Source: Bacteroidota bacterium (GTDB lineage Bacteria > Bacteroidota > Bacteroidia > Chitinophagales > UBA8649). Taken from it: DNA of 64,000 nucleotides. Shown in pieces: positions 1 to 64,000 of this stretch; position 1 is the first letter of the stretch, and each line of letters begins with the position of its first letter. Where the stretch lies: contig PKDX01000053.1 in assembly GCA_002862745.1 (NCBI GenBank), positions 1-64,000 on the forward strand. Reading direction: 5' to 3'. The notes beneath the pieces are model-generated. The model was not told where the DNA came from and did no database searches. It was given only the letters and a program-made list of their open reading frames with translations. Made by a program: the position numbers and the translations under genes.

Positions 1-221
1 ATTCGATGCGAATCCTGACGAAGATCTTGAATGGATTGGCTTGCGCTAGGCTTGACACAATCTGCAGAAGATTGAAGCGAAGCGTCCCAGTGCCTTGTTA
101 AGATGATGGGGTATACACCGTGTTCGTTTAAATACTTAGCCCAATACCAAGGTCGTTGACCACCAATAGATAGGTTTGGAGGAAAATCATAAGCAAGAAT
201 TAAAATTCGACACTCTGCCAT
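1..221 (-). CDS. Glycosyltransferase N-terminus (GT4-like), partial, cut by window start
   Basis: Not in ORF track because truncated. Reverse complement from the ATG at 221-219 is open to position 1: MAECRILILAYDFPPNLSIGGQRPWYWAKYLNEHGVYPIILTRHWD..., a typical GT4 N-terminus (AYDFPP..GGQRP..). Confidence 0.75.
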   Translation of the reverse strand, partial: MAECRILILAYDFPPNLSIGGQRPWYWAKYLNEHGVYPIILTRHWDASLQSSADCVKPSASQSIQDLRQDSHR

Positions 222-261
222 GGGGTTCTAATAGGGAATTGTACCTAATTTAAAGGTAGTC

Positions 262-1449
262 ATGGATCCTATAAAGAATTCCCTAGCTTCTCAACGTAGT
301 CTCGTGTTTATTACAGCAGAGTATCCATTTGGCAAGCAAGAGACCTTTATAGAAAATGAGATTTCCTTACTATCAGAAGCATTTGACCGAATCATTGTGT
401 TACCCAAAAGCACTCCGGGCAGTCCCAGAACAATGCCATCAAACTGTATCATTGGGACACTCTATGGCTCCAAATATCGTTCAATAGGCTGGCGCACTTT
501 GTACCAAGAGTGCTTCAGCGTTATGGGTCATTGGGGCAAATTCAAAATTGCCTATCGTTCATGGCAAAGTATAAACAAACGACTTACGCAGATTTCAACC
601 TCAACAAAAGGTGTTCTTGGTGAATTGGTGTATTACAGTTATTGGTTAGATGAAGGAGCGATGGCGGCAGCGTTTCTTGCCCAAAGAGACGGGTCCTTTG
701 CGATAAGTAGAGCCCACGGATGGGACGTTTATCCAGTACGCCATCCTCACAAATATTTACCATATAGGTCGTATCTAGCTAACTCGGATTTGGTGGTTTG
801 TCCAATTTCAAAGCACGGAGCAGAGGCATTGCGAGAACAGGGTTTTACCAATCTAGACCTTTTTTACCTTGGTGCTCCACAGCCAAAAAAAGTAGAAGTA
901 AAAAACCGTCAAGGCACTAAAACGCTAGTGTCTATATCATCATGTATTGAGTTAAAGCGCGTTCAGCGGATCGCAGCAATCTTTGCTGCGCTTTATCAGC
1001 GGGACTCCACATGGAGGTGGAACCACTTTGGAGACGGTCCATTGGAGGCAGAAGTAAAAGAGTGGTTGGATAAGTCAGGGGCGGAAGGATATATTTTTCA
1101 TGGTCGCCAATCCAACGAAACAATTCACCAGTGGCTCAGTGAAAATGCCAATAACACCATCTTCATAAACCAAAGCACCACAGAGGGTCTGCCGGTTTCT
1201 ATGATGGAGGCCATGAGTGTTGGCATTCCTTGTGTGGGTACCAATGTAGGCGGAGTTTCTGAGATTATTGAAGATGGCAATAATGGGCTCTTACATGACG
1301 ATGGATTAAGTGTTGAGACTGTGGCTCATTTGATTGAGGCACTAGATGAAGACCGTCTCCACTCTATGGCAGAAAATGCGAAGAACACTTGGCAGAATAA
1401 GTTTAACGCGGAAAAGAACCACACAGCGTTCTTAAAGCGGTTAACCTAG
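262..1449 (+). CDS. Glycosyltransferase family 4 (group 1)
   Basis: C-terminal GT4 signatures HFGDGPLEAEVKEW, TTEGLPVSMMEAMSVGIPCVGTNVGGVSEIIEDGNNGLL. Confidence 0.9.
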   Translation: MDPIKNSLASQRSLVFITAEYPFGKQETFIENEISLLSEAFDRIIVLPKSTPGSPRTMPSNCIIGTLYGSKYRSIGWRTLYQECFSVMGHWGKFKIAYRSWQSINKRLTQISTSTKGVLGELVYYSYWLDEGAMAAAFLAQRDGSFAISRAHGWDVYPVRHPHKYLPYRSYLANSDLVVCPISKHGAEALREQGFTNLDLFYLGAPQPKKVEVKNRQGTKTLVSISSCIELKRVQRIAAIFAALYQRDSTWRWNHFGDGPLEAEVKEWLDKSGAEGYIFHGRQSNETIHQWLSENANNTIFINQSTTEGLPVSMMEAMSVGIPCVGTNVGGVSEIIEDGNNGLLHDDGLSVETVAHLIEALDEDRLHSMAENAKNTWQNKFNAEKNHTAFLKRLT

Positions 1450-2633
1450 CGCAGCGCGTCTTCGTAAAGCGTAACCAGCTTTTTGCAATAGGGCTTAATG
1501 TCATATTGGGCGGCAGTTTCTATGGCTCCTTTTTGCAGAGACTTTAACAGTTTTTTATTCTCCCAGACAGCAATAATTTTCGCCGCAAACTCTTCGGGCT
1601 TTGTATCCTGTGGCAAGAGATACCCATTAACCCCGTCTTTTACAATGTCCCTATTGCCTCTAGCATCTAGTGCAATTACAGGCAATCCCGCTGCCATTGC
1701 TTCTACCAAAACCAATCCAAAGGGCTCGTATGTTGCAGAGTGGACGTAAAGAGTATTTTTCCAAAGATATGGAGCCACTTGGTTTACATTTCCTTCTGAG
1801 GCAACACTAGACGATAGCCCCAAGCGTTCTGCTTCCTCTATGAATGGTGCCCTGAGTGGACCATCCCCTAAGCAAGTAAGCTTGGAATGGAATTGCTTTT
1901 GCTTTTTAAGGTGGCCAAGAACACGCAAAAGGTATGCTTGGTTTTTCTTAGCCTTGAAGCTCCCAACATTTATAAGGCTTAAGAAGTCTGGCTCCTTTTG
2001 CTTTGGGTTCTTGGTAAAATTATGGGAGTTTATAGCATTAGAAAGAAGGGTAATTTCTCCCCGAACACTTTTTGAATCCTCTACATATTTTTTTTCGCTT
2101 TTTGATATTGCGATAAAATGTTGTGGTTGCTTTTGTTTGTAAAGCTTTCGCAAAAGCAAGTGTTCATACCATGAAACAATCCATGATTTTTTCCAAGGCG
2201 CGAATGTTGAAGGGGGACGAAGTCGCGGCATAGAGTCGTGGCAATGGGTAAACCATGCTGTTTTATGATCTTCGGATAGAGGAATTAAACGACTAAGGAA
2301 CTCAGACTCTTGAAGGTGTGAGTGAATAATATCTGGATTAAAGGACTTAATCGCGCTGTAAAGTTTACTGGGGTAATGTTTTGAACCACGTAAAAAGTGC
2401 AATTCAAAATCCTCCTGTAAAAATTCAACCATGAATGTTGCGTTTTTGGGTAGAATATACCCGCCATTTTTGTGCAACACAAGAAGTTTAACAGCATGAC
2501 CCATCTTCCCCAACCTCTGGGATATGTCAAGAGCTAATCGCTCAGCACCACCAATATTTAGGGTGGGTATTATGTGTACTATGCGCATCGCAACCATTGA
2601 ATTTAGACGAGTAATTACATACCGTATCCTCAA
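1446..2633 (-). CDS. Glycosyltransferase family 4 (group 1)
   Basis: MRIVHIIPTLNIGGAERLALDI ... LGDGPLRAPFIEEA ... YEPFGLVLVEAMAAGLPVIALDARGNRDIVKDGVNGYL. Start may be internal (MRIVHI). Confidence 0.92.
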   Translation of the reverse strand: MRIRYVITRLNSMVAMRIVHIIPTLNIGGAERLALDISQRLGKMGHAVKLLVLHKNGGYILPKNATFMVEFLQEDFELHFLRGSKHYPSKLYSAIKSFNPDIIHSHLQESEFLSRLIPLSEDHKTAWFTHCHDSMPRLRPPSTFAPWKKSWIVSWYEHLLLRKLYKQKQPQHFIAISKSEKKYVEDSKSVRGEITLLSNAINSHNFTKNPKQKEPDFLSLINVGSFKAKKNQAYLLRVLGHLKKQKQFHSKLTCLGDGPLRAPFIEEAERLGLSSSVASEGNVNQVAPYLWKNTLYVHSATYEPFGLVLVEAMAAGLPVIALDARGNRDIVKDGVNGYLLPQDTKPEEFAAKIIAVWENKKLLKSLQKGAIETAAQYDIKPYCKKLVTLYEDALR

Positions 2634-2700
2634 AAGTAATAGTAATTCAATGAGACCTCAACACTGACTGAGTTTTGTTCTTTTTGTATTTTTCATTTTA

Positions 2701-3690
2701 ATGAAAAGTGATTTAAACCGAAGCCATGGTAGGGTTGCCCTTTTAATTCCATATTACGGCAAGTGGCCGGTCTTTTTCCCTCACTTCTTAAAAAGCTTAG
2801 AGGGTCAAGAGTTACTTGAGGTTTTTATTTTTTCTGACATTAAAGGCCACCCACCCCTTCCCGCCAATGTCTCGCTTATAGACCTACCTTTTGAAACATT
2901 AAAAAGCAAAATGGAGGTGCTTTTCAACAAGAAGATAGGAAACTGGTCTCCATATAAACTCTGTGACTTTAAACCATTTTTTGGACTTTTATTTTCTGAT
3001 TATATAGAGGGTTATAAATATTGGGCATACGGGGATTTAGATATTATATATGGCAATCTTCATAAGTTCCTTTCCCCAGCACTAAACAGTGAGTATGATA
3101 TTATCACATTCAGGCGCTGTTATATTTCTGGGGCGCTAACGGTTTTAAGAAACAGCGAGCAGATAAAGCAAATGGGATTTTTGAGTGATTCGATTGACGA
3201 ACTTTTCGTTGATCGATACGTGGGTTTTGATGAGGCTGGAGGGAAAATGGGGGAATGTCGTAAGTGGACAAAGGCATATAACCTTTTTGATATAGACAGT
3301 TTGACCTGTTGGACCTCTATTGTACAAAAGGAAGCTGATGCTGGAAATATATCACTCTATGCAGAAGATTATTATTTAAAAGAGTCACTTCCTTACGGCA
3401 GCATGTTGTCGATTAAACCAAGAAGTGTTCAGATGTTAGGGGGGTATGATGATTTTATAGCCTTTCACTTAGTATATCATAAAAAGCAGCCCGAATTTAC
3501 CATTCCACTGTGGAAGGAAATCCCAAATGATTACATCATTTGTTCGGAGGGTTTTTTTCACAAGCCCAACCTTGTGGGGCGCTTAATGATGAATCCTATA
3601 AGGCGTTACAGGCAAATACTCGGCTTTTTGAAACGCACCCAAAAGAAACTAGTTGACTCCTTTACATATCGATTGGGCCTAAAAACCTAG
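2701..3690 (+). CDS. DUF6625-like putative glycosyltransferase
   Basis: VALLIPYYGKWPVFFPHFLKSL ... WAYGDLDIIYGNL (DxD-like) ... ITFRRCYISGALTVLRN; resembles DUF6625 proteins of polysaccharide loci. Confidence 0.65.
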   Translation: MKSDLNRSHGRVALLIPYYGKWPVFFPHFLKSLEGQELLEVFIFSDIKGHPPLPANVSLIDLPFETLKSKMEVLFNKKIGNWSPYKLCDFKPFFGLLFSDYIEGYKYWAYGDLDIIYGNLHKFLSPALNSEYDIITFRRCYISGALTVLRNSEQIKQMGFLSDSIDELFVDRYVGFDEAGGKMGECRKWTKAYNLFDIDSLTCWTSIVQKEADAGNISLYAEDYYLKESLPYGSMLSIKPRSVQMLGGYDDFIAFHLVYHKKQPEFTIPLWKEIPNDYIICSEGFFHKPNLVGRLMMNPIRRYRQILGFLKRTQKKLVDSFTYRLGLKT

Positions 3691-4341
3691 AACAGCCAAG
3701 GTGTCCCATCGGTCTCGATATATTTTATATCCTTTCTCTTGTAAAAATTGGTTAACCAAAAGATGATCATTATATGTCATGTATCGATGTTCATATAAGA
3801 TATATGATGGCTTTATTTTTTGGTAGTTTATAGAGTATAGTAAATCGGACTCAGCTCCCTCAATATCGATTTGTAGAACAATTTTTCCCTTGTCAATTAG
3901 ATTGTATTTATCACAAAGTTCATCAAAGGTCAAAGCAGAAACAACCTCCTTTTTTACCCATTTATCGTAACCTCTTGGCTCAGTGGTGGCCATAACAGAC
4001 AAATTTGGGTCATCGTGCTTATAAAGAATTACTTGACTCGCTGAGCTATTTACAATCGCAGAATTTTCAAAAAAAAGATTGTGTTCTCCACAAAGGTTTT
4101 CTTTCAATTTTCGAAAGATTTCTTTTTGGGGTTCCACAAAAAGCCCTCCCCATCCCTTTTTTACTCTTACTTGATAAAGGGGGTCATTTGTGATTCCGTC
4201 GTTGGCTCCAATCACAACAACAAACACGTCGAGTTCAAGTGAAGAGAATGTCTTATGAATTAGGTTTTCGAATGGCCCCTGAGACAAGTATGTGTAGGCT
4301 CTCTCTCTTATTTTCCAATAAATATTTGACATTGGCGACAA
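3679..4341 (-). CDS. FkbM-family methyltransferase
   Basis: VVVIGANDGITNDPLYQVRVKKGWGGLFVEPQ ... LTFDELCDKYNLIDKGKIVLQIDIEGAESDLL. Confidence 0.88.
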   Translation of the reverse strand: MSPMSNIYWKIRERAYTYLSQGPFENLIHKTFSSLELDVFVVVIGANDGITNDPLYQVRVKKGWGGLFVEPQKEIFRKLKENLCGEHNLFFENSAIVNSSASQVILYKHDDPNLSVMATTEPRGYDKWVKKEVVSALTFDELCDKYNLIDKGKIVLQIDIEGAESDLLYSINYQKIKPSYILYEHRYMTYNDHLLVNQFLQEKGYKIYRDRWDTLAVLGF

Positions 4342-4367
4342 GGTAAGAAACGTTCTAATGACAAGAC

Positions 4368-5372
4368 CTATAAATGAGGATTTTTATTAATGAATTTGTT
4401 TTTCCATTGATCCAAATCAAAAGATTCTAAAACCCCCTGAATTCTTGATATTTGATTACTTCTCAAATGGTTTTTGTATGATAATGCTGGATTCTTTCCT
4501 TTAAGAACATTGCTACCCCTCAAGGTGGTCATTGATGGTTTAGAAATGCTTTGGGGCAGGTCGTTATCATACTGAAGTTTAAAAAAGTTATATGCAGATA
4601 GAAAATTTTTCTCGCCGTCCTTAACGAGGGATTCATAGTCTGATATATATAGGTTTGGGGTTTTATCAAGGGATAACAGTGGAATTAGATCCAAGCACCA
4701 CTTTGCAGTAAGAAACTCTTCAGGATAGACCAACTTATCTGTTATGCTGTGGTACCGCTCATAGAAAGGGGGGTTATAACTGTTGTGGTTTTTTCTGTAG
4801 GATTTTTGACTAAAAACAAATGACCAAGCAGGGTGTCTTAATTGCGAAGAAACTACGGAGAAAGGGTCCCTTATAATGTGCCAAACCCTTAGTGGAAATC
4901 GATGTAAAAACCAGGGAAGAAGTGGGCCAAGGCGACAAAACTTGTAGACAACATGTGTGGAGGATCTAATATGCGTTAATGAATGATCTCTAACCTGATG
5001 AAATCGATTCTCCTTGTGTAATATTCCCTTGTGTATTACACGGTCTAGATACGCTTGTAGGTTGGGAATCTCCATTTCTTTTGGTGCAAATAAATCATGA
5101 TGCCCATTTTTTTGTTCTGCAAACCTTTCCAACCAAACCGGGTGCAATGGCTCCCATACCCCTATTCCCGTTTTCCCCAAAAGAATCTCATAAGCCCAGG
5201 TTGAACCACCGCGAGGGGTGCTTGATAAAATAATTTTTTTATCATTGCTCAGGGATTGAATTTTACGCTTATAACCCCAGTCGTTTAGGTTATTTTGAAT
5301 ATTCTTTATGGGGTTCATTCCAGGCTTTTGGGTAAATTGGGCAATATCGCGAAGGTCAAAATAAGGCGGCAA
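4368..5372 (-). CDS. Sulfotransferase-family protein
   Basis: KKIILSSTPRGGSTWAYEILLG (5'-phosphosulfate-binding loop) and LRVWHIIRDPFSVVSSQLRHP (3'-PB-like). Start may be internal (Met at 5318). Confidence 0.75.
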   Translation of the reverse strand: MPPYFDLRDIAQFTQKPGMNPIKNIQNNLNDWGYKRKIQSLSNDKKIILSSTPRGGSTWAYEILLGKTGIGVWEPLHPVWLERFAEQKNGHHDLFAPKEMEIPNLQAYLDRVIHKGILHKENRFHQVRDHSLTHIRSSTHVVYKFCRLGPLLPWFLHRFPLRVWHIIRDPFSVVSSQLRHPAWSFVFSQKSYRKNHNSYNPPFYERYHSITDKLVYPEEFLTAKWCLDLIPLLSLDKTPNLYISDYESLVKDGEKNFLSAYNFFKLQYDNDLPQSISKPSMTTLRGSNVLKGKNPALSYKNHLRSNQISRIQGVLESFDLDQWKNKFINKNPHL

Positions 5373-6252
5373 TTGATTTAAGTTGGTATCCTAAAAATAG
5401 CCTCAAAAGAAGGTTTACTTTAAACTTCACTTGATCAACAGGGGAAACCCATAAACTTTTAATAGCATATAATATACCCCCCCCTCGACTTTTATTGACA
5501 ATGTGCCAGCGTGAAATAACCAACAGGGCCCTTCCTTTTGCGATTGAGACAGATTTTCGCGCAAGTGTTTTTCCTTCCTCAGATTGTATGGCAGCACATA
5601 AAGACAAGTAGTTCTCCTTTATTGCGGGTAAGCTAGCAATAGACCGATCGCCATAATCATTTTGAATTACAATAGCTTTTGGGCAAAACAAGACCGGAAA
5701 ATAGGTTGCTAGTCGGACCCACAAATGCCGATCTTCTCCTATAGAGAAGTCCTTGGGGAACAAACCTTTTTGGAAACACTCACGATGGATAACAGCCCTC
5801 GGCGTTGCCATAGAATGAATTAGCAAAAAGTCTGCACAGGCTAAATTCCCGGCTGGCGGGATAGGCTGAGGAATATCTATCCCCCCTTGCTTTATTGAGA
5901 GCCCAGTAAATATCAACGAAGGAGAGGTGGTGTTTTGGGTTAAGGTTTTTACCTCTTCTAGAAACGAGCGAGCATAAACGTCATCGGAATCTAAAAACCC
6001 GATGTATTTACCAATTGCCTTTGCTATCCCCCTGTTGCGCGCGGCACTTCTCTCAGCATTTTCTTGATATAGATAGGTTATTCGTTGGTCTTTAAATCGT
6101 TGGCAAACCTCTTTTGTGTTGTCTGTGGACCCATCATCGATGACAATCAACTCCCAATTTTTATAGGTTTGACTGAGGACACTTTCGATGGCTTCGCGCA
6201 CCCGGTTTGCTCGGTTATACGTGGGGATAATTATGGAAAACTCAGGTGTCAA
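5356..6252 (-). CDS. Glycosyltransferase family 2
   Basis: FSIIIPTYNRANRVREAIESVLSQTYKNWELIVIDDGSTDNTKEV ... ARNRGIAKAIGKYIGFLDSDD. Contains a G8 tract (5477-5484). Confidence 0.93.
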   Translation of the reverse strand: MTPEFSIIIPTYNRANRVREAIESVLSQTYKNWELIVIDDGSTDNTKEVCQRFKDQRITYLYQENAERSAARNRGIAKAIGKYIGFLDSDDVYARSFLEEVKTLTQNTTSPSLIFTGLSIKQGGIDIPQPIPPAGNLACADFLLIHSMATPRAVIHRECFQKGLFPKDFSIGEDRHLWVRLATYFPVLFCPKAIVIQNDYGDRSIASLPAIKENYLSLCAAIQSEEGKTLARKSVSIAKGRALLVISRWHIVNKSRGGGILYAIKSLWVSPVDQVKFKVNLLLRLFLGYQLKSIAALF

Positions 6253-7265
6253 AGTGGGCCGTTAATAGATAAAAAAAGCTCAGCCAATAAAATGCTGTAT
6301 TGTCTTGCACCCTGTAAGTTTAAGTGAGCTGCGTCTCCAGAGAATTCGGGATTATAAAAATCAGGGTAACGAGAAGGGTTGCTAGTTTCTACATACAAAT
6401 CTCCTTGGTGCAGCTTCTTAAAAAGAGATGGCAGGTTTGTGTTTTCAAAACGAAGAGTGGGTATAAAATACAAGGTAACCCCCTCTTTGGACAAATCCCC
6501 ATATAGAGCATTTAGCCGCGCTACATAGAAAGAGTCTGAAGTGCTTATTGTCTCCGTATCGGCTTCGTAGCAATTCAGAGCAAACACTCTTCGATTATCG
6601 AGGTTATCTGTAAAGTCGACACCTGCCGCTACGAGATTTGAATTGATTTGGTCGCTTTCAATGGCCTTCTTTCGATTTGCAAATCCACGCCTCTCAAAGA
6701 ATGCAATAGATTTATTTAACCTCACACTTGGAAACAAAAGTTGAATCCATTCTTCACGAAGCATACCAATACCCAAGAGGGATTCAACATAGGCCTTTGA
6801 TAGATCTTTTGTTGCAAACTCGTTGATGGGTTGAAAGTATGACTGTAAGAAAAGCAACCGATCCCTGTTAAGTTGATACTTCCCCCTGAGGTTTTTATAC
6901 AACTGCTCATCATAAAAGAGAGGGCGTACCTCAAGAAAAATGTAGTCTATATTCTTAAGAAAATCCTTTTGGGCCAGAAGGCCTTCTAGGAAAAACATAC
7001 TTTCTTCACCCCGTGTCGAAGAGTATCCCAAGTTGAAGCTTTTGGTCTTTCCGGTCACAGAGTCAAACAAAAGGGGGTCAATATGAAATTGAGTGCGGCT
7101 CGAACCAATAAACAAAGTATTTATATGCTCATGAGACTCCACATATGGCATCTTAACAGCATGTCCCTCGTTTCCCCAATAGGCGGGCAACAACAAGCGG
7201 GGAACATTAATTGTCCCAACAACCAATATCAAGAAAAAGAGTAATCGAAAAAGGAAGGAGACCAT
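6249..7265 (-). CDS. SGNH/AlgX-DltD-like acyltransferase partner protein
   Basis: N-terminal TM, NTLFIGSSRTQFHIDP (Ser block) and C-terminal FSGDAAHLNLQGARQYS (DxxH block); adjacent to MBOAT gene. Confidence 0.6.
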   Translation of the reverse strand: MVSFLFRLLFFLILVVGTINVPRLLLPAYWGNEGHAVKMPYVESHEHINTLFIGSSRTQFHIDPLLFDSVTGKTKSFNLGYSSTRGEESMFFLEGLLAQKDFLKNIDYIFLEVRPLFYDEQLYKNLRGKYQLNRDRLLFLQSYFQPINEFATKDLSKAYVESLLGIGMLREEWIQLLFPSVRLNKSIAFFERRGFANRKKAIESDQINSNLVAAGVDFTDNLDNRRVFALNCYEADTETISTSDSFYVARLNALYGDLSKEGVTLYFIPTLRFENTNLPSLFKKLHQGDLYVETSNPSRYPDFYNPEFSGDAAHLNLQGARQYSILLAELFLSINGPL

Positions 7266-7274
7266 AGAAACGAT

Positions 7275-8735
7275 TTAAAATTGGAAGTAAATAAATTGCG
7301 CCTCATCTCCAAAGTGATGGATTACAAGGAAGGATAAGAACAAATAGAGCGACCAACGAAAGAAAACAGAAATGTTTAGACCCTGCAAAGGGTGCTCATG
7401 GTTTCTACCCAAAAACTCTATAACAATCATTATGCTGATGTACAATCCAACCCAAGCCCAATCGAAAGAAGACCACAAAGGAAAGTCCACGTAATTGGTG
7501 CTTTTAAGGCCAAGAAAAACGCGGTATGCGTGGTGTATGGATTCAGCTCTAAAGAAAACCCAACCGACGGCCACAAGGATAAAGGTTGTGAGGACGGCAG
7601 GCAACTCTTTTGTCCAAAACACAGTAGTCCCAGAGCTGCCTAAGGAGTCAAGATGGGATCGGTTTTTTCCCATTAAAAAAAGAGGCACATATAGTAGGGC
7701 ATGGTATGCGCCCCAGAGTATAAAGGTCCAATTAGCCCCATGCCAAAAACCACTGACAAGAAATATGATTAAAATGTTTTTTAGCGGTTTTGTGCGACTT
7801 CCACCCAAAGGAATATAAAGATAGTCCCTAAACCAAGTGCTTAGCGATATGTGCCATCGCCTCCAAAACTCTCCGATATTTCTTGAGAAATAGGGTGTTG
7901 CAAAATTTTGCATTAATTGAATCCCCATCAACTTACTAATACCAATGGCAATATCAGAATAGCCAGAGAAGTCACCATAGATTTGAAGAGTAAAAAACAG
8001 TATCCCTAAAGCAACCTGTACTCCCCCACCTTCATAGCCTGGCGCAAACACTTCGTTGGCGAACAGCGCACAAGTATCAGCGACAACGACTTTCTTAAAG
8101 AAGCCCCACAAAATTTGTCGACAGCCATCAATAGCTAATGTATACGAAAAGGATCTGGCGGAGTGAAGCTGAGGAAGAAACCTACTTGCCCTCTCAATCG
8201 GCCCTGCCACAAGTTGGGGGAAATACGCCACGTACACCAAAAAGGTGAGCAACTTTTTTTCTGCAGGTATTTTATTTCTGTAGACATCAATGGAGTAACT
8301 CAAGGTCTGAAACGTATAAAAACTAATTCCAACAGGAAGCGCCAAGCCAAGGACCACTGGGTTAATAGACATCCCCACGGAGTGTAAAAGGTCTGCAAAG
8401 GATTCTGAAAAGAAATCGAAGTATTTAAACAAGCCCAACATCCCAAGGTTAAAGGAAAGACTCAACCCAAGAAGGGCCTTTCTTTTCCAATCGGAACGGG
8501 TTTTGCTCATTCTCTTGCCAACATAATAGTCTAAGACAGAGCTTGCTAAGATTAGGCCAAGAAACTTAACGTTCCAAGCAGCATAAAAGGTGTAGCTAGC
8601 TAAAAGGAGCAATAGGTTTTGAAAACTGACCACGTAAGACAACTTGCCCAACTTTTGCATAATAGGTCTGATGCTCCAATACCCACCAAAAACGGCAATA
8701 AAGAAAACAAGAAACTTTAAGGAGTTAAACAACAT
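7275..8735 (-). CDS. MBOAT-family membrane O-acyltransferase (AlgI/DltB-like)
   Basis: FFPQLVAGPIERASRFLPQL, YSDIAIGISKLMGI, NIGEFWRRWHISLSTWFRDYLYIPLGGSR, FLVSGFWHGANWTFILWGAYH. Confidence 0.95.
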   Translation of the reverse strand: MLFNSLKFLVFFIAVFGGYWSIRPIMQKLGKLSYVVSFQNLLLLLASYTFYAAWNVKFLGLILASSVLDYYVGKRMSKTRSDWKRKALLGLSLSFNLGMLGLFKYFDFFSESFADLLHSVGMSINPVVLGLALPVGISFYTFQTLSYSIDVYRNKIPAEKKLLTFLVYVAYFPQLVAGPIERASRFLPQLHSARSFSYTLAIDGCRQILWGFFKKVVVADTCALFANEVFAPGYEGGGVQVALGILFFTLQIYGDFSGYSDIAIGISKLMGIQLMQNFATPYFSRNIGEFWRRWHISLSTWFRDYLYIPLGGSRTKPLKNILIIFLVSGFWHGANWTFILWGAYHALLYVPLFLMGKNRSHLDSLGSSGTTVFWTKELPAVLTTFILVAVGWVFFRAESIHHAYRVFLGLKSTNYVDFPLWSSFDWAWVGLYISIMIVIEFLGRNHEHPLQGLNISVFFRWSLYLFLSFLVIHHFGDEAQFIYFQF

Positions 8736-8744
8736 ATTTCGAGA

Positions 8745-9515
8745 TCAAGTCGTGTGGCGAAGGTGCCCATTGTAATCATTACAAATAGCCTTCTCTATTT
8801 GTGTTAGGTTATCAATGTTTTTGTAAATGCTGTCGGTGTTTATTTTTCTTAGCCCCTTTTTAGGTAGGTTGCCAAGGGGGGCAAGACCAAGGAATCCGAA
8901 CACTTCATTGACCCGACCCAAAGTGTTGATGTCTTGGTAGCTTATGTGATGGGTGGCGCACCCTGATGCCTCAATTTCACTCAACCCTTCCATAAAGTTG
9001 TATCGTGTATTGGCAATCCACCGTGCACACCATTCTGGGTTCACCGTAAAGCGGGAATGCTCTCCAATATCAATACTGCTTCTTCTCCTATAAAACCTTG
9101 AGAGATACATCGAAACGGCACATTGACTGAGATTTTTTCGGTTAAGGACAACCACCTTAAAGTTGTTCTGCTTTAGAAATTCAGCGAGCAAAACCATGGG
9201 TATATGTTGATGAAAGAGCTTAAAACCAACGGCCCTTTTTCCTTGAGACTTTCGGCAAGCCTCTACAAAGCGCTTGTGATACCTTATGTATCGTTGGCCT
9301 GTACCCCAAAGCCGACCCTCAATTTTGGCTTGTAACGAAAACAGCGAAGGGAGATTCTTTGCCCTAAGGGCGTCAATGGTTGGTTGGTGCCCTCGCTGAT
9401 TATAAAGTTCATCAAAGCAAAACACCTCGTTGTGAGACGACAGCACATCATTACAAAAAAAGGTCGTTCCCGAACGCTGATGTGAATACACAATAAAATT
9501 AACGGGTGAGTCCAT
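8745..9515 (-). CDS. Sulfotransferase (Stf0/LPS-type)
   Basis: VNFIVYSHQRSGTTFFCNDVLSSHNEVFCFDELYN (PAPS 5'-PSB) ... FKVVVLNRKNLSQCAVSMYLSRF. Confidence 0.8.
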   Translation of the reverse strand: MDSPVNFIVYSHQRSGTTFFCNDVLSSHNEVFCFDELYNQRGHQPTIDALRAKNLPSLFSLQAKIEGRLWGTGQRYIRYHKRFVEACRKSQGKRAVGFKLFHQHIPMVLLAEFLKQNNFKVVVLNRKNLSQCAVSMYLSRFYRRRSSIDIGEHSRFTVNPEWCARWIANTRYNFMEGLSEIEASGCATHHISYQDINTLGRVNEVFGFLGLAPLGNLPKKGLRKINTDSIYKNIDNLTQIEKAICNDYNGHLRHTT

Positions 9516-10272
9516 AAACCTTGTTTAAGATTTTAAACTTACTTAAAGCATAACGTTCTCTTAATCCCCCTTGGCGATTAAAATATTTATTGCAATGCTC
9601 ATAAAGCGCAATATCATACTTTACGAGGTCCTGTATTTTGCGTAGAGAATGTGTATCTACTGATGATTTTTCGCGCGTTTTATTTCTTATTGTATAATAC
9701 GGAGTTGACCAGTTTAAGACCTTTTGAAGGTGTATGAGTGATCGGTCAAAGGACTCCAAAAGCCCAACATAGAGAAAGTGGTTCTCAATATTTTTTAAAG
9801 CGTTTATGTATAGCTCTTCGTCAGATAGTGACGTTTGAGGTTCAGCGCCTGCCAATATTTTTGTTTGACCATTTATTAACCAAGACCCTCCATAATGTTC
9901 GGCAAACTCAACGACGTCCATATTGTTTTCTTGTATGACCTGAAAGGCGTCTGAGCGTTCAAAGGATTTAGAATAGTGATAGGCAGATAGCACCCGATCA
10001 ACGGGGTCTCTAAGCATGGTAACGTATCGAGAGATTCCTTGGAGCTCTTTGTGTATTCCATAGGCGAAGTGTCCTATTAAAAGGCTAATTTTTTCCTTCT
10101 TTTTCGAAGAAAGTTTAGAGAACGCAGGCGCGTCACGCGTTCTATTGATTACATAAACACTCTCTGCGTCTTGATTGACACGTGAGTGCTGATCAATAAA
10201 GATAGTACGCAAGGTAGATCCTCCCGCCTTAGGAATATGAAGAAAAATTAGGTTATCTGCCAAGGCGTTCAT
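9499..10272 (-). CDS. Sulfotransferase family 2-like (heparan-sulfate 2-O-sulfotransferase type)
   Basis: LIFLHIPKAGGSTLRTIFIDQH (HIPKxGGS/T loop) and RYVTMLRDPVDRVLSAYHYSK. Confidence 0.85.
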   Translation of the reverse strand: MNALADNLIFLHIPKAGGSTLRTIFIDQHSRVNQDAESVYVINRTRDAPAFSKLSSKKKEKISLLIGHFAYGIHKELQGISRYVTMLRDPVDRVLSAYHYSKSFERSDAFQVIQENNMDVVEFAEHYGGSWLINGQTKILAGAEPQTSLSDEELYINALKNIENHFLYVGLLESFDRSLIHLQKVLNWSTPYYTIRNKTREKSSVDTHSLRKIQDLVKYDIALYEHCNKYFNRQGGLRERYALSKFKILNKVYGLTR

Positions 10273-10274
10273 GA

Positions 10275-11267
10275 TTAACTTATTGCGAGTTTTAGTTTAG
10301 CTAAAGAGGGCTTAAAGTGCTGATGAAAACCACTGTCGAAATAGAGGTCCACTTTAGACTTTTTGGAGATGGACGATCGTTTCAAAATATTGTAAAACAA
10401 TTCGCTTAAAAACGACGAAAACACCTCCTGGGGGAAGTAAAGCTTAGAGGTGTTTGCTTGAATCAAGGAATAAAGATGGTCTTTAATCAAATTTACTTCT
10501 ACTATGTTTTGGCTTTGATAAGAAAAACTTGCAATCGCTTCGTGGAGGCGAAGCATTTCGTCGGTTACAGAAAGACCCATGCGCTCGAGCATGATTTGAT
10601 AAATCCTGTGTGTATTTTCCTTTTGTTCTTGTCGCTTGGTGGCACTAACCTGTCCAGAGTGTACACGATATTTAAGGACGTTTTCTGAAAGGTTGTGAAA
10701 GGTTGTGTGGGGCAGTAGATCAACCCATAGTTTATAGTCTTGTGCCGTGCGAAAACTTTCATCATATCGTATACCCGACCGCTCCAAGAGTTCTCTTCTA
10801 ATAACCGTGGTGGGGTGACAAAACTGGCAACTAAATAAGGTTCGGTTTTTTATATCTAAGTCTTTTTCGGCGTGCCGCCGAATACCCTTTTTTGCTCCAA
10901 TCAATTCTGCTCGCCCTCCAACTACACCAACATGGTCGTTTGCCTCAAGATAGTCCACTTGCTTTTCCAATCGATAAGGTAGCGCAACATCATCATCATC
11001 CATTCGCGCTATGTATTGTCCACTGGATTCTTCTATGGCTAGGTTGAGGGACGCGGCAAGCCCAAGGTTCTTTTTGTTTTCAATACAACGAATTCGCCCA
11101 TCTTCCTGCATAGCGCGCTGAATAATCTTCTCGCTGCCGTCCTTAGAAAAGTCGTTTACAACAATGAGCTCCCAGTCTAAAAAAGACTGGTTTATTAGGC
11201 TGGATAAACTTTTTTCAAGATGTTTATCCCCGTTGTATACAGACATTATTACAGAAACTAAGGGCAT
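10275..11267 (-). CDS. Glycosyltransferase family 2
   Basis: VSVIMSVYNGDKHLEKSLSSLINQSFLDWELIVVNDFSKDGS ... IARMDDDDVALPYRLEKQ. Confidence 0.94.
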   Translation of the reverse strand: MPLVSVIMSVYNGDKHLEKSLSSLINQSFLDWELIVVNDFSKDGSEKIIQRAMQEDGRIRCIENKKNLGLAASLNLAIEESSGQYIARMDDDDVALPYRLEKQVDYLEANDHVGVVGGRAELIGAKKGIRRHAEKDLDIKNRTLFSCQFCHPTTVIRRELLERSGIRYDESFRTAQDYKLWVDLLPHTTFHNLSENVLKYRVHSGQVSATKRQEQKENTHRIYQIMLERMGLSVTDEMLRLHEAIASFSYQSQNIVEVNLIKDHLYSLIQANTSKLYFPQEVFSSFLSELFYNILKRSSISKKSKVDLYFDSGFHQHFKPSLAKLKLAIS

Positions 11268-12292
11268 GGCTTTTGATTTGTGTTGTTGGATGCATAGTAG
11301 GCATCGCTAGCATCTATGAAACCTAGCTGCAGAAGCTGTTGTATGTCATTAAATTGGAAAGCATCCTGCTCAGCCATAACAATGGCACCACCCTCCATTT
11401 TTTTAAGGATTTTTCCATAGTAATCAACTGCCCATCGATCCCTTTTTTCGTCAACGATTTTTTTTGCTTTTACAAAAAATGCATTGGTGAACTTATAGTG
11501 CAATAAAGCACAGCTTAGGTCTGCAAGCACGACATGTTTAGAGATGTGCGATGTGATGTGTACCAACATATTCTTGTCTAACTTAATTAAGGGGATTTTC
11601 GACAAGTAGATGTCTTTAAGACCGAATAAGTGTTGGTTAACGCCTCCATGATATTGAAACCGCTTTCCATCATCTTGGATAAAGTATCGATCGAATGGGG
11701 ATTTTTTTAACCCCTGTAATGTAAAGAAAGGATAATCCTCGCCAAGAACACCTGTATTGCTGTCTTTTGGGCCGTCGGAAAATTGGAAGTTTTTCGGAAA
11801 CATATCAAGCATGTGGGCCTGACAGGCATTATATCCGGCACGGTCTAGATAGTTGACAAATCGAGAAAGATCGACGGTGTTGCAACCCGGATAAAGCCAT
11901 AACTCATCCACGTCGACATAGAGGGTCCAGCAACCCTGCCCACACAAGTGCACCAGAAATTGCTTCATTGCGTAGATATATTCTTCATAACCAAGGGAAC
12001 ACTGGTAGACGGTGCAATTACTTTTCACCAAAAAGTCCAAGGTGCCATCTGAAGACCCATTATCCATAAAAACAAAGTCCTCAAACCCCAATTCTCTATA
12101 GTGGTTCATAAAGCTTGGCAAGTGTTCCATGCCATTTTTGACGAGACAAAGAACAACTGGGAGTTCATGATGTCCACTGGCAAACCCTTTGTGCAAAAGG
12201 GATGTGTGTCTCTTTACAACGGCAATCTTTTGATGGTGGGCCATCTTCTCCTTATACCTTTGGTAGCGCCCCAATATTCTTTTTCTAATCAT
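11258..12292 (-). CDS. GT2/GT92-like glycosyltransferase (Glyco_tranf_2_4 type)
   Basis: VVLCLVKNGMEHLPSFMNHYRELGFEDFVFMDNGSSDGTLDFL ... WTLYVDVDELWLYPG. ORF track starts at 12370; ATG at 12292 (MIRKRILG) gives an 8-nt overlap with the upstream gene, as elsewhere in the operon. Confidence 0.82.
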   Translation of the reverse strand: MIRKRILGRYQRYKEKMAHHQKIAVVKRHTSLLHKGFASGHHELPVVLCLVKNGMEHLPSFMNHYRELGFEDFVFMDNGSSDGTLDFLVKSNCTVYQCSLGYEEYIYAMKQFLVHLCGQGCWTLYVDVDELWLYPGCNTVDLSRFVNYLDRAGYNACQAHMLDMFPKNFQFSDGPKDSNTGVLGEDYPFFTLQGLKKSPFDRYFIQDDGKRFQYHGGVNQHLFGLKDIYLSKIPLIKLDKNMLVHITSHISKHVVLADLSCALLHYKFTNAFFVKAKKIVDEKRDRWAVDYYGKILKKMEGGAIVMAEQDAFQFNDIQQLLQLGFIDASDAYYASNNTNQKPCP

Positions 12293-13364
12293 GGCTGAAG
12301 GATAAGATTTTATTGAAGTCATAACGCATTCCCAAAATACATTTGGCAGCGTGCCATAGACGGGATCCATTTCTTGTAAAGGCTTCTTTGCAAAGAGGGT
12401 GGTCTAAGATGGCACGAAAATCCTTCCACCTAAACCCACAAAAGAGGGGAACAATTTGTTGGATGGCCCGCAAAATGTTTTTTATGACTACCTCATTATG
12501 GCTATTGTCTGACAGTATTTTCAGGCGGTCTAATAGGGTTAAAAAAACACCACAATCACCAGATAACTCAACGCTGGATTCCTGATGCGGCTGGGGTTTC
12601 ATAACAAGTAAAAAGGAAAGGTATTCTTTAACCTCTTCGCTAGTATTAAACGTTAAACCATAGTATTCGGCTATTTTGATTCGTATCGCGTTTTGTGTGA
12701 TCAGCTGTTTTGCCGTATGGATTACGGAGACATTTTGATTATGTATTCGATAGTCCAACAATACATCTTTCATTATGTGCCCCTCTCCATGTTGTAACAA
12801 CTCAAAGAAAAACCAATGATCTTCCACATGGAGGAAGTCTTGACTGTATTCCAGCGCTTGCTTCTCAATGACCTCTCGGCGAAAGCAGGTCGAAGGGTGT
12901 AAGAAGTAAGTATTGGACAGCATGTGATAACGGATAGATTGGCTTTCACTTGGGTAGACAATATTCCTAGCCGCCACCCCGTCGCCAAATGTTCTATAGG
13001 ATGTCCCGCAGAGCACGCAATCAGGATGGGATTCCATATAATTAACCTGTTTTTCTATTCGGTCTGGCCGTGAAACATCATCGGCATCCATTCTGACGAT
13101 ATATCTGCCACAGGCCTTTTGTAAACCAAGGTTCAATGATTTAATAAGTTTCAAGTTTTCTTTATTTCTAATCACTTTAATTCTCGGATCGCTATAGGAT
13201 TGTATGATTTTCAGGCTCTCGTCGGAAGAGCCGTCTTCTATAATGATAAACTCAAAATCGTTATACGTTTGACACAAGATGCTTTCGATAGCATCTGACA
13301 CATATTTTTGGGCATTATAGACCGCCATAACTACAGATACATGGGGATTAGACATAGCGGTCAA
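12285..13364 (-). CDS. Glycosyltransferase family 2
   Basis: VSVVMAVYNAQKYVSDAIESILCQTYNDFEFIIIEDGSSDESL ... IVRMDADDVSRPDRIEKQ. Confidence 0.94.
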   Translation of the reverse strand: MTAMSNPHVSVVMAVYNAQKYVSDAIESILCQTYNDFEFIIIEDGSSDESLKIIQSYSDPRIKVIRNKENLKLIKSLNLGLQKACGRYIVRMDADDVSRPDRIEKQVNYMESHPDCVLCGTSYRTFGDGVAARNIVYPSESQSIRYHMLSNTYFLHPSTCFRREVIEKQALEYSQDFLHVEDHWFFFELLQHGEGHIMKDVLLDYRIHNQNVSVIHTAKQLITQNAIRIKIAEYYGLTFNTSEEVKEYLSFLLVMKPQPHQESSVELSGDCGVFLTLLDRLKILSDNSHNEVVIKNILRAIQQIVPLFCGFRWKDFRAILDHPLCKEAFTRNGSRLWHAAKCILGMRYDFNKILSFSHD

Positions 13365-14370
13365 GTTGATTTAAAAGAGGACTATCTGGGTCAATTTTTC
13401 TTGCGAAAAACTGAGGAGAAGCTAGAAGTAAGTCGATATCACTTATACTAAACACTTTTGGGTGTCTTGATTTTGATTGGTTGAGCTCAAAATGAATCTC
13501 ACGGAGGTTGTTTTTAACAACATGGTCCTTGCGCGCGCTGTTCATTAGAAGCGTTTGAAAAAAGAATTCATCACTTAACATACTGTCGCGTGCATGGACC
13601 GTTAGATCTTGATATTTTGTATTATGTTGATCAACAACCAACAGGGCGCTTTCCGAGCTTATCGTCCACCATTGTGAACCATTGTAAAACTGATACGGTG
13701 GAGGTTTTCGTGGAAAAGGAAGCTTTGGGGTGAGTCTAAAAAGTGCGATTTCCTCTTGTATTTTTTGCCAATTTCCCCGTGTTGCCAGAATAGACGAAAG
13801 CAATTCGCCAATGCGTTGAATAAGACTTCCCCTATAGCTTTCTTTATATTTTCTCGGTATAGCAATCCGGCTATTTCCAACGCGCTTATACCAATGCAAT
13901 AATCGGAGGTGTTGAAGGTGCTTGCTTTGTTGCCAGGGGTGATCTTTTTCTACCTCCTCGTGCCCCTTTGGGTACCAATGATAGACATTTAAAAAGTCTT
14001 GACCCTTCCTTTCTGAGAGGAAGTGCTTAAACGAAGTAAGCGGCTTAATGGGGTAGTCTTGCGCACTGAGAAGGTTAAAATGAAAATCCTCTTGAGTCCC
14101 CATGATATTAAGTCCAAGCCGAAGGGCATTAATTGTGCCTTGGACAATACCAAACTCTCCCCAGTTTCCCTCTTCTCTTTCGCAGAAATGAACGCGTTGC
14201 GATTGCCCAAGTGAGGAGCGAAGACCATTAAAGAAACCTTCTCCAGCATTTTTGCAAACATGAATAATAACGAGGTCGTTTTTTTCGGCAAGGAGCTTGT
14301 TGACAAGCCGTTCAACTTGTGCAGGGTTGTTGTGGCATAAGATGATATGGACCAATGACCCATTAGCCAT
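13348..14370 (-). CDS. GT14-like (core-2/I-branching / beta-1,6-N-acetylglucosaminyltransferase-type) glycosyltransferase
   Basis: VHIILCHNNPAQVERLVNKLL ... NFHFNLLSAQDYPIKPLTSFKHFL-type LLSxxDxPI motif, FYNGSQWWTISSESALLVVD, SDEFFFQTLLMNS. Confidence 0.8.
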   Translation of the reverse strand: MANGSLVHIILCHNNPAQVERLVNKLLAEKNDLVIIHVCKNAGEGFFNGLRSSLGQSQRVHFCEREEGNWGEFGIVQGTINALRLGLNIMGTQEDFHFNLLSAQDYPIKPLTSFKHFLSERKGQDFLNVYHWYPKGHEEVEKDHPWQQSKHLQHLRLLHWYKRVGNSRIAIPRKYKESYRGSLIQRIGELLSSILATRGNWQKIQEEIALFRLTPKLPFPRKPPPYQFYNGSQWWTISSESALLVVDQHNTKYQDLTVHARDSMLSDEFFFQTLLMNSARKDHVVKNNLREIHFELNQSKSRHPKVFSISDIDLLLASPQFFARKIDPDSPLLNQLDRYV

Positions 14371-15667
14371 GTTGGTCTATTTGTGTCCATTGGTTCTTTA
14401 CTAGAAACATAGTATGGCGTGGTTCTTTTATGGCCCCGTTTCCAAAAAAGTTTCCATCAGAAACAAAGAATGACTTAGCATGAAGAATGTGATCAAACAC
14501 GACGCTTTTGTCCCAAATAAAAACAGATAGATAATATTTTCCACGAGGTAAAGCCAATTGTTCTATGAAGCAGTTAAGGGTTAGGTGCCTCACGCCATCA
14601 TCAATATTTAAAGACTCCCCCATCCCCTCATCTGTTGACAGGTGCATGATGGTCACAAATTGTTCGTTAGCGACAGAAACCGAACAGTGAAGCTTGGAGT
14701 ATTTTCTTTTTGCATTAATTGCTAAGCCCAATCGAATATTCATGGGCTCGCCGGACACCATGGTTTGGTTTTCCAACAACTCATTATTTAGTGTAGCAAT
14801 TGTAGAGAATTCGATATTTAAATTGCCCTCAAACCGCTTAGCCTCTTTAAGGCTTTGGTGTGTGTGGTTATCTGAATGGTAGGCGAGATAGTCGGAGACG
14901 ATTTCGCTTGTGTTCCCCATAGACTGAATCGTTCCATTTGAGAGAAGAATGGTTTGTCTACAGAGGTTTCGAATACTTGCCATGTTGTGGCTCACAAAAA
15001 GCACAGTGCGCCCTTGGCCCTGTGAAACATCTTTCATTTTACCGATGGCCTTTTTTTGAAACTGCGCATCACCCACAGCGAGCACCTCGTCTACGATTAA
15101 AATTTCAGGCTCAAGGTGTGCTGCAACGGCAAAAGCAAGCCGCACATACATTCCTGAGGAATACCTTTTCACGGGGGTATCAATGTATCGCTCAACACCT
15201 GCGAAATCAACAATTTCATCAAACTTTGATTTAATCTCTGCACGCCTCATTCCCATGATGGCGCCATTTAAAAAAATATTATCGCGACCACTAAGTTCTG
15301 GATGAAATCCGGTGCCAACCTCTAACAAACTAGCAATTCGTCCTCGAGCCTTTATACTGCCGGTAGTAGGCGCGGTCACTCGAGACAATAGTTTTAGAAG
15401 GGTTGATTTACCGGCTCCGTTTTTCCCAATCACACCAAGTACTTCTCCTTCTTCAACGCTAAAGTTGATATCTTCTAATGCCCAAACGTAGTTGGATGAC
15501 CCCTTTTGCGCCCGATTATTTGTTTCTGCAATGAGTGAATAGGGGTCCTCTTTTCCTCGCACCTTGTAGTACCAACCCATAACATCTTCCCTAAGTGTGC
15601 CCGAACCAACCATTCCTAGGCGGTATCGCTTGGATATGTTTTCTAATATTATAGCCGGTTTTGCCAT
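14363..15667 (-). CDS. Polysaccharide ABC transporter ATP-binding protein with C-terminal glycan-recognition-like domain (Wzt-like)
   Basis: LGVIGKNGAGKSTLLKLLSRVTAPTTG (Walker A), YSSGMYVRLAFAVAAHLEPEILIVDEVLAVGD (signature/Walker B), ~190-aa beta-rich C-terminal extension. Confidence 0.93.
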   Translation of the reverse strand: MAKPAIILENISKRYRLGMVGSGTLREDVMGWYYKVRGKEDPYSLIAETNNRAQKGSSNYVWALEDINFSVEEGEVLGVIGKNGAGKSTLLKLLSRVTAPTTGSIKARGRIASLLEVGTGFHPELSGRDNIFLNGAIMGMRRAEIKSKFDEIVDFAGVERYIDTPVKRYSSGMYVRLAFAVAAHLEPEILIVDEVLAVGDAQFQKKAIGKMKDVSQGQGRTVLFVSHNMASIRNLCRQTILLSNGTIQSMGNTSEIVSDYLAYHSDNHTHQSLKEAKRFEGNLNIEFSTIATLNNELLENQTMVSGEPMNIRLGLAINAKRKYSKLHCSVSVANEQFVTIMHLSTDEGMGESLNIDDGVRHLTLNCFIEQLALPRGKYYLSVFIWDKSVVFDHILHAKSFFVSDGNFFGNGAIKEPRHTMFLVKNQWTQIDQHG

Positions 15668-15675
15668 AGCCTCAT

Positions 15676-16530
15676 TTATACGGTGTCCATAAACGTTCGC
15701 TCTACTCGATTAAATAAAACAAGCCCAAAGAATAGAATTAAAATAGTAGCAATACCACTGATGATTAAACCACCCCAATCAAGGCTTCCGTGACCAGTAA
15801 AAATGTATCGAAAGGTTTCTATGATGGGGGCAATGGGGTTATAGGCTAACAGTGCCCCGTATCCCTTGTCTTTAACGGCTGAGATAGGGTAGATAACAGG
15901 GCTTGCATACATCAACAAAGAGACGCCAAACCCAATGAAATTTTTAAAGTCTCGGTATTTCGTCGTCAAGGATGAAATAATAATGCCTATGCCAAGCGAA
16001 AGGCCTGCCATCATGAGTATTAGCACGGGTAAGAGATAGATTTCTTTGGTGAGGTGAATCGTTGAACCATTTTGACCTAGGTAAAAAGCCAACACTCCCA
16101 CAAACAACAGCATTTGAATAAAAAGCTTGACCATGTTGGATAAGACATTGGCCATCGGGGCAACAATTCTTGGGAAATATACCTTGCCAAAGATTTGAGC
16201 GTTTGCAGTAAAAGTATTCGCCGTCGCAGTAAAACATGAAGAGAAATAATTCCAAAGGGTAATGCCACCAAGGTAGAAAACAGCTTTTGGCATCCCGTCA
16301 GTTGATATGCCAGCAATCGACCCAAAAACAAACATGTAAACGACTACGGTTAAAACAGGCGACACAAGAAACCAAAGGGGTCCCAATATGGTTTGCTTGT
16401 AAACGGCTACAATATCCCTTCTTGCAAGAATAAATACGAGGTCTCTATAGGCCCAAACTTCACGTAGCTTCAGGTTGAACAGTCCGGCGTGTGGCTTGAT
16501 AACCGTTGTATAATCGCTGTTGCTGACCAT
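15676..16530 (-). CDS. Polysaccharide ABC transporter permease (Wzm-like)
   Basis: RELVFxLARRDIVAVYKQTILGPLWFLVSPVLTVVVYMFVFG-type N-terminus, multiple TM helices, adjacent to wzt-like gene. Confidence 0.92.
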   Translation of the reverse strand: MVSNSDYTTVIKPHAGLFNLKLREVWAYRDLVFILARRDIVAVYKQTILGPLWFLVSPVLTVVVYMFVFGSIAGISTDGMPKAVFYLGGITLWNYFSSCFTATANTFTANAQIFGKVYFPRIVAPMANVLSNMVKLFIQMLLFVGVLAFYLGQNGSTIHLTKEIYLLPVLILMMAGLSLGIGIIISSLTTKYRDFKNFIGFGVSLLMYASPVIYPISAVKDKGYGALLAYNPIAPIIETFRYIFTGHGSLDWGGLIISGIATILILFFGLVLFNRVERTFMDTV

Positions 16531-16620
16531 AGATTAAATGTAATGTTAATTCTTGCAAACGATATTCTTTTTTGTTCAACCAATTTAAGGTCTTTCCAGG
16601 CATTGACCTATTTTTAAGGC

Positions 16621-17193
16621 ATGGGTAAACGAATGGCCATTTTTGCCTCTGGTGGTGGAAGCAATGCACGGCGACTTATGCTTCATGGTTGCAGAAGCAA
16701 TTTTTATGAGGTGGCGTTAGTTGTAACGGACCAACCCTCCTCGGGGGTGCAGAATCATGCAAAGGACTTTTCTATTCCTCTTGTGGTGGTTCGGTGGAAA
16801 GAAACTTCTTCTACTGGATTAATCGATATCATGAGGGAACATAAGATTGATTTTATTGTACTTGCTGGTTTCCTAAGGCTTATTCCCCAAGAGGTTGTCG
16901 ATGCGTTTTATCAACGAATAATCAACCTTCACCCATCCCTTTTGCCAAAATATGGAGGGAGGGGAATGTATGGTCGCAACGTACACCAAGCGGTCTATAA
17001 TGCTCAAGAAAAGCAAACAGGAATCACAATTCACTACGTTTCGGAAGAATATGATGCGGGGGCGGTAATAGCACAATTCATTGTAGATATATCTCCAGAT
17101 GATGACGTAAACGGAATCGAGTCAAAGGTCCGTTCGCTAGAGTCTCAACATTTTGTAAACACCGTGGAAGACGTGTGCAAGAACACTCCATAA
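16621..17193 (+). CDS. purN: Phosphoribosylglycinamide formyltransferase
   Basis: MAIFASGGGSNARRL, DFIVLAGFLRLIPQEVV, RIINLHPSLLPKYGGRGMYG, GITIHYVSEEYDAGAVI. Confidence 0.95.
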   Translation: MGKRMAIFASGGGSNARRLMLHGCRSNFYEVALVVTDQPSSGVQNHAKDFSIPLVVVRWKETSSTGLIDIMREHKIDFIVLAGFLRLIPQEVVDAFYQRIINLHPSLLPKYGGRGMYGRNVHQAVYNAQEKQTGITIHYVSEEYDAGAVIAQFIVDISPDDDVNGIESKVRSLESQHFVNTVEDVCKNTP

Positions 17194-17232
17194 CTCTGTG
17201 ATTAGGGGCCTACCTTTGAAAAAATTTTTATT

Positions 17233-18747
17233 GTGGTAAAGTCTCCCAAAAACGTCCTTGTTTCTGTATTCCATAAAGACGGACTTAGACCCATTGTAGA
17301 TTTGTTAAGCGCGCAGGGCACAACGATCTACTCAACAGGTGGAACTTACAGCATGATTACTTCTTGGGGTGTTCAAGCTGTTCAAGTAGAATCTTTAACA
17401 TCGTACCCTTCTATTTTGGGTGGACGGGTAAAAACCTTGCACCCAAAAGTGTTTGGTGGCATTTTAGCACGAGAGGATAACGCCTCGGATCTAACGGAGT
17501 TAAGTGAATATGATATTCCCCTCTTTGATTGGGTCATTGTGGACCTATATCCTTTCGAAGAAACGGTGGCCAATGGGTCAAGTCATCAAGACATTATAGA
17601 AAAAATAGATATTGGTGGGATAAGCCTGATAAGGGCGGCGGCAAAAAACTATAAGGATACTTTGGTTGTATCGCATAGGGGCCAATATCAAGAGGTGTTA
17701 ACCTTATTAGAGGCTAAAGGTGGGCAAACGGATCTAGCATCGCGCAAAGCCTATGCGGCAGAGGCCTTTGGTATATCATCCCATTATGATATGCTTATTC
17801 ACGGATACCTTGCCGAAGAGGCTTCTGTTTTCACTGTAAGTCAGGATCACCCTATGCCTTTGAGGTATGGAGAAAACCCCCACCAAAGATCAACATTTTT
17901 TGGTGACTTTGGTGCCATGTTTACTCGGCTTTCTGGCAAACCTGTGTCCTACAACAACTTGATGGACATTGAATCAGCCGTTCAGGTGATTTCGGAGTTT
18001 AAACAACCCACATTTGCAATCATTAAACATAACAATACATGTGGCTTGGCTACTTCGGACACCGTGGCCAAGGCCTATCTCAAGGCCCTTGCCTGCGATA
18101 ATGTGTCGGCATTTGGAGGGATTTTAATAACCAATCAAGAAATCCACATGGGGTGTGCAGAAGCAATTCAAAAGTTGTTTTTTGAAGTGCTTATTGCGCC
18201 TAGCTTCGCCCCCGGGGTGGTTGATGCCTTAAAGGTCAAGAAAAACAGAATCATACTTCAACAAAAACCCTATGAGCCCAAGCAAAGCGGCTATCGAAGT
18301 ATGCTTAATGGTGTGGTGGTTCAGGATGCCGATCTTGCCATAGAGAAGCCAAAAAATTGGACGACACTTTCGGAAAAAGCACCCGACCAGAAGACGTTAA
18401 AAGATTTGTCTTTTGCTCTCAAGGCTGTAAAACATTTAAAATCCAACGGAATTGCCATTGTCAAAGATCGGCAGTTGATTGGAATGGGCTGTGGCCAGAC
18501 CTCTAGGGTAGATGCATTGCAACAGGCTATAGCCAAGGCTAAATCCTTTGGGTTTAGTGTTGAGGGAGCTGTTTTCGCCTCAGATGCCTTTTTCCCTTTT
18601 CCGGATTGTGTTGAAATCGCAGGTAAAGAGGGCATGATAGGCGTAGTTCATCCCGGGGGATCCATTAGAGACCAAGATTCTGTTGATATCGCAAATCAAT
18701 TGGGCATGACACTCTGTATTACAGGAGTTCGCCACTTTAAGCATTAG
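17233..18747 (+). CDS. purH: Bifunctional AICAR transformylase/IMP cyclohydrolase
   Basis: VSVFHKDGLRPIVDLL..GTTIYSTGGTYSMI, SYPSILGGRVKTLHPKVFGGILAR, LRYGENPHQRSTFF, HPGGSIRDQDSVDIANQLG. Confidence 0.97.
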   Translation: MVKSPKNVLVSVFHKDGLRPIVDLLSAQGTTIYSTGGTYSMITSWGVQAVQVESLTSYPSILGGRVKTLHPKVFGGILAREDNASDLTELSEYDIPLFDWVIVDLYPFEETVANGSSHQDIIEKIDIGGISLIRAAAKNYKDTLVVSHRGQYQEVLTLLEAKGGQTDLASRKAYAAEAFGISSHYDMLIHGYLAEEASVFTVSQDHPMPLRYGENPHQRSTFFGDFGAMFTRLSGKPVSYNNLMDIESAVQVISEFKQPTFAIIKHNNTCGLATSDTVAKAYLKALACDNVSAFGGILITNQEIHMGCAEAIQKLFFEVLIAPSFAPGVVDALKVKKNRIILQQKPYEPKQSGYRSMLNGVVVQDADLAIEKPKNWTTLSEKAPDQKTLKDLSFALKAVKHLKSNGIAIVKDRQLIGMGCGQTSRVDALQQAIAKAKSFGFSVEGAVFASDAFFPFPDCVEIAGKEGMIGVVHPGGSIRDQDSVDIANQLGMTLCITGVRHFKH

Positions 18748-18817
18748 TAGCCACAATGAAACGGATTTCCCGCCGTTGTTGCTTTATTTGGCTAACTTTA
18801 TGTAGAATTTTTGTCGA

Positions 18818-19843
18818 TTGAAGTTTTTAAATTTCTTTACACAGGACATTGCCATTGACCTTGGCACTGCAAACACACTAATCATCCACAATGACCGAGT
18901 TGTTGTTGACGAGCCTTCTATTGTGGCTATTGATCGCGATTCTGGAAGGTTTTTGGCTGTGGGCAACAAGGCCCTTCAGATGCATGAAAAAACACACGAA
19001 AACATCAAGACAATAAGGCCCTTAAAGGATGGTGTAATTGCAGACTTTCATGCAGCAGAAGAGATGATTCGCGCCTTTATCCGAATGATTTACAAGGATA
19101 AGCAACGCTGGATCAGACCACAATACCGAATGATTATTTGCATTCCTTCCGGAATTACAGATGTGGAGAAGCGTGCAGTTAAGGATTCTGCCGAACATGC
19201 GGGGGGGCGAGATGTCCGACTAATTCAAGAACCGATGGCTGCAGCCATCGGAATCGGCATTGACGTTGAAGAGCCTTCGGGAAATATGGTCATCGATATC
19301 GGCGGCGGCACTACGGAAATTGCTGTTATTGCCTTAAGCGGTATTGTTTGTGACCAATCGATTCGGACTGCAGGTGATGAATTCAATTCAGATATCATAG
19401 ATTATGTTCGAAGACAGCACAACATGCTGATTGGTGAGCGAACAGCGGAAGAACTGAAAAAACGTTGTGGCGCAGCTCTTCCTGTGTTAGACAATCCGCC
19501 AGACGACGTGGCAATTAATGGACGTGATTTGATGACCGGAGTTCCCAAGCAGATTATTATCCATTACTCAGAATTACATCATGCAATGGATAAATCGATT
19601 AGCAAGATTGAAGAAGCGGTGCTTAGGGCACTCAACAACACGCCCCCGGAACTTGCGTCTGATATTTATAAATCTGGCCTTTTCCTAACAGGGGGTGGCG
19701 CTTTGTTGCATGGACTTGATCAGCGATTGTCCTTAAAGACCAAATTGCCCGTGCACATTGCAGACGATCCATTGCGTGCGGTGGTTCGAGGTACAGGTAT
19801 AGCACTAAAAAAAATGCATGATGTGCCCTTTTTGATGTCTTAA
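18818..19843 (+). CDS. mreB: Rod shape-determining protein MreB (TTG start)
   Basis: DIAIDLGTANTLI, VVDEPSIVAIDRDSG, GRDVRLIQEPMAAAIGIGIDVEEPSGNMVIDIGGGTTEIAVIALSG. Confidence 0.98.
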   Translation: MKFLNFFTQDIAIDLGTANTLIIHNDRVVVDEPSIVAIDRDSGRFLAVGNKALQMHEKTHENIKTIRPLKDGVIADFHAAEEMIRAFIRMIYKDKQRWIRPQYRMIICIPSGITDVEKRAVKDSAEHAGGRDVRLIQEPMAAAIGIGIDVEEPSGNMVIDIGGGTTEIAVIALSGIVCDQSIRTAGDEFNSDIIDYVRRQHNMLIGERTAEELKKRCGAALPVLDNPPDDVAINGRDLMTGVPKQIIIHYSELHHAMDKSISKIEEAVLRALNNTPPELASDIYKSGLFLTGGGALLHGLDQRLSLKTKLPVHIADDPLRAVVRGTGIALKKMHDVPFLMS

Positions 19844-19850
19844 TGCCATC

Positions 19851-20696
19851 ATGAATAGATTGCTTTACTTCCTTTTCCGCTACCAGACGGGCTTGCTGTT
19901 TACCGTATTCCTTTTTATTGGTTTTGCACTTTTTGCTTTTGGTGCAGATTATCACAGGGCATGGTATTTCAACCGAGTAGGGAAAGCCACTTTTGCCCTT
20001 CACTCCTTCCGAGAGAATGTCTTAAGACCCGGGAAGTATGCACGTGAGAACCGCGCCCTGATTGAAGAGAATGCTGAACTAAAGGCCATGAAGTTTCGAG
20101 AAATTAGAATATTGGTTCCCTCCAATGACCCTAGAGCCGTTGTGAAAGACGTTGATACATCAAAATACCTCAGTTTTCACCCAGCCAAAGTCATTTATTC
20201 AACCCTAAATAGACGAGACAATGTTATTCTTATTGATCGTGGAAGCAATGATGGAATAGAAAAGCATATGGTGGTCATGGACGCCAAAGGGGTAGTTGGC
20301 CTGGTTTCTAAAACAATGGATAACACGGCACTTGTTGCCACAGTACTCAACGAAAGGGTCCAGCTTAATGGGAGAATTGAGTCAACGTCTGAAAAAGGGG
20401 TGGTTCAGTGGAATTATAGTCTGGGCAGTGATATGGCATTGTTGACAGAGATACCCCACAAGTCCAATGTTTCTAAAGGAGATGCAGTATCAACGTATGG
20501 CCCAATAGGAAAGAGTAATGTGCCCGGGGGAATCCCTGTGGGCACGATAAGCGCGATTCGCGCAGCCCCTTCGGGCAATTATCTCGAAGCAGAACTCAAG
20601 CTAAAAGGCAATTTGGAGCAGTTAAGCTATGTGTATTGCATAGAGGTCAAGGAAAGCGCATATCTTGAATGGATCGAGGAATATGGGGATCAATAA
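19851..20696 (+). CDS. mreC: Rod shape-determining protein MreC
   Basis: Position after mreB; N-terminal TM then coiled region; NVILIDRGSNDGIEKHMVVMDAKGVVGLVSKTMDNTALVATVLN. Confidence 0.93.
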   Translation: MNRLLYFLFRYQTGLLFTVFLFIGFALFAFGADYHRAWYFNRVGKATFALHSFRENVLRPGKYARENRALIEENAELKAMKFREIRILVPSNDPRAVVKDVDTSKYLSFHPAKVIYSTLNRRDNVILIDRGSNDGIEKHMVVMDAKGVVGLVSKTMDNTALVATVLNERVQLNGRIESTSEKGVVQWNYSLGSDMALLTEIPHKSNVSKGDAVSTYGPIGKSNVPGGIPVGTISAIRAAPSGNYLEAELKLKGNLEQLSYVYCIEVKESAYLEWIEEYGDQ

Positions 20697-21201
20697 CATA
20701 GGATACTTTCTCTGGGTTGCACTATTGGTTTTAGTTCAGACTCTTTTGTTGCTACCCATCAGTTTGTGGACTCATGGAATCGTAATGATTGCTGCCTTTG
20801 CCTTGGCAACGTATCCCGTGTTCTGGAGCAGAAACGCTGTGCTGGTTATGAGTTTTTGCATAGGAATTCTCTTCGATATTATATACATGTCAGGAGGCTT
20901 ACACACAATTGCCGCCTTGGTTTCTGGTTATGCCGCCCCCCTTTTTAGAGCCTCGATTTTTGATGTTGACGCCCTTGATATTAAGGAAAAATGGTGCTTT
21001 GTTGGATTTAACCAAGTACGGAACACAATATATTTTGGCGGGGTGAGTTTAGTATATCTATTAGTTTACTTCACCTTATTGTTTTTTTCCTTTAAGCACA
21101 CATTTCTTGTGATTTATTCTGCTGTTTTTTCTTCTCTTCTAACAACACTTTTTATTTTTCCATTGTGTAATTTCTTGCGCAAACGTTTAATACGAGGATA
21201 A
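20686..21201 (+). CDS. mreD: Rod shape-determining protein MreD
   Basis: ~170-aa multi-TM protein between mreC and mrdA; start in track (20665) overlaps mreC, internal start near 20686 preferred. Confidence 0.82.
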   Translation, partial: GINNIGYFLWVALLVLVQTLLLLPISLWTHGIVMIAAFALATYPVFWSRNAVLVMSFCIGILFDIIYMSGGLHTIAALVSGYAAPLFRASIFDVDALDIKEKWCFVGFNQVRNTIYFGGVSLVYLLVYFTLLFFSFKHTFLVIYSAVFSSLLTTLFIFPLCNFLRKRLIRG

Positions 21202-21204
21202 GGT

Positions 21205-23070
21205 ATGATGGAAAATGCTGCACGCCGCAGAGCTTCGATTTTTTTAGGTCTAGTAATCACCCTCTTTGTGTTACTGGCCTCGCAGTTGTTTAACCTGCAG
21301 GTTCTCGATGAGCGATACCATGCGGCGGCAGAAGAAAACGTTGTAAAACAAAGACGAACAGAGCCCGTACGAGGAGAAATTTATGATCGTCACGGCGAAA
21401 AAATTGCGTACAACATTGTAGTGTATGATTTAGAGGCCTTGTATGTTGCAATGGAGGAGGATCTAGATACAGAAGCTCTAGCAGAGGCATTAGGGATGCC
21501 CCTTGCTGAAGTACAGGAGCGATATGATACATACCTCGAAGGCATCAACACGGGCACCATTCCCAAAGTGAGAAAATACCCTATTATCCGTGCTTTAGAT
21601 ACGACAACATCCATGCGCCTCCGCGAACAATTATTGGATTTTCCGGGTTTGAGTTTATCGCCAAGTTCCAGAAGAGAATATGTTCAATATGCTCCCGCCC
21701 ACCTTCTAGGATATATGGGAGAAATCAATAAGAATGAGTTAAAGGAATACACAACCAAGGGTTATAGAATGGGCGACTACATCGGCCGCGGAGGGATTGA
21801 GTCAGAATTTGAGTACGCCTTAAGGGGCATAAACGGTGAAGCCTACATAATCGAAGATGTTTATGGAGCTGAACGGGGCAAATATGAGGAGGGCGCCAAC
21901 GATATCCAGGCAAGTCCTGGAAATGATTTGTATTTAACGATTGATTTGGCCCTTCAACAATATGCACGGAGTCTTATGGAAAACAAAAAGGGCGCCGTGG
22001 TTGCTATTGATCCTCGCACAGGGGAAATTCTAACCCTCGTTTCAACACCAGACTATGATCTTTCTGAGATCATGGGGGTTAATCGGGGAGAATATTTTAG
22101 ATCGATTTCTAATGCCCCAGGTAATCCTTTCCTTGATCGAACACTTGCGGGGCAGTATCAGCCAGGATCAACATTTAAAACCATTTCGGCATTAATTGCC
22201 CTGAGTAGTCGAACATGGAGCAGAGACAGGGGATATGTGTGTCAGTACGTCTATAGGCTATCGGGACAAACGGTGCTAAAATGTTCTCACACTCATGAAC
22301 CATCACAAAATATAGGGCAAGCATTAATGCACTCCTGTAACCCATATTTTTGGGAGGTTTTTAAAAAATGTGTCTACGGTCTTCGAAAAGAATCATATGC
22401 TCAAGCCTTAGATGATTGGGGGAATGCCTGTCGAAGCTTTGGGCTGGACACCACCCTACTTGATATAGGTATGGCGGAAAGCAAAGGGAATGTTCCCCGG
22501 TCTAGTTATTATGATGGATTATATGGGCAAAAGCGCTGGGCGCCAACCGCTATGATATCTCTAGGTATTGGGCAGGGTGAGTTGCTCCTCACACCGCTTC
22601 AGATGGCCTTTTCATATTCAATAGTGGCCAACAGGGGCCAAAAGGTGTTTTACCCCTCACTAATTCGTCAAATTGGCCAAAACCACCAAGGCAAGAGAGA
22701 GTATAAGGATGTTCTAGACATCTCGGGGAGAGATTATGAGGCCGTCATTGATGGAATGCGGCTTGCCGTTTCCTCTGGAACGGCCAAAGGCAACTCAATT
22801 CCGGGCATTTCTTTTGGAGGTAAGACAGGGACGGTAGAAAAATGGGACCAACCCTCTCACTCAATGTTCGTTGGCATGGCGCCACTTAAAGAACCGGAAA
22901 TAGTTATTGTAGTAATTGTTGAAAATGGGGGTGCTGGGGGGTCAACAGCCGCACCCATTGCAAGCCTAATGGCCGAAAAGTATCTTAGAGGAAGTGTTCT
23001 AGGCCCAGACCGAAAGGCACTAGAGTATTCAATAAAAACAAAAAACACCCTGACTTGGGATGAGAAATAA
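21205..23070 (+). CDS. mrdA: Penicillin-binding protein 2 (transpeptidase)
   Basis: EPVRGEIYDRHGEKIAYNI, QYQPGSTFKTISAL (SxxK), GKTGTVEKW (KTGT). Confidence 0.96.
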   Translation: MMENAARRRASIFLGLVITLFVLLASQLFNLQVLDERYHAAAEENVVKQRRTEPVRGEIYDRHGEKIAYNIVVYDLEALYVAMEEDLDTEALAEALGMPLAEVQERYDTYLEGINTGTIPKVRKYPIIRALDTTTSMRLREQLLDFPGLSLSPSSRREYVQYAPAHLLGYMGEINKNELKEYTTKGYRMGDYIGRGGIESEFEYALRGINGEAYIIEDVYGAERGKYEEGANDIQASPGNDLYLTIDLALQQYARSLMENKKGAVVAIDPRTGEILTLVSTPDYDLSEIMGVNRGEYFRSISNAPGNPFLDRTLAGQYQPGSTFKTISALIALSSRTWSRDRGYVCQYVYRLSGQTVLKCSHTHEPSQNIGQALMHSCNPYFWEVFKKCVYGLRKESYAQALDDWGNACRSFGLDTTLLDIGMAESKGNVPRSSYYDGLYGQKRWAPTAMISLGIGQGELLLTPLQMAFSYSIVANRGQKVFYPSLIRQIGQNHQGKREYKDVLDISGRDYEAVIDGMRLAVSSGTAKGNSIPGISFGGKTGTVEKWDQPSHSMFVGMAPLKEPEIVIVVIVENGGAGGSTAAPIASLMAEKYLRGSVLGPDRKALEYSIKTKNTLTWDEK

Positions 23071-24331
23071 CTCAGACTACAGAATAAGCAGTGAACGCCC
23101 TTTGCGGCTAATGGACCCTGCACTCACGGTGTTATATCTGGCCATTTCAATTATTGGCATTTTTGTGATTCGCAGTGCATCTATGGACCAAGAAGTTGTT
23201 CTTGAATTCTGGGAGGAACCTCATATTCGACAGATAGTATGGCTTTTTATAACCCTTATTCCAGCAGTGGTAATTCTTGCAATGGATGGTGCGTTCTTTT
23301 TTAGAATGGCATTCCCCTTCTATGTGTTTTCATTAATTCTTTTAATTATTGTAATGCTTTTTGGTACAGAGATCAATGGCGCAAGGTCTTGGTTTAGGTT
23401 TGGTCCAGTTGCCCTCCAGCCGTCGGAGTTTGCGAAAACATCCACCTCCTTGGCTGTGGCTGCAGTCTGCGCCTCCTTTGACCAAGATGTTCCACTAAAA
23501 ACTCTTTTGCGTAATGTGGTGGCGGTGCTATTTCTTCCCTTTTTACTTGTTGTGCTTCAGGGAGATTTTGGTAGCGCGTTGGTTTTTGTTGCCATAGGCC
23601 TTTGCCTCATTAGGGAAAATATACCCCTTTCTCTATTTTTTATGGGCCTCTTGGTCTTGTTGGTTTCTTTGTTTGCTCTTGTGATGAAGGCATGGGCGCT
23701 AGCTCTATGTGTTTTGGGCTTAGGTTTAGTTGGACTATTATATTCAACGGTAAGAAGAGTACCTCGTCGCATGATTATAATATCAACCGCGGCACTATTA
23801 ATGTGGTCTCAGATCGTGCCCCTTACCTATAACTTTTTGGCCCCTCACCAACAGGAGCGCATTAATGTAGTCCTTGGAAAGGGTGGCGATGATTGGAACT
23901 TATTGCAATCAAAAATTGCCATAGGTTCAGGAAAATTGACTGGAAAGGGATACGCAAAAGGAACACAGACCAAGTTTGATTTTGTTCCAGAACAAAACAC
24001 GGACTTCATCTTTTCAACGGTAGGCGAAGAGGGTGGGTTATTGGGCTCGGTTGGATTGCTTATTCTCTTTGCCCTCTTAATCGGCCGAATCGTGGTCGTC
24101 GCTGAGCGCCAGCGGAGCCACTTCTCAAGGACTTATGGATATGCGATAGCAAGCATTTTATTGTTCCACGTGTTTATTAATGTGGGCATGACGATGGGAT
24201 TGGTGCCTGTAATTGGAATACCCCTCCCCTTGATTAGCTATGGAGGATCATCATTTTTATCCTTTAGCATCATGATTATCCTTTTTATCCGACTGGATAT
24301 GGGGAGAAAACAATCACTGGCACTGTCCTAG
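23060..24331 (+). CDS. rodA: SEDS-family peptidoglycan polymerase RodA
   Basis: NGARSWFRFGPVALQPSEFAK, LQGDFGSALVF, FVPEQNTDFIFSTVGEEGGLLGS, GLVPVIGIPLPLISYGGSS. Confidence 0.97.
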   Translation: MRNNSDYRISSERPLRLMDPALTVLYLAISIIGIFVIRSASMDQEVVLEFWEEPHIRQIVWLFITLIPAVVILAMDGAFFFRMAFPFYVFSLILLIIVMLFGTEINGARSWFRFGPVALQPSEFAKTSTSLAVAAVCASFDQDVPLKTLLRNVVAVLFLPFLLVVLQGDFGSALVFVAIGLCLIRENIPLSLFFMGLLVLLVSLFALVMKAWALALCVLGLGLVGLLYSTVRRVPRRMIIISTAALLMWSQIVPLTYNFLAPHQQERINVVLGKGGDDWNLLQSKIAIGSGKLTGKGYAKGTQTKFDFVPEQNTDFIFSTVGEEGGLLGSVGLLILFALLIGRIVVVAERQRSHFSRTYGYAIASILLFHVFINVGMTMGLVPVIGIPLPLISYGGSSFLSFSIMIILFIRLDMGRKQSLALS

Positions 24332-25425
24332 AATGTGGGACAAGCTAGTCGAGTAGACTGTCGTTGGTTAAATTGCCCTGTATAAATTACAGATAATTCA
24401 TAGGCCCCTCTCGTAGCTGTGGCGGGGCTAAACCCAGAAAGGTTAACGTCGTAGGCGATATTAAAATTAAGACCGTTGTAATCTATTCCCGTAAGAAGAA
24501 CAAGGGACTCTGATTGAACACCGTCAACTAACCGGTACATCGCACCAAAACGAAAAGAGTTGCTGTTGAGATCGTATCGGTCAAAATTGTATCGCACGTC
24601 GCTCCCTAACATAATTTCTTTGGATGTTCCTTGGGACATGGCCAAGGCTTTTGGCATGAGATCAAACTGACGGCCAACAGGGAAACGTGTTCCGGCATGT
24701 ACAACATATTTTGATGGAAGTTTGGCAACATCAGAGTTTCCAACTGGAGATATATCTATGGTGGGTTGGTTCACGTGGTGTAGCGCAAAGCCAACATAAC
24801 CATTCGTACGGTCATCCCGTCCCTTCATAAACCACAGGGCCCCTGCACTTGCATCAAAGTAGGTTTGTGACTCATTAAAGTTGAGGAATAGTTGATCACC
24901 CGTAATAGGAATATTGGCATCATACGCCAAGCCACTCCATTGGTGCCCAAGTCTTAAGGCGCTTGCATCAAACGATTGTTGGTAAAAATTTCCCTGTAAA
25001 CCAACTACAATAAACTGACGTGCGCGTTGATCAAGGGCCTGCATGTAGGAGAGTCCAAGACCCATTTGGGTGGTTCCAAATTGTGCGTCCCCAGCCTTGT
25101 CATTCATGGCATTTAAGCTAACGCTGATGGCATTATTCTTAATATATCCCTGACCCGTAGGAATGCGTATGTCTGCTCCGGCCCATATTGTACGAAATGA
25201 ACCCACTTGTTCTCCTTGGAGCACCTCGCCCCACTGAGACCGGTACAGAGAAGTTGCCCGATAGTTTCCATTAAAGAGGCCCGTCATCGCTGGATTAAGA
25301 TGAGTGGGTGCGGCGTAAAATTGAGAGATGTGGGGGTCTTGTGCTTGCACCGTGGTAGTAGCAACAAGTAGTAAACCCAACAAACTCTTAAACATTTTCT
25401 TCACGTTTTTCGACATTTTCTTCAC
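24328..25425 (-). CDS. PorP/SprF-family type IX secretion system outer-membrane protein
   Basis: QDPHISQFYAAPTHLNPAMTGLFNGNYRATSLYRSQW, beta-barrel periodicity, C-terminal LACPTF. Confidence 0.93.
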   Translation of the reverse strand: MKKMSKNVKKMFKSLLGLLLVATTTVQAQDPHISQFYAAPTHLNPAMTGLFNGNYRATSLYRSQWGEVLQGEQVGSFRTIWAGADIRIPTGQGYIKNNAISVSLNAMNDKAGDAQFGTTQMGLGLSYMQALDQRARQFIVVGLQGNFYQQSFDASALRLGHQWSGLAYDANIPITGDQLFLNFNESQTYFDASAGALWFMKGRDDRTNGYVGFALHHVNQPTIDISPVGNSDVAKLPSKYVVHAGTRFPVGRQFDLMPKALAMSQGTSKEIMLGSDVRYNFDRYDLNSNSFRFGAMYRLVDGVQSESLVLLTGIDYNGLNFNIAYDVNLSGFSPATATRGAYELSVIYTGQFNQRQSTRLACPTF

Positions 25426-25500
25426 ATTTTGACAACCTTAAGATAATTGATAGGTTTCGTGACGACAAGAATCATGACCATTAAAATCAATCGAGAATTC

Positions 25501-25508
25501 TACTTTTG
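25501..25508 (+). promoter_or_regulatory. Candidate Bacteroidota -7 element (TAnnTTTG) upstream of aspS
   Basis: TACTTTTG matches TAnnTTTG, 20 nt before the aspS ATG; no convincing -33 TTTG seen. Confidence 0.3.
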
Positions 25509-25528
25509 TTACAAAAGAGGCAAATTAT

Positions 25529-27295
25529 ATGTATAAAACGCACAATTGCGGGGAGTTACGCATTAGTCATGATGGTAATACGGTGATTTTATCGGGCTGG
25601 GTCCATAGGGTTAGGTCCTTGGGGGCGATGACATTTTTAGACCTAAGGGATCGTTTTGGAAAAACACAATTAGTTTTTGATGAGGCCATTGATAAAGACC
25701 TTTTAACAAAAGCTGCCGACCTTGGAAGGGAATTTGTTATTCGCATAGAGGGTGTTGTCCGAGAGCGCAGCAGCAAAAACGACAAAATACCAACGGGATA
25801 CGTGGAGGTGGTGGTGCAGCGCTTAGACATACTTAATCCCTCTGAAGTACCACCCTTCACAATAGAAGATGATACAGATGGCGGCGAGGAATTGCGTATG
25901 CAATACCGCTATCTCGATATAAGACGAGACTCAGTACAATCCAAATTGCTTTTCCGGTCAAAAGTGGCACAAGCAGTTCGTCAGTTGCTAAGTGCTCAAC
26001 ACTTTACAGAAGTGGAGACTCCTGTACTGGTAAAAAGTACTCCTGAGGGCGCGAGGGATTTTGTTGTTCCAAGTAGGCTTAATCAGGGTAGTTTCTACGC
26101 CCTACCTCAATCTCCCCAAACCTTTAAGCAATTGCTTATGGTCGGAGGGCTAGATCGTTATTTTCAGATTGTTAAGTGTTTTCGGGATGAGGACTTGCGT
26201 GCTGACCGACAGCCAGAGTTCACTCAAATTGATTGCGAGCTAAGCTTTGTGGATCGAGACGACATTTTGGAAATCTTTGAAACCTTTACCAAAACGCTGT
26301 TTTCCTCGGTTCTTGATGTTCAACTAGAAGACTTTCAACGCATGCCTTATGAAGAGGCTATAGAAAAATATGGAAGTGACAAACCCGATCTTCGGTTTGA
26401 CATGCCCATTCATGAAATGAAGTCTCTATTACCTCAAGGGGGACTCTCAATCTTAGATTTAGCAGAATCTAACGGAGCCCTATTGGTAAAAGGGGGTAAT
26501 GATTATACGCGAAAGCAAATTGATGCACTTACCGATTGGGTTAAGCGACCGCAAATTGGAGCTAAAGGTCTGATTTACATACGATGCAATGATGATGGAA
26601 GTACAAAGTCTTCCGTGGATAAATTCTACAACGAAGAGGCTCGAGAAGCTATTAAGGCCGGCTTAGGAGGCGAACCAGGAGACTTGATTTTAATAATGGC
26701 GGGTGATTATGGTGTTGTTCGAAAACAGCTTGGTGCATTGAGGATTCATTTGGGAGAACAACGGGGACTTGTTGACCCATCCGTATTTAAACCACTATGG
26801 GTTGTAGACTTTCCCCTTTTAGAGTGGGATGAAGAAGCAGGTAGGTTTTTCTCTATGCACCATCCATTTACTACACCAAGCCCATCATCTCTAGAGCATT
26901 TGGAATCAACCGACCCAAAGACCTTGGAAAACTTAACAGCAGATGCCTATGACCTGGTGATTAATGGTGTTGAGATTGGCGGGGGGTCCATTCGAATTGC
27001 CCAACGATCCCTACAAGAACGAGTATTCCGCCTTCTTGGTTTTACCGATGAAGAAGCCCAAGACCAATTCGGATTTTTGTTGAATGCTTTCCGCTATGGT
27101 GCTCCACCACACGGGGGTATTGCGCTTGGCTTTGACCGCCTAGTGGCGCTCATGGATGGCTCGAATTCTATACGAGATTACATAGCCTTTCCTAAAAACA
27201 ACCAGGCAAGAGACGTTATGTTGGATGCGCCAAGCCGAATCGATAATGAGGCCTGCGCGACCCTAGGCATCTCTGTTCACGAAGCAGAAGAATAG
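25529..27295 (+). CDS. aspS: Aspartyl-tRNA synthetase
   Basis: [92 protein letters not shown]. Confidence 0.98.
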
Positions 27296-27317
27296 AAACA
27301 AGTAGGAATTCAACCTA

Positions 27318-29750
27318 TTAGGAAATATACTTACGCGGTATTCTTGAAGAAATGGTTGAAATAATTTCATACACGGAAAGACCTGTGTGCAACGCCATTT
27401 CTTTGGCTAGCAAGCCATTACCTAAAATGGTCACAGCACTACCCACTTTAGTTGCGGGGATGTTGGTAACATCAATCATAGTTAAATCCATACATATTTT
27501 ACCAACGATTCGGGCCTTATGAAGGTTTACCATCATATATCCTCCGGACCAAAGTGTACTTAGTCCATCAGCGTAACCCAGGGGAATGGTGGCAATTTTC
27601 ATATCACGGTCTGCAATAAATGAACGGTCGTATCCTACGCTTTCCCCTTTTTGAACGTGGTGAATCTGAGTTATCCGGCTAATCCAAGTTAGAACGGGCT
27701 GTATTTCAGCCACAGAGGGCTCAGAGTAGCCATATAAGCCCAACCCTAATCGGACCATGTCGAAATGGGCAGAAGAAAAGCGTAGGATGCCTGACGAGTT
27801 TACTAGGTGTTTTAACACGGGCGTTCCAATCGCTTTTTCAAGGTGTTTAGCACACAGAGAAAACGCCTCAATTTGGCGTTGAGTGAAGGTGTCGTGCTGG
27901 GCATTGTTGCTGCTCACAAGATGGGAAAATGTCGAGGCTACCGCGACACCGTTTTCCTTGATTTGTTGAGCAATCGATGTAGCCTCGGCCACCGGAAACC
28001 CTAGTCGCTTCATACCAGAATCCCATTCAACATGCACTTTGGGCAATCGCTCTAGAGATTGATTGGCAAGGATCCATTTTTGCAGGGATTCTTGGCTAAA
28101 AAGTACAGGCTCAAGGTTGTGCTCAATCAGAAGGTCAATGGCCGTAAAGTCTGCATTCATCACCATGATTGGGCTTTGAATACCAGCCTCTCGAAGCACA
28201 ATTCCCTCATTGGTATAGGCAACTGCAAGGTAGTCTACGCCAAGGGTGGATACATGTCTCGCCACCTCAATAGATCCTGATCCATAGGCTAAGGCTTTGA
28301 CCATTACCATGATTTTGGACTGCGGTGCGCGCTGTCGATAGGCGCTAAGGTTACTTGTAATTTGACTTAGGCTTACTTCTAAAAAACTAGGATGCGCGCG
28401 CTGCATAAGATGAGGAAAAATGGTCTCTAATGCGAAGGCACGACTACCCTTAATTAAGATGGTGGTATTTCGCCGATCAAAATAGTCAATTGCCTCGACC
28501 AAATCAGCGGTGGATTCCACGACTAAATGCGCACACGAAATCCCATACTTCTTTATGGCCTTTTGCCACTTTGAACCCACACCAATAAAAAAGGAGACAG
28601 GGAGATGGTTGAGATAGTTAAACACAAGAGAAAACCAGGATTGGTCCTCTTCGGCAGAGTCTGAACTTAACTCAGAAAGAATAATACCGTGTTTCCTTTG
28701 ATCGAATTGCTCTAAAAACTCTAAAGCAAGTTTTAAACTCTCTTTGTCATTCGACCACGTATCATTAAGCAATATCGATTGGCTATCTCCGTGGAGCACT
28801 TCGAGTCGTAATGGAATGGGTTTTACGCTGCCCAGGGAAATTTGGACAGCCTTTGGGGGTATATCACAACATAAAGCAACAAGTGCAGCCGCCATGGCAT
28901 TGCTTTGCATGGCAAGGGTGTTAAATCGCGATGAAATGACTTGAAGAATCCCTTGGTCAATACCTGACTGTTCGGAATTTTTTGCATTCCAAAAGCATAG
29001 TTCTTTTCCCTGTGCAATCTGTTTTGCTTCAGGCGATTTAATAAAAGCAACAACATCTGGAATATGTGCAGGCAAGCAGATTGTGCGGGCGTAATTTTTT
29101 GCCAACGCCAGTTTTTCTTCAATTTTTGCTTGTCGATTTGGAAATCCAGCGTCATGGGCATCCCCAATGTGACATAATACTGCGATATCCGGCTGTATCA
29201 TCGCCTCTAACTTTTCCATTTCGCCCACCGATGATATGCCAGCTTCAATTATTGCAATAGTATCTTCAGGTCGTACTTTCCAAACCGAAAGCGCCACACC
29301 AATTTGGGAGTTATGGCTTCGAAATGAACGGTAGCTTCTTTTTTCAGATTCAATCAACTGGTGGGCCCATTCTTTAACAATGGTCTTTCCATTGGAGCCT
29401 GTAATGCCCACAAAGCGTGTATTGACCAATCGTTCTCGATGCATCAATGCTGTTTGTTGGAGGGCTAGAAGAACATCTGGACAACGCATAATAAACAGGC
29501 CCTCAGGAATGGGTTTATTGATCGTGTAGTCTTCTTGTATCACAACGGCTAAAACGCCCTTGTCAATTGCATCTTGTATAAAATCATGGCCATTTCGCCG
29601 ACCCTTGAGACAAAAAAAGACCCCATTTGATCCATCTACAATTTCCCGCGTATCAATAAACAAATGCTCAAAATAAACATCCTCTGGTAAAGGAGTTGAT
29701 AATTGGAGATGACAAAACTCAGCCCAAGCGACAAGTGAATAGGACGACAT
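27318..29750 (-). CDS. Bifunctional UDP-MurNAc-tripeptide:D-Ala-D-Ala ligase / alanine racemase (MurF-Alr fusion)
   Basis: N-terminal Mur ligase (FVGITGSNGKTIVKEW, Walker A) fused to PLP alanine racemase (KIMVMVKALAYGSGSIEVA, YDRSFIADRDMKIATIPLGYADGL). Confidence 0.95.
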   Translation of the reverse strand: MSSYSLVAWAEFCHLQLSTPLPEDVYFEHLFIDTREIVDGSNGVFFCLKGRRNGHDFIQDAIDKGVLAVVIQEDYTINKPIPEGLFIMRCPDVLLALQQTALMHRERLVNTRFVGITGSNGKTIVKEWAHQLIESEKRSYRSFRSHNSQIGVALSVWKVRPEDTIAIIEAGISSVGEMEKLEAMIQPDIAVLCHIGDAHDAGFPNRQAKIEEKLALAKNYARTICLPAHIPDVVAFIKSPEAKQIAQGKELCFWNAKNSEQSGIDQGILQVISSRFNTLAMQSNAMAAALVALCCDIPPKAVQISLGSVKPIPLRLEVLHGDSQSILLNDTWSNDKESLKLALEFLEQFDQRKHGIILSELSSDSAEEDQSWFSLVFNYLNHLPVSFFIGVGSKWQKAIKKYGISCAHLVVESTADLVEAIDYFDRRNTTILIKGSRAFALETIFPHLMQRAHPSFLEVSLSQITSNLSAYRQRAPQSKIMVMVKALAYGSGSIEVARHVSTLGVDYLAVAYTNEGIVLREAGIQSPIMVMNADFTAIDLLIEHNLEPVLFSQESLQKWILANQSLERLPKVHVEWDSGMKRLGFPVAEATSIAQQIKENGVAVASTFSHLVSSNNAQHDTFTQRQIEAFSLCAKHLEKAIGTPVLKHLVNSSGILRFSSAHFDMVRLGLGLYGYSEPSVAEIQPVLTWISRITQIHHVQKGESVGYDRSFIADRDMKIATIPLGYADGLSTLWSGGYMMVNLHKARIVGKICMDLTMIDVTNIPATKVGSAVTILGNGLLAKEMALHTGLSVYEIISTISSRIPRKYIS

Positions 29751-29778
29751 AGGATACTAATGTACTATGATTCAAAAA

Positions 29779-30522
29779 CTAGAAGAAAAGTAGTTTTATT
29801 GCCATGGCAATCAAGGCAAACACCAATACTTTTCTTAGAAGGGGGCTTCCCTTTGTAATCGCGAGGTAACTCCCCACAAAACTTCCCATAATATTGCCTA
29901 CAATTAGAATCCCAGCAAGCTGCCAATCAACAAGGCCCTGATAGATGAAAATTACTAAGACAATACAGGTGTATGCTGAGACTAGCAAGACTTTTACAGC
30001 ATTGGCTTGAATCAAATCTCGCGAATAGAGGCTCTGATATATGGTCAACATAAGCAGACCTGTTCCCGCCTGGATTAAGCCGCCATAAATTCCGATAAAA
30101 AACATACAAATGGGAAGCACATATTGCTTGTTTTTGACCATAGATATGGTTTTATCCATAGGAAAAACGGTGATCCCTGCAGCTAAAATCATGACAATTC
30201 CCAAAAGCCGCATAAAAGAACTTTTATCGATGTATAGGGTAAGGACAGCACCAATAATCGCCCCCCCAATAGACAAAACAATCCATTGAATAGTTGGCTT
30301 TGGCCACTCAACTCCACGGCGCTTAAACTCATAGCTTGCTGTAGAACATTGGGCTAAAATGGCTACGCGATTTGTACAGTTAGCCACCAAATGGTGAACA
30401 CCCAGTCCGTCAATTAAGAAGGGAAGTACAAATAATGAGCCCCCTCCCGCCATTACATTGATTACTCCTGCAAAAAAGGTAATGGCAAAGGCGCCTAAAA
30501 TTTCAAATATGGTGTATTCCAC
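29779..30522 (-). CDS. TauE/SafE-family sulfite exporter-like membrane permease
   Basis: AFAITFFAGVINVMAGGGSLFVLPFLI ... GIYGGLIQAGTGLLML. Confidence 0.93.
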   Translation of the reverse strand: MEYTIFEILGAFAITFFAGVINVMAGGGSLFVLPFLIDGLGVHHLVANCTNRVAILAQCSTASYEFKRRGVEWPKPTIQWIVLSIGGAIIGAVLTLYIDKSSFMRLLGIVMILAAGITVFPMDKTISMVKNKQYVLPICMFFIGIYGGLIQAGTGLLMLTIYQSLYSRDLIQANAVKVLLVSAYTCIVLVIFIYQGLVDWQLAGILIVGNIMGSFVGSYLAITKGSPLLRKVLVFALIAMAIKLLFF

Positions 30523-30565
30523 ACTTTAAAGGTAAGGGTCAAAGTTGCATCTTTACGGTGTAACC

Positions 30566-32005
30566 ATGATTCGATTCACAAGGCTTCTGATTTTGTTTAA
30601 CCTGACCTTAGGTAGTCTTAAGGGCCAATCAACTATTAGCGGCTTGGAATCAACATATAACTCAATGCAAAAGGGTGCAGTAAGGTGCATGGTATTGCCT
30701 ACAATTCTTCCTACAAATGTTGCAGAAACAACCCAACCATTTAGTTATTGGTATAACAAAGTCGATCGGCAATATGGAAGTTTAAGGGCTACACTGCAAA
30801 CGGCGGATCTTGTAATTGCCCCTATGTTGGCCACGATTGGAGAATCACCTTATGGAAAAGCTCCAATGTATAGTGTCCCAGAAGACTGGTTTACATCAAT
30901 AAGCAGTTTGGGTATTACTCACACATGCCTGTCAAATGCGGCCACACTTAGGGCAAAACCACGTTCTGTAATGCGCCGGACAGACATTCTTCGACAAGAA
31001 CGTATCGTTCCAATTGGACTATTTGATGGGGCCCAAACCGAAGGCATACATTGTGTAATCAAAGAGATCAAGGGACTTCGACTCGCCCTTTTTTCCTTTG
31101 TTTATCCTTTTCAAGGTTATAATGGCCAGTTTGGAATGTCTGGTTTTGATACAGATCGGTTCGAGGCATTTTATTCAGAATATAGGGATAGCATTGATTG
31201 CTGGATAGCGATTCCTTCTTGGAAAAACGCGCAATATGGAGCGGTTTCTCGTGCCGAACAAAGGGATCTTATGAATACACTTTCTCGCGCCGGATTTAAT
31301 GTGGTGATAGGATACTCCGGCAAGCACATGTGTATTGAAACCATGATGCAAGATTCTGCCAAGCTTTTATTATTTGATGTGGGCATGACGTTACCCGCTT
31401 CTATTTCTCAAACAGGAAGCGGGGTGTTGGTAGAGTTTTCCATAGATACCGTTACCAAAGAGATACAAAACGTCGGCCTTATTCCAATTTATCCGTTACT
31501 CGTAGATCAAAGTGAAGAGAGGGAAATGGAGCTTATGGCGGTTTTTGGTCGGGATTTAGAGGTTTCCGAGTATTCTACAAACTTATCGCAAGACCAGGAA
31601 ACCCATTTCAAAACATTTATGGCCAAGTTTAGACAAACCAAACCCTTGTCAATTAAGGAGTTTTACTATCCGCAGTCGCTAGCCATACGAAATGATGCAT
31701 CGAATGCCATCCAACTACAGAAAGGATGGGAGGTCGATTCGACAATTCACAGTGCGCCGCGTGGTTATGGGGTTCAGTTTCTTCAGTTAGCCCGGGAAAT
31801 AATGCTTGATACCGAGTATTATCATCACCTTCGGGGATATTCCGTGTTTCAGATCAATGGACGCTTCCATTATGTTCTTGGTAAAAACCTTACTTTGGAA
31901 GAGGCAGAAAATCTATTGCGAGAGTTAAGGTCAAAGTCACATGAATTTGCTCAAATTGTACAAATCAATGGATCAACCCTTGTTTCAACGACTAATCGTG
32001 AATAA
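30566..32005 (+). CDS. CapA (PGA_cap)-like protein lacking metallophosphatase residues, with C-terminal SPOR-like domain
   Basis: Signal peptide from Met at 30566 (MIRFTRLLILFNLTLG). Middle aligns by eye with Bacteroidota CapA. C-terminus YGVQFLQLAR...HHLRGYSVFQINGRFHYVLGKNLTLEEAENLLRELRSKSHEFAQIV resembles SPOR. Confidence 0.6.
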   Translation: MIRFTRLLILFNLTLGSLKGQSTISGLESTYNSMQKGAVRCMVLPTILPTNVAETTQPFSYWYNKVDRQYGSLRATLQTADLVIAPMLATIGESPYGKAPMYSVPEDWFTSISSLGITHTCLSNAATLRAKPRSVMRRTDILRQERIVPIGLFDGAQTEGIHCVIKEIKGLRLALFSFVYPFQGYNGQFGMSGFDTDRFEAFYSEYRDSIDCWIAIPSWKNAQYGAVSRAEQRDLMNTLSRAGFNVVIGYSGKHMCIETMMQDSAKLLLFDVGMTLPASISQTGSGVLVEFSIDTVTKEIQNVGLIPIYPLLVDQSEEREMELMAVFGRDLEVSEYSTNLSQDQETHFKTFMAKFRQTKPLSIKEFYYPQSLAIRNDASNAIQLQKGWEVDSTIHSAPRGYGVQFLQLAREIMLDTEYYHHLRGYSVFQINGRFHYVLGKNLTLEEAENLLRELRSKSHEFAQIVQINGSTLVSTTNRE

Positions 32006-32014
32006 ACGTACTGT

Positions 32015-32749
32015 ATGGACCCGCTTTTTGCAGACATAGGAAACTCTACTATAAAAATAGCACGCCTTGTAAATGGGTCGGTTGACCGACTTTCTTATAC
32101 AGATCATCAAAATGCCCCCAAAGACATTCTTTCTTCCGTAAGCCTATTGTCCAATGTGGGCATGTCGCTTACAAAGCAGCGAGCGGGATTTGGAGACTGC
32201 CCATCGGTCCATGATTTGCTTAATAGGTTGCCGTTGAATCTTGCGTATAATCATCCAAAGCAACTGGGTCAAGATCGCATTGCTGTCATGATGGCTGCAT
32301 GGTCCTACGATAACAGAACGAAATCAAAGAAGAACACTTTTGCGGTAATCGATTTTGGTTCTTGTGTAACGACAGATATTGTGAATTCCAATGGGGAACA
32401 CTTGGGGGGGAATATAGATTTAGGTCTTTTGTGGAGGCTTCGCGCCGCCCACTCCTTCTCAGAAAACCTTCCAATGATTGATATAGGGGATAGCGCCCAG
32501 GATTTAGAAGGGTTTTTGGCAAATAACACATTGCAAGCCTTGGACTTTGGTATAGTATCGGGCTTCTTGCGCCAACAGATAAACCATATAAAGACATGCT
32601 TTGAACAGTATGGGGTTGAACGTGTTTTCTTAACCGGGGGACAATCTTCATGGATTGCTAAGTTTTTGCCAAAGGAAGAGATGCGGGAAATAATTGTAGA
32701 TGAAGACCTTGTAATTCGCGGATTAAATGACATTTTTGCACTCGGTTAA
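32015..32749 (+). CDS. coaX: Type III pantothenate kinase
   Basis: FADIGNSTIKIARL, LGQDRIAVMMAAWSY, FAVIDFGSCVTTDIVNSNGEHLGGNIDLGL, VFLTGGQS. Confidence 0.92.
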   Translation: MDPLFADIGNSTIKIARLVNGSVDRLSYTDHQNAPKDILSSVSLLSNVGMSLTKQRAGFGDCPSVHDLLNRLPLNLAYNHPKQLGQDRIAVMMAAWSYDNRTKSKKNTFAVIDFGSCVTTDIVNSNGEHLGGNIDLGLLWRLRAAHSFSENLPMIDIGDSAQDLEGFLANNTLQALDFGIVSGFLRQQINHIKTCFEQYGVERVFLTGGQSSWIAKFLPKEEMREIIVDEDLVIRGLNDIFALG

Positions 32750-34066
32750 ATGATTAGCAACAGCGCCCATAGAATCTCAAAGACAATAAGCTTCCTAGCC
32801 CTTGTGGTTGGTGCAATTCTTTGGTCATCAAGCATTTGTGCTCAATCCCCCTATTCTCGTTTTGGATTTGGCGGGTATTTAAGGCCACAAAGTATTGGAC
32901 AAACCTCAACCTCGAGTTTGGGTATTGGCTTCCGATCAACTACAATGTTAAACCTCAATAATCCCGCTGCCTTGTCTGAATTGGAGTGGACCACGTTTGA
33001 GGCGGGTGCAAGAATTGATAATTATCGAATTAACCTTGGGGATCAAAACTATTCATCCCCAACGGGCAGGGTGTCGAACTTAGCCATTGCCGTTCCCATT
33101 CGCGTAAAAAATAAAAAGCGCTGGGGGAGTAGTTTTTCATTAAGTCCATCAGGCGTGGTCCAATATGCATTTAATGAAGCGGTGGATTCTTTGGGAACTG
33201 AGCACACAAAGTATGAAAGAGGAAGCGGCAGTTCTTATGCGGTTAATTGGTCAAATGGTTGGCTGTGGAATGCAACGTCCATAGGCCTTTCATGTGTATA
33301 CTCATTTGGCACGGAGTCAAATTTTCAAGGAATTATTGTAGATGATTCGGTCAATGCCCGCAATAGCCGAAAGACCTCCCGTCTAAATCACCAATCCCTT
33401 CAGTTTAATCTAGGGTGGCAGTACACCATACCCCTTGGTGCGAGTCAACCGGATAGGTTTCGCCCAAAGCTCACCCTTGGGGCAAATTTGGCAGCAACGG
33501 CTCAGGCCAATCGAAATATTACTCGCCAAGATGAACTTACATTAACCAGCGTGCTTACTGGCCAAGAAGTCGCCATAGACACATTAAGCGTTGAGGAGGT
33601 ATCTTCCGGCAAGTTGCCCAAGGGAATGGACCACGTCGGGCTGGGGCTTTCTGTTGGAGACCACAGGGCGTGGTTAATTCATGCCGATTATAGGTATTCG
33701 TTGTACAATGAATATTTTCATTGGCTTCCCGGTGTCGAAACCTACAGAAACACACATTACGCGGCCCTGGGTTTTCGTGGTACGCCCAATTACAGCAGCC
33801 GCAATTTTTTTGCACGAATTGAGTATCGACTTGGGGGACATTGGGAACAAGGCCCGTTAATTATAGATGGTATTCCCCTAAATACTTTTGGCATGGCCTT
33901 TGGAGTAGGTCTTCCTATGGGGAAATCGATGTCGAGGCTAAATTTAAGCGCCGCCTTTGAAAGAAGAAGTGGAGGAGGTAACCTTTTAAGCCAAGAAGAT
34001 TGGGTTTCCTTAGTCATAGGGGTTAACCTCAATGACAAATGGTTTGTTAAACGAAAATTTAACTAA
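32750..34066 (+). CDS. Outer-membrane beta-barrel protein
   Basis: Signal peptide then AQSPYSRFGFGGYLRPQSIGQTSTSSLGIGFR..LNLNNPAALSEL; alternating strand pattern; ATG abuts the coaX stop. Confidence 0.75.
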   Translation: MISNSAHRISKTISFLALVVGAILWSSSICAQSPYSRFGFGGYLRPQSIGQTSTSSLGIGFRSTTMLNLNNPAALSELEWTTFEAGARIDNYRINLGDQNYSSPTGRVSNLAIAVPIRVKNKKRWGSSFSLSPSGVVQYAFNEAVDSLGTEHTKYERGSGSSYAVNWSNGWLWNATSIGLSCVYSFGTESNFQGIIVDDSVNARNSRKTSRLNHQSLQFNLGWQYTIPLGASQPDRFRPKLTLGANLAATAQANRNITRQDELTLTSVLTGQEVAIDTLSVEEVSSGKLPKGMDHVGLGLSVGDHRAWLIHADYRYSLYNEYFHWLPGVETYRNTHYAALGFRGTPNYSSRNFFARIEYRLGGHWEQGPLIIDGIPLNTFGMAFGVGLPMGKSMSRLNLSAAFERRSGGGNLLSQEDWVSLVIGVNLNDKWFVKRKFN

Positions 34067-35503
34067 ATGAAAAATTATATTGTAACACTATCAATGGTAT
34101 TGATCTTTCAAGGATTGTTTGCCCAACAAAGCGAGGTAGATAGAATAGGCGAGGATTTGCGTTCCAGATGCAGTGGAATGGCGTATGCCGATCACCCCCA
34201 ATCTACCCAAGACACCTTTGCCTTCTTTGTGACGCGTTACAAAAACAAGGATTATACTTCAGCGTATCCTTTCTGGAGAGTGATTTTGGATATCGCTCCA
34301 GATATTCAGCCGAGCGTATTACAGGGTGGTGTTGACATAATGAAGTCTCGATACAATAGCGCTTCAGATGCTGCGACAAAAACAGCCATCGCGGATACCA
34401 TTCTAGCATTGGCGGAGGCTATGCCATCGTGTTTAGGCTCTGGGGAGAACTCATATATTGAATACAGAGTCTATCAATGGTATACTTACAGGAAAAATGC
34501 CAAGTCCAAACTAGACGAGCTCTTTTCTCAATATTATGCCGAGAAAGGAAATGCAATGAACCCTCAATTCCTTCTTGTATGGCTGACGACGAGTATGTCA
34601 ATAGATAAAAAAAATGGAACAGAGGGTGATCCGGTATGGGAAGTCTATGATGCCGTAGATCAAATATGCAATGCAAACCCAAGTGATGTTAATACTCAAA
34701 CTGCTGAGAAAGCGCTGGGCTTGATGAAGCAGTATAAATATTTGGATTCTGCACAATTGGTTACACGTAGTGAGGCTATGTATAGCGCTTCACCAGAGGA
34801 CTTTGCGGTTTTACGAAAGTGTGTTCGCTTTCTGCAACTGGCCAATGCAACGGACTTGGCTCCTTTTAAAGAAATCGCAAACAAGTTGGCTGACAATGAC
34901 CTTGCGCTTTATCCTGACAGCATGGAATCGTTGCAGTATGTTTTTACCCTCTACAAACAGGCTGGCAATGTAGAAGGGGTGCAGGCTGTTGCTGAAAGAA
35001 TGTTTGCCTTAGATCCCAACTCAATGGAGATTGCCATGTACCTCGCGCAATCTAAGGCTGCTGCCGGACAACTTAGTGAGGCCGTCACCTTTTATAACAA
35101 GGCAATATCTATGGGGGGTAACTCAGCAGAGATTAATTATACCATAGCGGGCTTGTACCAATCATCAGGCAGCTTCTCAGAAGCTCGACGATATGCAGAA
35201 AAGGCTCTTTCTGCGCGACCCGGATGGGCAAAACCTCACATCTTAATCGGCAGATTATATGCTAGCTCTGGGTCGCGATGTGGCGAAGGGACTGGGTGGG
35301 ACAGTCAGGTGGTCGTGTGGGCTGCAATTGATGAATGGAAGAAGGCTGGTGGCGATTCGGAGGCCCAAAGCCTCATAAGTCAATATTCAAAATACTTGCC
35401 CACGAGTCAAGACATTTTTATGCGAGACGGGGTAGAAGATGGAGGTCAATATTTTGTGTCTTGCTGGATTCAACGAAGTGTGACAGTCCGCCCTCGACCT
35501 TAA
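34067..35503 (+). CDS. TPR-repeat protein of the coaX-lptC neighbourhood
   Basis: Signal peptide; TPR-like repeats (AVTFYNKAISMGGNSAEINYTIAGLYQSSGSFSEARRYAEKAL); C-terminal VSCWIQRSVTVRPRP. Confidence 0.8.
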   Translation: MKNYIVTLSMVLIFQGLFAQQSEVDRIGEDLRSRCSGMAYADHPQSTQDTFAFFVTRYKNKDYTSAYPFWRVILDIAPDIQPSVLQGGVDIMKSRYNSASDAATKTAIADTILALAEAMPSCLGSGENSYIEYRVYQWYTYRKNAKSKLDELFSQYYAEKGNAMNPQFLLVWLTTSMSIDKKNGTEGDPVWEVYDAVDQICNANPSDVNTQTAEKALGLMKQYKYLDSAQLVTRSEAMYSASPEDFAVLRKCVRFLQLANATDLAPFKEIANKLADNDLALYPDSMESLQYVFTLYKQAGNVEGVQAVAERMFALDPNSMEIAMYLAQSKAAAGQLSEAVTFYNKAISMGGNSAEINYTIAGLYQSSGSFSEARRYAEKALSARPGWAKPHILIGRLYASSGSRCGEGTGWDSQVVVWAAIDEWKKAGGDSEAQSLISQYSKYLPTSQDIFMRDGVEDGGQYFVSCWIQRSVTVRPRP

Positions 35504-35505
35504 CT

Positions 35506-36036
35506 GTGATTAGACATTATTTGTTTTATGGAATTGCATTTTGTGCCCTGATGCCATCCTGCCATGGTGTCGAGGAGTCTAACCAATCCCAAGAAGTCCA
35601 CGCTCTAGAAAGCAGCAAATTCATAGGTGTGAGGCTCAATACGTACACAGACACGACGGCGGGATTGGTTGTTTTTTCGGACCAGGCGCTTGTTGACGAA
35701 GAATCGTCGAGGTCCATGGTTTTTACAGGCTCAAGCCAGGCAGAATCCTATGTTGAAGGGTCTACAACTCCTAACACATTGTGGGCGGACACCCTTACCG
35801 CAGATCTTGATAATAAAAGACTTAACGCAAGTGGACATTGCTTACTCGTTAATGCAGAGGGAGATACCTTTGTAACATCCGAAATATTCTTCGCTAGCGA
35901 TTCACTGTCGTCTTTTCATCCAACACGGGCAGTATTTAGCCCACGAGCTGAACGAAATATCGTATTGGAACCCGGAGAACATTTACTGGATTCTTTTGTA
36001 TATACATCGTCAAAAACGCTACTTTGGAAGCATTAA
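35506..36036 (+). CDS. LPS export LptC-like periplasmic lipoprotein (GTG start inferred)
   Basis: ORF track begins at 35335 inside the TPR gene; GTG at 35506 gives lipoprotein signal YGIAFCALMPSC, then LptC-like beta repeats (LWADTLTADLDNKRLNASGHCLLVNAEGDTFVTSEIFF). Confidence 0.65.
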   Translation: MIRHYLFYGIAFCALMPSCHGVEESNQSQEVHALESSKFIGVRLNTYTDTTAGLVVFSDQALVDEESSRSMVFTGSSQAESYVEGSTTPNTLWADTLTADLDNKRLNASGHCLLVNAEGDTFVTSEIFFASDSLSSFHPTRAVFSPRAERNIVLEPGEHLLDSFVYTSSKTLLWKH

Positions 36037-36040
36037 GCCT

Positions 36041-36256
36041 ATGAAACGATTTTTATTTTATTTGGAAATTCTCTGGATTGCCGCAATTCTTGCCTCGGTA
36101 ATTGTATTCGCCTGGAATTTCTACCAGCAAGGCTCCTTTAATGTTTCGGTGTATACCCCGCTTATTACCGGCGGGTTAAGTGGAATCGTATTGTGGAACA
36201 TACGCAGGCAACGAAAATTTTATGATACGCTAGCGTCGAATAAAAAAACTTCTTAG
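36041..36256 (+). CDS. Small two-TM membrane protein
   Basis: MKRFLFYLEILWIAAILASVIVFAWNF ... VYTPLITGGLSGIVLWNIRRQRKFY. Confidence 0.7.
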   Translation: MKRFLFYLEILWIAAILASVIVFAWNFYQQGSFNVSVYTPLITGGLSGIVLWNIRRQRKFYDTLASNKKTS

Positions 36257-36277
36257 CGCCAAACAACCCTAGATAGG

Positions 36278-37534
36278 TTGATCTGTATGATACTTTTTGC
36301 AATCATTCTTTGTTTATTGCTTTCTGCACTGTTTAGTGGGATGGAAATCGCCTTTCTTGCCACGACCAAAACAGAATTGCAGGTCCTCGAAACTCGAACA
36401 AAAAGTCAGCGCCCAAGGCTGCAGGCTTTTTATGACCAAAGGGATTCGGTAATAACCTCTCTTCTAATCGGCAACAACGTAGTTCTTGTGTTATTGGCAT
36501 GGTTTGCCACAAAACAACTAGAAAGAGTAAACCTTGGTTTTTACAACGAATCAAGTCAGGTTCTTTTCGAGACACTTACTCTTACGGCAACTGTATTGGT
36601 CTTTGGAGAATTCTTCCCAAAACTCATTTTTCGTCGTTTTGCGGCAAAAATTTTACATGTTCTTGCCCCCCTTCTTTATTTACAGGTGGCCATTTTGGGC
36701 CCACCAACCTATGTGTTTAAGAAAATTTCTAGTTGGATAATACGCCCGTTTGTTGGAGGGCTGGAAAACGGCAAAAATGAACCTGAAGCGGGAGCAGAAG
36801 ACTTAGAAAACTTTATTCGACAACAATCTACGCTGTCTGAAGATGGAGAAGATGATTTAAATGTGGGCTTTTTTAAAAATGCCCTCATCTTAAAAGACGT
36901 ACGTGTAAGAGAATGTCTTGTCCCAAGAACATCCATTGTTGCCCATGATTTATCCGAAGGAAAAGATGTTCTACGCCAAAAGTTTTTGGATTCTATGCAT
37001 TCAAGAATTGTAGTGTACCACGACGATATTGATCATATTGTAGGTTATGTACATCATTTTGAAGTTTTGTCCTCAGCCAAAAGTATTGAAGCGCTTATTC
37101 GTCCTCTTTTTGTGACGCCGGAGTCCAAATCGGCTCGGGACTTGTTAGAAGACATGTTGAGTGGTCACTTTCATATGGCCTGGGTTGTGGATGAATATGG
37201 AGGAACGGCTGGTATTGTAACCCTCGAGGACATTGTTGAGGAAGTGGTTGGCGAGATAGAAGATGAGCACGACGAGGCCCAACCACCTTACAGCCCGGCA
37301 GGCCCGAGAACTTGGTCAATAGAGGGCTCTGTAGAGATTGATCTAATCAACGAAAAATTATCCCTAGCGATTCCAAAAGGAGATTATGAGACGATCTCTG
37401 GCTACATTTTTCATGGTATGGGGGAGATTCCCAATCAGGGACAACGATTCATGATAGATCATTTTGAGCTCGAGATATTGGATCGATCGGCCTCCAAGAT
37501 TCACCGCCTTAAGCTCACCGACTGTCGCTCTTGA
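36278..37534 (+). CDS. CNNM/CBS-domain hemolysin (CorC/HlyC) family protein
   Basis: [80 protein letters not shown]. Confidence 0.93.
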
Positions 37535-37604
37535 CCAATAGAACAACAGAGCCCCTTGCCTGAACAGTTTAGAGAAGCTATCTTTGTAGGCCAAATTTTA
37601 TATT

Positions 37605-39719
37605 ATGGCAGTAATTGGATCCATTCGCCAACGCAGTGGTTTATTGATAGGTGTGATTGTTGTGGCCCTTGTCTTGTTTTTAGTAAGCGACATGTTCCGA
37701 AACCCTATGGCACCCCAAGAGGTTATCGAACGAGATGAAGACGTTGTTGTTTTTGACGGCCAGAAAATACCCAGTAGAGAGGTAGATAGTCAGTATACGC
37801 TAGCATGGAATGATATCTATTTCGGCCCACTAAGCCAGTCCTTTCTTGGACAAGCTCCAATAAATGACCGACAATCGGCAAGAGACTTTACCCTAGCTAT
37901 GCAATTGCTTTTTCAGCAGGACATCGACGCCCTTGGAGGCATTACTTTTCGCTCCGAAGAAGACCTACAGGCTATGATTACAAGGGACGCCTCAGCCTCT
38001 TCGTTTTTTGCAAATGCCCTTTTTGATTCGCTCGGAGTTAGAAATAACGGACAACTTGATATGGATGCCTTGGTTGCCTTTCTCAATACAGCAATAAACC
38101 CATTGCCCGGCGAGAGTCCAAATGCTCTAGCAACATCTATTCGCCACGAGATGGGGAATGTTCGAACGATTAATGCAAACCTTGCAATACTTAATGCGGG
38201 TTTACGAAGTCCATCGTGGATGGATTCTACATTTGAGTCGCTCAACAGTCAGCAGGTAAGCGTTGATTATTGGCCAATTAATAATCGTGGGAATTCTGTC
38301 ACTGCAATAGACTCAACGTCGGCGGCTGCGAATTTTTGGCAAGCATACAATATGATGTCATCAAGAGCGATTTCCATGTATACCCAATCCCTAACGCATT
38401 CCGAGGAAACGATTGACAGTGTAAAGAGTGTAGTTCTGTATGAGGTCAGCGTGAATTCCTCTGATCAACCTCTTGAGGTTTTGGATCTTTCAGACAGCAG
38501 ACTTACATCTTCGAAAGGAGGAGATTTTTCTCCCTATAGGCAATCATTACGTGTGGTTGGTGAAACTGTAGTTGTGGGTGATAATCGGAGTAAGGCGGCT
38601 ACAGCTGTGCAGGTTCAAGAAGTGTTCGGCTTGTCTGTTTGGGCCGAATCCTCTTCGGTGAGCATTGACACCATGATTGAAATCATTGGTGATGGAAGTG
38701 CTTTAAATGATGCTTTTGTTTTTGCTCAAAACAACCGCCTTATTACAAACGATATACCCTCCTTGTTTCAAGATGCACAAGTAAGAAGTTGGGCAAAAAC
38801 ATTGAATAGTTCAATAACTTATCAAGCACTTTCTCCTGACAGTGTCCCAGTATTGATTGTAAAAAACACCAATGCTGTACAACCGGACTTCTCGGTGGTT
38901 TCAGTGGTGAGCGCCCCATATGGATTGGTTTCACAAACCGCAGTAGGCGAGTTTAACACCGCAGTGGACTCAATGTATGCCATGCTCTCCTCCTCTTGGG
39001 ATGCGGGCACCTCCATTACAAGCCTTCAAGCGATACCTGATATGTCAAACATTTCAAGAGGATTTAGTGGTATCAATCGTCCAGGACTTGAGCAAAACAA
39101 AAATTTAGTAGACTGGATATTTTCGAGTGAAATGGGTGCGATTGACACCTTTGTTATAAGTAATGAAGATGGAAGTCGTACTTGTTACTTTGTCCGTTTA
39201 AATGCAATCACTCCTTCGGGCATAGCGCAAGATATATCCACATTGTTAGATCCAACTCGGCAAATAGCATCTCAGTATATTTCTTCTAGGGGAAGCTTCT
39301 CTGAACTTTTGAACGCCTTTGAAAGCGCAGGCTCTCTTCAAAACTTCTTGGAAGTGTATGGATTCCAGCAGGATGCGAAGCAGGTTGAGGTAACGATGAA
39401 CCAACCACAAATTTCGAGAATCTCCAATACGAAAGCGCTTCGCGGAATTGCGGGAGCCGCACTCCATTTACCAATTGATGAGGTGGCATTAGTTGAATCG
39501 GGATTTGGGGATGTTGCTTTGGTGCGACGCACGGCAGAAGTAAGCCAGGGTAGTTTGGTTACAGGCCTCTCAAATATACTGGCTTATGACCCTGTTACCA
39601 CAGCTCCCCTTTGGGCACCCATGATGACACTAGAAGTTAATCGCTACCAAAACCCTTCATATTCTGAGCTCATGTTAGATCTGTTCTATGCATTGAGAAC
39701 TAAGGAATGGTCGTTTTAA
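37605..39719 (+). CDS. PpiD/SurA-N-like periplasmic folding factor, no recognisable parvulin motif
   Basis: MAVIGSIRQRSGLLIGVIVVALVLFLVSDMFRNP (single TM, PpiD-like N-terminus), FDGQKIPSREVDSQYTLAWNDIY; locus position after CorC. Confidence 0.72.
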   Translation: MAVIGSIRQRSGLLIGVIVVALVLFLVSDMFRNPMAPQEVIERDEDVVVFDGQKIPSREVDSQYTLAWNDIYFGPLSQSFLGQAPINDRQSARDFTLAMQLLFQQDIDALGGITFRSEEDLQAMITRDASASSFFANALFDSLGVRNNGQLDMDALVAFLNTAINPLPGESPNALATSIRHEMGNVRTINANLAILNAGLRSPSWMDSTFESLNSQQVSVDYWPINNRGNSVTAIDSTSAAANFWQAYNMMSSRAISMYTQSLTHSEETIDSVKSVVLYEVSVNSSDQPLEVLDLSDSRLTSSKGGDFSPYRQSLRVVGETVVVGDNRSKAATAVQVQEVFGLSVWAESSSVSIDTMIEIIGDGSALNDAFVFAQNNRLITNDIPSLFQDAQVRSWAKTLNSSITYQALSPDSVPVLIVKNTNAVQPDFSVVSVVSAPYGLVSQTAVGEFNTAVDSMYAMLSSSWDAGTSITSLQAIPDMSNISRGFSGINRPGLEQNKNLVDWIFSSEMGAIDTFVISNEDGSRTCYFVRLNAITPSGIAQDISTLLDPTRQIASQYISSRGSFSELLNAFESAGSLQNFLEVYGFQQDAKQVEVTMNQPQISRISNTKALRGIAGAALHLPIDEVALVESGFGDVALVRRTAEVSQGSLVTGLSNILAYDPVTTAPLWAPMMTLEVNRYQNPSYSELMLDLFYALRTKEWSF

Positions 39720-40225
39720 TGGACAGCCCAACAAGCAAAGGGTTGTTGACAATTGACTTGGTTAAGCTTATTCCCAAGTCAAAGGTTGAAATTATGGATG
39801 TGCAGCACTTTATGGGCGGAGCACCGCTTTTAAAGGAGTCCACCTTTCGAAAGGAATTAAAGGATATAGACTATAGTCGTTTTAAAAATACACTCGTTGG
39901 CTTTTCAAACCGTGAAGGACACATTCTTCCTCAATGGGCTTCCATATTATTAGCGGTCAAGTTTGAGCAAAACAATGTTTGGACGACTTGGGCAGACTCT
40001 AAAGAAACGCTATATAATCAGTGGCTCATAGAGCACTTAGCGACGTGGGACACATCTCCTTATGCAAATGCTAGGGTTTCCATCAAAGGCTGTACAGAGG
40101 TAACATTAAGTGCCAGAGTATATATGGCCTACGCTCGAAAACTCATGCGAATTGCAAAGGTGGTTAGCTTTGGGGAAAAGTGCGCTTTGGTACCTATTTC
40201 TAAGGATGTATCTTTAAAACAATGA
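39719..40225 (+). CDS. DUF2480-family protein
   Basis: IMDVQHFMGGAPLLKESTFRKELKDIDYSRFKNTLVGFSNREGHILPQWASILLAVKFEQN resembles DUF2480. Start uncertain: track gives 39707; ATG (MDSPTSKG) at 39719 used here. Confidence 0.75.
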   Translation: MDSPTSKGLLTIDLVKLIPKSKVEIMDVQHFMGGAPLLKESTFRKELKDIDYSRFKNTLVGFSNREGHILPQWASILLAVKFEQNNVWTTWADSKETLYNQWLIEHLATWDTSPYANARVSIKGCTEVTLSARVYMAYARKLMRIAKVVSFGEKCALVPISKDVSLKQ

Positions 40226-41232
40226 AGCTTGCCAAGCACATATTGTCTGTAGTGGTTTTTCTTTTTGTTGCGCTATCTTTTATTTTTTTAGCGGAGCGGG
40301 GCATGAGCGCCACGGATAAGGCTCGAACCGGCATGGATAGAGTACACCCAGTGAACGATGAAAATCACTTCGTTGGTGGACCTCTTATGATTGCCCTTCC
40401 TCAAGAAGTTCGGGCCCCTAACGTTTCCTCTGAGGTATATTTTTGTCAAGAGAGAATGCCCTTGGAGTTCACAGACATTCATGAGCGCTTTGACCAGGAA
40501 TTGTTTAGAAATACGTATTGGCACAGCAGTACATTACTCAATATGAAGCGTCTTGGAAAGTATTTTGATGCAATAGGTGCCATGTTTGACCGCTATAATA
40601 TTCCACCGGACGTTCGATACCTTGCTATCGCCGAAAGTAATCTGAGCAACGTTGTTTCTCCTGCTGGAGCAGCAGGTTATTGGCAGTTTATGAAAGCCAC
40701 AGGAAGCTCCTATGGCCTGGAGATAAGTTCTGAAGTAGACGAGCGGTATCATTTCGAAAAGGCTACCGAAGCGGCCTGTCTCTTCTTAAGCGATCTTCAT
40801 CGCCAAATCACTCATGATTTTCCCAATACGAAAACTCCTTGGACTTTGGCGGCAGCAGCCTATAATATGGGCTATCCGGCACTAAAGAGGGCAATGACCC
40901 AGCAGCGAGTCGATAATTATTATGACTTGCACTTAAATCAGGAAACCGCCCGATATGTGTTTAGAATTACGGCATTTAAAGTTATTCTAGAGCACCCCGA
41001 AGACTTCGGCTATAGTTTAAGTCAAAACGACCTGTATGCTATGGAAGAGACGTATACAGTTTCAGTAGACACCACGCTGCGTGATTTAACAGATTTTGCC
41101 CTTTCCCAGGGCACCACGCTAAAGGAGCTTAAGCGCCTGAACCCATGGCTGCGGTCCAACACGCTCACAGCGTCTCCTTCGAACCCCTACGTTATCACGT
41201 TGTCCTCGGAACCTCAGGTTCATCAAGATTAA
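40222..41232 (+). CDS. Lytic murein transglycosylase (MltD-like) with LysM-like C-terminus
   Basis: YLAIAESNLSNVVSPAGAAGYWQFMKATGSSYGLEISSEVDERYHFEKATEAACLFLSDLH ... AAAAYNMG. Confidence 0.9.
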   Translation: MKLAKHILSVVVFLFVALSFIFLAERGMSATDKARTGMDRVHPVNDENHFVGGPLMIALPQEVRAPNVSSEVYFCQERMPLEFTDIHERFDQELFRNTYWHSSTLLNMKRLGKYFDAIGAMFDRYNIPPDVRYLAIAESNLSNVVSPAGAAGYWQFMKATGSSYGLEISSEVDERYHFEKATEAACLFLSDLHRQITHDFPNTKTPWTLAAAAYNMGYPALKRAMTQQRVDNYYDLHLNQETARYVFRITAFKVILEHPEDFGYSLSQNDLYAMEETYTVSVDTTLRDLTDFALSQGTTLKELKRLNPWLRSNTLTASPSNPYVITLSSEPQVHQD

Positions 41233-41253
41233 CGGGAAAAATACCAGAACTTT

Positions 41254-42099
41254 ATGAAGTTTGGTTACGCAAGTCTTGATGACAGTTTTACAATTCAACC
41301 CCGAAAGTTTGTGGTGTTTAATGAGGCAGACAGCTCCCCAAAGCAAGGCAATAATAATCGAATTGTAACAGGCCTTTCTTCATTTAGCCACCCTGAGTGG
41401 ATAGGCACAATATATCCATCGGGTACTCCGAGAAAACAAATGTTTACTGCCTATTCAAAGGTGTTCTCTGGAATTGAATTCAATGGCACACGCTATAAGT
41501 TTCCATCACCAGAGCAAATAGCAAAATGGTCTGATCAAACCAATGAGCGCTTTGCGATTTATCCTAAACTTCCTCAGTCAATTAGTCACGCAAGGCGATA
41601 TGATCAGGATGAGATATTGCGCCGAATAGAAGATTTTTTAGAACTGGCCAATGGGTTTGGTCCAAGGCTTGGGCGTTGTTTTCTTTGTTTTCCAAACCAT
41701 GTGGGGGCAGATCGATTGGACGAACTTCTATCCCTTGTTGATGGACTAGATCGAAATTTACCACTAGCGTTTGAGTTGAGGCATCCTTCTTGGTTTGCGC
41801 CACAAAGTTTTGTGCTTTACAGCTTTGCGGAAGCCCTTGCAAATAAAAATCTATCCTTGATTATAACTGATACCCCTGGGCGACAGGATGTTTTTCATTC
41901 TTACATTACGTCGAATAATCTAATGGTTCGCTTTGTTGCCTCTGGTAACACCACGGTTGATGCCAGGCGCATAAAGGTTTGGAGGGATATGTTTGCACAG
42001 CACAAGTCGTGGTTGTCTCTAGCATGCTTTGTACACTCTCCGACAGATAAAAAGGACCATCTAATGTCGTTAATGCAGGATTTACTGGCGACCTCTTAA
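41254..42099 (+). CDS. DUF72-family protein
   Basis: IYPSGTPRKQMFTAYSKVFSGIEFNGTRYKFPSPEQIAKWSDQTNERFAIYPKLPQSISH ... LAFELRHPSWF. Confidence 0.9.
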   Translation: MKFGYASLDDSFTIQPRKFVVFNEADSSPKQGNNNRIVTGLSSFSHPEWIGTIYPSGTPRKQMFTAYSKVFSGIEFNGTRYKFPSPEQIAKWSDQTNERFAIYPKLPQSISHARRYDQDEILRRIEDFLELANGFGPRLGRCFLCFPNHVGADRLDELLSLVDGLDRNLPLAFELRHPSWFAPQSFVLYSFAEALANKNLSLIITDTPGRQDVFHSYITSNNLMVRFVASGNTTVDARRIKVWRDMFAQHKSWLSLACFVHSPTDKKDHLMSLMQDLLATS

Positions 42100-43104
42100 G
42101 ATGTAGCCTTTGGCTAGGTGGTCAATATACTGTCGACTCGAGCGATCCATAGGCAACAAAATAGCATCTGGCAAGTCGATGTAATGCGTATCTATTGATA
42201 TATCCGTTGGAGCCTTTTGTTGTAGTACTGCCGTATTGATATACTGATGGCTTAAGACCTGCCTATGTGTTAACGCATTTGTTTTTTCTATTACGGAATT
42301 CCAGTGGGCCATAGCTATTTCCTTATGTGGAAGTGTCCAAAGGCCCCGCCATATATCCTTTGCTTCTCGTTTTGCCATGCCTAATTGTTGACATTCGTTT
42401 ACATGCCAGTACAGGATAAAATATCGATGCGTCTTTGGTCGCTTTACCTTTTTAATCGGTCGATCTTCTATTGTTCCTTTCGTAAAGGACTTGCAGTATG
42501 CCTGAGCCACACATACACTGCAAAGTGGTTTTTTGGGCTTGCAAACATTGCTGCCGAAGTCCATTAGAATTTGATTGTATTGATTGGCGTGGCAATGAGC
42601 CAAATGATTTTCGACCAAAGAGTGTAAGTGTCGCTTTCCCTGCGCACTGTAGAGGTTGATGTCTAAGTCATACCATCGAGCAAAGACTCGAATAACATTG
42701 CCATCAATGGCTGGGCAATTTTCATTGTTTACAAAGGAGGCTAGGGCTCCAGCAGAATACGGCCCTATGCCCGGAAGGTTAAGCCACTCGTCTTTGGTTT
42801 TCGGCCACAACCCTCTTTCTTTAACTATTTTTGCCGCTTTATGCATGAGGTGAGCTCTTCGGTAATATCCCAGTCCTTCCCAAACCTTTAATACGTCATC
42901 GACTGCGGCTTTGGCCAGACTAGAGACATCAGGAAATCGTTGTAAAAATCGCTCAATGTATGCGCTCCCCTGGGCAATTCTTGTTTGTTGTAAGATGGTT
43001 TCTACAACCCATGCCTGATAGGGACTATTTGATTTCCATTCGTGCTGAATGCCAGACTCTTTGTGCCAATGTTGAAGGCTTTGTATAAGAATTTCGAGTT
43101 TCAT
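42082..43104 (-). CDS. mutY: A/G-specific adenine glycosylase
   Basis: SPYQAWVVETILQQTRIAQG, YRRAHLMHKAAKIV, LPGIGPYSAGALASF, Fe-S ligands CKPKKPLCSVCVAQAYC. Met at 43104 likely start. Confidence 0.95.
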   Translation of the reverse strand: MKLEILIQSLQHWHKESGIQHEWKSNSPYQAWVVETILQQTRIAQGSAYIERFLQRFPDVSSLAKAAVDDVLKVWEGLGYYRRAHLMHKAAKIVKERGLWPKTKDEWLNLPGIGPYSAGALASFVNNENCPAIDGNVIRVFARWYDLDINLYSAQGKRHLHSLVENHLAHCHANQYNQILMDFGSNVCKPKKPLCSVCVAQAYCKSFTKGTIEDRPIKKVKRPKTHRYFILYWHVNECQQLGMAKREAKDIWRGLWTLPHKEIAMAHWNSVIEKTNALTHRQVLSHQYINTAVLQQKAPTDISIDTHYIDLPDAILLPMDRSSRQYIDHLAKGYILRGRQ

Positions 43105-43211
43105 GAGCAGAATTGCCAAACAAATAGAAAAGTTCTAGCGGAAATCTTTAGATTTTGAAAAGAATTTCTTAAAATTACTCAACGAACTAAAACATTCAAA
43201 CCCAAGACATT

Positions 43212-43508
43212 ATGAGAAAAGCAGATCTTGTCAGTAAAATATCTGAAGAAACAGGCGTAAATAAGGTGGATGTGCTCGTGTCGCTAGAAAGTTTTTTCAA
43301 GGAAGTTAAAGACGCTTTGGAAAGTGGTGAAAATGTATACATCAGGGGCTTTGGGTCGTTTGTGGTTAAAAAGCGAGCTAAGAAATTAGGCCGGAATATC
43401 AAGAAAAATGAAGTCATTGAAATACCAGCCCACTATATCCCGGCCTTTAAACCCTCCAAAGTATTCTCAGAGCAAGTAAAGCTTCTGAAGGTGGATGATG
43501 AAGAATAG
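43212..43508 (+). CDS. HU-family DNA-binding protein
   Basis: MRKADLVSKISEETGVNKVDVLVSLESFFKEVKDALESGENVYIRGFGSFVVKKRAKK. Confidence 0.95.
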   Translation: MRKADLVSKISEETGVNKVDVLVSLESFFKEVKDALESGENVYIRGFGSFVVKKRAKKLGRNIKKNEVIEIPAHYIPAFKPSKVFSEQVKLLKVDDEE

Positions 43509-44262
43509 AAGGGTCTACGCAACATCTATTTGGATAAGCATACTTGCGCTAGTGACCCTATCCTTTATAGGCCTGCGATTTACAAACAATCTAGTACATG
43601 CCCGGCATCTAGAAGATGAAGGACAACGAGAGGCCTCCTTGTCTCTTTATGAGCACGTATTGTCCTCTGAGGCAAAAACATTAGACGATTCCCTGGCCGT
43701 TATAAGTCAATCAAACTTGTTGGCTGAGCAGTATAGTGCGCGTTGGGCCACTCGATTTGATAACGTTATGTATAAGCTCACAACAAAAGGCCCAATAGAT
43801 ACCAATACATTGTCTGTTGCCAGCAGCTTGATGCAATTTTTGATTGATTATGATAGCAAGGCGGGTAAAATGGGCAATGAAGCCGTTGTTTTAGAACACA
43901 GGGAGCGCATAGACGCCCTATGTGAGCGATATATTGCGTACACCGATGAGATGTTGTCTGAGGGCCTACGGCCAGAAAGTGTAATGGCTTCCGTCCGGAT
44001 ATATAAAAACATGGTTTTGCAGTATAATCCGTATCAGATTGAGGCGTTGGCGCGTCTTTATTTCTTAACGGGGTTAAGCGGGCAATCTGAAAAACAGGAA
44101 GAATATTTCGTAAAGATCAAGGACTATCTTGCGAAGACCTTTCAAGATAATCCAGAAAATGGAAGGCTGTTCTTAGAAAATCTCCTATCTTTGCAGTCTG
44201 TTAATTTTGACTACACGATATTAGTGAATCGGTTAGCTCAAGAATTAAGCATATACTTATAA
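43498..44262 (+). CDS. TPR-like membrane-anchored protein of the HU-rng locus
   Basis: N-terminal TM (WISILALVTLSFIGLRF), helical repeats; overlaps the HU stop. Confidence 0.6.
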   Translation: MKNRRVYATSIWISILALVTLSFIGLRFTNNLVHARHLEDEGQREASLSLYEHVLSSEAKTLDDSLAVISQSNLLAEQYSARWATRFDNVMYKLTTKGPIDTNTLSVASSLMQFLIDYDSKAGKMGNEAVVLEHRERIDALCERYIAYTDEMLSEGLRPESVMASVRIYKNMVLQYNPYQIEALARLYFLTGLSGQSEKQEEYFVKIKDYLAKTFQDNPENGRLFLENLLSLQSVNFDYTILVNRLAQELSIYL

Positions 44263-44309
44263 TGCGTTTTTAAGGGGATACCCTTACTAACAAATTCAAA
44301 GAATCTATT

Positions 44310-44399
44310 ATGCCAAGCGGTAAAAAAAGAAAAAGACATAAGATTGCAACGCATAAGCGTAAAAAGCGATTAAGACGTAATCGACACAAGAAGAAGTAA
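44310..44399 (+). CDS. 29-aa highly basic protein, possible small ribosomal protein (bS22/AURKAIP1-COX24-like)
   Basis: Below track length cutoff. ATG at 44310 reads MPSGKKRKRHKIATHKRKKRLRRNRHKKK then TAA at 44397-44399. Confidence 0.72.
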   Translation: MPSGKKRKRHKIATHKRKKRLRRNRHKKK

Positions 44400-44423
44400 A
44401 TTTTGTGTCATAAAATTGAATAA

Positions 44424-45941
44424 GTGAGAAAGGAACTTGTAATTAGCGCAAAGCGCGATCAAGTCCAACTTGCTTTGTTAGAGAATCAAAGGCTTGTAGA
44501 GTTACACCAAGACTCACAAGACGAGTCTTTAAAGGTTGGTGATATCATTTTAGGGCGTGTGAAAAAGGTCATGCCAGGTATGAATGCAGCCTTTATAGAT
44601 ATAGGAGGTCCACGTGATGCATTTTTACATTACACGGATATGGGGCCTTTATTTACAACCTATGCATATTATATGCATGGCATTCTCTCGGGTAAGCACA
44701 AGGACTACAACTTAGAACGACTTAAGGTCCAGGAAAACATGGACAAGGAGGGAAAGATAGAAGATGTTTTGAAGCCAAAACAAATCCTGCCCTTTCAAGT
44801 CTATAAGGAGCCTATTTCAACCAAGGGTCCAAGAATGACCACAGAGGTTTCTATAGCAGGGAGGTATCTAATTCTTACTCCCTTTGCCAACCAAGTGGGG
44901 GTTTCTCGAAAAGTGACCAATGAATCTGAGCGAAAGCGCTTAAAGCGGCTAATCGAGAGTCTAAAGCCGAAAAATTTTGGCGTTATTGTACGCACCAATG
45001 CCCAGGGAAAGAAGTCGTCTGAACTGCATCAGGACTTGGAGGCGCTTCTTAAAAAGTGGCGCACGGCAATAGCTAAAGTGCATAAGGCAAAACCTCGTAC
45101 GGTTATACATTCGGAGTTGGATAAGACGACAACGACGATCCGGGACATGTTAAATTCTTCGTTTAACGCAGTAATTACCGACAGCGAAACGATCTATAAT
45201 AGCCTGATTGACTATATCGGTGATTTTGCAGAACTGGACACCAATATTCTGCGGCATCATCGAGGAGAGCGACCAATATTTGATCAATTCGGAGTAACAA
45301 AGCAGATAAAAAATCTATTTGGACATACAGTAACGTTTGCCAAGGGACCATATCTGGTATTAGATCATACCGAAGCCATGCATGTCGTTGACGTGAACAG
45401 CGGAGGAAAGGTTGCTATGCAGGGGGATCAGGAGACCAATGCATTAGCCGTGAACACTGATGCAGCGGATGAAATTGCCCGCCAACTGAGATTACGCGAT
45501 TTGGGGGGTATCATTATTATCGATTTTATCGATATGCGAGAAAAGGAGAACAAGAAGTTTATCTATGATCGTATGCGTGATATCCTTAAGCTGGATAAGG
45601 CCACGACCACGGTCCTTCCATTGTCCAAGTTCAATTTAATGCAGATTACAAGAGAGCGTGTTCGTCCTCAGGTAGAAATTAAAACAGTTGAGCAGTGTCC
45701 TGCATGTAATGGCACAGGTAAAATAGAAGCATCCATTCTGGTTACCGACCGAATCGAGGATGCCATTGAGCAGCGAACGGAGAGCGACTCAATTCACCTG
45801 AAAGTTCACCCGTATATTTATGCGTGGTTTACCAAGGGCTTGTTTTCTGAGCGCTATAAACTAAGCAAGCGACTGGGCAAACGTATCCGCATTGACGCGG
45901 TAGAAAATTTACCGTTAAATAAATTTGAATTTGTTGACTAA
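44424..45941 (+). CDS. rng: Ribonuclease E/G family endoribonuclease (GTG start)
   Basis: ILGRVKKVMPGMNAAFIDIGGPRDAFLH, VVDVNSGG, GGIIIIDFIDM, CPACNGTGKI zinc link. Confidence 0.96.
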   Translation: MRKELVISAKRDQVQLALLENQRLVELHQDSQDESLKVGDIILGRVKKVMPGMNAAFIDIGGPRDAFLHYTDMGPLFTTYAYYMHGILSGKHKDYNLERLKVQENMDKEGKIEDVLKPKQILPFQVYKEPISTKGPRMTTEVSIAGRYLILTPFANQVGVSRKVTNESERKRLKRLIESLKPKNFGVIVRTNAQGKKSSELHQDLEALLKKWRTAIAKVHKAKPRTVIHSELDKTTTTIRDMLNSSFNAVITDSETIYNSLIDYIGDFAELDTNILRHHRGERPIFDQFGVTKQIKNLFGHTVTFAKGPYLVLDHTEAMHVVDVNSGGKVAMQGDQETNALAVNTDAADEIARQLRLRDLGGIIIIDFIDMREKENKKFIYDRMRDILKLDKATTTVLPLSKFNLMQITRERVRPQVEIKTVEQCPACNGTGKIEASILVTDRIEDAIEQRTESDSIHLKVHPYIYAWFTKGLFSERYKLSKRLGKRIRIDAVENLPLNKFEFVD

Positions 45942-47533
45942 GAACGTTGCTTTACAATAGGAATTCGCCGCCCACTTCCAAAGGCCTTGTGGCTTATGCG
46001 CAGGACAGGAGGAGTCTGAAAACGCTTCCATTCAGCACGCTCTACAAGTCCATATACCTTTTCTTTTTCTTCTTTGGATAGCGTTGCAGAGGTGCTTGTT
46101 TTCAGGGTCTTTTGCCCCTCAATAATTTCTTTTAAAAAAGGATCAAGCACTGAATAATCAGGCAATTCATCTGCGTCTGATTGATTGGGTCGAAGCTCAG
46201 CGGAAGGAGGCTTGGATATAATGTTATTGGGAATAACCTCTTGTTCTCTATTGATGTGTTGAGCAAGTTCATAGGCCTCTGATTTCCATACGTCGCCTAG
46301 GATACTTAGTCCACCGCACATATCCCCATAGATTGTAGTATACCCCACTGCAGCTTCACTTTTATTGCTGGTGTTGAGCAGCACCCGTTGTTCGTCATTT
46401 GCTAATGCCATGAGCAATAGTCCTCGCAGTCTTGCCTGAAGGTTTTCTTCTGTTATAGGCTGAAGGGCGCCTTGGCTTTCATGCAGTGATTCTTTGGTTT
46501 GTGTAAAGCAAGCTTGAATGGGCAGTATTTTTGTAGGCATCCCAAGCTGTTGGGCAATGGCAAGTGCGTCGTTAACGGAATGATCAGAAGAGAATTCGGA
46601 CGGCATAAGGACGCCAAGAACATTTTCTGCCCCAATAGCGCGACATGCAATATATGCGACAAGGGCGGAGTCTATTCCTCCTGAGAGGCCCAAGATGGCC
46701 TGAGAAAGACGGAGTTTGTCAAAATAATCGCGCATTCCCATGGTGAGGGCCTGGAGTACTTCTTCTTCCCATGGGTCGTTGACTTGATTATTATAGCCTA
46801 AGGCGGAGGTATTGATATCAAGTGAGCAGGATGTAAAAGCTGGAGTAAGACTTAGCGGCCCGGTTTCTCCATATATACCACTTTTTCCATCAAAAATGAG
46901 TTCTGTATTAGCGCCTGTTTGGTTGCAGTAGGCAACGAGGGAATTTGCCTCTTTGGCAAAGTTTGCAATGGCCTTCTCTCTTTCGGCCTGTTGGTTCTTA
47001 GCATAGGGAGATGCCGATAGGTTGATTACGGCAGATAACGAAGTCCCGCTATCCAACGACTTACCGATAAGTTGTTGAGGACTAAGGACCCAAAGATCTT
47101 CACAAATGGTAATCAGAAGATGGTGGCCACCAAGGGTCAATACATTATTGTGACTTCCCTCTATGAAGTAGCGTTTTTCATCAAAAACGTCATAGTTGGG
47201 TAGGGCTCTTTTGGTAAAGACATGACTAATCGCCCCTTGTTCAATAAGAATGGCGGCATTATAGCAAGCGTTGTTTACTATCCAAGGACAGCCAAGGATA
47301 AGCGGAGGGGCATCGCGGTTTTCTTTAGCAAAACGCTCTACGGCCTTCATGCAAGAGTACACAAAGGAATCTTCTTTGAGCAGATCAAGGGGAGGGTATC
47401 CACAAACGGCCAGTTCAGGGCTTATGATCAAATCCGTGCCGGAAGGTGCCTCGGCCCACCCCTTCTTAATCAGAGCAAGGTTGCCAACGACATCCCCCAC
47501 AATGGGGTTTATTTGTAATAGCCTTAGCTTCAT
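45938..47533 (-). CDS. nadE: Glutamine-dependent NAD+ synthetase
   Basis: N-terminal CN-hydrolase (LRLLQINPIVGDVVGNL, ICEDLW, YCNQTGAN) plus synthetase (LGLSGGIDSALVAYIA, LLNTSNKSEAAVGYTTIYGDMCGG). Confidence 0.96.
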   Translation of the reverse strand: MKLRLLQINPIVGDVVGNLALIKKGWAEAPSGTDLIISPELAVCGYPPLDLLKEDSFVYSCMKAVERFAKENRDAPPLILGCPWIVNNACYNAAILIEQGAISHVFTKRALPNYDVFDEKRYFIEGSHNNVLTLGGHHLLITICEDLWVLSPQQLIGKSLDSGTSLSAVINLSASPYAKNQQAEREKAIANFAKEANSLVAYCNQTGANTELIFDGKSGIYGETGPLSLTPAFTSCSLDINTSALGYNNQVNDPWEEEVLQALTMGMRDYFDKLRLSQAILGLSGGIDSALVAYIACRAIGAENVLGVLMPSEFSSDHSVNDALAIAQQLGMPTKILPIQACFTQTKESLHESQGALQPITEENLQARLRGLLLMALANDEQRVLLNTSNKSEAAVGYTTIYGDMCGGLSILGDVWKSEAYELAQHINREQEVIPNNIISKPPSAELRPNQSDADELPDYSVLDPFLKEIIEGQKTLKTSTSATLSKEEKEKVYGLVERAEWKRFQTPPVLRISHKAFGSGRRIPIVKQRS

Positions 47534-47540
47534 AGATAGA

Positions 47541-48227
47541 CTAGAATCGAAATCCTAGAAAAAGGCTTAAATAATGCATAGAAACTCGGTTTCCGCTTAA
47601 GTATTCTTGGAATTGCCCGGTTTTTCTAAAATGATTGACAAGGCTGTTCTCATAGCGTATGCCTACACTTATAAATCGACGCGGAAGCACCTCGTAATCA
47701 CAACCGACTCCAAAGCCGAAGCCCATATTGGCGGGCCGAATAATTTTAGAGTCTCCCTTTGGTCTGTGATCGCTTAAAATATTGGTCGAATCTGCAATGC
47801 GCTCCTGTACGGTAAAACTTGGATTTAAAAATCCATGGACATAATATTGCATATAGCCCAATTGTTTTGTTTGTAGCTTAAACCCAAGAGGAATTCGCAC
47901 CTGTTGGAAGCGCACATCGTAATCTAATTCTGCGTAAGGCCCTTGGTTTATGTTAAAATCAACATCAACGCGATTGAGGGCATGATGTATTCCCGCAGTA
48001 AAAGCCATTTGTGCCTTCCATTGGTAGTGAATATCAAAGCCATAGTTAAAGCCCGCTTTGTTTCCATTTGTTTCGGTGAGCGCCCCGTTTTTCCCAGGAA
48101 TTTGCAGGGTTGGGTTAAGGTGTATACCAAAGGTAATAGGAATGCGATCTTGAGCGTTTGTACTTTGCACTACCAAAAGAAACCCTATAAGAAGGACTAA
48201 ACTTCGAATACTACATACTAACTTCAT
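47541..48227 (-). CDS. Outer-membrane beta-barrel (porin-family) protein
   Basis: Signal peptide MKLVCSIRSLVLLIGFLLVVQSTNAQ; strand-rich sequence ending MHYLSLFLGFRF. Met at 48227 avoids overlap with the divergent gene. Confidence 0.72.
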   Translation of the reverse strand: MKLVCSIRSLVLLIGFLLVVQSTNAQDRIPITFGIHLNPTLQIPGKNGALTETNGNKAGFNYGFDIHYQWKAQMAFTAGIHHALNRVDVDFNINQGPYAELDYDVRFQQVRIPLGFKLQTKQLGYMQYYVHGFLNPSFTVQERIADSTNILSDHRPKGDSKIIRPANMGFGFGVGCDYEVLPRRFISVGIRYENSLVNHFRKTGQFQEYLSGNRVSMHYLSLFLGFRF

Positions 48228-48233
48228 TATTCT

Positions 48234-49412
48234 ATGCTGCATAAATTTTGCTCTTTTCAACTTTTTGTTTCGCTTGGCTTGGGTGGATTGTTGGTGCTAA
48301 GCTCTTGCCAAACTAACAATGAAAATACCAAATACCTTGACGAGGACACGCTTGATTTAAACCAAGCCAATGTGGATAGTCTTCGTCTTGATAAAAAACT
48401 TTATGCTTCATTGTTTTCAAACCCAACAACAGCTAGTAGTCGTTCGTCATATTATGACCCATTAATAACCTATCGGATTCCAAGCAACCTACTAGTCAAC
48501 GCTGGAAAGGATGAGATGTTTTATGATGTATTGGATGAACAAATCGAACAGATAAGTAATCAAGTCGGAGATAGTATACAGCGGGCCCTCTCTCACTACA
48601 ACTATTATTTTTCTGAGCAAGCCAAGGAATCCTATCAGATTGCCTATAGAACAAGTTTTTATGCTGATTGGTTTGTAGACCTGAAACCACCATTATCGCC
48701 TAGATTTTCTAGAGTAACCTTCCTAGATGATAGCCAGCGCGATACAGCAATCTTCCTGGTTAATACGGAGTACTACCTACCGGAGTATCCATTGTTCTTA
48801 AACTTGGATTCTGCTATGGCTCAAGCCATGCGAAGCGGTGCGCCAGATGATTTATATTGGGTAGAGTCTCTAAAACAAAACATTTATTCCAATCCTTATG
48901 TCTTAGATTATGGATTTAATCCTGGGAACTATCTTCCACTAGACATTGCCAATGCTTTATACATGGCTAACTACGCGCAGGATAGTGTAACTCGAATGAC
49001 GTTGGGAGAAGCCATGGTAGATGCGGGCAAGCGACTGTTTTTCCTTGAATGCCTCTTACCTGAATGGGCTGATCATAAGTTGATTGAATATTCAAAGCCC
49101 TCCATGGATTGGTGTAGGGAATATGAGTATGACTTATGGCTCATGTTTAATGATTCCCACTACGAGTGTGATATAACCTCAACATCTCATTTTATTCACC
49201 AAAAGGCACTATCCATTTCTTCTGGGACCCAATCGCTTGGATGGGTAAACCTCCAAAGTGCACCGAATGCGCCTGATCGTATCGGAGAGTGGATTGGCTG
49301 GCAAATGGTTCGGGCATACGCTGAGGAAAATGGAGGATATGCTGAGCTTCAAAGCATAATAGAAACCCCCTCCTCGTTAATTTTACAACAAAGCCCTTAT
49401 AATCCCCAATAG
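48234..49412 (+). CDS. GldB-like gliding-motility lipoprotein (divergent)
   Basis: Lipobox VLSSC; C-terminal MVDAGKRLFFLECLLPEWADHKLIEYSKPSMDWCREYEYDLWLMF ... APDRIGEWIGWQMVRAYAEENGGYAELQSII follows GldB pattern; next to nadE. Confidence 0.65.
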   Translation: MLHKFCSFQLFVSLGLGGLLVLSSCQTNNENTKYLDEDTLDLNQANVDSLRLDKKLYASLFSNPTTASSRSSYYDPLITYRIPSNLLVNAGKDEMFYDVLDEQIEQISNQVGDSIQRALSHYNYYFSEQAKESYQIAYRTSFYADWFVDLKPPLSPRFSRVTFLDDSQRDTAIFLVNTEYYLPEYPLFLNLDSAMAQAMRSGAPDDLYWVESLKQNIYSNPYVLDYGFNPGNYLPLDIANALYMANYAQDSVTRMTLGEAMVDAGKRLFFLECLLPEWADHKLIEYSKPSMDWCREYEYDLWLMFNDSHYECDITSTSHFIHQKALSISSGTQSLGWVNLQSAPNAPDRIGEWIGWQMVRAYAEENGGYAELQSIIETPSSLILQQSPYNPQ

Positions 49413-49416
49413 CGCA

Positions 49417-50592
49417 CTAGATATACAGTGTCTGAAGCACTACCAAACTAATGCCCAGGCATAGCAAAAGCAATGTAAGGCTTGTCTTGAGGGGTAGCAG
49501 TTTTATATTGTGAAGTTTGTGGTAAAAAACACCTACCAAAACGGATAGGAAATACGCCATATAGAGGGAGGTAAAGCCCTGTGAGGAATACGATAATAGA
49601 AGACAATGAAGTGTTATTATTGGCCACGCTGCAAGACCAAAGAAACGGAGTCCGTTTCGAGTAAAGACAAATTTCATTCCCCGGTTTCGAACCACAAAAT
49701 AGGCCAGGGTACAAGCTAATGGAATAATCGGTGCAAGGAGTATGATGTAGTTGATAAGGCTTGTCCCCACATTATTAGGTATACCTAAAAGATAGGCTTG
49801 TCGATTGAGGGAATTTTGCTGGCTTAACTTTTGAATCATATAGTCAATAAAGCTTAGCCCCCCGTGCTGGTAATATTTTCCTTGTATTAGCAAAAGGATG
49901 CTCAAGAGCAAGGTTAGCATGGTTACCCCTACAAAGTGCGCATAATGTTGGTCTCGCTTCCAACGGTATATACTGTAGATGGCCACGACAAGTCCAAAGA
50001 CAAAACCAAACCAAGAGGTTAATGCAAAACACAGCAATAGAATGCCATACCAAAAGAGATACTTGAGGCTCACAAACTTTCTTCGCATCCACAGCTTAAG
50101 GCTTGCATAGACAGAACCTATAAAAAACACTTGGGCTAACGTCTCAGGGCCATATATAATCCCTTGAAACCACAGAGTAGAAGGAAGAAAAAGATAAACA
50201 CTGGTGGCCACTATGGCGGGAACATAGGTGGGGCCTAGACCCTTTCGCAAACAAAGCAATGTGGTCGTTAAGTATACAAGAAAGGCACATAGGGCGTGTA
50301 GAAATAAGTTCAGGCTAAAAAGTGCTTGTACCCGAAGCTTTCCCTCGCCGTCTTGAGCTAGTAAATCATATAACCAAAAAGCCATGGGAGGTTGTCCCAA
50401 TCGGCTGGTAGAGCTTTCAAGATAGGATGCATTGCTATGGTCTATCATCTCAATGGTCTCCGTCCATAGGTTTGCACCGGGTTCCCATAAAACGAAGGGC
50501 AACCGAAAGCCTAGCGACAAGAAAAACAGAAGCAAGACACTAAGCAACGGCTTACGCTTAAGAAGGTCTATAAATTGTTTTTTACTATTCAA
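49417..50592 (-). CDS. Polytopic membrane protein, GT-C/GT39-like glycosyltransferase candidate
   Basis: ~10 hydrophobic segments, LGFRLPFVLWEPGANLWTETIEMIDHSN and AYLLGIPNNVGTSLINY loops. Confidence 0.5.
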   Translation of the reverse strand: MNSKKQFIDLLKRKPLLSVLLLFFLSLGFRLPFVLWEPGANLWTETIEMIDHSNASYLESSTSRLGQPPMAFWLYDLLAQDGEGKLRVQALFSLNLFLHALCAFLVYLTTTLLCLRKGLGPTYVPAIVATSVYLFLPSTLWFQGIIYGPETLAQVFFIGSVYASLKLWMRRKFVSLKYLFWYGILLLCFALTSWFGFVFGLVVAIYSIYRWKRDQHYAHFVGVTMLTLLLSILLLIQGKYYQHGGLSFIDYMIQKLSQQNSLNRQAYLLGIPNNVGTSLINYIILLAPIIPLACTLAYFVVRNRGMKFVFTRNGLRFFGLAAWPIITLHCLLLSYSSQGFTSLYMAYFLSVLVGVFYHKLHNIKLLPLKTSLTLLLLCLGISLVVLQTLYI

Positions 50593-50594
50593 TC

Positions 50595-52127
50595 TTAGGG
50601 TTCTAGACGTTGACTGGTTCTGGGGAATGGAATGGCTTCCCGAATATGGTCTAGTTTACATATCCAACAAAGTAAACGCTCTAGCCCAAGACCAAAGCCC
50701 GAGTGAGGGACGTTGCCGTAGCGGCGGAGATCAAGGTACCATTCGTACGCATTCTGTGGCAAATCATGTCGTTCGATTTGTTCTAGCAAATAGTCGATAT
50801 CTGTTTCGCGCTCTCCACCGCCTACAATTTCCCCATATCCTTCGGGGGCAAGCACGTCGATTCCTTTGGCATAATCAGGATAATCTGGATCTACCTTCAT
50901 GTAAAAGGCTTTGATAGCTTTGGGCCACCTGTATACCATAATGGGGCACCCATATAACATAGTCAGCACAGTCTCATCGCTGCCTCCAAAGTCTTCCCCG
51001 TGGGTAAAGTTAGAGGCCGATTCTAACCATTTAGGGTAATTGCGCAAATTCTCTTCGATCTGTTTTAGATCATTTTTAAGTGAGTCGGCTTTGTTTCTGT
51101 TAAAGTTTCTAACGCCCTTTTTTGAATTCATATCATTGGCAGCGGCCTCCCGCTCTTCAATTTCGAGCACAACTTCTTTTTGTCGTGCCACCTCTTTTTC
51201 GATTTCTCCCTCTAGGTAGGCTTTGGCCGTCATGCCATTCACATCGACTTCACTGCGAAGAATTTGAACAGCAAGGTCGTATGGAATCCGAGGAAAGATT
51301 TGATTTACGGATTGCAGCATGTCAAGATTCCTCCCGAGCACCTGAAAAGCTTCAGGGCATCGATCCATGACATCATTGACTACATACCGCAGCATTTCTT
51401 CGATCAAATCCATGTTCATATCTAGATCATAGAAGGCCATCTCGGGTTCCATCATCCAAAACTCGGTGAGGTGGCGCCGTGTCTTCGACTTTTCAGCTCG
51501 GAAGGTTGGTCCAAAGGTGTAGATTTTGCCTTGGGCCATGGCCATCGCCTCTCCATAGAGTTGACCGGACTGCGAAAGAAATGCTGAGCGGTCAAAATAT
51601 TCAGTGGCAAAAAGTTCGGTAGAGTTTTCCGCAGCATTGGACGATAGAATAGGGGCATCCATTTGAACAAACTCCCTTTCTTGAAAAAATTTGTGAATCG
51701 CGAAGATGGTGGCATTTCTAATTTGCATGATAGCCCACTGCCGCTTTGAACGCAGCCATAAATGCCGTTGGCTTAACAAAAAGTCTGTCCCATGGGCCTT
51801 TTTGGATATTGGGTATTCTTCAGAAACGCCAACAAGCTCAAAGGATTGAACCTGAATTTCTTTCCCCCCTTCTTGGCGTTCGTCAAAATGAAGGCTTCCT
51901 CTGACAATCAGCGAGGATTCTAGGCTAAAGGACTTAGTTTGTTCAAAGATTTCTTCTCCCAAGTCTTCTTGGCTGAATACACACTGGCAGTATCCGCTTC
52001 CATCTCGAAACACCACAAAACAAAGCCCTTTGCTATCTCGTCGACCGGCAACCCAGCCGCGAAGCTCAACGATGCTTCCCTCTGCTGATTGATGTAAAGA
52101 ATGAATGGTTTGAAATGTATTTTTCAT
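50595..52127 (-). CDS. asnS: Asparaginyl-tRNA synthetase
   Basis: VELRGWVAGRRDSKGLCFVVFRDGSGYCQCV, FRAEKSKTRRHLTEFWMMEPEMAF, YPDYAKGIDVLAPEGYGEIVGGGERE, FGLGLERLLCWICKLDHIREAIPFPRT. Confidence 0.96.
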   Translation of the reverse strand: MKNTFQTIHSLHQSAEGSIVELRGWVAGRRDSKGLCFVVFRDGSGYCQCVFSQEDLGEEIFEQTKSFSLESSLIVRGSLHFDERQEGGKEIQVQSFELVGVSEEYPISKKAHGTDFLLSQRHLWLRSKRQWAIMQIRNATIFAIHKFFQEREFVQMDAPILSSNAAENSTELFATEYFDRSAFLSQSGQLYGEAMAMAQGKIYTFGPTFRAEKSKTRRHLTEFWMMEPEMAFYDLDMNMDLIEEMLRYVVNDVMDRCPEAFQVLGRNLDMLQSVNQIFPRIPYDLAVQILRSEVDVNGMTAKAYLEGEIEKEVARQKEVVLEIEEREAAANDMNSKKGVRNFNRNKADSLKNDLKQIEENLRNYPKWLESASNFTHGEDFGGSDETVLTMLYGCPIMVYRWPKAIKAFYMKVDPDYPDYAKGIDVLAPEGYGEIVGGGERETDIDYLLEQIERHDLPQNAYEWYLDLRRYGNVPHSGFGLGLERLLCWICKLDHIREAIPFPRTSQRLEP

Positions 52128-52166
52128 TTAATATGTGCTCTCAATTTATAGACCGACAGAAAGGTA

Positions 52167-52174
52167 TAACTTTG
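52167..52174 (+). promoter_or_regulatory. Candidate Bacteroidota -7 promoter element (TAnnTTTG) for rpoN
   Basis: TAACTTTG exactly matches TAnnTTTG; weak -33-like TTTA at 52145-52148 (18-nt spacer); 14 nt before inferred rpoN ATG at 52189. Confidence 0.4.
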
Positions 52175-52188
52175 CTCATGATTATTCT

Positions 52189-53598
52189 ATGATTCGACAA
52201 CAGTTATCACAAAAACTTCTTCAACGGTTATCCCCTCAGCAAATCCAGTTGATGAAACTTCTCCAAATACCCGCAGGTAGTTTGGAGACAAGGGTGCGAG
52301 ACGAAATCGAAGCAAACCCCGCTTTAGAAGAAGGAAAGGACGAGCAAGAAAGCTCGGAGGCTATTGATCAGGAGCTAGCGGATTATATCGATGAAGACAG
52401 CTACCTCCAACGAAAACCCTCTAAAGCTAAACAGCGCACAGAGGACGACAAAACGATACCTGTGGCCGCCTCGACTACGTTTTCAGAACACCTAGATGCC
52501 CAACTTGGAGTACGGGAGGTAGAAGATCACCTTCATACACTTGCCTTACAGGTTATTGGAAGCTTGGATTCGGATGGATATTTGCGAAGGGATAATCTTT
52601 CGATAGTCAATGACCTCGCCTTTAGCCAAAACCTTACAACAACCGAAGAAGAGATCGAAAAGGCCGTAGAATTAGTCCAGTCCTTTGACCCCGCAGGAGT
52701 AGCGGCCCGGGACTTGAGGGAGTGTCTTTTGCTGCAACTTCGGCGAAAAGAAAGCACGCAAAGTATAAAGGAGGCCATCGAAATTTTGGAAGACCACTTT
52801 AATGCATTTTCTAAAAAACACTACGATAAGCTAATCAATGCGCTGGGCATTGACGATGAGGAGTTAAAATTAATTCAAGCCGAAATCCTTAAGCTTAATC
52901 CTCGGCCGTCAAGTGGATTTGCCCAGCATGCAGGACTAATGACGCACCAGGTGATTACACCAGATTTTAAGATCACGAACAATGAAGGTGTCTTGAGCCT
53001 GACCCTACATGCCCGCAATGCTCCAACCCTTCGGGTGAGCCAAAGCTTTAAAGAAATGCTAGAGGCAGAGAAACGAGCAAAACCAGAATCAAAGTCAGCC
53101 CAAGATGCCTTGGTATTTGTTAAACGAAAAATCGACTCGGCCAAGTGGTTTATCGATGCGATACGTCAACGACAAATCACGTTGATTACCACGATGGAGG
53201 CTATTATGGCCTATCAAGAAGACTTCTTTTTAACAGGAGACGAGGGTAAGCTAAAGCCCATGATTTTAAAAGACATTGCCGAAAAGACAGGTTATGATAT
53301 CTCCACAATAAGTAGAGTGTCTAACAGTAAGTTTGTTCAAACGGAATTTGGAACGATCAAGCTAAAAGCCCTGTTTTCTGAGAAGATGACCATGGCGGAC
53401 GGTGAAGAGATTTCATCAAAAAAAGTGAAAAGTGAATTGGCGGATATTATCGCCAACGAAGACAAACGAAAACCGCTAAGTGATCAAAAGCTTATGGAGG
53501 TAATGAAGGAAAAGGGCTACGATATTGCTCGCCGAACCATTGCCAAGTATAGAGAGCAATTGGATATTCCCGTAGCGCGATTGCGTAAAGAACTCTAG
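52189..53598 (+). CDS. rpoN: RNA polymerase sigma-54 factor
   Basis: MIRQQLSQKLLQRLSPQQIQLMKLLQIPAGSLETRVRDEIEANPALEEG (region I) and RpoN box ARRTIAKYREQLDIPVARLRKEL. Track start 52135 is upstream; Met at 52189 preferred. Confidence 0.96.
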   Translation: MIRQQLSQKLLQRLSPQQIQLMKLLQIPAGSLETRVRDEIEANPALEEGKDEQESSEAIDQELADYIDEDSYLQRKPSKAKQRTEDDKTIPVAASTTFSEHLDAQLGVREVEDHLHTLALQVIGSLDSDGYLRRDNLSIVNDLAFSQNLTTTEEEIEKAVELVQSFDPAGVAARDLRECLLLQLRRKESTQSIKEAIEILEDHFNAFSKKHYDKLINALGIDDEELKLIQAEILKLNPRPSSGFAQHAGLMTHQVITPDFKITNNEGVLSLTLHARNAPTLRVSQSFKEMLEAEKRAKPESKSAQDALVFVKRKIDSAKWFIDAIRQRQITLITTMEAIMAYQEDFFLTGDEGKLKPMILKDIAEKTGYDISTISRVSNSKFVQTEFGTIKLKALFSEKMTMADGEEISSKKVKSELADIIANEDKRKPLSDQKLMEVMKEKGYDIARRTIAKYREQLDIPVARLRKEL

Positions 53599-53617
53599 AA
53601 TACCATAGAAGTCGAGC

Positions 53618-54292
53618 ATGTCATTACAACAAGTTATTCAGCGTTTCGCCCAAGGACTCTCAATAGTCTTTCATCCAATATTCATCCCCATGGCCATGGC
53701 GTATGTTATTTTGGATACTTCTCCTTTTCGATACCCATTGGGCGATTACAGGTTTGTTGTTCCCCTGCTGTTAACAGGGATTTTTACCATTATCTATCCG
53801 ATTTTTATGTTGTTGATTTGTAGGGGACTTGGTCTAGTAAAATCAGTAGATCTTAGCGAACGACGGGATCGGATTGTCCCTTATATAGCCACCTCTTCCT
53901 TTATTTTTTGGGCGTATTTCATGATGCGAAAAGGATCAGATCCGGTAATTGGGCAAATTGACATATTGACCTACCACAATCCTTTGTTTGAAGCGATGTA
54001 CTTAGGGGTTTTTTTTACCCTTGTACTTTTATTGCTATGCACGTTATTTTGGAAGGTAAGTGCTCATTCAGCGAGTTCGGTAGCCCTTGTATTACTCGTT
54101 TACCATGTTGCGCCCTACTCGAATGAAAGTGTTCTTCCGTGGTGTATTGCTAGCGTCTTGATTGCGGGCTTTTCTGCTGCATCACGCCTTTACGTAAAGG
54201 CACATAGTATAGAACAAGTCATTGCTGGATGGTTTCTTGGAATCGTCGGGATGTCCCTTGGATTCTATTGGGTGTTTGATCTGGCAATCTGA
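53618..54292 (+). CDS. PAP2-like membrane phosphatase
   Basis: Multi-TM; FHPIFIPMAMAYVILD, ASRLYVKAHSIEQVIAGWFLGIVGMSLGF (H..EQV.AG.. pattern). Confidence 0.75.
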   Translation: MSLQQVIQRFAQGLSIVFHPIFIPMAMAYVILDTSPFRYPLGDYRFVVPLLLTGIFTIIYPIFMLLICRGLGLVKSVDLSERRDRIVPYIATSSFIFWAYFMMRKGSDPVIGQIDILTYHNPLFEAMYLGVFFTLVLLLLCTLFWKVSAHSASSVALVLLVYHVAPYSNESVLPWCIASVLIAGFSAASRLYVKAHSIEQVIAGWFLGIVGMSLGFYWVFDLAI

Positions 54293-55033
54293 TTAAAAAG
54301 CACTGATAAACAGGGAAACAGACCAAGGGGTCATTGATGGACCTTTGTCCTTTTTAAACAAGCCTGTTAAGCTGTAAAACCCTTGAATATTCAGCGCACC
54401 AATACCAATACGAGCAGTAGGCCCTGTGCGCAAGAAGTTCACATCACGGTATCGATTGGTGCGGAATACTTGATAGTTTCCGGTTTCATTGCGAACTTCC
54501 TTTTGATAGGAACGGAGCTTAAATCCAGTTTGCCACCCCAGTGCCCACTTAAAGGCTAGACCCTTTCTTTTGGGTTGACTTCTGAATCGAAGTTCAATCG
54601 GGATGTTGTAATAGATTACACCGAGTTTACTTCTTCGAACGCTATCCTGATTGCGAAAGTCAGCGGTTTCTTGAAAGGCTAATCCCGTTGAATCATGGAC
54701 AAAACGACCATTATGAAAGTAGTTGTTCCACTGCAACCCACCACCGATGGCAAGACTGAATTTTGATGGGGAATCTTCAGGGCCAAAGGGCATATCCACA
54801 AAAAAGTCGTAGCCCACTTCAAGGGATGACCAATACGGAGTAAATGCATTTTCATTATGACAAAGTCGGTTAAATCCAAGCCTTAGGACAAACTGATCGG
54901 CATTGCCCCCTATTTCTTCGTCAGAGAGAGCCTTGGTTAGATTGGCATCTAGGTCTCTTTGGGCATAAAGGGCAGTATTTCCAACTAGGAAAATGGAAAA
55001 AGCTAGGATGATAATGGACAGCACTCTGCACAT
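54293..55033 (-). CDS. Outer-membrane beta-barrel protein
   Basis: Signal peptide ending LYAQRDLD; amphipathic strands; C-terminal SVSLFISAF. Confidence 0.7.
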   Translation of the reverse strand: MCRVLSIIILAFSIFLVGNTALYAQRDLDANLTKALSDEEIGGNADQFVLRLGFNRLCHNENAFTPYWSSLEVGYDFFVDMPFGPEDSPSKFSLAIGGGLQWNNYFHNGRFVHDSTGLAFQETADFRNQDSVRRSKLGVIYYNIPIELRFRSQPKRKGLAFKWALGWQTGFKLRSYQKEVRNETGNYQVFRTNRYRDVNFLRTGPTARIGIGALNIQGFYSLTGLFKKDKGPSMTPWSVSLFISAF

Positions 55034-55070
55034 AATGATTATTTTATGGTGAATTTAAACAAAGATTTAG

Positions 55071-56099
55071 ATGCCAAAGAATAAGCATGCAGCTATTCGC
55101 TACAAGATCATTGACAAGATGTTAACCAGCCCTTCAAGGCCCTATCCTAGCAAAGAAGATATTTTGGATAAGCTGCGTAACGATTTAAAGGATTCCATCA
55201 GTGAACGCACGCTTCAAGAGGACCTAAGCGCCATGCGATTTGATGAAGGCCTTGGGTTTAATGCGCCTATTCGCTATAGCAGAAAGTACGGGGGTTATTA
55301 TTATGAAGACGCTCAATATTCCATTGCAAAACTTCCTATCTCTAGCAATGACCGAGAAGCCTTGGATATGGCGGCGCTGATTTTAAAACAATACGATAGC
55401 TTGCCCATTTTTAGTGAATTTTCTAATGTGGTGACTAAGCTTCAAACCGTGCTCGATGGGGTGGTGTCTGATTCTATTGAAGCGCGTCGACAAATGATTC
55501 AGTTTGAGGAAAGTCCCAATTATAAGGGCTTGGACCTCATTCAGCCCCTGCTGAGAGCGGTAGAACAGCAGTATCGAATAGACTTTACCTACCAGGGTTT
55601 TGCAAGTGCAGAAAAGCAGCGTGAAGACTTCGAGCCTTTATTATTGAAAGAATGGAGACAAATGTGGTATGTTATTGGCCGCTTCAAAGAGGCTGAGGCA
55701 AAAAAAACCTATGCTTTTGCGCTTGATAGGATTACTAATCTGGAAGTGAAGGAATCCGAAGGGTTTACCTTTCCCTATGACTTTAATGCCCGAGACCATT
55801 ATGCCCATGCGTATGGCATTTACAGAATGGATGGAAAACCCGAGCGGGTGAGGCTCAGGGTTTTTAATAAGACGATCAGGGGGTATATGCGCAATAATCC
55901 ATTTCACGCGTCACAAAAGATTACTAAAGAACGTGAAGACTATATGGACATAGAGCTTACCGTCTTTCCAACACCCGATTTAGAGGGTGATATCTTAAGG
56001 TTTTGCCCAGATATACAAGTGCTCTCCCCAAAAACATTGCGTGATAACATCGCAAAACGCATTCAAGACGGCTTGAGTCGAATGTCAAATAATCAATGA
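55071..56099 (+). CDS. WYL-domain transcriptional regulator
   Basis: N-terminal wHTH (IRYKIIDKMLTSPSRPYPSKEDILDKLRNDLKDSISERTLQEDLSAMR), WYL core (EQQYRIDFTYQGF...PLLLKEWRQMWYVIGRF...FALDRI). Confidence 0.92.
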   Translation: MPKNKHAAIRYKIIDKMLTSPSRPYPSKEDILDKLRNDLKDSISERTLQEDLSAMRFDEGLGFNAPIRYSRKYGGYYYEDAQYSIAKLPISSNDREALDMAALILKQYDSLPIFSEFSNVVTKLQTVLDGVVSDSIEARRQMIQFEESPNYKGLDLIQPLLRAVEQQYRIDFTYQGFASAEKQREDFEPLLLKEWRQMWYVIGRFKEAEAKKTYAFALDRITNLEVKESEGFTFPYDFNARDHYAHAYGIYRMDGKPERVRLRVFNKTIRGYMRNNPFHASQKITKEREDYMDIELTVFPTPDLEGDILRFCPDIQVLSPKTLRDNIAKRIQDGLSRMSNNQ

Positions 56100-56189
56100 C
56101 ACAGTGTATAACAAAAAAAGATTGACCAAACACTAAAACACATATAGGCAGTGTTTTGTGTGGTTTACTTTGAGGAAAAATTAGTCGCA

Positions 56190-56606
56190 ATGCAAACTAC
56201 CTTTTCCTTTAACGCCCCCTTGGATGCCACCAAGTCTTCTCAATCGTCCACGCGCCTGGCACCTCGTCGCAATTACACACAAGAATTGACGTCTCGCCTT
56301 TCACTTGCTTGTACGCTTGTCAATAGTGGAAATATTTTTTTAGCGAAAAAACTCGCAAGAGAAGTCGCGCTAAAAGCCCAGTCTTTAGGCATGTATATCG
56401 AATTCGAGGCGAAAGCCTTTCTTGGGATTATCGCCTACGACCAGGGAGATTGGGTGAGTGCTCGCCTGCACTTTTTCCAGGCGAAAGCATCGCTGTATCC
56501 CCAACATCCGAGCTACGCTTCAGATTGCAGGTATATTGACTCCTTGCTCAAACGATTGGATAATCATTCGACCCCCAAGCAGCGCAAACTTTCTTTGGCG
56601 GCCTAA
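56190..56606 (+). CDS. Hypothetical helical (TPR-like) protein
   Basis: Track starts 56151 (GTG) inside a hairpin; ATG at 56190 (MQTTFSFNAP) preferred; SLACTLVNSGNIFLAKKLAREVALKAQSLGMYIEFEAKAFLGIIAYDQGDWVSARLHFFQAKASL resembles TPR helices. Confidence 0.55.
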   Translation: MQTTFSFNAPLDATKSSQSSTRLAPRRNYTQELTSRLSLACTLVNSGNIFLAKKLAREVALKAQSLGMYIEFEAKAFLGIIAYDQGDWVSARLHFFQAKASLYPQHPSYASDCRYIDSLLKRLDNHSTPKQRKLSLAA

Positions 56607-57497
56607 CTACTTGAGTTGGTTCCAGCGCTTTTGATTGAGAAAAAAGCCAAGCTTTCGGCGCCAACCCCACATTTTCCATTCAAGAAAGTCTCGGGTAGAT
56701 AAGCTTGGATTAAGCCCCCACCTCCACAAGTTGTTCGGGAAAGGTCTAAGAGCATAGGGAAATTTGTGAAGATTTTCTTTCCAGGGAATGGTCTTCTTAA
56801 TCCGATTAAAGGCCTGCCGATTATGTTTGTAAAGCACAGAGTCAACGGGCGGCATAACTTCCAAACCAATATGTCTTGTGAGGTTAGCATCTGGCATGAA
56901 AAGAGGGTTTTCAGATAAGGAAAAGACCCAGTGGGCTAATCCTACACCAATAAAGGGAATACCAAGACAAATGGTGTCCATGTCAATGGATTGCAGGAGA
57001 TCTGGCGAAAAAACAAAACAGTCAAAACCCGGGTGAATCATGCCCTTATCAGCAAAAATTGCAGGTAAATCATCCGTGCGATTAAGGGCTATTGAAACAC
57101 GTTGACGATTAATAACAAGGGCATCATGACCTTTATTTAGGTAGTATGCCACACTTTCATAGAAATGCGGTGTTAGGATGATGTCGCAGTTGGTATAAAT
57201 CAGATAATCGCAAGACACGTTTTTTTTGGCCCGCAACAAAACCTCCTGAATTAAAGGAAGTTTTCTAGATGTGTAAGGAATAAAGTCTTGGACACTCCTC
57301 TCTAGGGGGGGGAGCAGGTCAAATTCTTGGGGCAGTCTATCATCAATTTTGGCATACTGAATGGCAGCAAGAGAAACATTCTGCGCACAAAACTTTTTGG
57401 CTAGTCGCATACTTTCAATCGTTAAGGATTGGCGTTTATATAGTTCGGCATTTTCCTCGGGATGTATGGTGTTGATGATGTGTGTGATGTTGTACAT
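56607..57497 (-). CDS. GT-A-like putative glycosyltransferase of polysaccharide locus 2
   Basis: CDYLIYTNCDIILTPHFYESVAYYLNKGHDALVINRQRV (NCD/DxD-like), GFDCFVFSPDLL. Contains an 8-nt G/C tract (57305-57312). Confidence 0.5.
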   Translation of the reverse strand: MYNITHIINTIHPEENAELYKRQSLTIESMRLAKKFCAQNVSLAAIQYAKIDDRLPQEFDLLPPLERSVQDFIPYTSRKLPLIQEVLLRAKKNVSCDYLIYTNCDIILTPHFYESVAYYLNKGHDALVINRQRVSIALNRTDDLPAIFADKGMIHPGFDCFVFSPDLLQSIDMDTICLGIPFIGVGLAHWVFSLSENPLFMPDANLTRHIGLEVMPPVDSVLYKHNRQAFNRIKKTIPWKENLHKFPYALRPFPNNLWRWGLNPSLSTRDFLEWKMWGWRRKLGFFLNQKRWNQLK

Positions 57498-57584
57498 AAT
57501 CTGCTATACTGAATAGGGTAAGATACCATGAATTGTAGGCACCATAAACGTTAAATTATGTATATTTTCTTTGTCAACTAAGAC

Positions 57585-58739
57585 ATGTCATCTACACCAC
57601 GAATTCCATTTCAAATTTTTCGACCGAATAACAGCTATCAGTCGGCAGTTGAAAAGCTGAACGGTCAATACGAGCACTTTCGGACAAATGTTGTTCAAAA
57701 AGGTTGTATTGAAAAACTCAAACGCTGGTATCCAAATGGAAAGGCCTACCTTACCCAATCTGCCACAGCAGGACTCATGATGGCAGCAGACAGTATAGAA
57801 TTTGCGCCAGGCGATGAAATTATTGTTCCGAGCTTCACTTTTGTAAGTGCTCTAAACCCCTTTGTTCGGCGCGGTGTACAAGTCGTATTTGTTCCTGCTA
57901 ATAAGAAAACCTTTGGTCCTGATTTGGATTATGTTCAACAAGCGATAACGTCTCGAACAAAAGCGATTATGATTATGCATTATGGAGGTGTTCCATGTGC
58001 TTCCCATCAAGAAATTACGGCCCTAAGCGACTTAGCAAGAGCACGGCGTATAGTCTTGATTGAAGATGCAGCAACGTGCTTTGGGTCAATGATTGAAGGG
58101 AAACCCTTGGGGAGTATGGGGGACTACGGTGTGATAAGTTTTGATATCACCAAGCACATTACTTCTATTAATGGTGGGCTATGTTTGGTGAGTTCCGAAC
58201 ATGATGATTCGAACGTAGCTCAAGTTTATCACAATGGCACGAATAGAAAAGATTTCGAGAGGGGATCTGTGGACTTTTACGATTGGCACACGTTGGGTTC
58301 AAAATATGCGATGAACGCACTGTCGGCAAGCATTTTACTTGCACAACTAGAGAGTGCTGCAGAAGTCTTAGGCCATCACCTAAAATTATCTAAACTGTAC
58401 ATAGACCATTTGGAAGATTTTGCCCAACAAATTGCTCGACAGGTCTATCCCCGTAAGGAGATGTTGTCCAATGGTCATCTCTTTGCTTGGATTGTGGATG
58501 ATGCTGAAGAACAGAAGGCGTTAATCCAATTTTTGGGTGACCATGGTATAGAGTGTCATAGTCATTATCGTGCCTTACATGCATCACCTATGGGTTTGTC
58601 TATCGGAAAAAAAATTGGGGACTTTACATTTACCGAACAACTTCCCTTTCGTATAGTGAGACTGCCTATTCATACAGGACTAGATTCAGCGGATATCATA
58701 AGAATTGCCTCAGTTATAAAATCATTCTATCTCAACTAA
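57585..58739 (+). CDS. DegT/DnrJ/EryC1-family PLP aminotransferase
   Basis: YLTQSATAGLMMAADSIEFAPGDEIIVPSFTFVSALNPFVRRGVQVVFV, LIEDAATCFGS, GVISFDITKHITSINGGLCLVS (PLP Lys). Confidence 0.9.
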   Translation: MSSTPRIPFQIFRPNNSYQSAVEKLNGQYEHFRTNVVQKGCIEKLKRWYPNGKAYLTQSATAGLMMAADSIEFAPGDEIIVPSFTFVSALNPFVRRGVQVVFVPANKKTFGPDLDYVQQAITSRTKAIMIMHYGGVPCASHQEITALSDLARARRIVLIEDAATCFGSMIEGKPLGSMGDYGVISFDITKHITSINGGLCLVSSEHDDSNVAQVYHNGTNRKDFERGSVDFYDWHTLGSKYAMNALSASILLAQLESAAEVLGHHLKLSKLYIDHLEDFAQQIARQVYPRKEMLSNGHLFAWIVDDAEEQKALIQFLGDHGIECHSHYRALHASPMGLSIGKKIGDFTFTEQLPFRIVRLPIHTGLDSADIIRIASVIKSFYLN

Positions 58740-58759
58740 TACCCATAGGAAGCATTTAA

Positions 58760-59569
58760 ATGAATACAAGACGCATAACATCAAGGTCAGAAAAGCTGAG
58801 ACCTTATCTAAAAAAGACCTGGAGTTACCGTTCCATGGCGTGGGTTTTGGCAAAGCGAGACATAAAGATTAAGTACGCACAATCTTTGGTGGGCATCGGC
58901 TGGGTTGTTTTGCAGCCTCTAGTGGCAGTAGCTGTCTACACGATTTTTTTTAGTAGACTTTTGAATTTAGACACGCCGTATCCCTATGTCTTGTTTGTGG
59001 TGAGCGGTGTGATATTTTGGAGTTTGTTTAATTACATTTTTTCTCAAGGAAGTAATGCATTGCTCCAAAACCAGGACTTGATTCGTAAGCTTTATTTTCC
59101 TCGTGTTTTACTGCCTGTTTCAAAGGTTTTAGTAGCCCTCACTGAGTTTGTTATTGTTTTTGGTCTTTTTCTGGGCCTGTTGATTTATTACGGCATACCA
59201 ATCTCTATTAAATGTTTAGTCTTGGTTCCTGTGCTTTTGGGAACAGCTTGCTTTGGTCTAGGGCTCGCATTGCTTTTAAGTGCAGCGACAATTCGCAACC
59301 GTGACCTTCATCACATTGTACCGTTCCTAGTATATTTTGGAATCTGGTTGACACCTGTCTTTTATCCAGTCACCATTATTCCTAGCACCTATGCTAAATG
59401 GCTTTATGTAAATCCTATGGCATCCTATATTCAGTGGTTTCGTTGGGGCTTTTTTTCAGAGCCTATTGATTGTTTTTCTTGGATAGGTGTCCTGTTGGGC
59501 TTGCTGGTGTGCTTAGCTGGAATTTTGGTATTCAAAGCACAAGAAGATAAAATTGCGGATAGCGTATGA
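58760..59569 (+). CDS. Polysaccharide ABC transporter permease (Wzm-like)
   Basis: SYRSMAWVLAKRDIKIKYAQSLVGIGWVVLQPLVAVAVYTIFFSRLLNL, QGSNALLQNQDLIRKLYFPRVLLPVS. Confidence 0.95.
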   Translation: MNTRRITSRSEKLRPYLKKTWSYRSMAWVLAKRDIKIKYAQSLVGIGWVVLQPLVAVAVYTIFFSRLLNLDTPYPYVLFVVSGVIFWSLFNYIFSQGSNALLQNQDLIRKLYFPRVLLPVSKVLVALTEFVIVFGLFLGLLIYYGIPISIKCLVLVPVLLGTACFGLGLALLLSAATIRNRDLHHIVPFLVYFGIWLTPVFYPVTIIPSTYAKWLYVNPMASYIQWFRWGFFSEPIDCFSWIGVLLGLLVCLAGILVFKAQEDKIADSV

Positions 59570-60714
59570 TCGGTGATTCAAAAATTCTAGAGGTTAAGGG
59601 ATTAACAAAAACGTTCACTCGCACAACGAGTCAAGGAAAAAAAGAGGCGTTCTACGCACTCAATAATTTATCTTTTGCTTTAAAGAAAGGTCAATCCTTA
59701 GGTATAATAGGCAAGAATGGCAGCGGCAAGAGTACGCTGCTTAATATTATTAGCAATATTATTCGGCCCTCAGATGGGGAGGTCCTCGTCCGCGGAAAGG
59801 TGCTAAGCATATTGGATATTGGCACAGGGATGCACCCTGACCTTAGTGGCAGAGAGAATGTTTTTTTACGGGGTGAGCTTTTGGGTATGTCTAAGCAAGA
59901 TATCGAAAAGGTTTACTCAGATATTGTTGAATTTAGTGAGATTGCTGACTTTATAGATACGCCCGTAAAGCACTATAGTAGCGGTATGTTTTTGAGGTTG
60001 GCGTTTGCCATTATCGTTCATCTTAAGGCGGATATTCTTCTTTTAGACGAGGTGCTAAGTGTGGGAGATCTTGGATTTAGAGAGAAAGTTAAACATGCCC
60101 TCAATGCCATGTCTTCGGAAACCACGTTAATTATTGTTAGCCATGAGATTCATACTATCAGAGAATTTGTGGATTCAATTTTATACCTGAAGTCAGATAA
60201 GGAAAGGAGCTATATTTTTTCACCCAAAATAGACTTCCCCTTTGACAAATTTACGGCCGACCTCAGCACAATTCAATCCGAAGAAGTAAGAATTTATGCG
60301 GCCCAGGACGTGATTTTAAAAAATCAAAAAGTGGATGAAAATGACAAAGGGTACCTTGCGCAATTCACGTTAGAAATCGCCTCTGTTTCTAAAGAAGTTT
60401 ATTTTGGTATCCAGGTTTTTAATGATTTAGATATTCCAATACTTACTTCGGTTTCTCAGGAGCTCAAAGCTCTTGAGGGAACATATCGCGTAGAAGTTAG
60501 CTTGGAAGAAAGCCTATTTGGCTACGGGCAGTATGCTGTTCAATGTGGACTAATGTTTCAGGAAAAGGAGGGATGGAAGGTCTTGCCGTTGTCTACGGAA
60601 AAAATGACTATTTCTTATGGAGAAAAGGGTAGCGAATCTTATCCAAAGGAGGTGTTTAATGGCATCTTGCAACCAACTCTTGATTGGACACTTACCTTAA
60701 CAAATCCCTCATGA
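59566..60714 (+). CDS. Polysaccharide ABC transporter ATP-binding protein with C-terminal extension (Wzt-like)
   Basis: LGIIGKNGSGKSTLLNIISNIIRPSDG, HYSSGMFLRLAFAIIVHLKADILLLDEVLSVGD; ~150-aa C-terminal beta-rich domain. Confidence 0.94.
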   Translation: MIGDSKILEVKGLTKTFTRTTSQGKKEAFYALNNLSFALKKGQSLGIIGKNGSGKSTLLNIISNIIRPSDGEVLVRGKVLSILDIGTGMHPDLSGRENVFLRGELLGMSKQDIEKVYSDIVEFSEIADFIDTPVKHYSSGMFLRLAFAIIVHLKADILLLDEVLSVGDLGFREKVKHALNAMSSETTLIIVSHEIHTIREFVDSILYLKSDKERSYIFSPKIDFPFDKFTADLSTIQSEEVRIYAAQDVILKNQKVDENDKGYLAQFTLEIASVSKEVYFGIQVFNDLDIPILTSVSQELKALEGTYRVEVSLEESLFGYGQYAVQCGLMFQEKEGWKVLPLSTEKMTISYGEKGSESYPKEVFNGILQPTLDWTLTLTNPS

Positions 60715-61799
60715 AAGTAATGTTAACCGGTGCCACGGGTTTATTAGGGCAGCACATTATGTTTGAGTTAATGGCCTTTTACAAAAAGGACCTTCAATTT
60801 GTACTTGTTGGGCGCGGAAAAAAAGATATCTCCTTTCGGCAGCGGGTTGAGACCATCTTGCAGGCTAGCCCAAACAAGCATGTCCATGGAATAGAAGATG
60901 TAAAAGGTTTTATACGTCATCATATTGATTTTATGGACGTTGACTTTAGTCAGAAAGACCATTCGACCATAATCTCTTCTATGCAAGTCGATCTCTTATT
61001 GCATTGTGCATCTTACCTAGATTTTAGAAGTAACGAAAGTGCACAACAAAAGTTAGAGCAGATCAATGTCGTGGGCACTCAAAAATTCCTAGATAGTTTA
61101 CAAGAGGTTGAGATAGGTCGTGCTATGTACGTGAGTTCCGCGTATGTGGCAGGCATTACCGAGGGAGAGGTATATCCTGATATGGTAGGGTGGGGAGCCT
61201 TTCGCAATGCCTATGAGGCTTCTAAGGCGAGCGCAGAAAAGATTTTTCAGTCTTGGGTCCAAGATCGGCAAATATCAAATTGGACCATTTTACGTCCTTC
61301 AACAATCTGCGGCCGAAGCATACACAAGCCGCATGGATATACCACAAAGTTTGATGTTTTTTATGGTTGGGCACAATTTTTCAGTAAGGTTCAAAGCAAG
61401 GATAGTATAAGAATTCAATTCAACAAGCAATCTGGACTTAACATTATTCCTGTCGATGTTGCATCTCAAGTCATCATTAGATTGGTGAGAAGCGATGTTC
61501 AAAATATTAATTTTTTGCACGTTGTAGCGAACAATGAATACGCCCACCTTGCCTATACAGCTGAGTTGTTAAAAACAGTCGGCTTTACGAATTATATGTT
61601 TTCAGGACTTAATTCTCTAGACGAGTTAAATCAACTTGAGCGGGTGTATTATAAGCGCTCAGTGGGTAGTGTATTTACACCTTATGTTATCAATCCAGCA
61701 ACGCACTTTGTGCAAGACCCTAAATTTATGTCTGATTTTACGATGGATGAAGACAACTTTCAAAGGGTTATTTCTTATTTCAAATCCATATTGACATAA
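60711..61799 (+). CDS. SDR/NAD-binding_4 (male-sterility/thioester-reductase-like) protein
   Basis: MKVMLTGATGLLGQHIMFELM, LLHCASYLDFRS, MYVSSAYVAG, NAYEASKASAEKI. ATG at 60711 overlaps wzt stop (ATGA). Confidence 0.85.
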   Translation: MKVMLTGATGLLGQHIMFELMAFYKKDLQFVLVGRGKKDISFRQRVETILQASPNKHVHGIEDVKGFIRHHIDFMDVDFSQKDHSTIISSMQVDLLLHCASYLDFRSNESAQQKLEQINVVGTQKFLDSLQEVEIGRAMYVSSAYVAGITEGEVYPDMVGWGAFRNAYEASKASAEKIFQSWVQDRQISNWTILRPSTICGRSIHKPHGYTTKFDVFYGWAQFFSKVQSKDSIRIQFNKQSGLNIIPVDVASQVIIRLVRSDVQNINFLHVVANNEYAHLAYTAELLKTVGFTNYMFSGLNSLDELNQLERVYYKRSVGSVFTPYVINPATHFVQDPKFMSDFTMDEDNFQRVISYFKSILT

Positions 61800-61814
61800 G
61801 ATAATTTGTTGCTT

Positions 61815-64000
61815 ATGGATATGTTTTTTGATAAAAAAATTCCTGAACACTTAAGGACGTCTTTCGGCCCCAAAGCAGGAAACATTGATGGACTTCAAGA
61901 GGCTGGCTTCAGAATTCCCAAAACATTTTTTGCACTGCTACCCTCTGGACGGCAAGAAGGCACCAAAGCACTTTCGGAGACCATCGTATTTCATGGTAAA
62001 AAGGAGCAAATTTCGTCCTTGATTATAAGGTCCTCTCAAATCAATGAAGATGGCCATACCTTCAGCATGGCGGGCCAAGGCCTATCGATTCCAAACCTAC
62101 CTCTAGACGCGAACACCATTGAAAACGCACTGAGAAAATTGGTTGAAACTTCTGAGACAAGAAGTGTCGCTCTTATTATTCAAGAGTATATTCACACGGA
62201 GTCATTATATGTTTCCTTTTCGGTAAACCCCAATTATGACTCCCCCTTTTCTATGTTATGCGAAAGGTATGAGGTTAATAATGGCACCCTGACCATAGGG
62301 AAACTTATATCCCAGGAATCTGCCAAAGTTGATGATCCTATGTCGAGAAAGCTGGACTGGGTTGACTTGGCTATGTCGTTGCAACTTCATTATGGTTATC
62401 CGGTGGATGTGGAGTGGGTATATGTAAAACAAAAACCCATGATTTTACAGGTGCGTCCGATAACACGGATCATATATTCTGTAAAAAGTTTGTGGACGAA
62501 TGCAAACTTTAGGGAAGGCGGTATCGGGGGGCATTTGGTATCTGAGCTATCATGGAGCGTTTATTCTGCTTCATTTACGGAGGCCATTACCACATATTTT
62601 TCGGAAATGGGCATCCTCCCCAAAGATGTGCCTGAACGCTGGATTTCACGGTTTATGGGTTATGCGTATTGGAATATAGGGGCAATTAAGGAAGGGGCTA
62701 AGCTTCTACCGGGCTTTGTGGAGGAGGAGTTTGATGATACCTATGGTTTGGAGAAGCGCTATAGCGGAAGAGGCTTTGTGGCGCAGTTTAGTCTAGGTCG
62801 ATTATTAAGGGGATTAAAAACAGCCTTTGCCCTAAGAAAATCATTTAATAGCCGACTTACCTCGACGCGAGCTTTACAAGAAAAGTGGGAGCATGGCCTG
62901 TCGTATTATACGACGAGCTTTAATGATTTTTCTAGCGTAGAGGAAATGCAACATTTCATTAAAGACCACCTATTTCCCTTATATCAAGATTACTGGCGCT
63001 TGGTCTATGACACTTCGATGTATTATAACCTCTATAAATCGAAATTTAAGGTGCGTGTAATCCAAGATATGCAAGTACTAAATCTTAGCCACACGAAGGT
63101 TTTGCGGGCCATTGATGATTTGTTTTTGAATTGTTTTTCCAAACAGGATTTAACCTATTTCAACGAGAAGTCCTCTGAGAAACTCTATCAGATGTATAAT
63201 GAAGACACCGATTTCCCTTATAAACATAGATTCGCTGAAATTCTAGAACACTATAAATACATGTCATCTAACGATATAGAGCTTTCCGTGGCATGCTGGG
63301 ATGAGGACGCATTACCATTTTTTGTTTTGATCAAAGAACGCTTGGAACACATAACGGAGACAACAGGCTTGGTAAACAAAAAAGAAGTCCTCTCTACCAA
63401 GCCCTCCAGATACGTGGAGAATCTGAAGCGACTTATTGAGCACAAAGAATCATTTCGTGATTTCACCAATCGAGGGCATTATATTTTGAGAAAATTTGCT
63501 CTGGCAATAGGTGATGCCTATGTTCAAAAAGATTACTTAGCATCAGCTCAGCAGATTTTTACGCTTTCCTATCAGGAAGTAATCCAAAAAAAGAATAGAA
63601 AAAATTGGAAGAATAAGGCGTTTGGTCAGGAGTATTTAATAGCGGCACTGCGCAATTTTAAGCCGCCCAATGAGATTCGCTTATCCTCTATTTCAGGGGA
63701 AGGGAAGGAGGTAAAAAAGCCGCACTTAGGAGAAGTTATACGGGGCCTTGGGGTTTCTTCAGGTATCGTTCAGGGTAAGGCAGTATGGTGCAACATCAAT
63801 GCCTTAGAAGAGGTCAATCATGATGCCATAGCTGTTGTGGATTGGGTAGATACAAACAACGTAAAATACTTGCTTCGATTTAAGGGAGTGGTGAGTAGAT
63901 ATGGTGGGGTTCTGTCCCATGGGGCAATTGTGTGCCGAGAATATGGAATACCTAGCGTGTTTAATGTCCTTGATTCGATTGATGAGATTCAAGAGGGTAT
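61815..64000 (+). CDS. PEP-synthase/rifampin-phosphotransferase-like dikinase, partial (runs off window end)
   Basis: Absent from track (no stop in window). Open from ATG 61815: MDMFFDKKIPEHLRTSFGPKAGNIDGLQEAGFRIPKTFFAL ... LIIRSSQINEDGHTFSMAGQG ... MILQVRPITRI ... RFKGVVSRYGGVLSHGAIVCREYGIPSVFNV. Confidence 0.88.
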   Translation, partial: MDMFFDKKIPEHLRTSFGPKAGNIDGLQEAGFRIPKTFFALLPSGRQEGTKALSETIVFHGKKEQISSLIIRSSQINEDGHTFSMAGQGLSIPNLPLDANTIENALRKLVETSETRSVALIIQEYIHTESLYVSFSVNPNYDSPFSMLCERYEVNNGTLTIGKLISQESAKVDDPMSRKLDWVDLAMSLQLHYGYPVDVEWVYVKQKPMILQVRPITRIIYSVKSLWTNANFREGGIGGHLVSELSWSVYSASFTEAITTYFSEMGILPKDVPERWISRFMGYAYWNIGAIKEGAKLLPGFVEEEFDDTYGLEKRYSGRGFVAQFSLGRLLRGLKTAFALRKSFNSRLTSTRALQEKWEHGLSYYTTSFNDFSSVEEMQHFIKDHLFPLYQDYWRLVYDTSMYYNLYKSKFKVRVIQDMQVLNLSHTKVLRAIDDLFLNCFSKQDLTYFNEKSSEKLYQMYNEDTDFPYKHRFAEILEHYKYMSSNDIELSVACWDEDALPFFVLIKERLEHITETTGLVNKKEVLSTKPSRYVENLKRLIEHKESFRDFTNRGHYILRKFALAIGDAYVQKDYLASAQQIFTLSYQEVIQKKNRKNWKNKAFGQEYLIAALRNFKPPNEIRLSSISGEGKEVKKPHLGEVIRGLGVSSGIVQGKAVWCNINALEEVNHDAIAVVDWVDTNNVKYLLRFKGVVSRYGGVLSHGAIVCREYGIPSVFNVLDSIDEIQEG

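Follow-up and report, generated by a model that had tools for sequence, protein, structure and literature searches.

A probable pseudo-metallophosphoesterase of CapA-SPOR ancestry encoded upstream of coaX in a Bacteroidota bacterium

Introduction

What might an envelope protein do once nearly all of its active site has been replaced and its gene is nevertheless kept? The question is raised by a gene in the window analysed here, a stretch of 64,000 nucleotides from a Bacteroidota genome. An initial sequence-only reading had described its product as a CapA/PGA_cap scaffold in which every metal or catalytic residue is replaced, followed by a SPOR-like tail. As a reference for the active site we used MslH, a lasso-peptide epimerase and a solved member of the CapA family (PDB 8gq9), in which the metal is held by Glu44, Asn87, His259 and His261, and in which Asp11/His295 and His88/Asp91 form dyads (PMC10406935).

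Results

The gene and its surroundings

The features of the gene are collected in Table 1. An alternative start, an upstream TTG, lies at 30545, and full-length relatives likewise begin with signal-peptide-like N termini. The next gene is coaX, after a gap of only 9 nt, which agrees with the placement given in the sequence-only reading. Upstream and divergent are genes for a TauE-type transporter and a murF-alanine racemase fusion; the latter is one 810-aa ORF (27318-29750, minus strand) with Mur_ligase_M and Ala_racemase_N/C matches, and MurF-alanine racemase fusions are known in Bacteroidota. Beyond coaX follow, in order, a probable outer-membrane protein of 438 aa that has no Pfam match, then a TPR protein and finally a CNNM/CorC protein. 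Within 34067-36036 (plus strand) the TPR ORF, ending at 35503, overlaps the ORF after it, whose mechanical start is 35335; this second ORF looks like a lipoprotein of the LptC type, with a lipobox-like MPSC, and its true start is probably near or after 35503.

Table 1. Features of the CapA-SPOR gene and the adjoining coaX (all coordinates are window positions).
Feature	Position	Strand	Description	Basis
CapA-SPOR ORF	30566-32005	+	479 aa, ATG start	
Signal-peptide-like N terminus	30566..30631	+	aa 1-22, MIRFTRLLILFNLTLGSLKGQS; lipobox Cys absent	sequence
Degenerate CapA/PGA_cap (calcineurin-like phosphoesterase) domain	30680..31500	+	aa ~39-312	Pfam PF09587, intact-CapA profile
Motif I, GD (MslH Asp11)	30698..30703	+	Pro45-Thr46	hand alignment
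Motif II, NLE (MslH Glu44)	30821..30829	+	Pro86-Met87-Leu88	alignment, intact-CapA profile
Motif III, ANNHxxD (MslH Asn87/His88/Asp91)	30932..30952	+	Ser123-Asn124-Ala125-Ala126-Thr-Leu-Arg129	alignment, profile
Motif IV, HWG (MslH His259)	31217..31225	+	Ser218-Trp219-Lys220	alignment, intact-CapA profile
Motif V, GxHPH (MslH His295 = second His)	31310..31327	+	GYSGKH	alignment, profile
YSLGNF block	31373..31387	+	Phe-Asp-Val-Gly-Met	alignment
Linker between domains	31586..31757	+	conserved R356...E365xxY368	alignments
SPOR-like C-terminal domain	31760..31996	+	aa ~399-477 (~75 aa), Gln404 on first strand	tail profile A3, E ~1e-30
coaX (type III pantothenate kinase)	32015-32749	+	neighbour kept in nine genomes	Pan_kinase E=1.7e-22

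A CapA scaffold with most of its active site replaced

The CapA/PGA_cap scaffold recognised in the sequence-only reading is confirmed by two profiles. PF09587 matches aa 65-252 of the protein at 37.5 bits (E=2.4e-9), where the cut-off is 27, and a profile that we built solely from intact-motif CapA proteins covers aa ~70-357 (E=1.7e-14). On these matches, the protein is derived from a CapA (PGA_cap) ancestor. A search of the whole genome recovered the same gene at 38.8 bits and no other PGA_cap gene, so this genome has no active paralogue to which it could be a dead partner. A direct search of the PDB gave no significant match, and the NCBIfam search returned one sub-threshold chance match and nothing else. 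Structure prediction from a two-sequence input gave an AlphaFold model with a pLDDT of 31.5, and the C-terminal 141 residues modelled alone reached 39, both too low for a fold search.

In our alignment of a Bacteroidota CapA protein with MslH, Glu44 corresponds to NLE, Asn87, His88 and Asp91 to ANNHxxD, His259 to HWG, and His295 to GxHPH; Asp11 was equated with the Asp of the N-terminal GD motif. Eight active-site positions were scored in this way (D, E, N, H, D, H, H, H), of which seven are replaced in the window protein. The substitutions that had been read off block by block (NLE to PML, ANNHxxD to SNAATLR, HWG to SWK, and SLGNF to FDVGM) hold in the alignments and in the intact-CapA profile. 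At motif I, the MAFFT row shifts the block by one or two residues, and the Asp is absent either way. The claim that every metal or catalytic residue has gone is correct for these seven positions but fails at one: although the first His of motif V is gone, His254 aligns with the second after a one-residue insertion and may be its retained counterpart. As judged from the alignments, the pocket appears to be lost, and the protein is homologous to CapA but is not classed as a CapA enzyme.

Graded erosion among relatives next to coaX

We surveyed 61 relatives and 299 genomes of the order, in which many CapA proteins with the window-type tail were found. The gene stands directly before coaX in nine genomes from three families (G000, G001, G003, G004 and G005 of f1; G024, G037 and G049 of f20; G055 of f8) and is not linked to coaX in G012, G031, G043 and G008. 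It was not found in the same-genus genome G002; coaX and 12 kb of flanking DNA including aspS are likewise unmatched there, and the absence is therefore probably an assembly gap. A search of viral contigs found no relatives of the window protein.

The active site is eroded to different degrees. Five to six of the eight positions are kept in f20, five in G004, two in G003 and G005, none to two in f8, and one each in f4 and the window genus. Among families with the window tail type all 35 rows keep between 0 and 6 positions, whereas all seven rows of tail-less CapAs keep all eight. All eight are also kept in two SPOR-tailed f12 proteins (L060 and L071) and in L009, whose tail is tentative (Pfam SPOR E=0.14), and the motifs are almost entirely kept in the CapA proteins examined outside the order. 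Three of the latter (L132, L134 and L136), with intact motifs, have weakly SPOR-like C-terminal ends that Pfam SPOR misses.

The substitutions themselves are shared within the window genus, where six of the eight positions are identical in the two species, but not with close relatives, which have different, partly eroded sites. Motif III is lost and the motif IV His kept in G004, while two f20 rows keep the motif III His and have lost that of motif IV; from these opposite losses, the site was lost along at least two routes. The members of f8 agree in what replaces these residues (Asp to Asn, Glu to Lys, and two His to Asp and Asn), which suggests a rebuilt pocket in which a Lys-Asp salt bridge could take the place of the metal. 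The f8 loci L010, L012 and L030-L036 have the common set GN, NLK or NMK, DWG, and PN. Relatives from f8 (L061, L047, L051 and others) have long linkers between CapA domain and tail, with ORFs of up to 877 aa; the linker of L061 is of low complexity and rich in Thr, Lys and Asn.

When compared with relatives (f12 and f5 proteins left out), the CapA domain of the window protein is 15-22% identical and its tail 28-38%, whereas comparisons among the other family members give similar identities for both parts; the window genus, by this comparison, is the one that changed most in its CapA part. With 4.7 changes per site, the branch leading to the window clade is very long, so that the clade's placement in the tree is uncertain, and the proposed orthology of the window gene is based on the order of genes and of domains.

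A divergent SPOR-type tail

The tail domain is conserved across many relatives of the window protein. Pfam SPOR (PF05036) does not match the window protein at E<=1, and the SPOR-like tail of the sequence-only reading survives as remote homology, reached through amidases. The next best matches of the tail profile are amidases of ~360-430 aa; the two checked by Pfam (L113 and L118, the latter the window genome's own) are Amidase_3 proteins, and hhalign joins the tail profile to that of the Amidase_3 tails at 99.3% (E=4.6e-20). One of the two, L113, has this tail type and is recognised by Pfam SPOR, and several other Pfam-SPOR-positive loci are also matched by the tail profile. Against nine SPOR domains, hhalign gives 93% (E=2.8e-7), with the alignment confined to the C-terminal half. 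Gln404 corresponds to the conserved Gln on the first strand of SPOR domains, an important residue that contacts the glycan in RlpA (PMC6895207); in the f20 tails this position is Arg or Lys. Taking together the amidase-tail match, the links to Pfam-SPOR-positive proteins, and Gln404, we assign the tail, by homology, as a divergent Bacteroidota SPOR-type domain. A PDB search with the tail profile yielded chance matches only.

The gene is under purifying selection

The orthologue L001, from the MAG UBA12012, is 84% identical and open over its full length. Between the two species, dN/dS is 0.157 for the CapA-SPOR gene and 0.152 for coaX; the murF-alr fusion and tauE give 0.10, and the two genes that follow coaX give 0.05. 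The CapA domain alone gives 0.15, and stops and frameshifts are absent in both species; the inter-domain linker gives ~0.05 (0.045), a value based on few sites. The gene is under purifying selection, and a pseudogene is ruled out by the dN/dS of ~0.16, equal to that of coaX, and by the open orthologue. Homologues with an intact site exist, the catalytic residues are lost, and coding constraint is kept, the combination by which a pseudoenzyme is recognised.

Discussion

We favour, with a probability of about 0.62, a secreted pseudo-metallophosphoesterase that arose from a CapA-SPOR enzyme lineage encoded before coaX and that is likely a peptidoglycan-tethered scaffold or regulator. The ancestor would have been a CapA enzyme that carried a SPOR-type tail and whose gene lay immediately before coaX; its metal site would then have eroded in the coaX-linked lineage to give periplasmic pseudoenzymes. 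The protein would be exported to the periplasm in soluble form, where its tail is predicted to dock on peptidoglycan denuded by amidases, which is rich at the septum, leaving the dead CapA domain to bind or regulate some other envelope factor. We count the tail being the best conserved part relative to relatives in favour of this reading as a whole; the septal role is a proposal. More tentatively, the coaX-linked CapA-SPOR genes of the order as a whole might form a lineage-wide class of pseudo-metallophosphoesterases, reached by at least two routes of loss (the Glu-to-Lys and His-to-Asp changes of f8 being an example) and acting as septal cell-wall regulators, a generalisation to which we give less than even odds.

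Three other explanations were weighed, and each seems less probable. The protein might still be an enzyme, tethered to the wall by its tail, whose site has been rebuilt with other metal ligands or for metal-free chemistry. Purifying selection, the retention of His254, and some His and Cys residues conserved in the window pair are what such an enzyme would lead one to expect, and the CapA fold of MslH performs epimerisation rather than phosphoester hydrolysis (PMC10406935). We nonetheless think it unlikely, as relatives lose ligands in differing combinations, a shared set of replacements occurs only in f8, and no new conserved cluster of His, Asp or Glu is evident across the family. A decaying gene, in which selection on the CapA domain has relaxed and only the peptidoglycan-binding-type tail matters, would fit the lower identity of the CapA domain and the very long branch of the window clade; it is made similarly improbable by the constraint on the CapA domain itself, open in both species, and by the fact that every other eroded relative has kept this domain.

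The remaining alternative concerns the tail, which could be an RNP-like fold of Bacteroidota that serves some other purpose, such as contact with an amidase or the divisome, in place of SPOR-type glycan binding. The failure of Pfam SPOR on the window protein, the half-length alignment to SPOR-positive domains, and the Arg or Lys of the f20 tails all lean this way, and we rate it doubtful, if a little less so than the other two. Against it, the same domain forms the tail of the L113 amidase, where Pfam SPOR does recognise it, Gln404 is kept, and poor detection has a ready context in that SPOR domains are normally <20% identical to one another (PMC6895207).

The preferred reading, of a wall-tethered pseudoenzyme, places the protein beside several known systems. 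With the CapA/PGA_cap enzymes, including MslH, it shares scaffold, motif order, and spacing, and it differs from them in its seven replaced site positions and its C-terminal SPOR-like tail. The f12 fusions L060 and L071 have the same order of CapA domain, linker, and SPOR-type tail, but they retain all eight site residues, and Pfam SPOR recognises their tails; nothing resembling coaX was detected next to their genes, and they group in the tree with tail-less CapA, possibly as a separate fusion. The Bacteroidota Amidase_3 proteins (N-acetylmuramoyl-L-alanine amidases) have the C-terminal domain in common with the window protein, whereas their catalytic domain is unrelated. A literature search for CapA combined with SPOR, of incomplete coverage, found no account of a family of this kind.

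By analogy, the closest functional precedent would be the catalytically dead LytM proteins, among which EnvC, NlpD and DipM regulate septal hydrolases. These and ActS likewise carry a dead enzyme domain in the periplasm; their fold is different and the likeness is one of analogy only, and their function is demonstrated whereas that of the window protein is proposed. For DipM, regulation of septal hydrolases sets a precedent for such a role (PMC10336132). If the proposal is right, the CapA-SPOR proteins would be a second kind of dead-enzyme septal regulator beside the degenerate LytM proteins.

Little is known of what CapA proteins, widespread as they are, do in Bacteroidota. The family described here offers a natural series in which an envelope enzyme would have become a pseudoenzyme while its wall-type tail and its place before coaX persisted; members with 6, 5, 2 and 1 of the eight residues kept would allow direct comparisons for the timing of the loss of catalysis, and the series bears on what the CapA scaffold may do without it.
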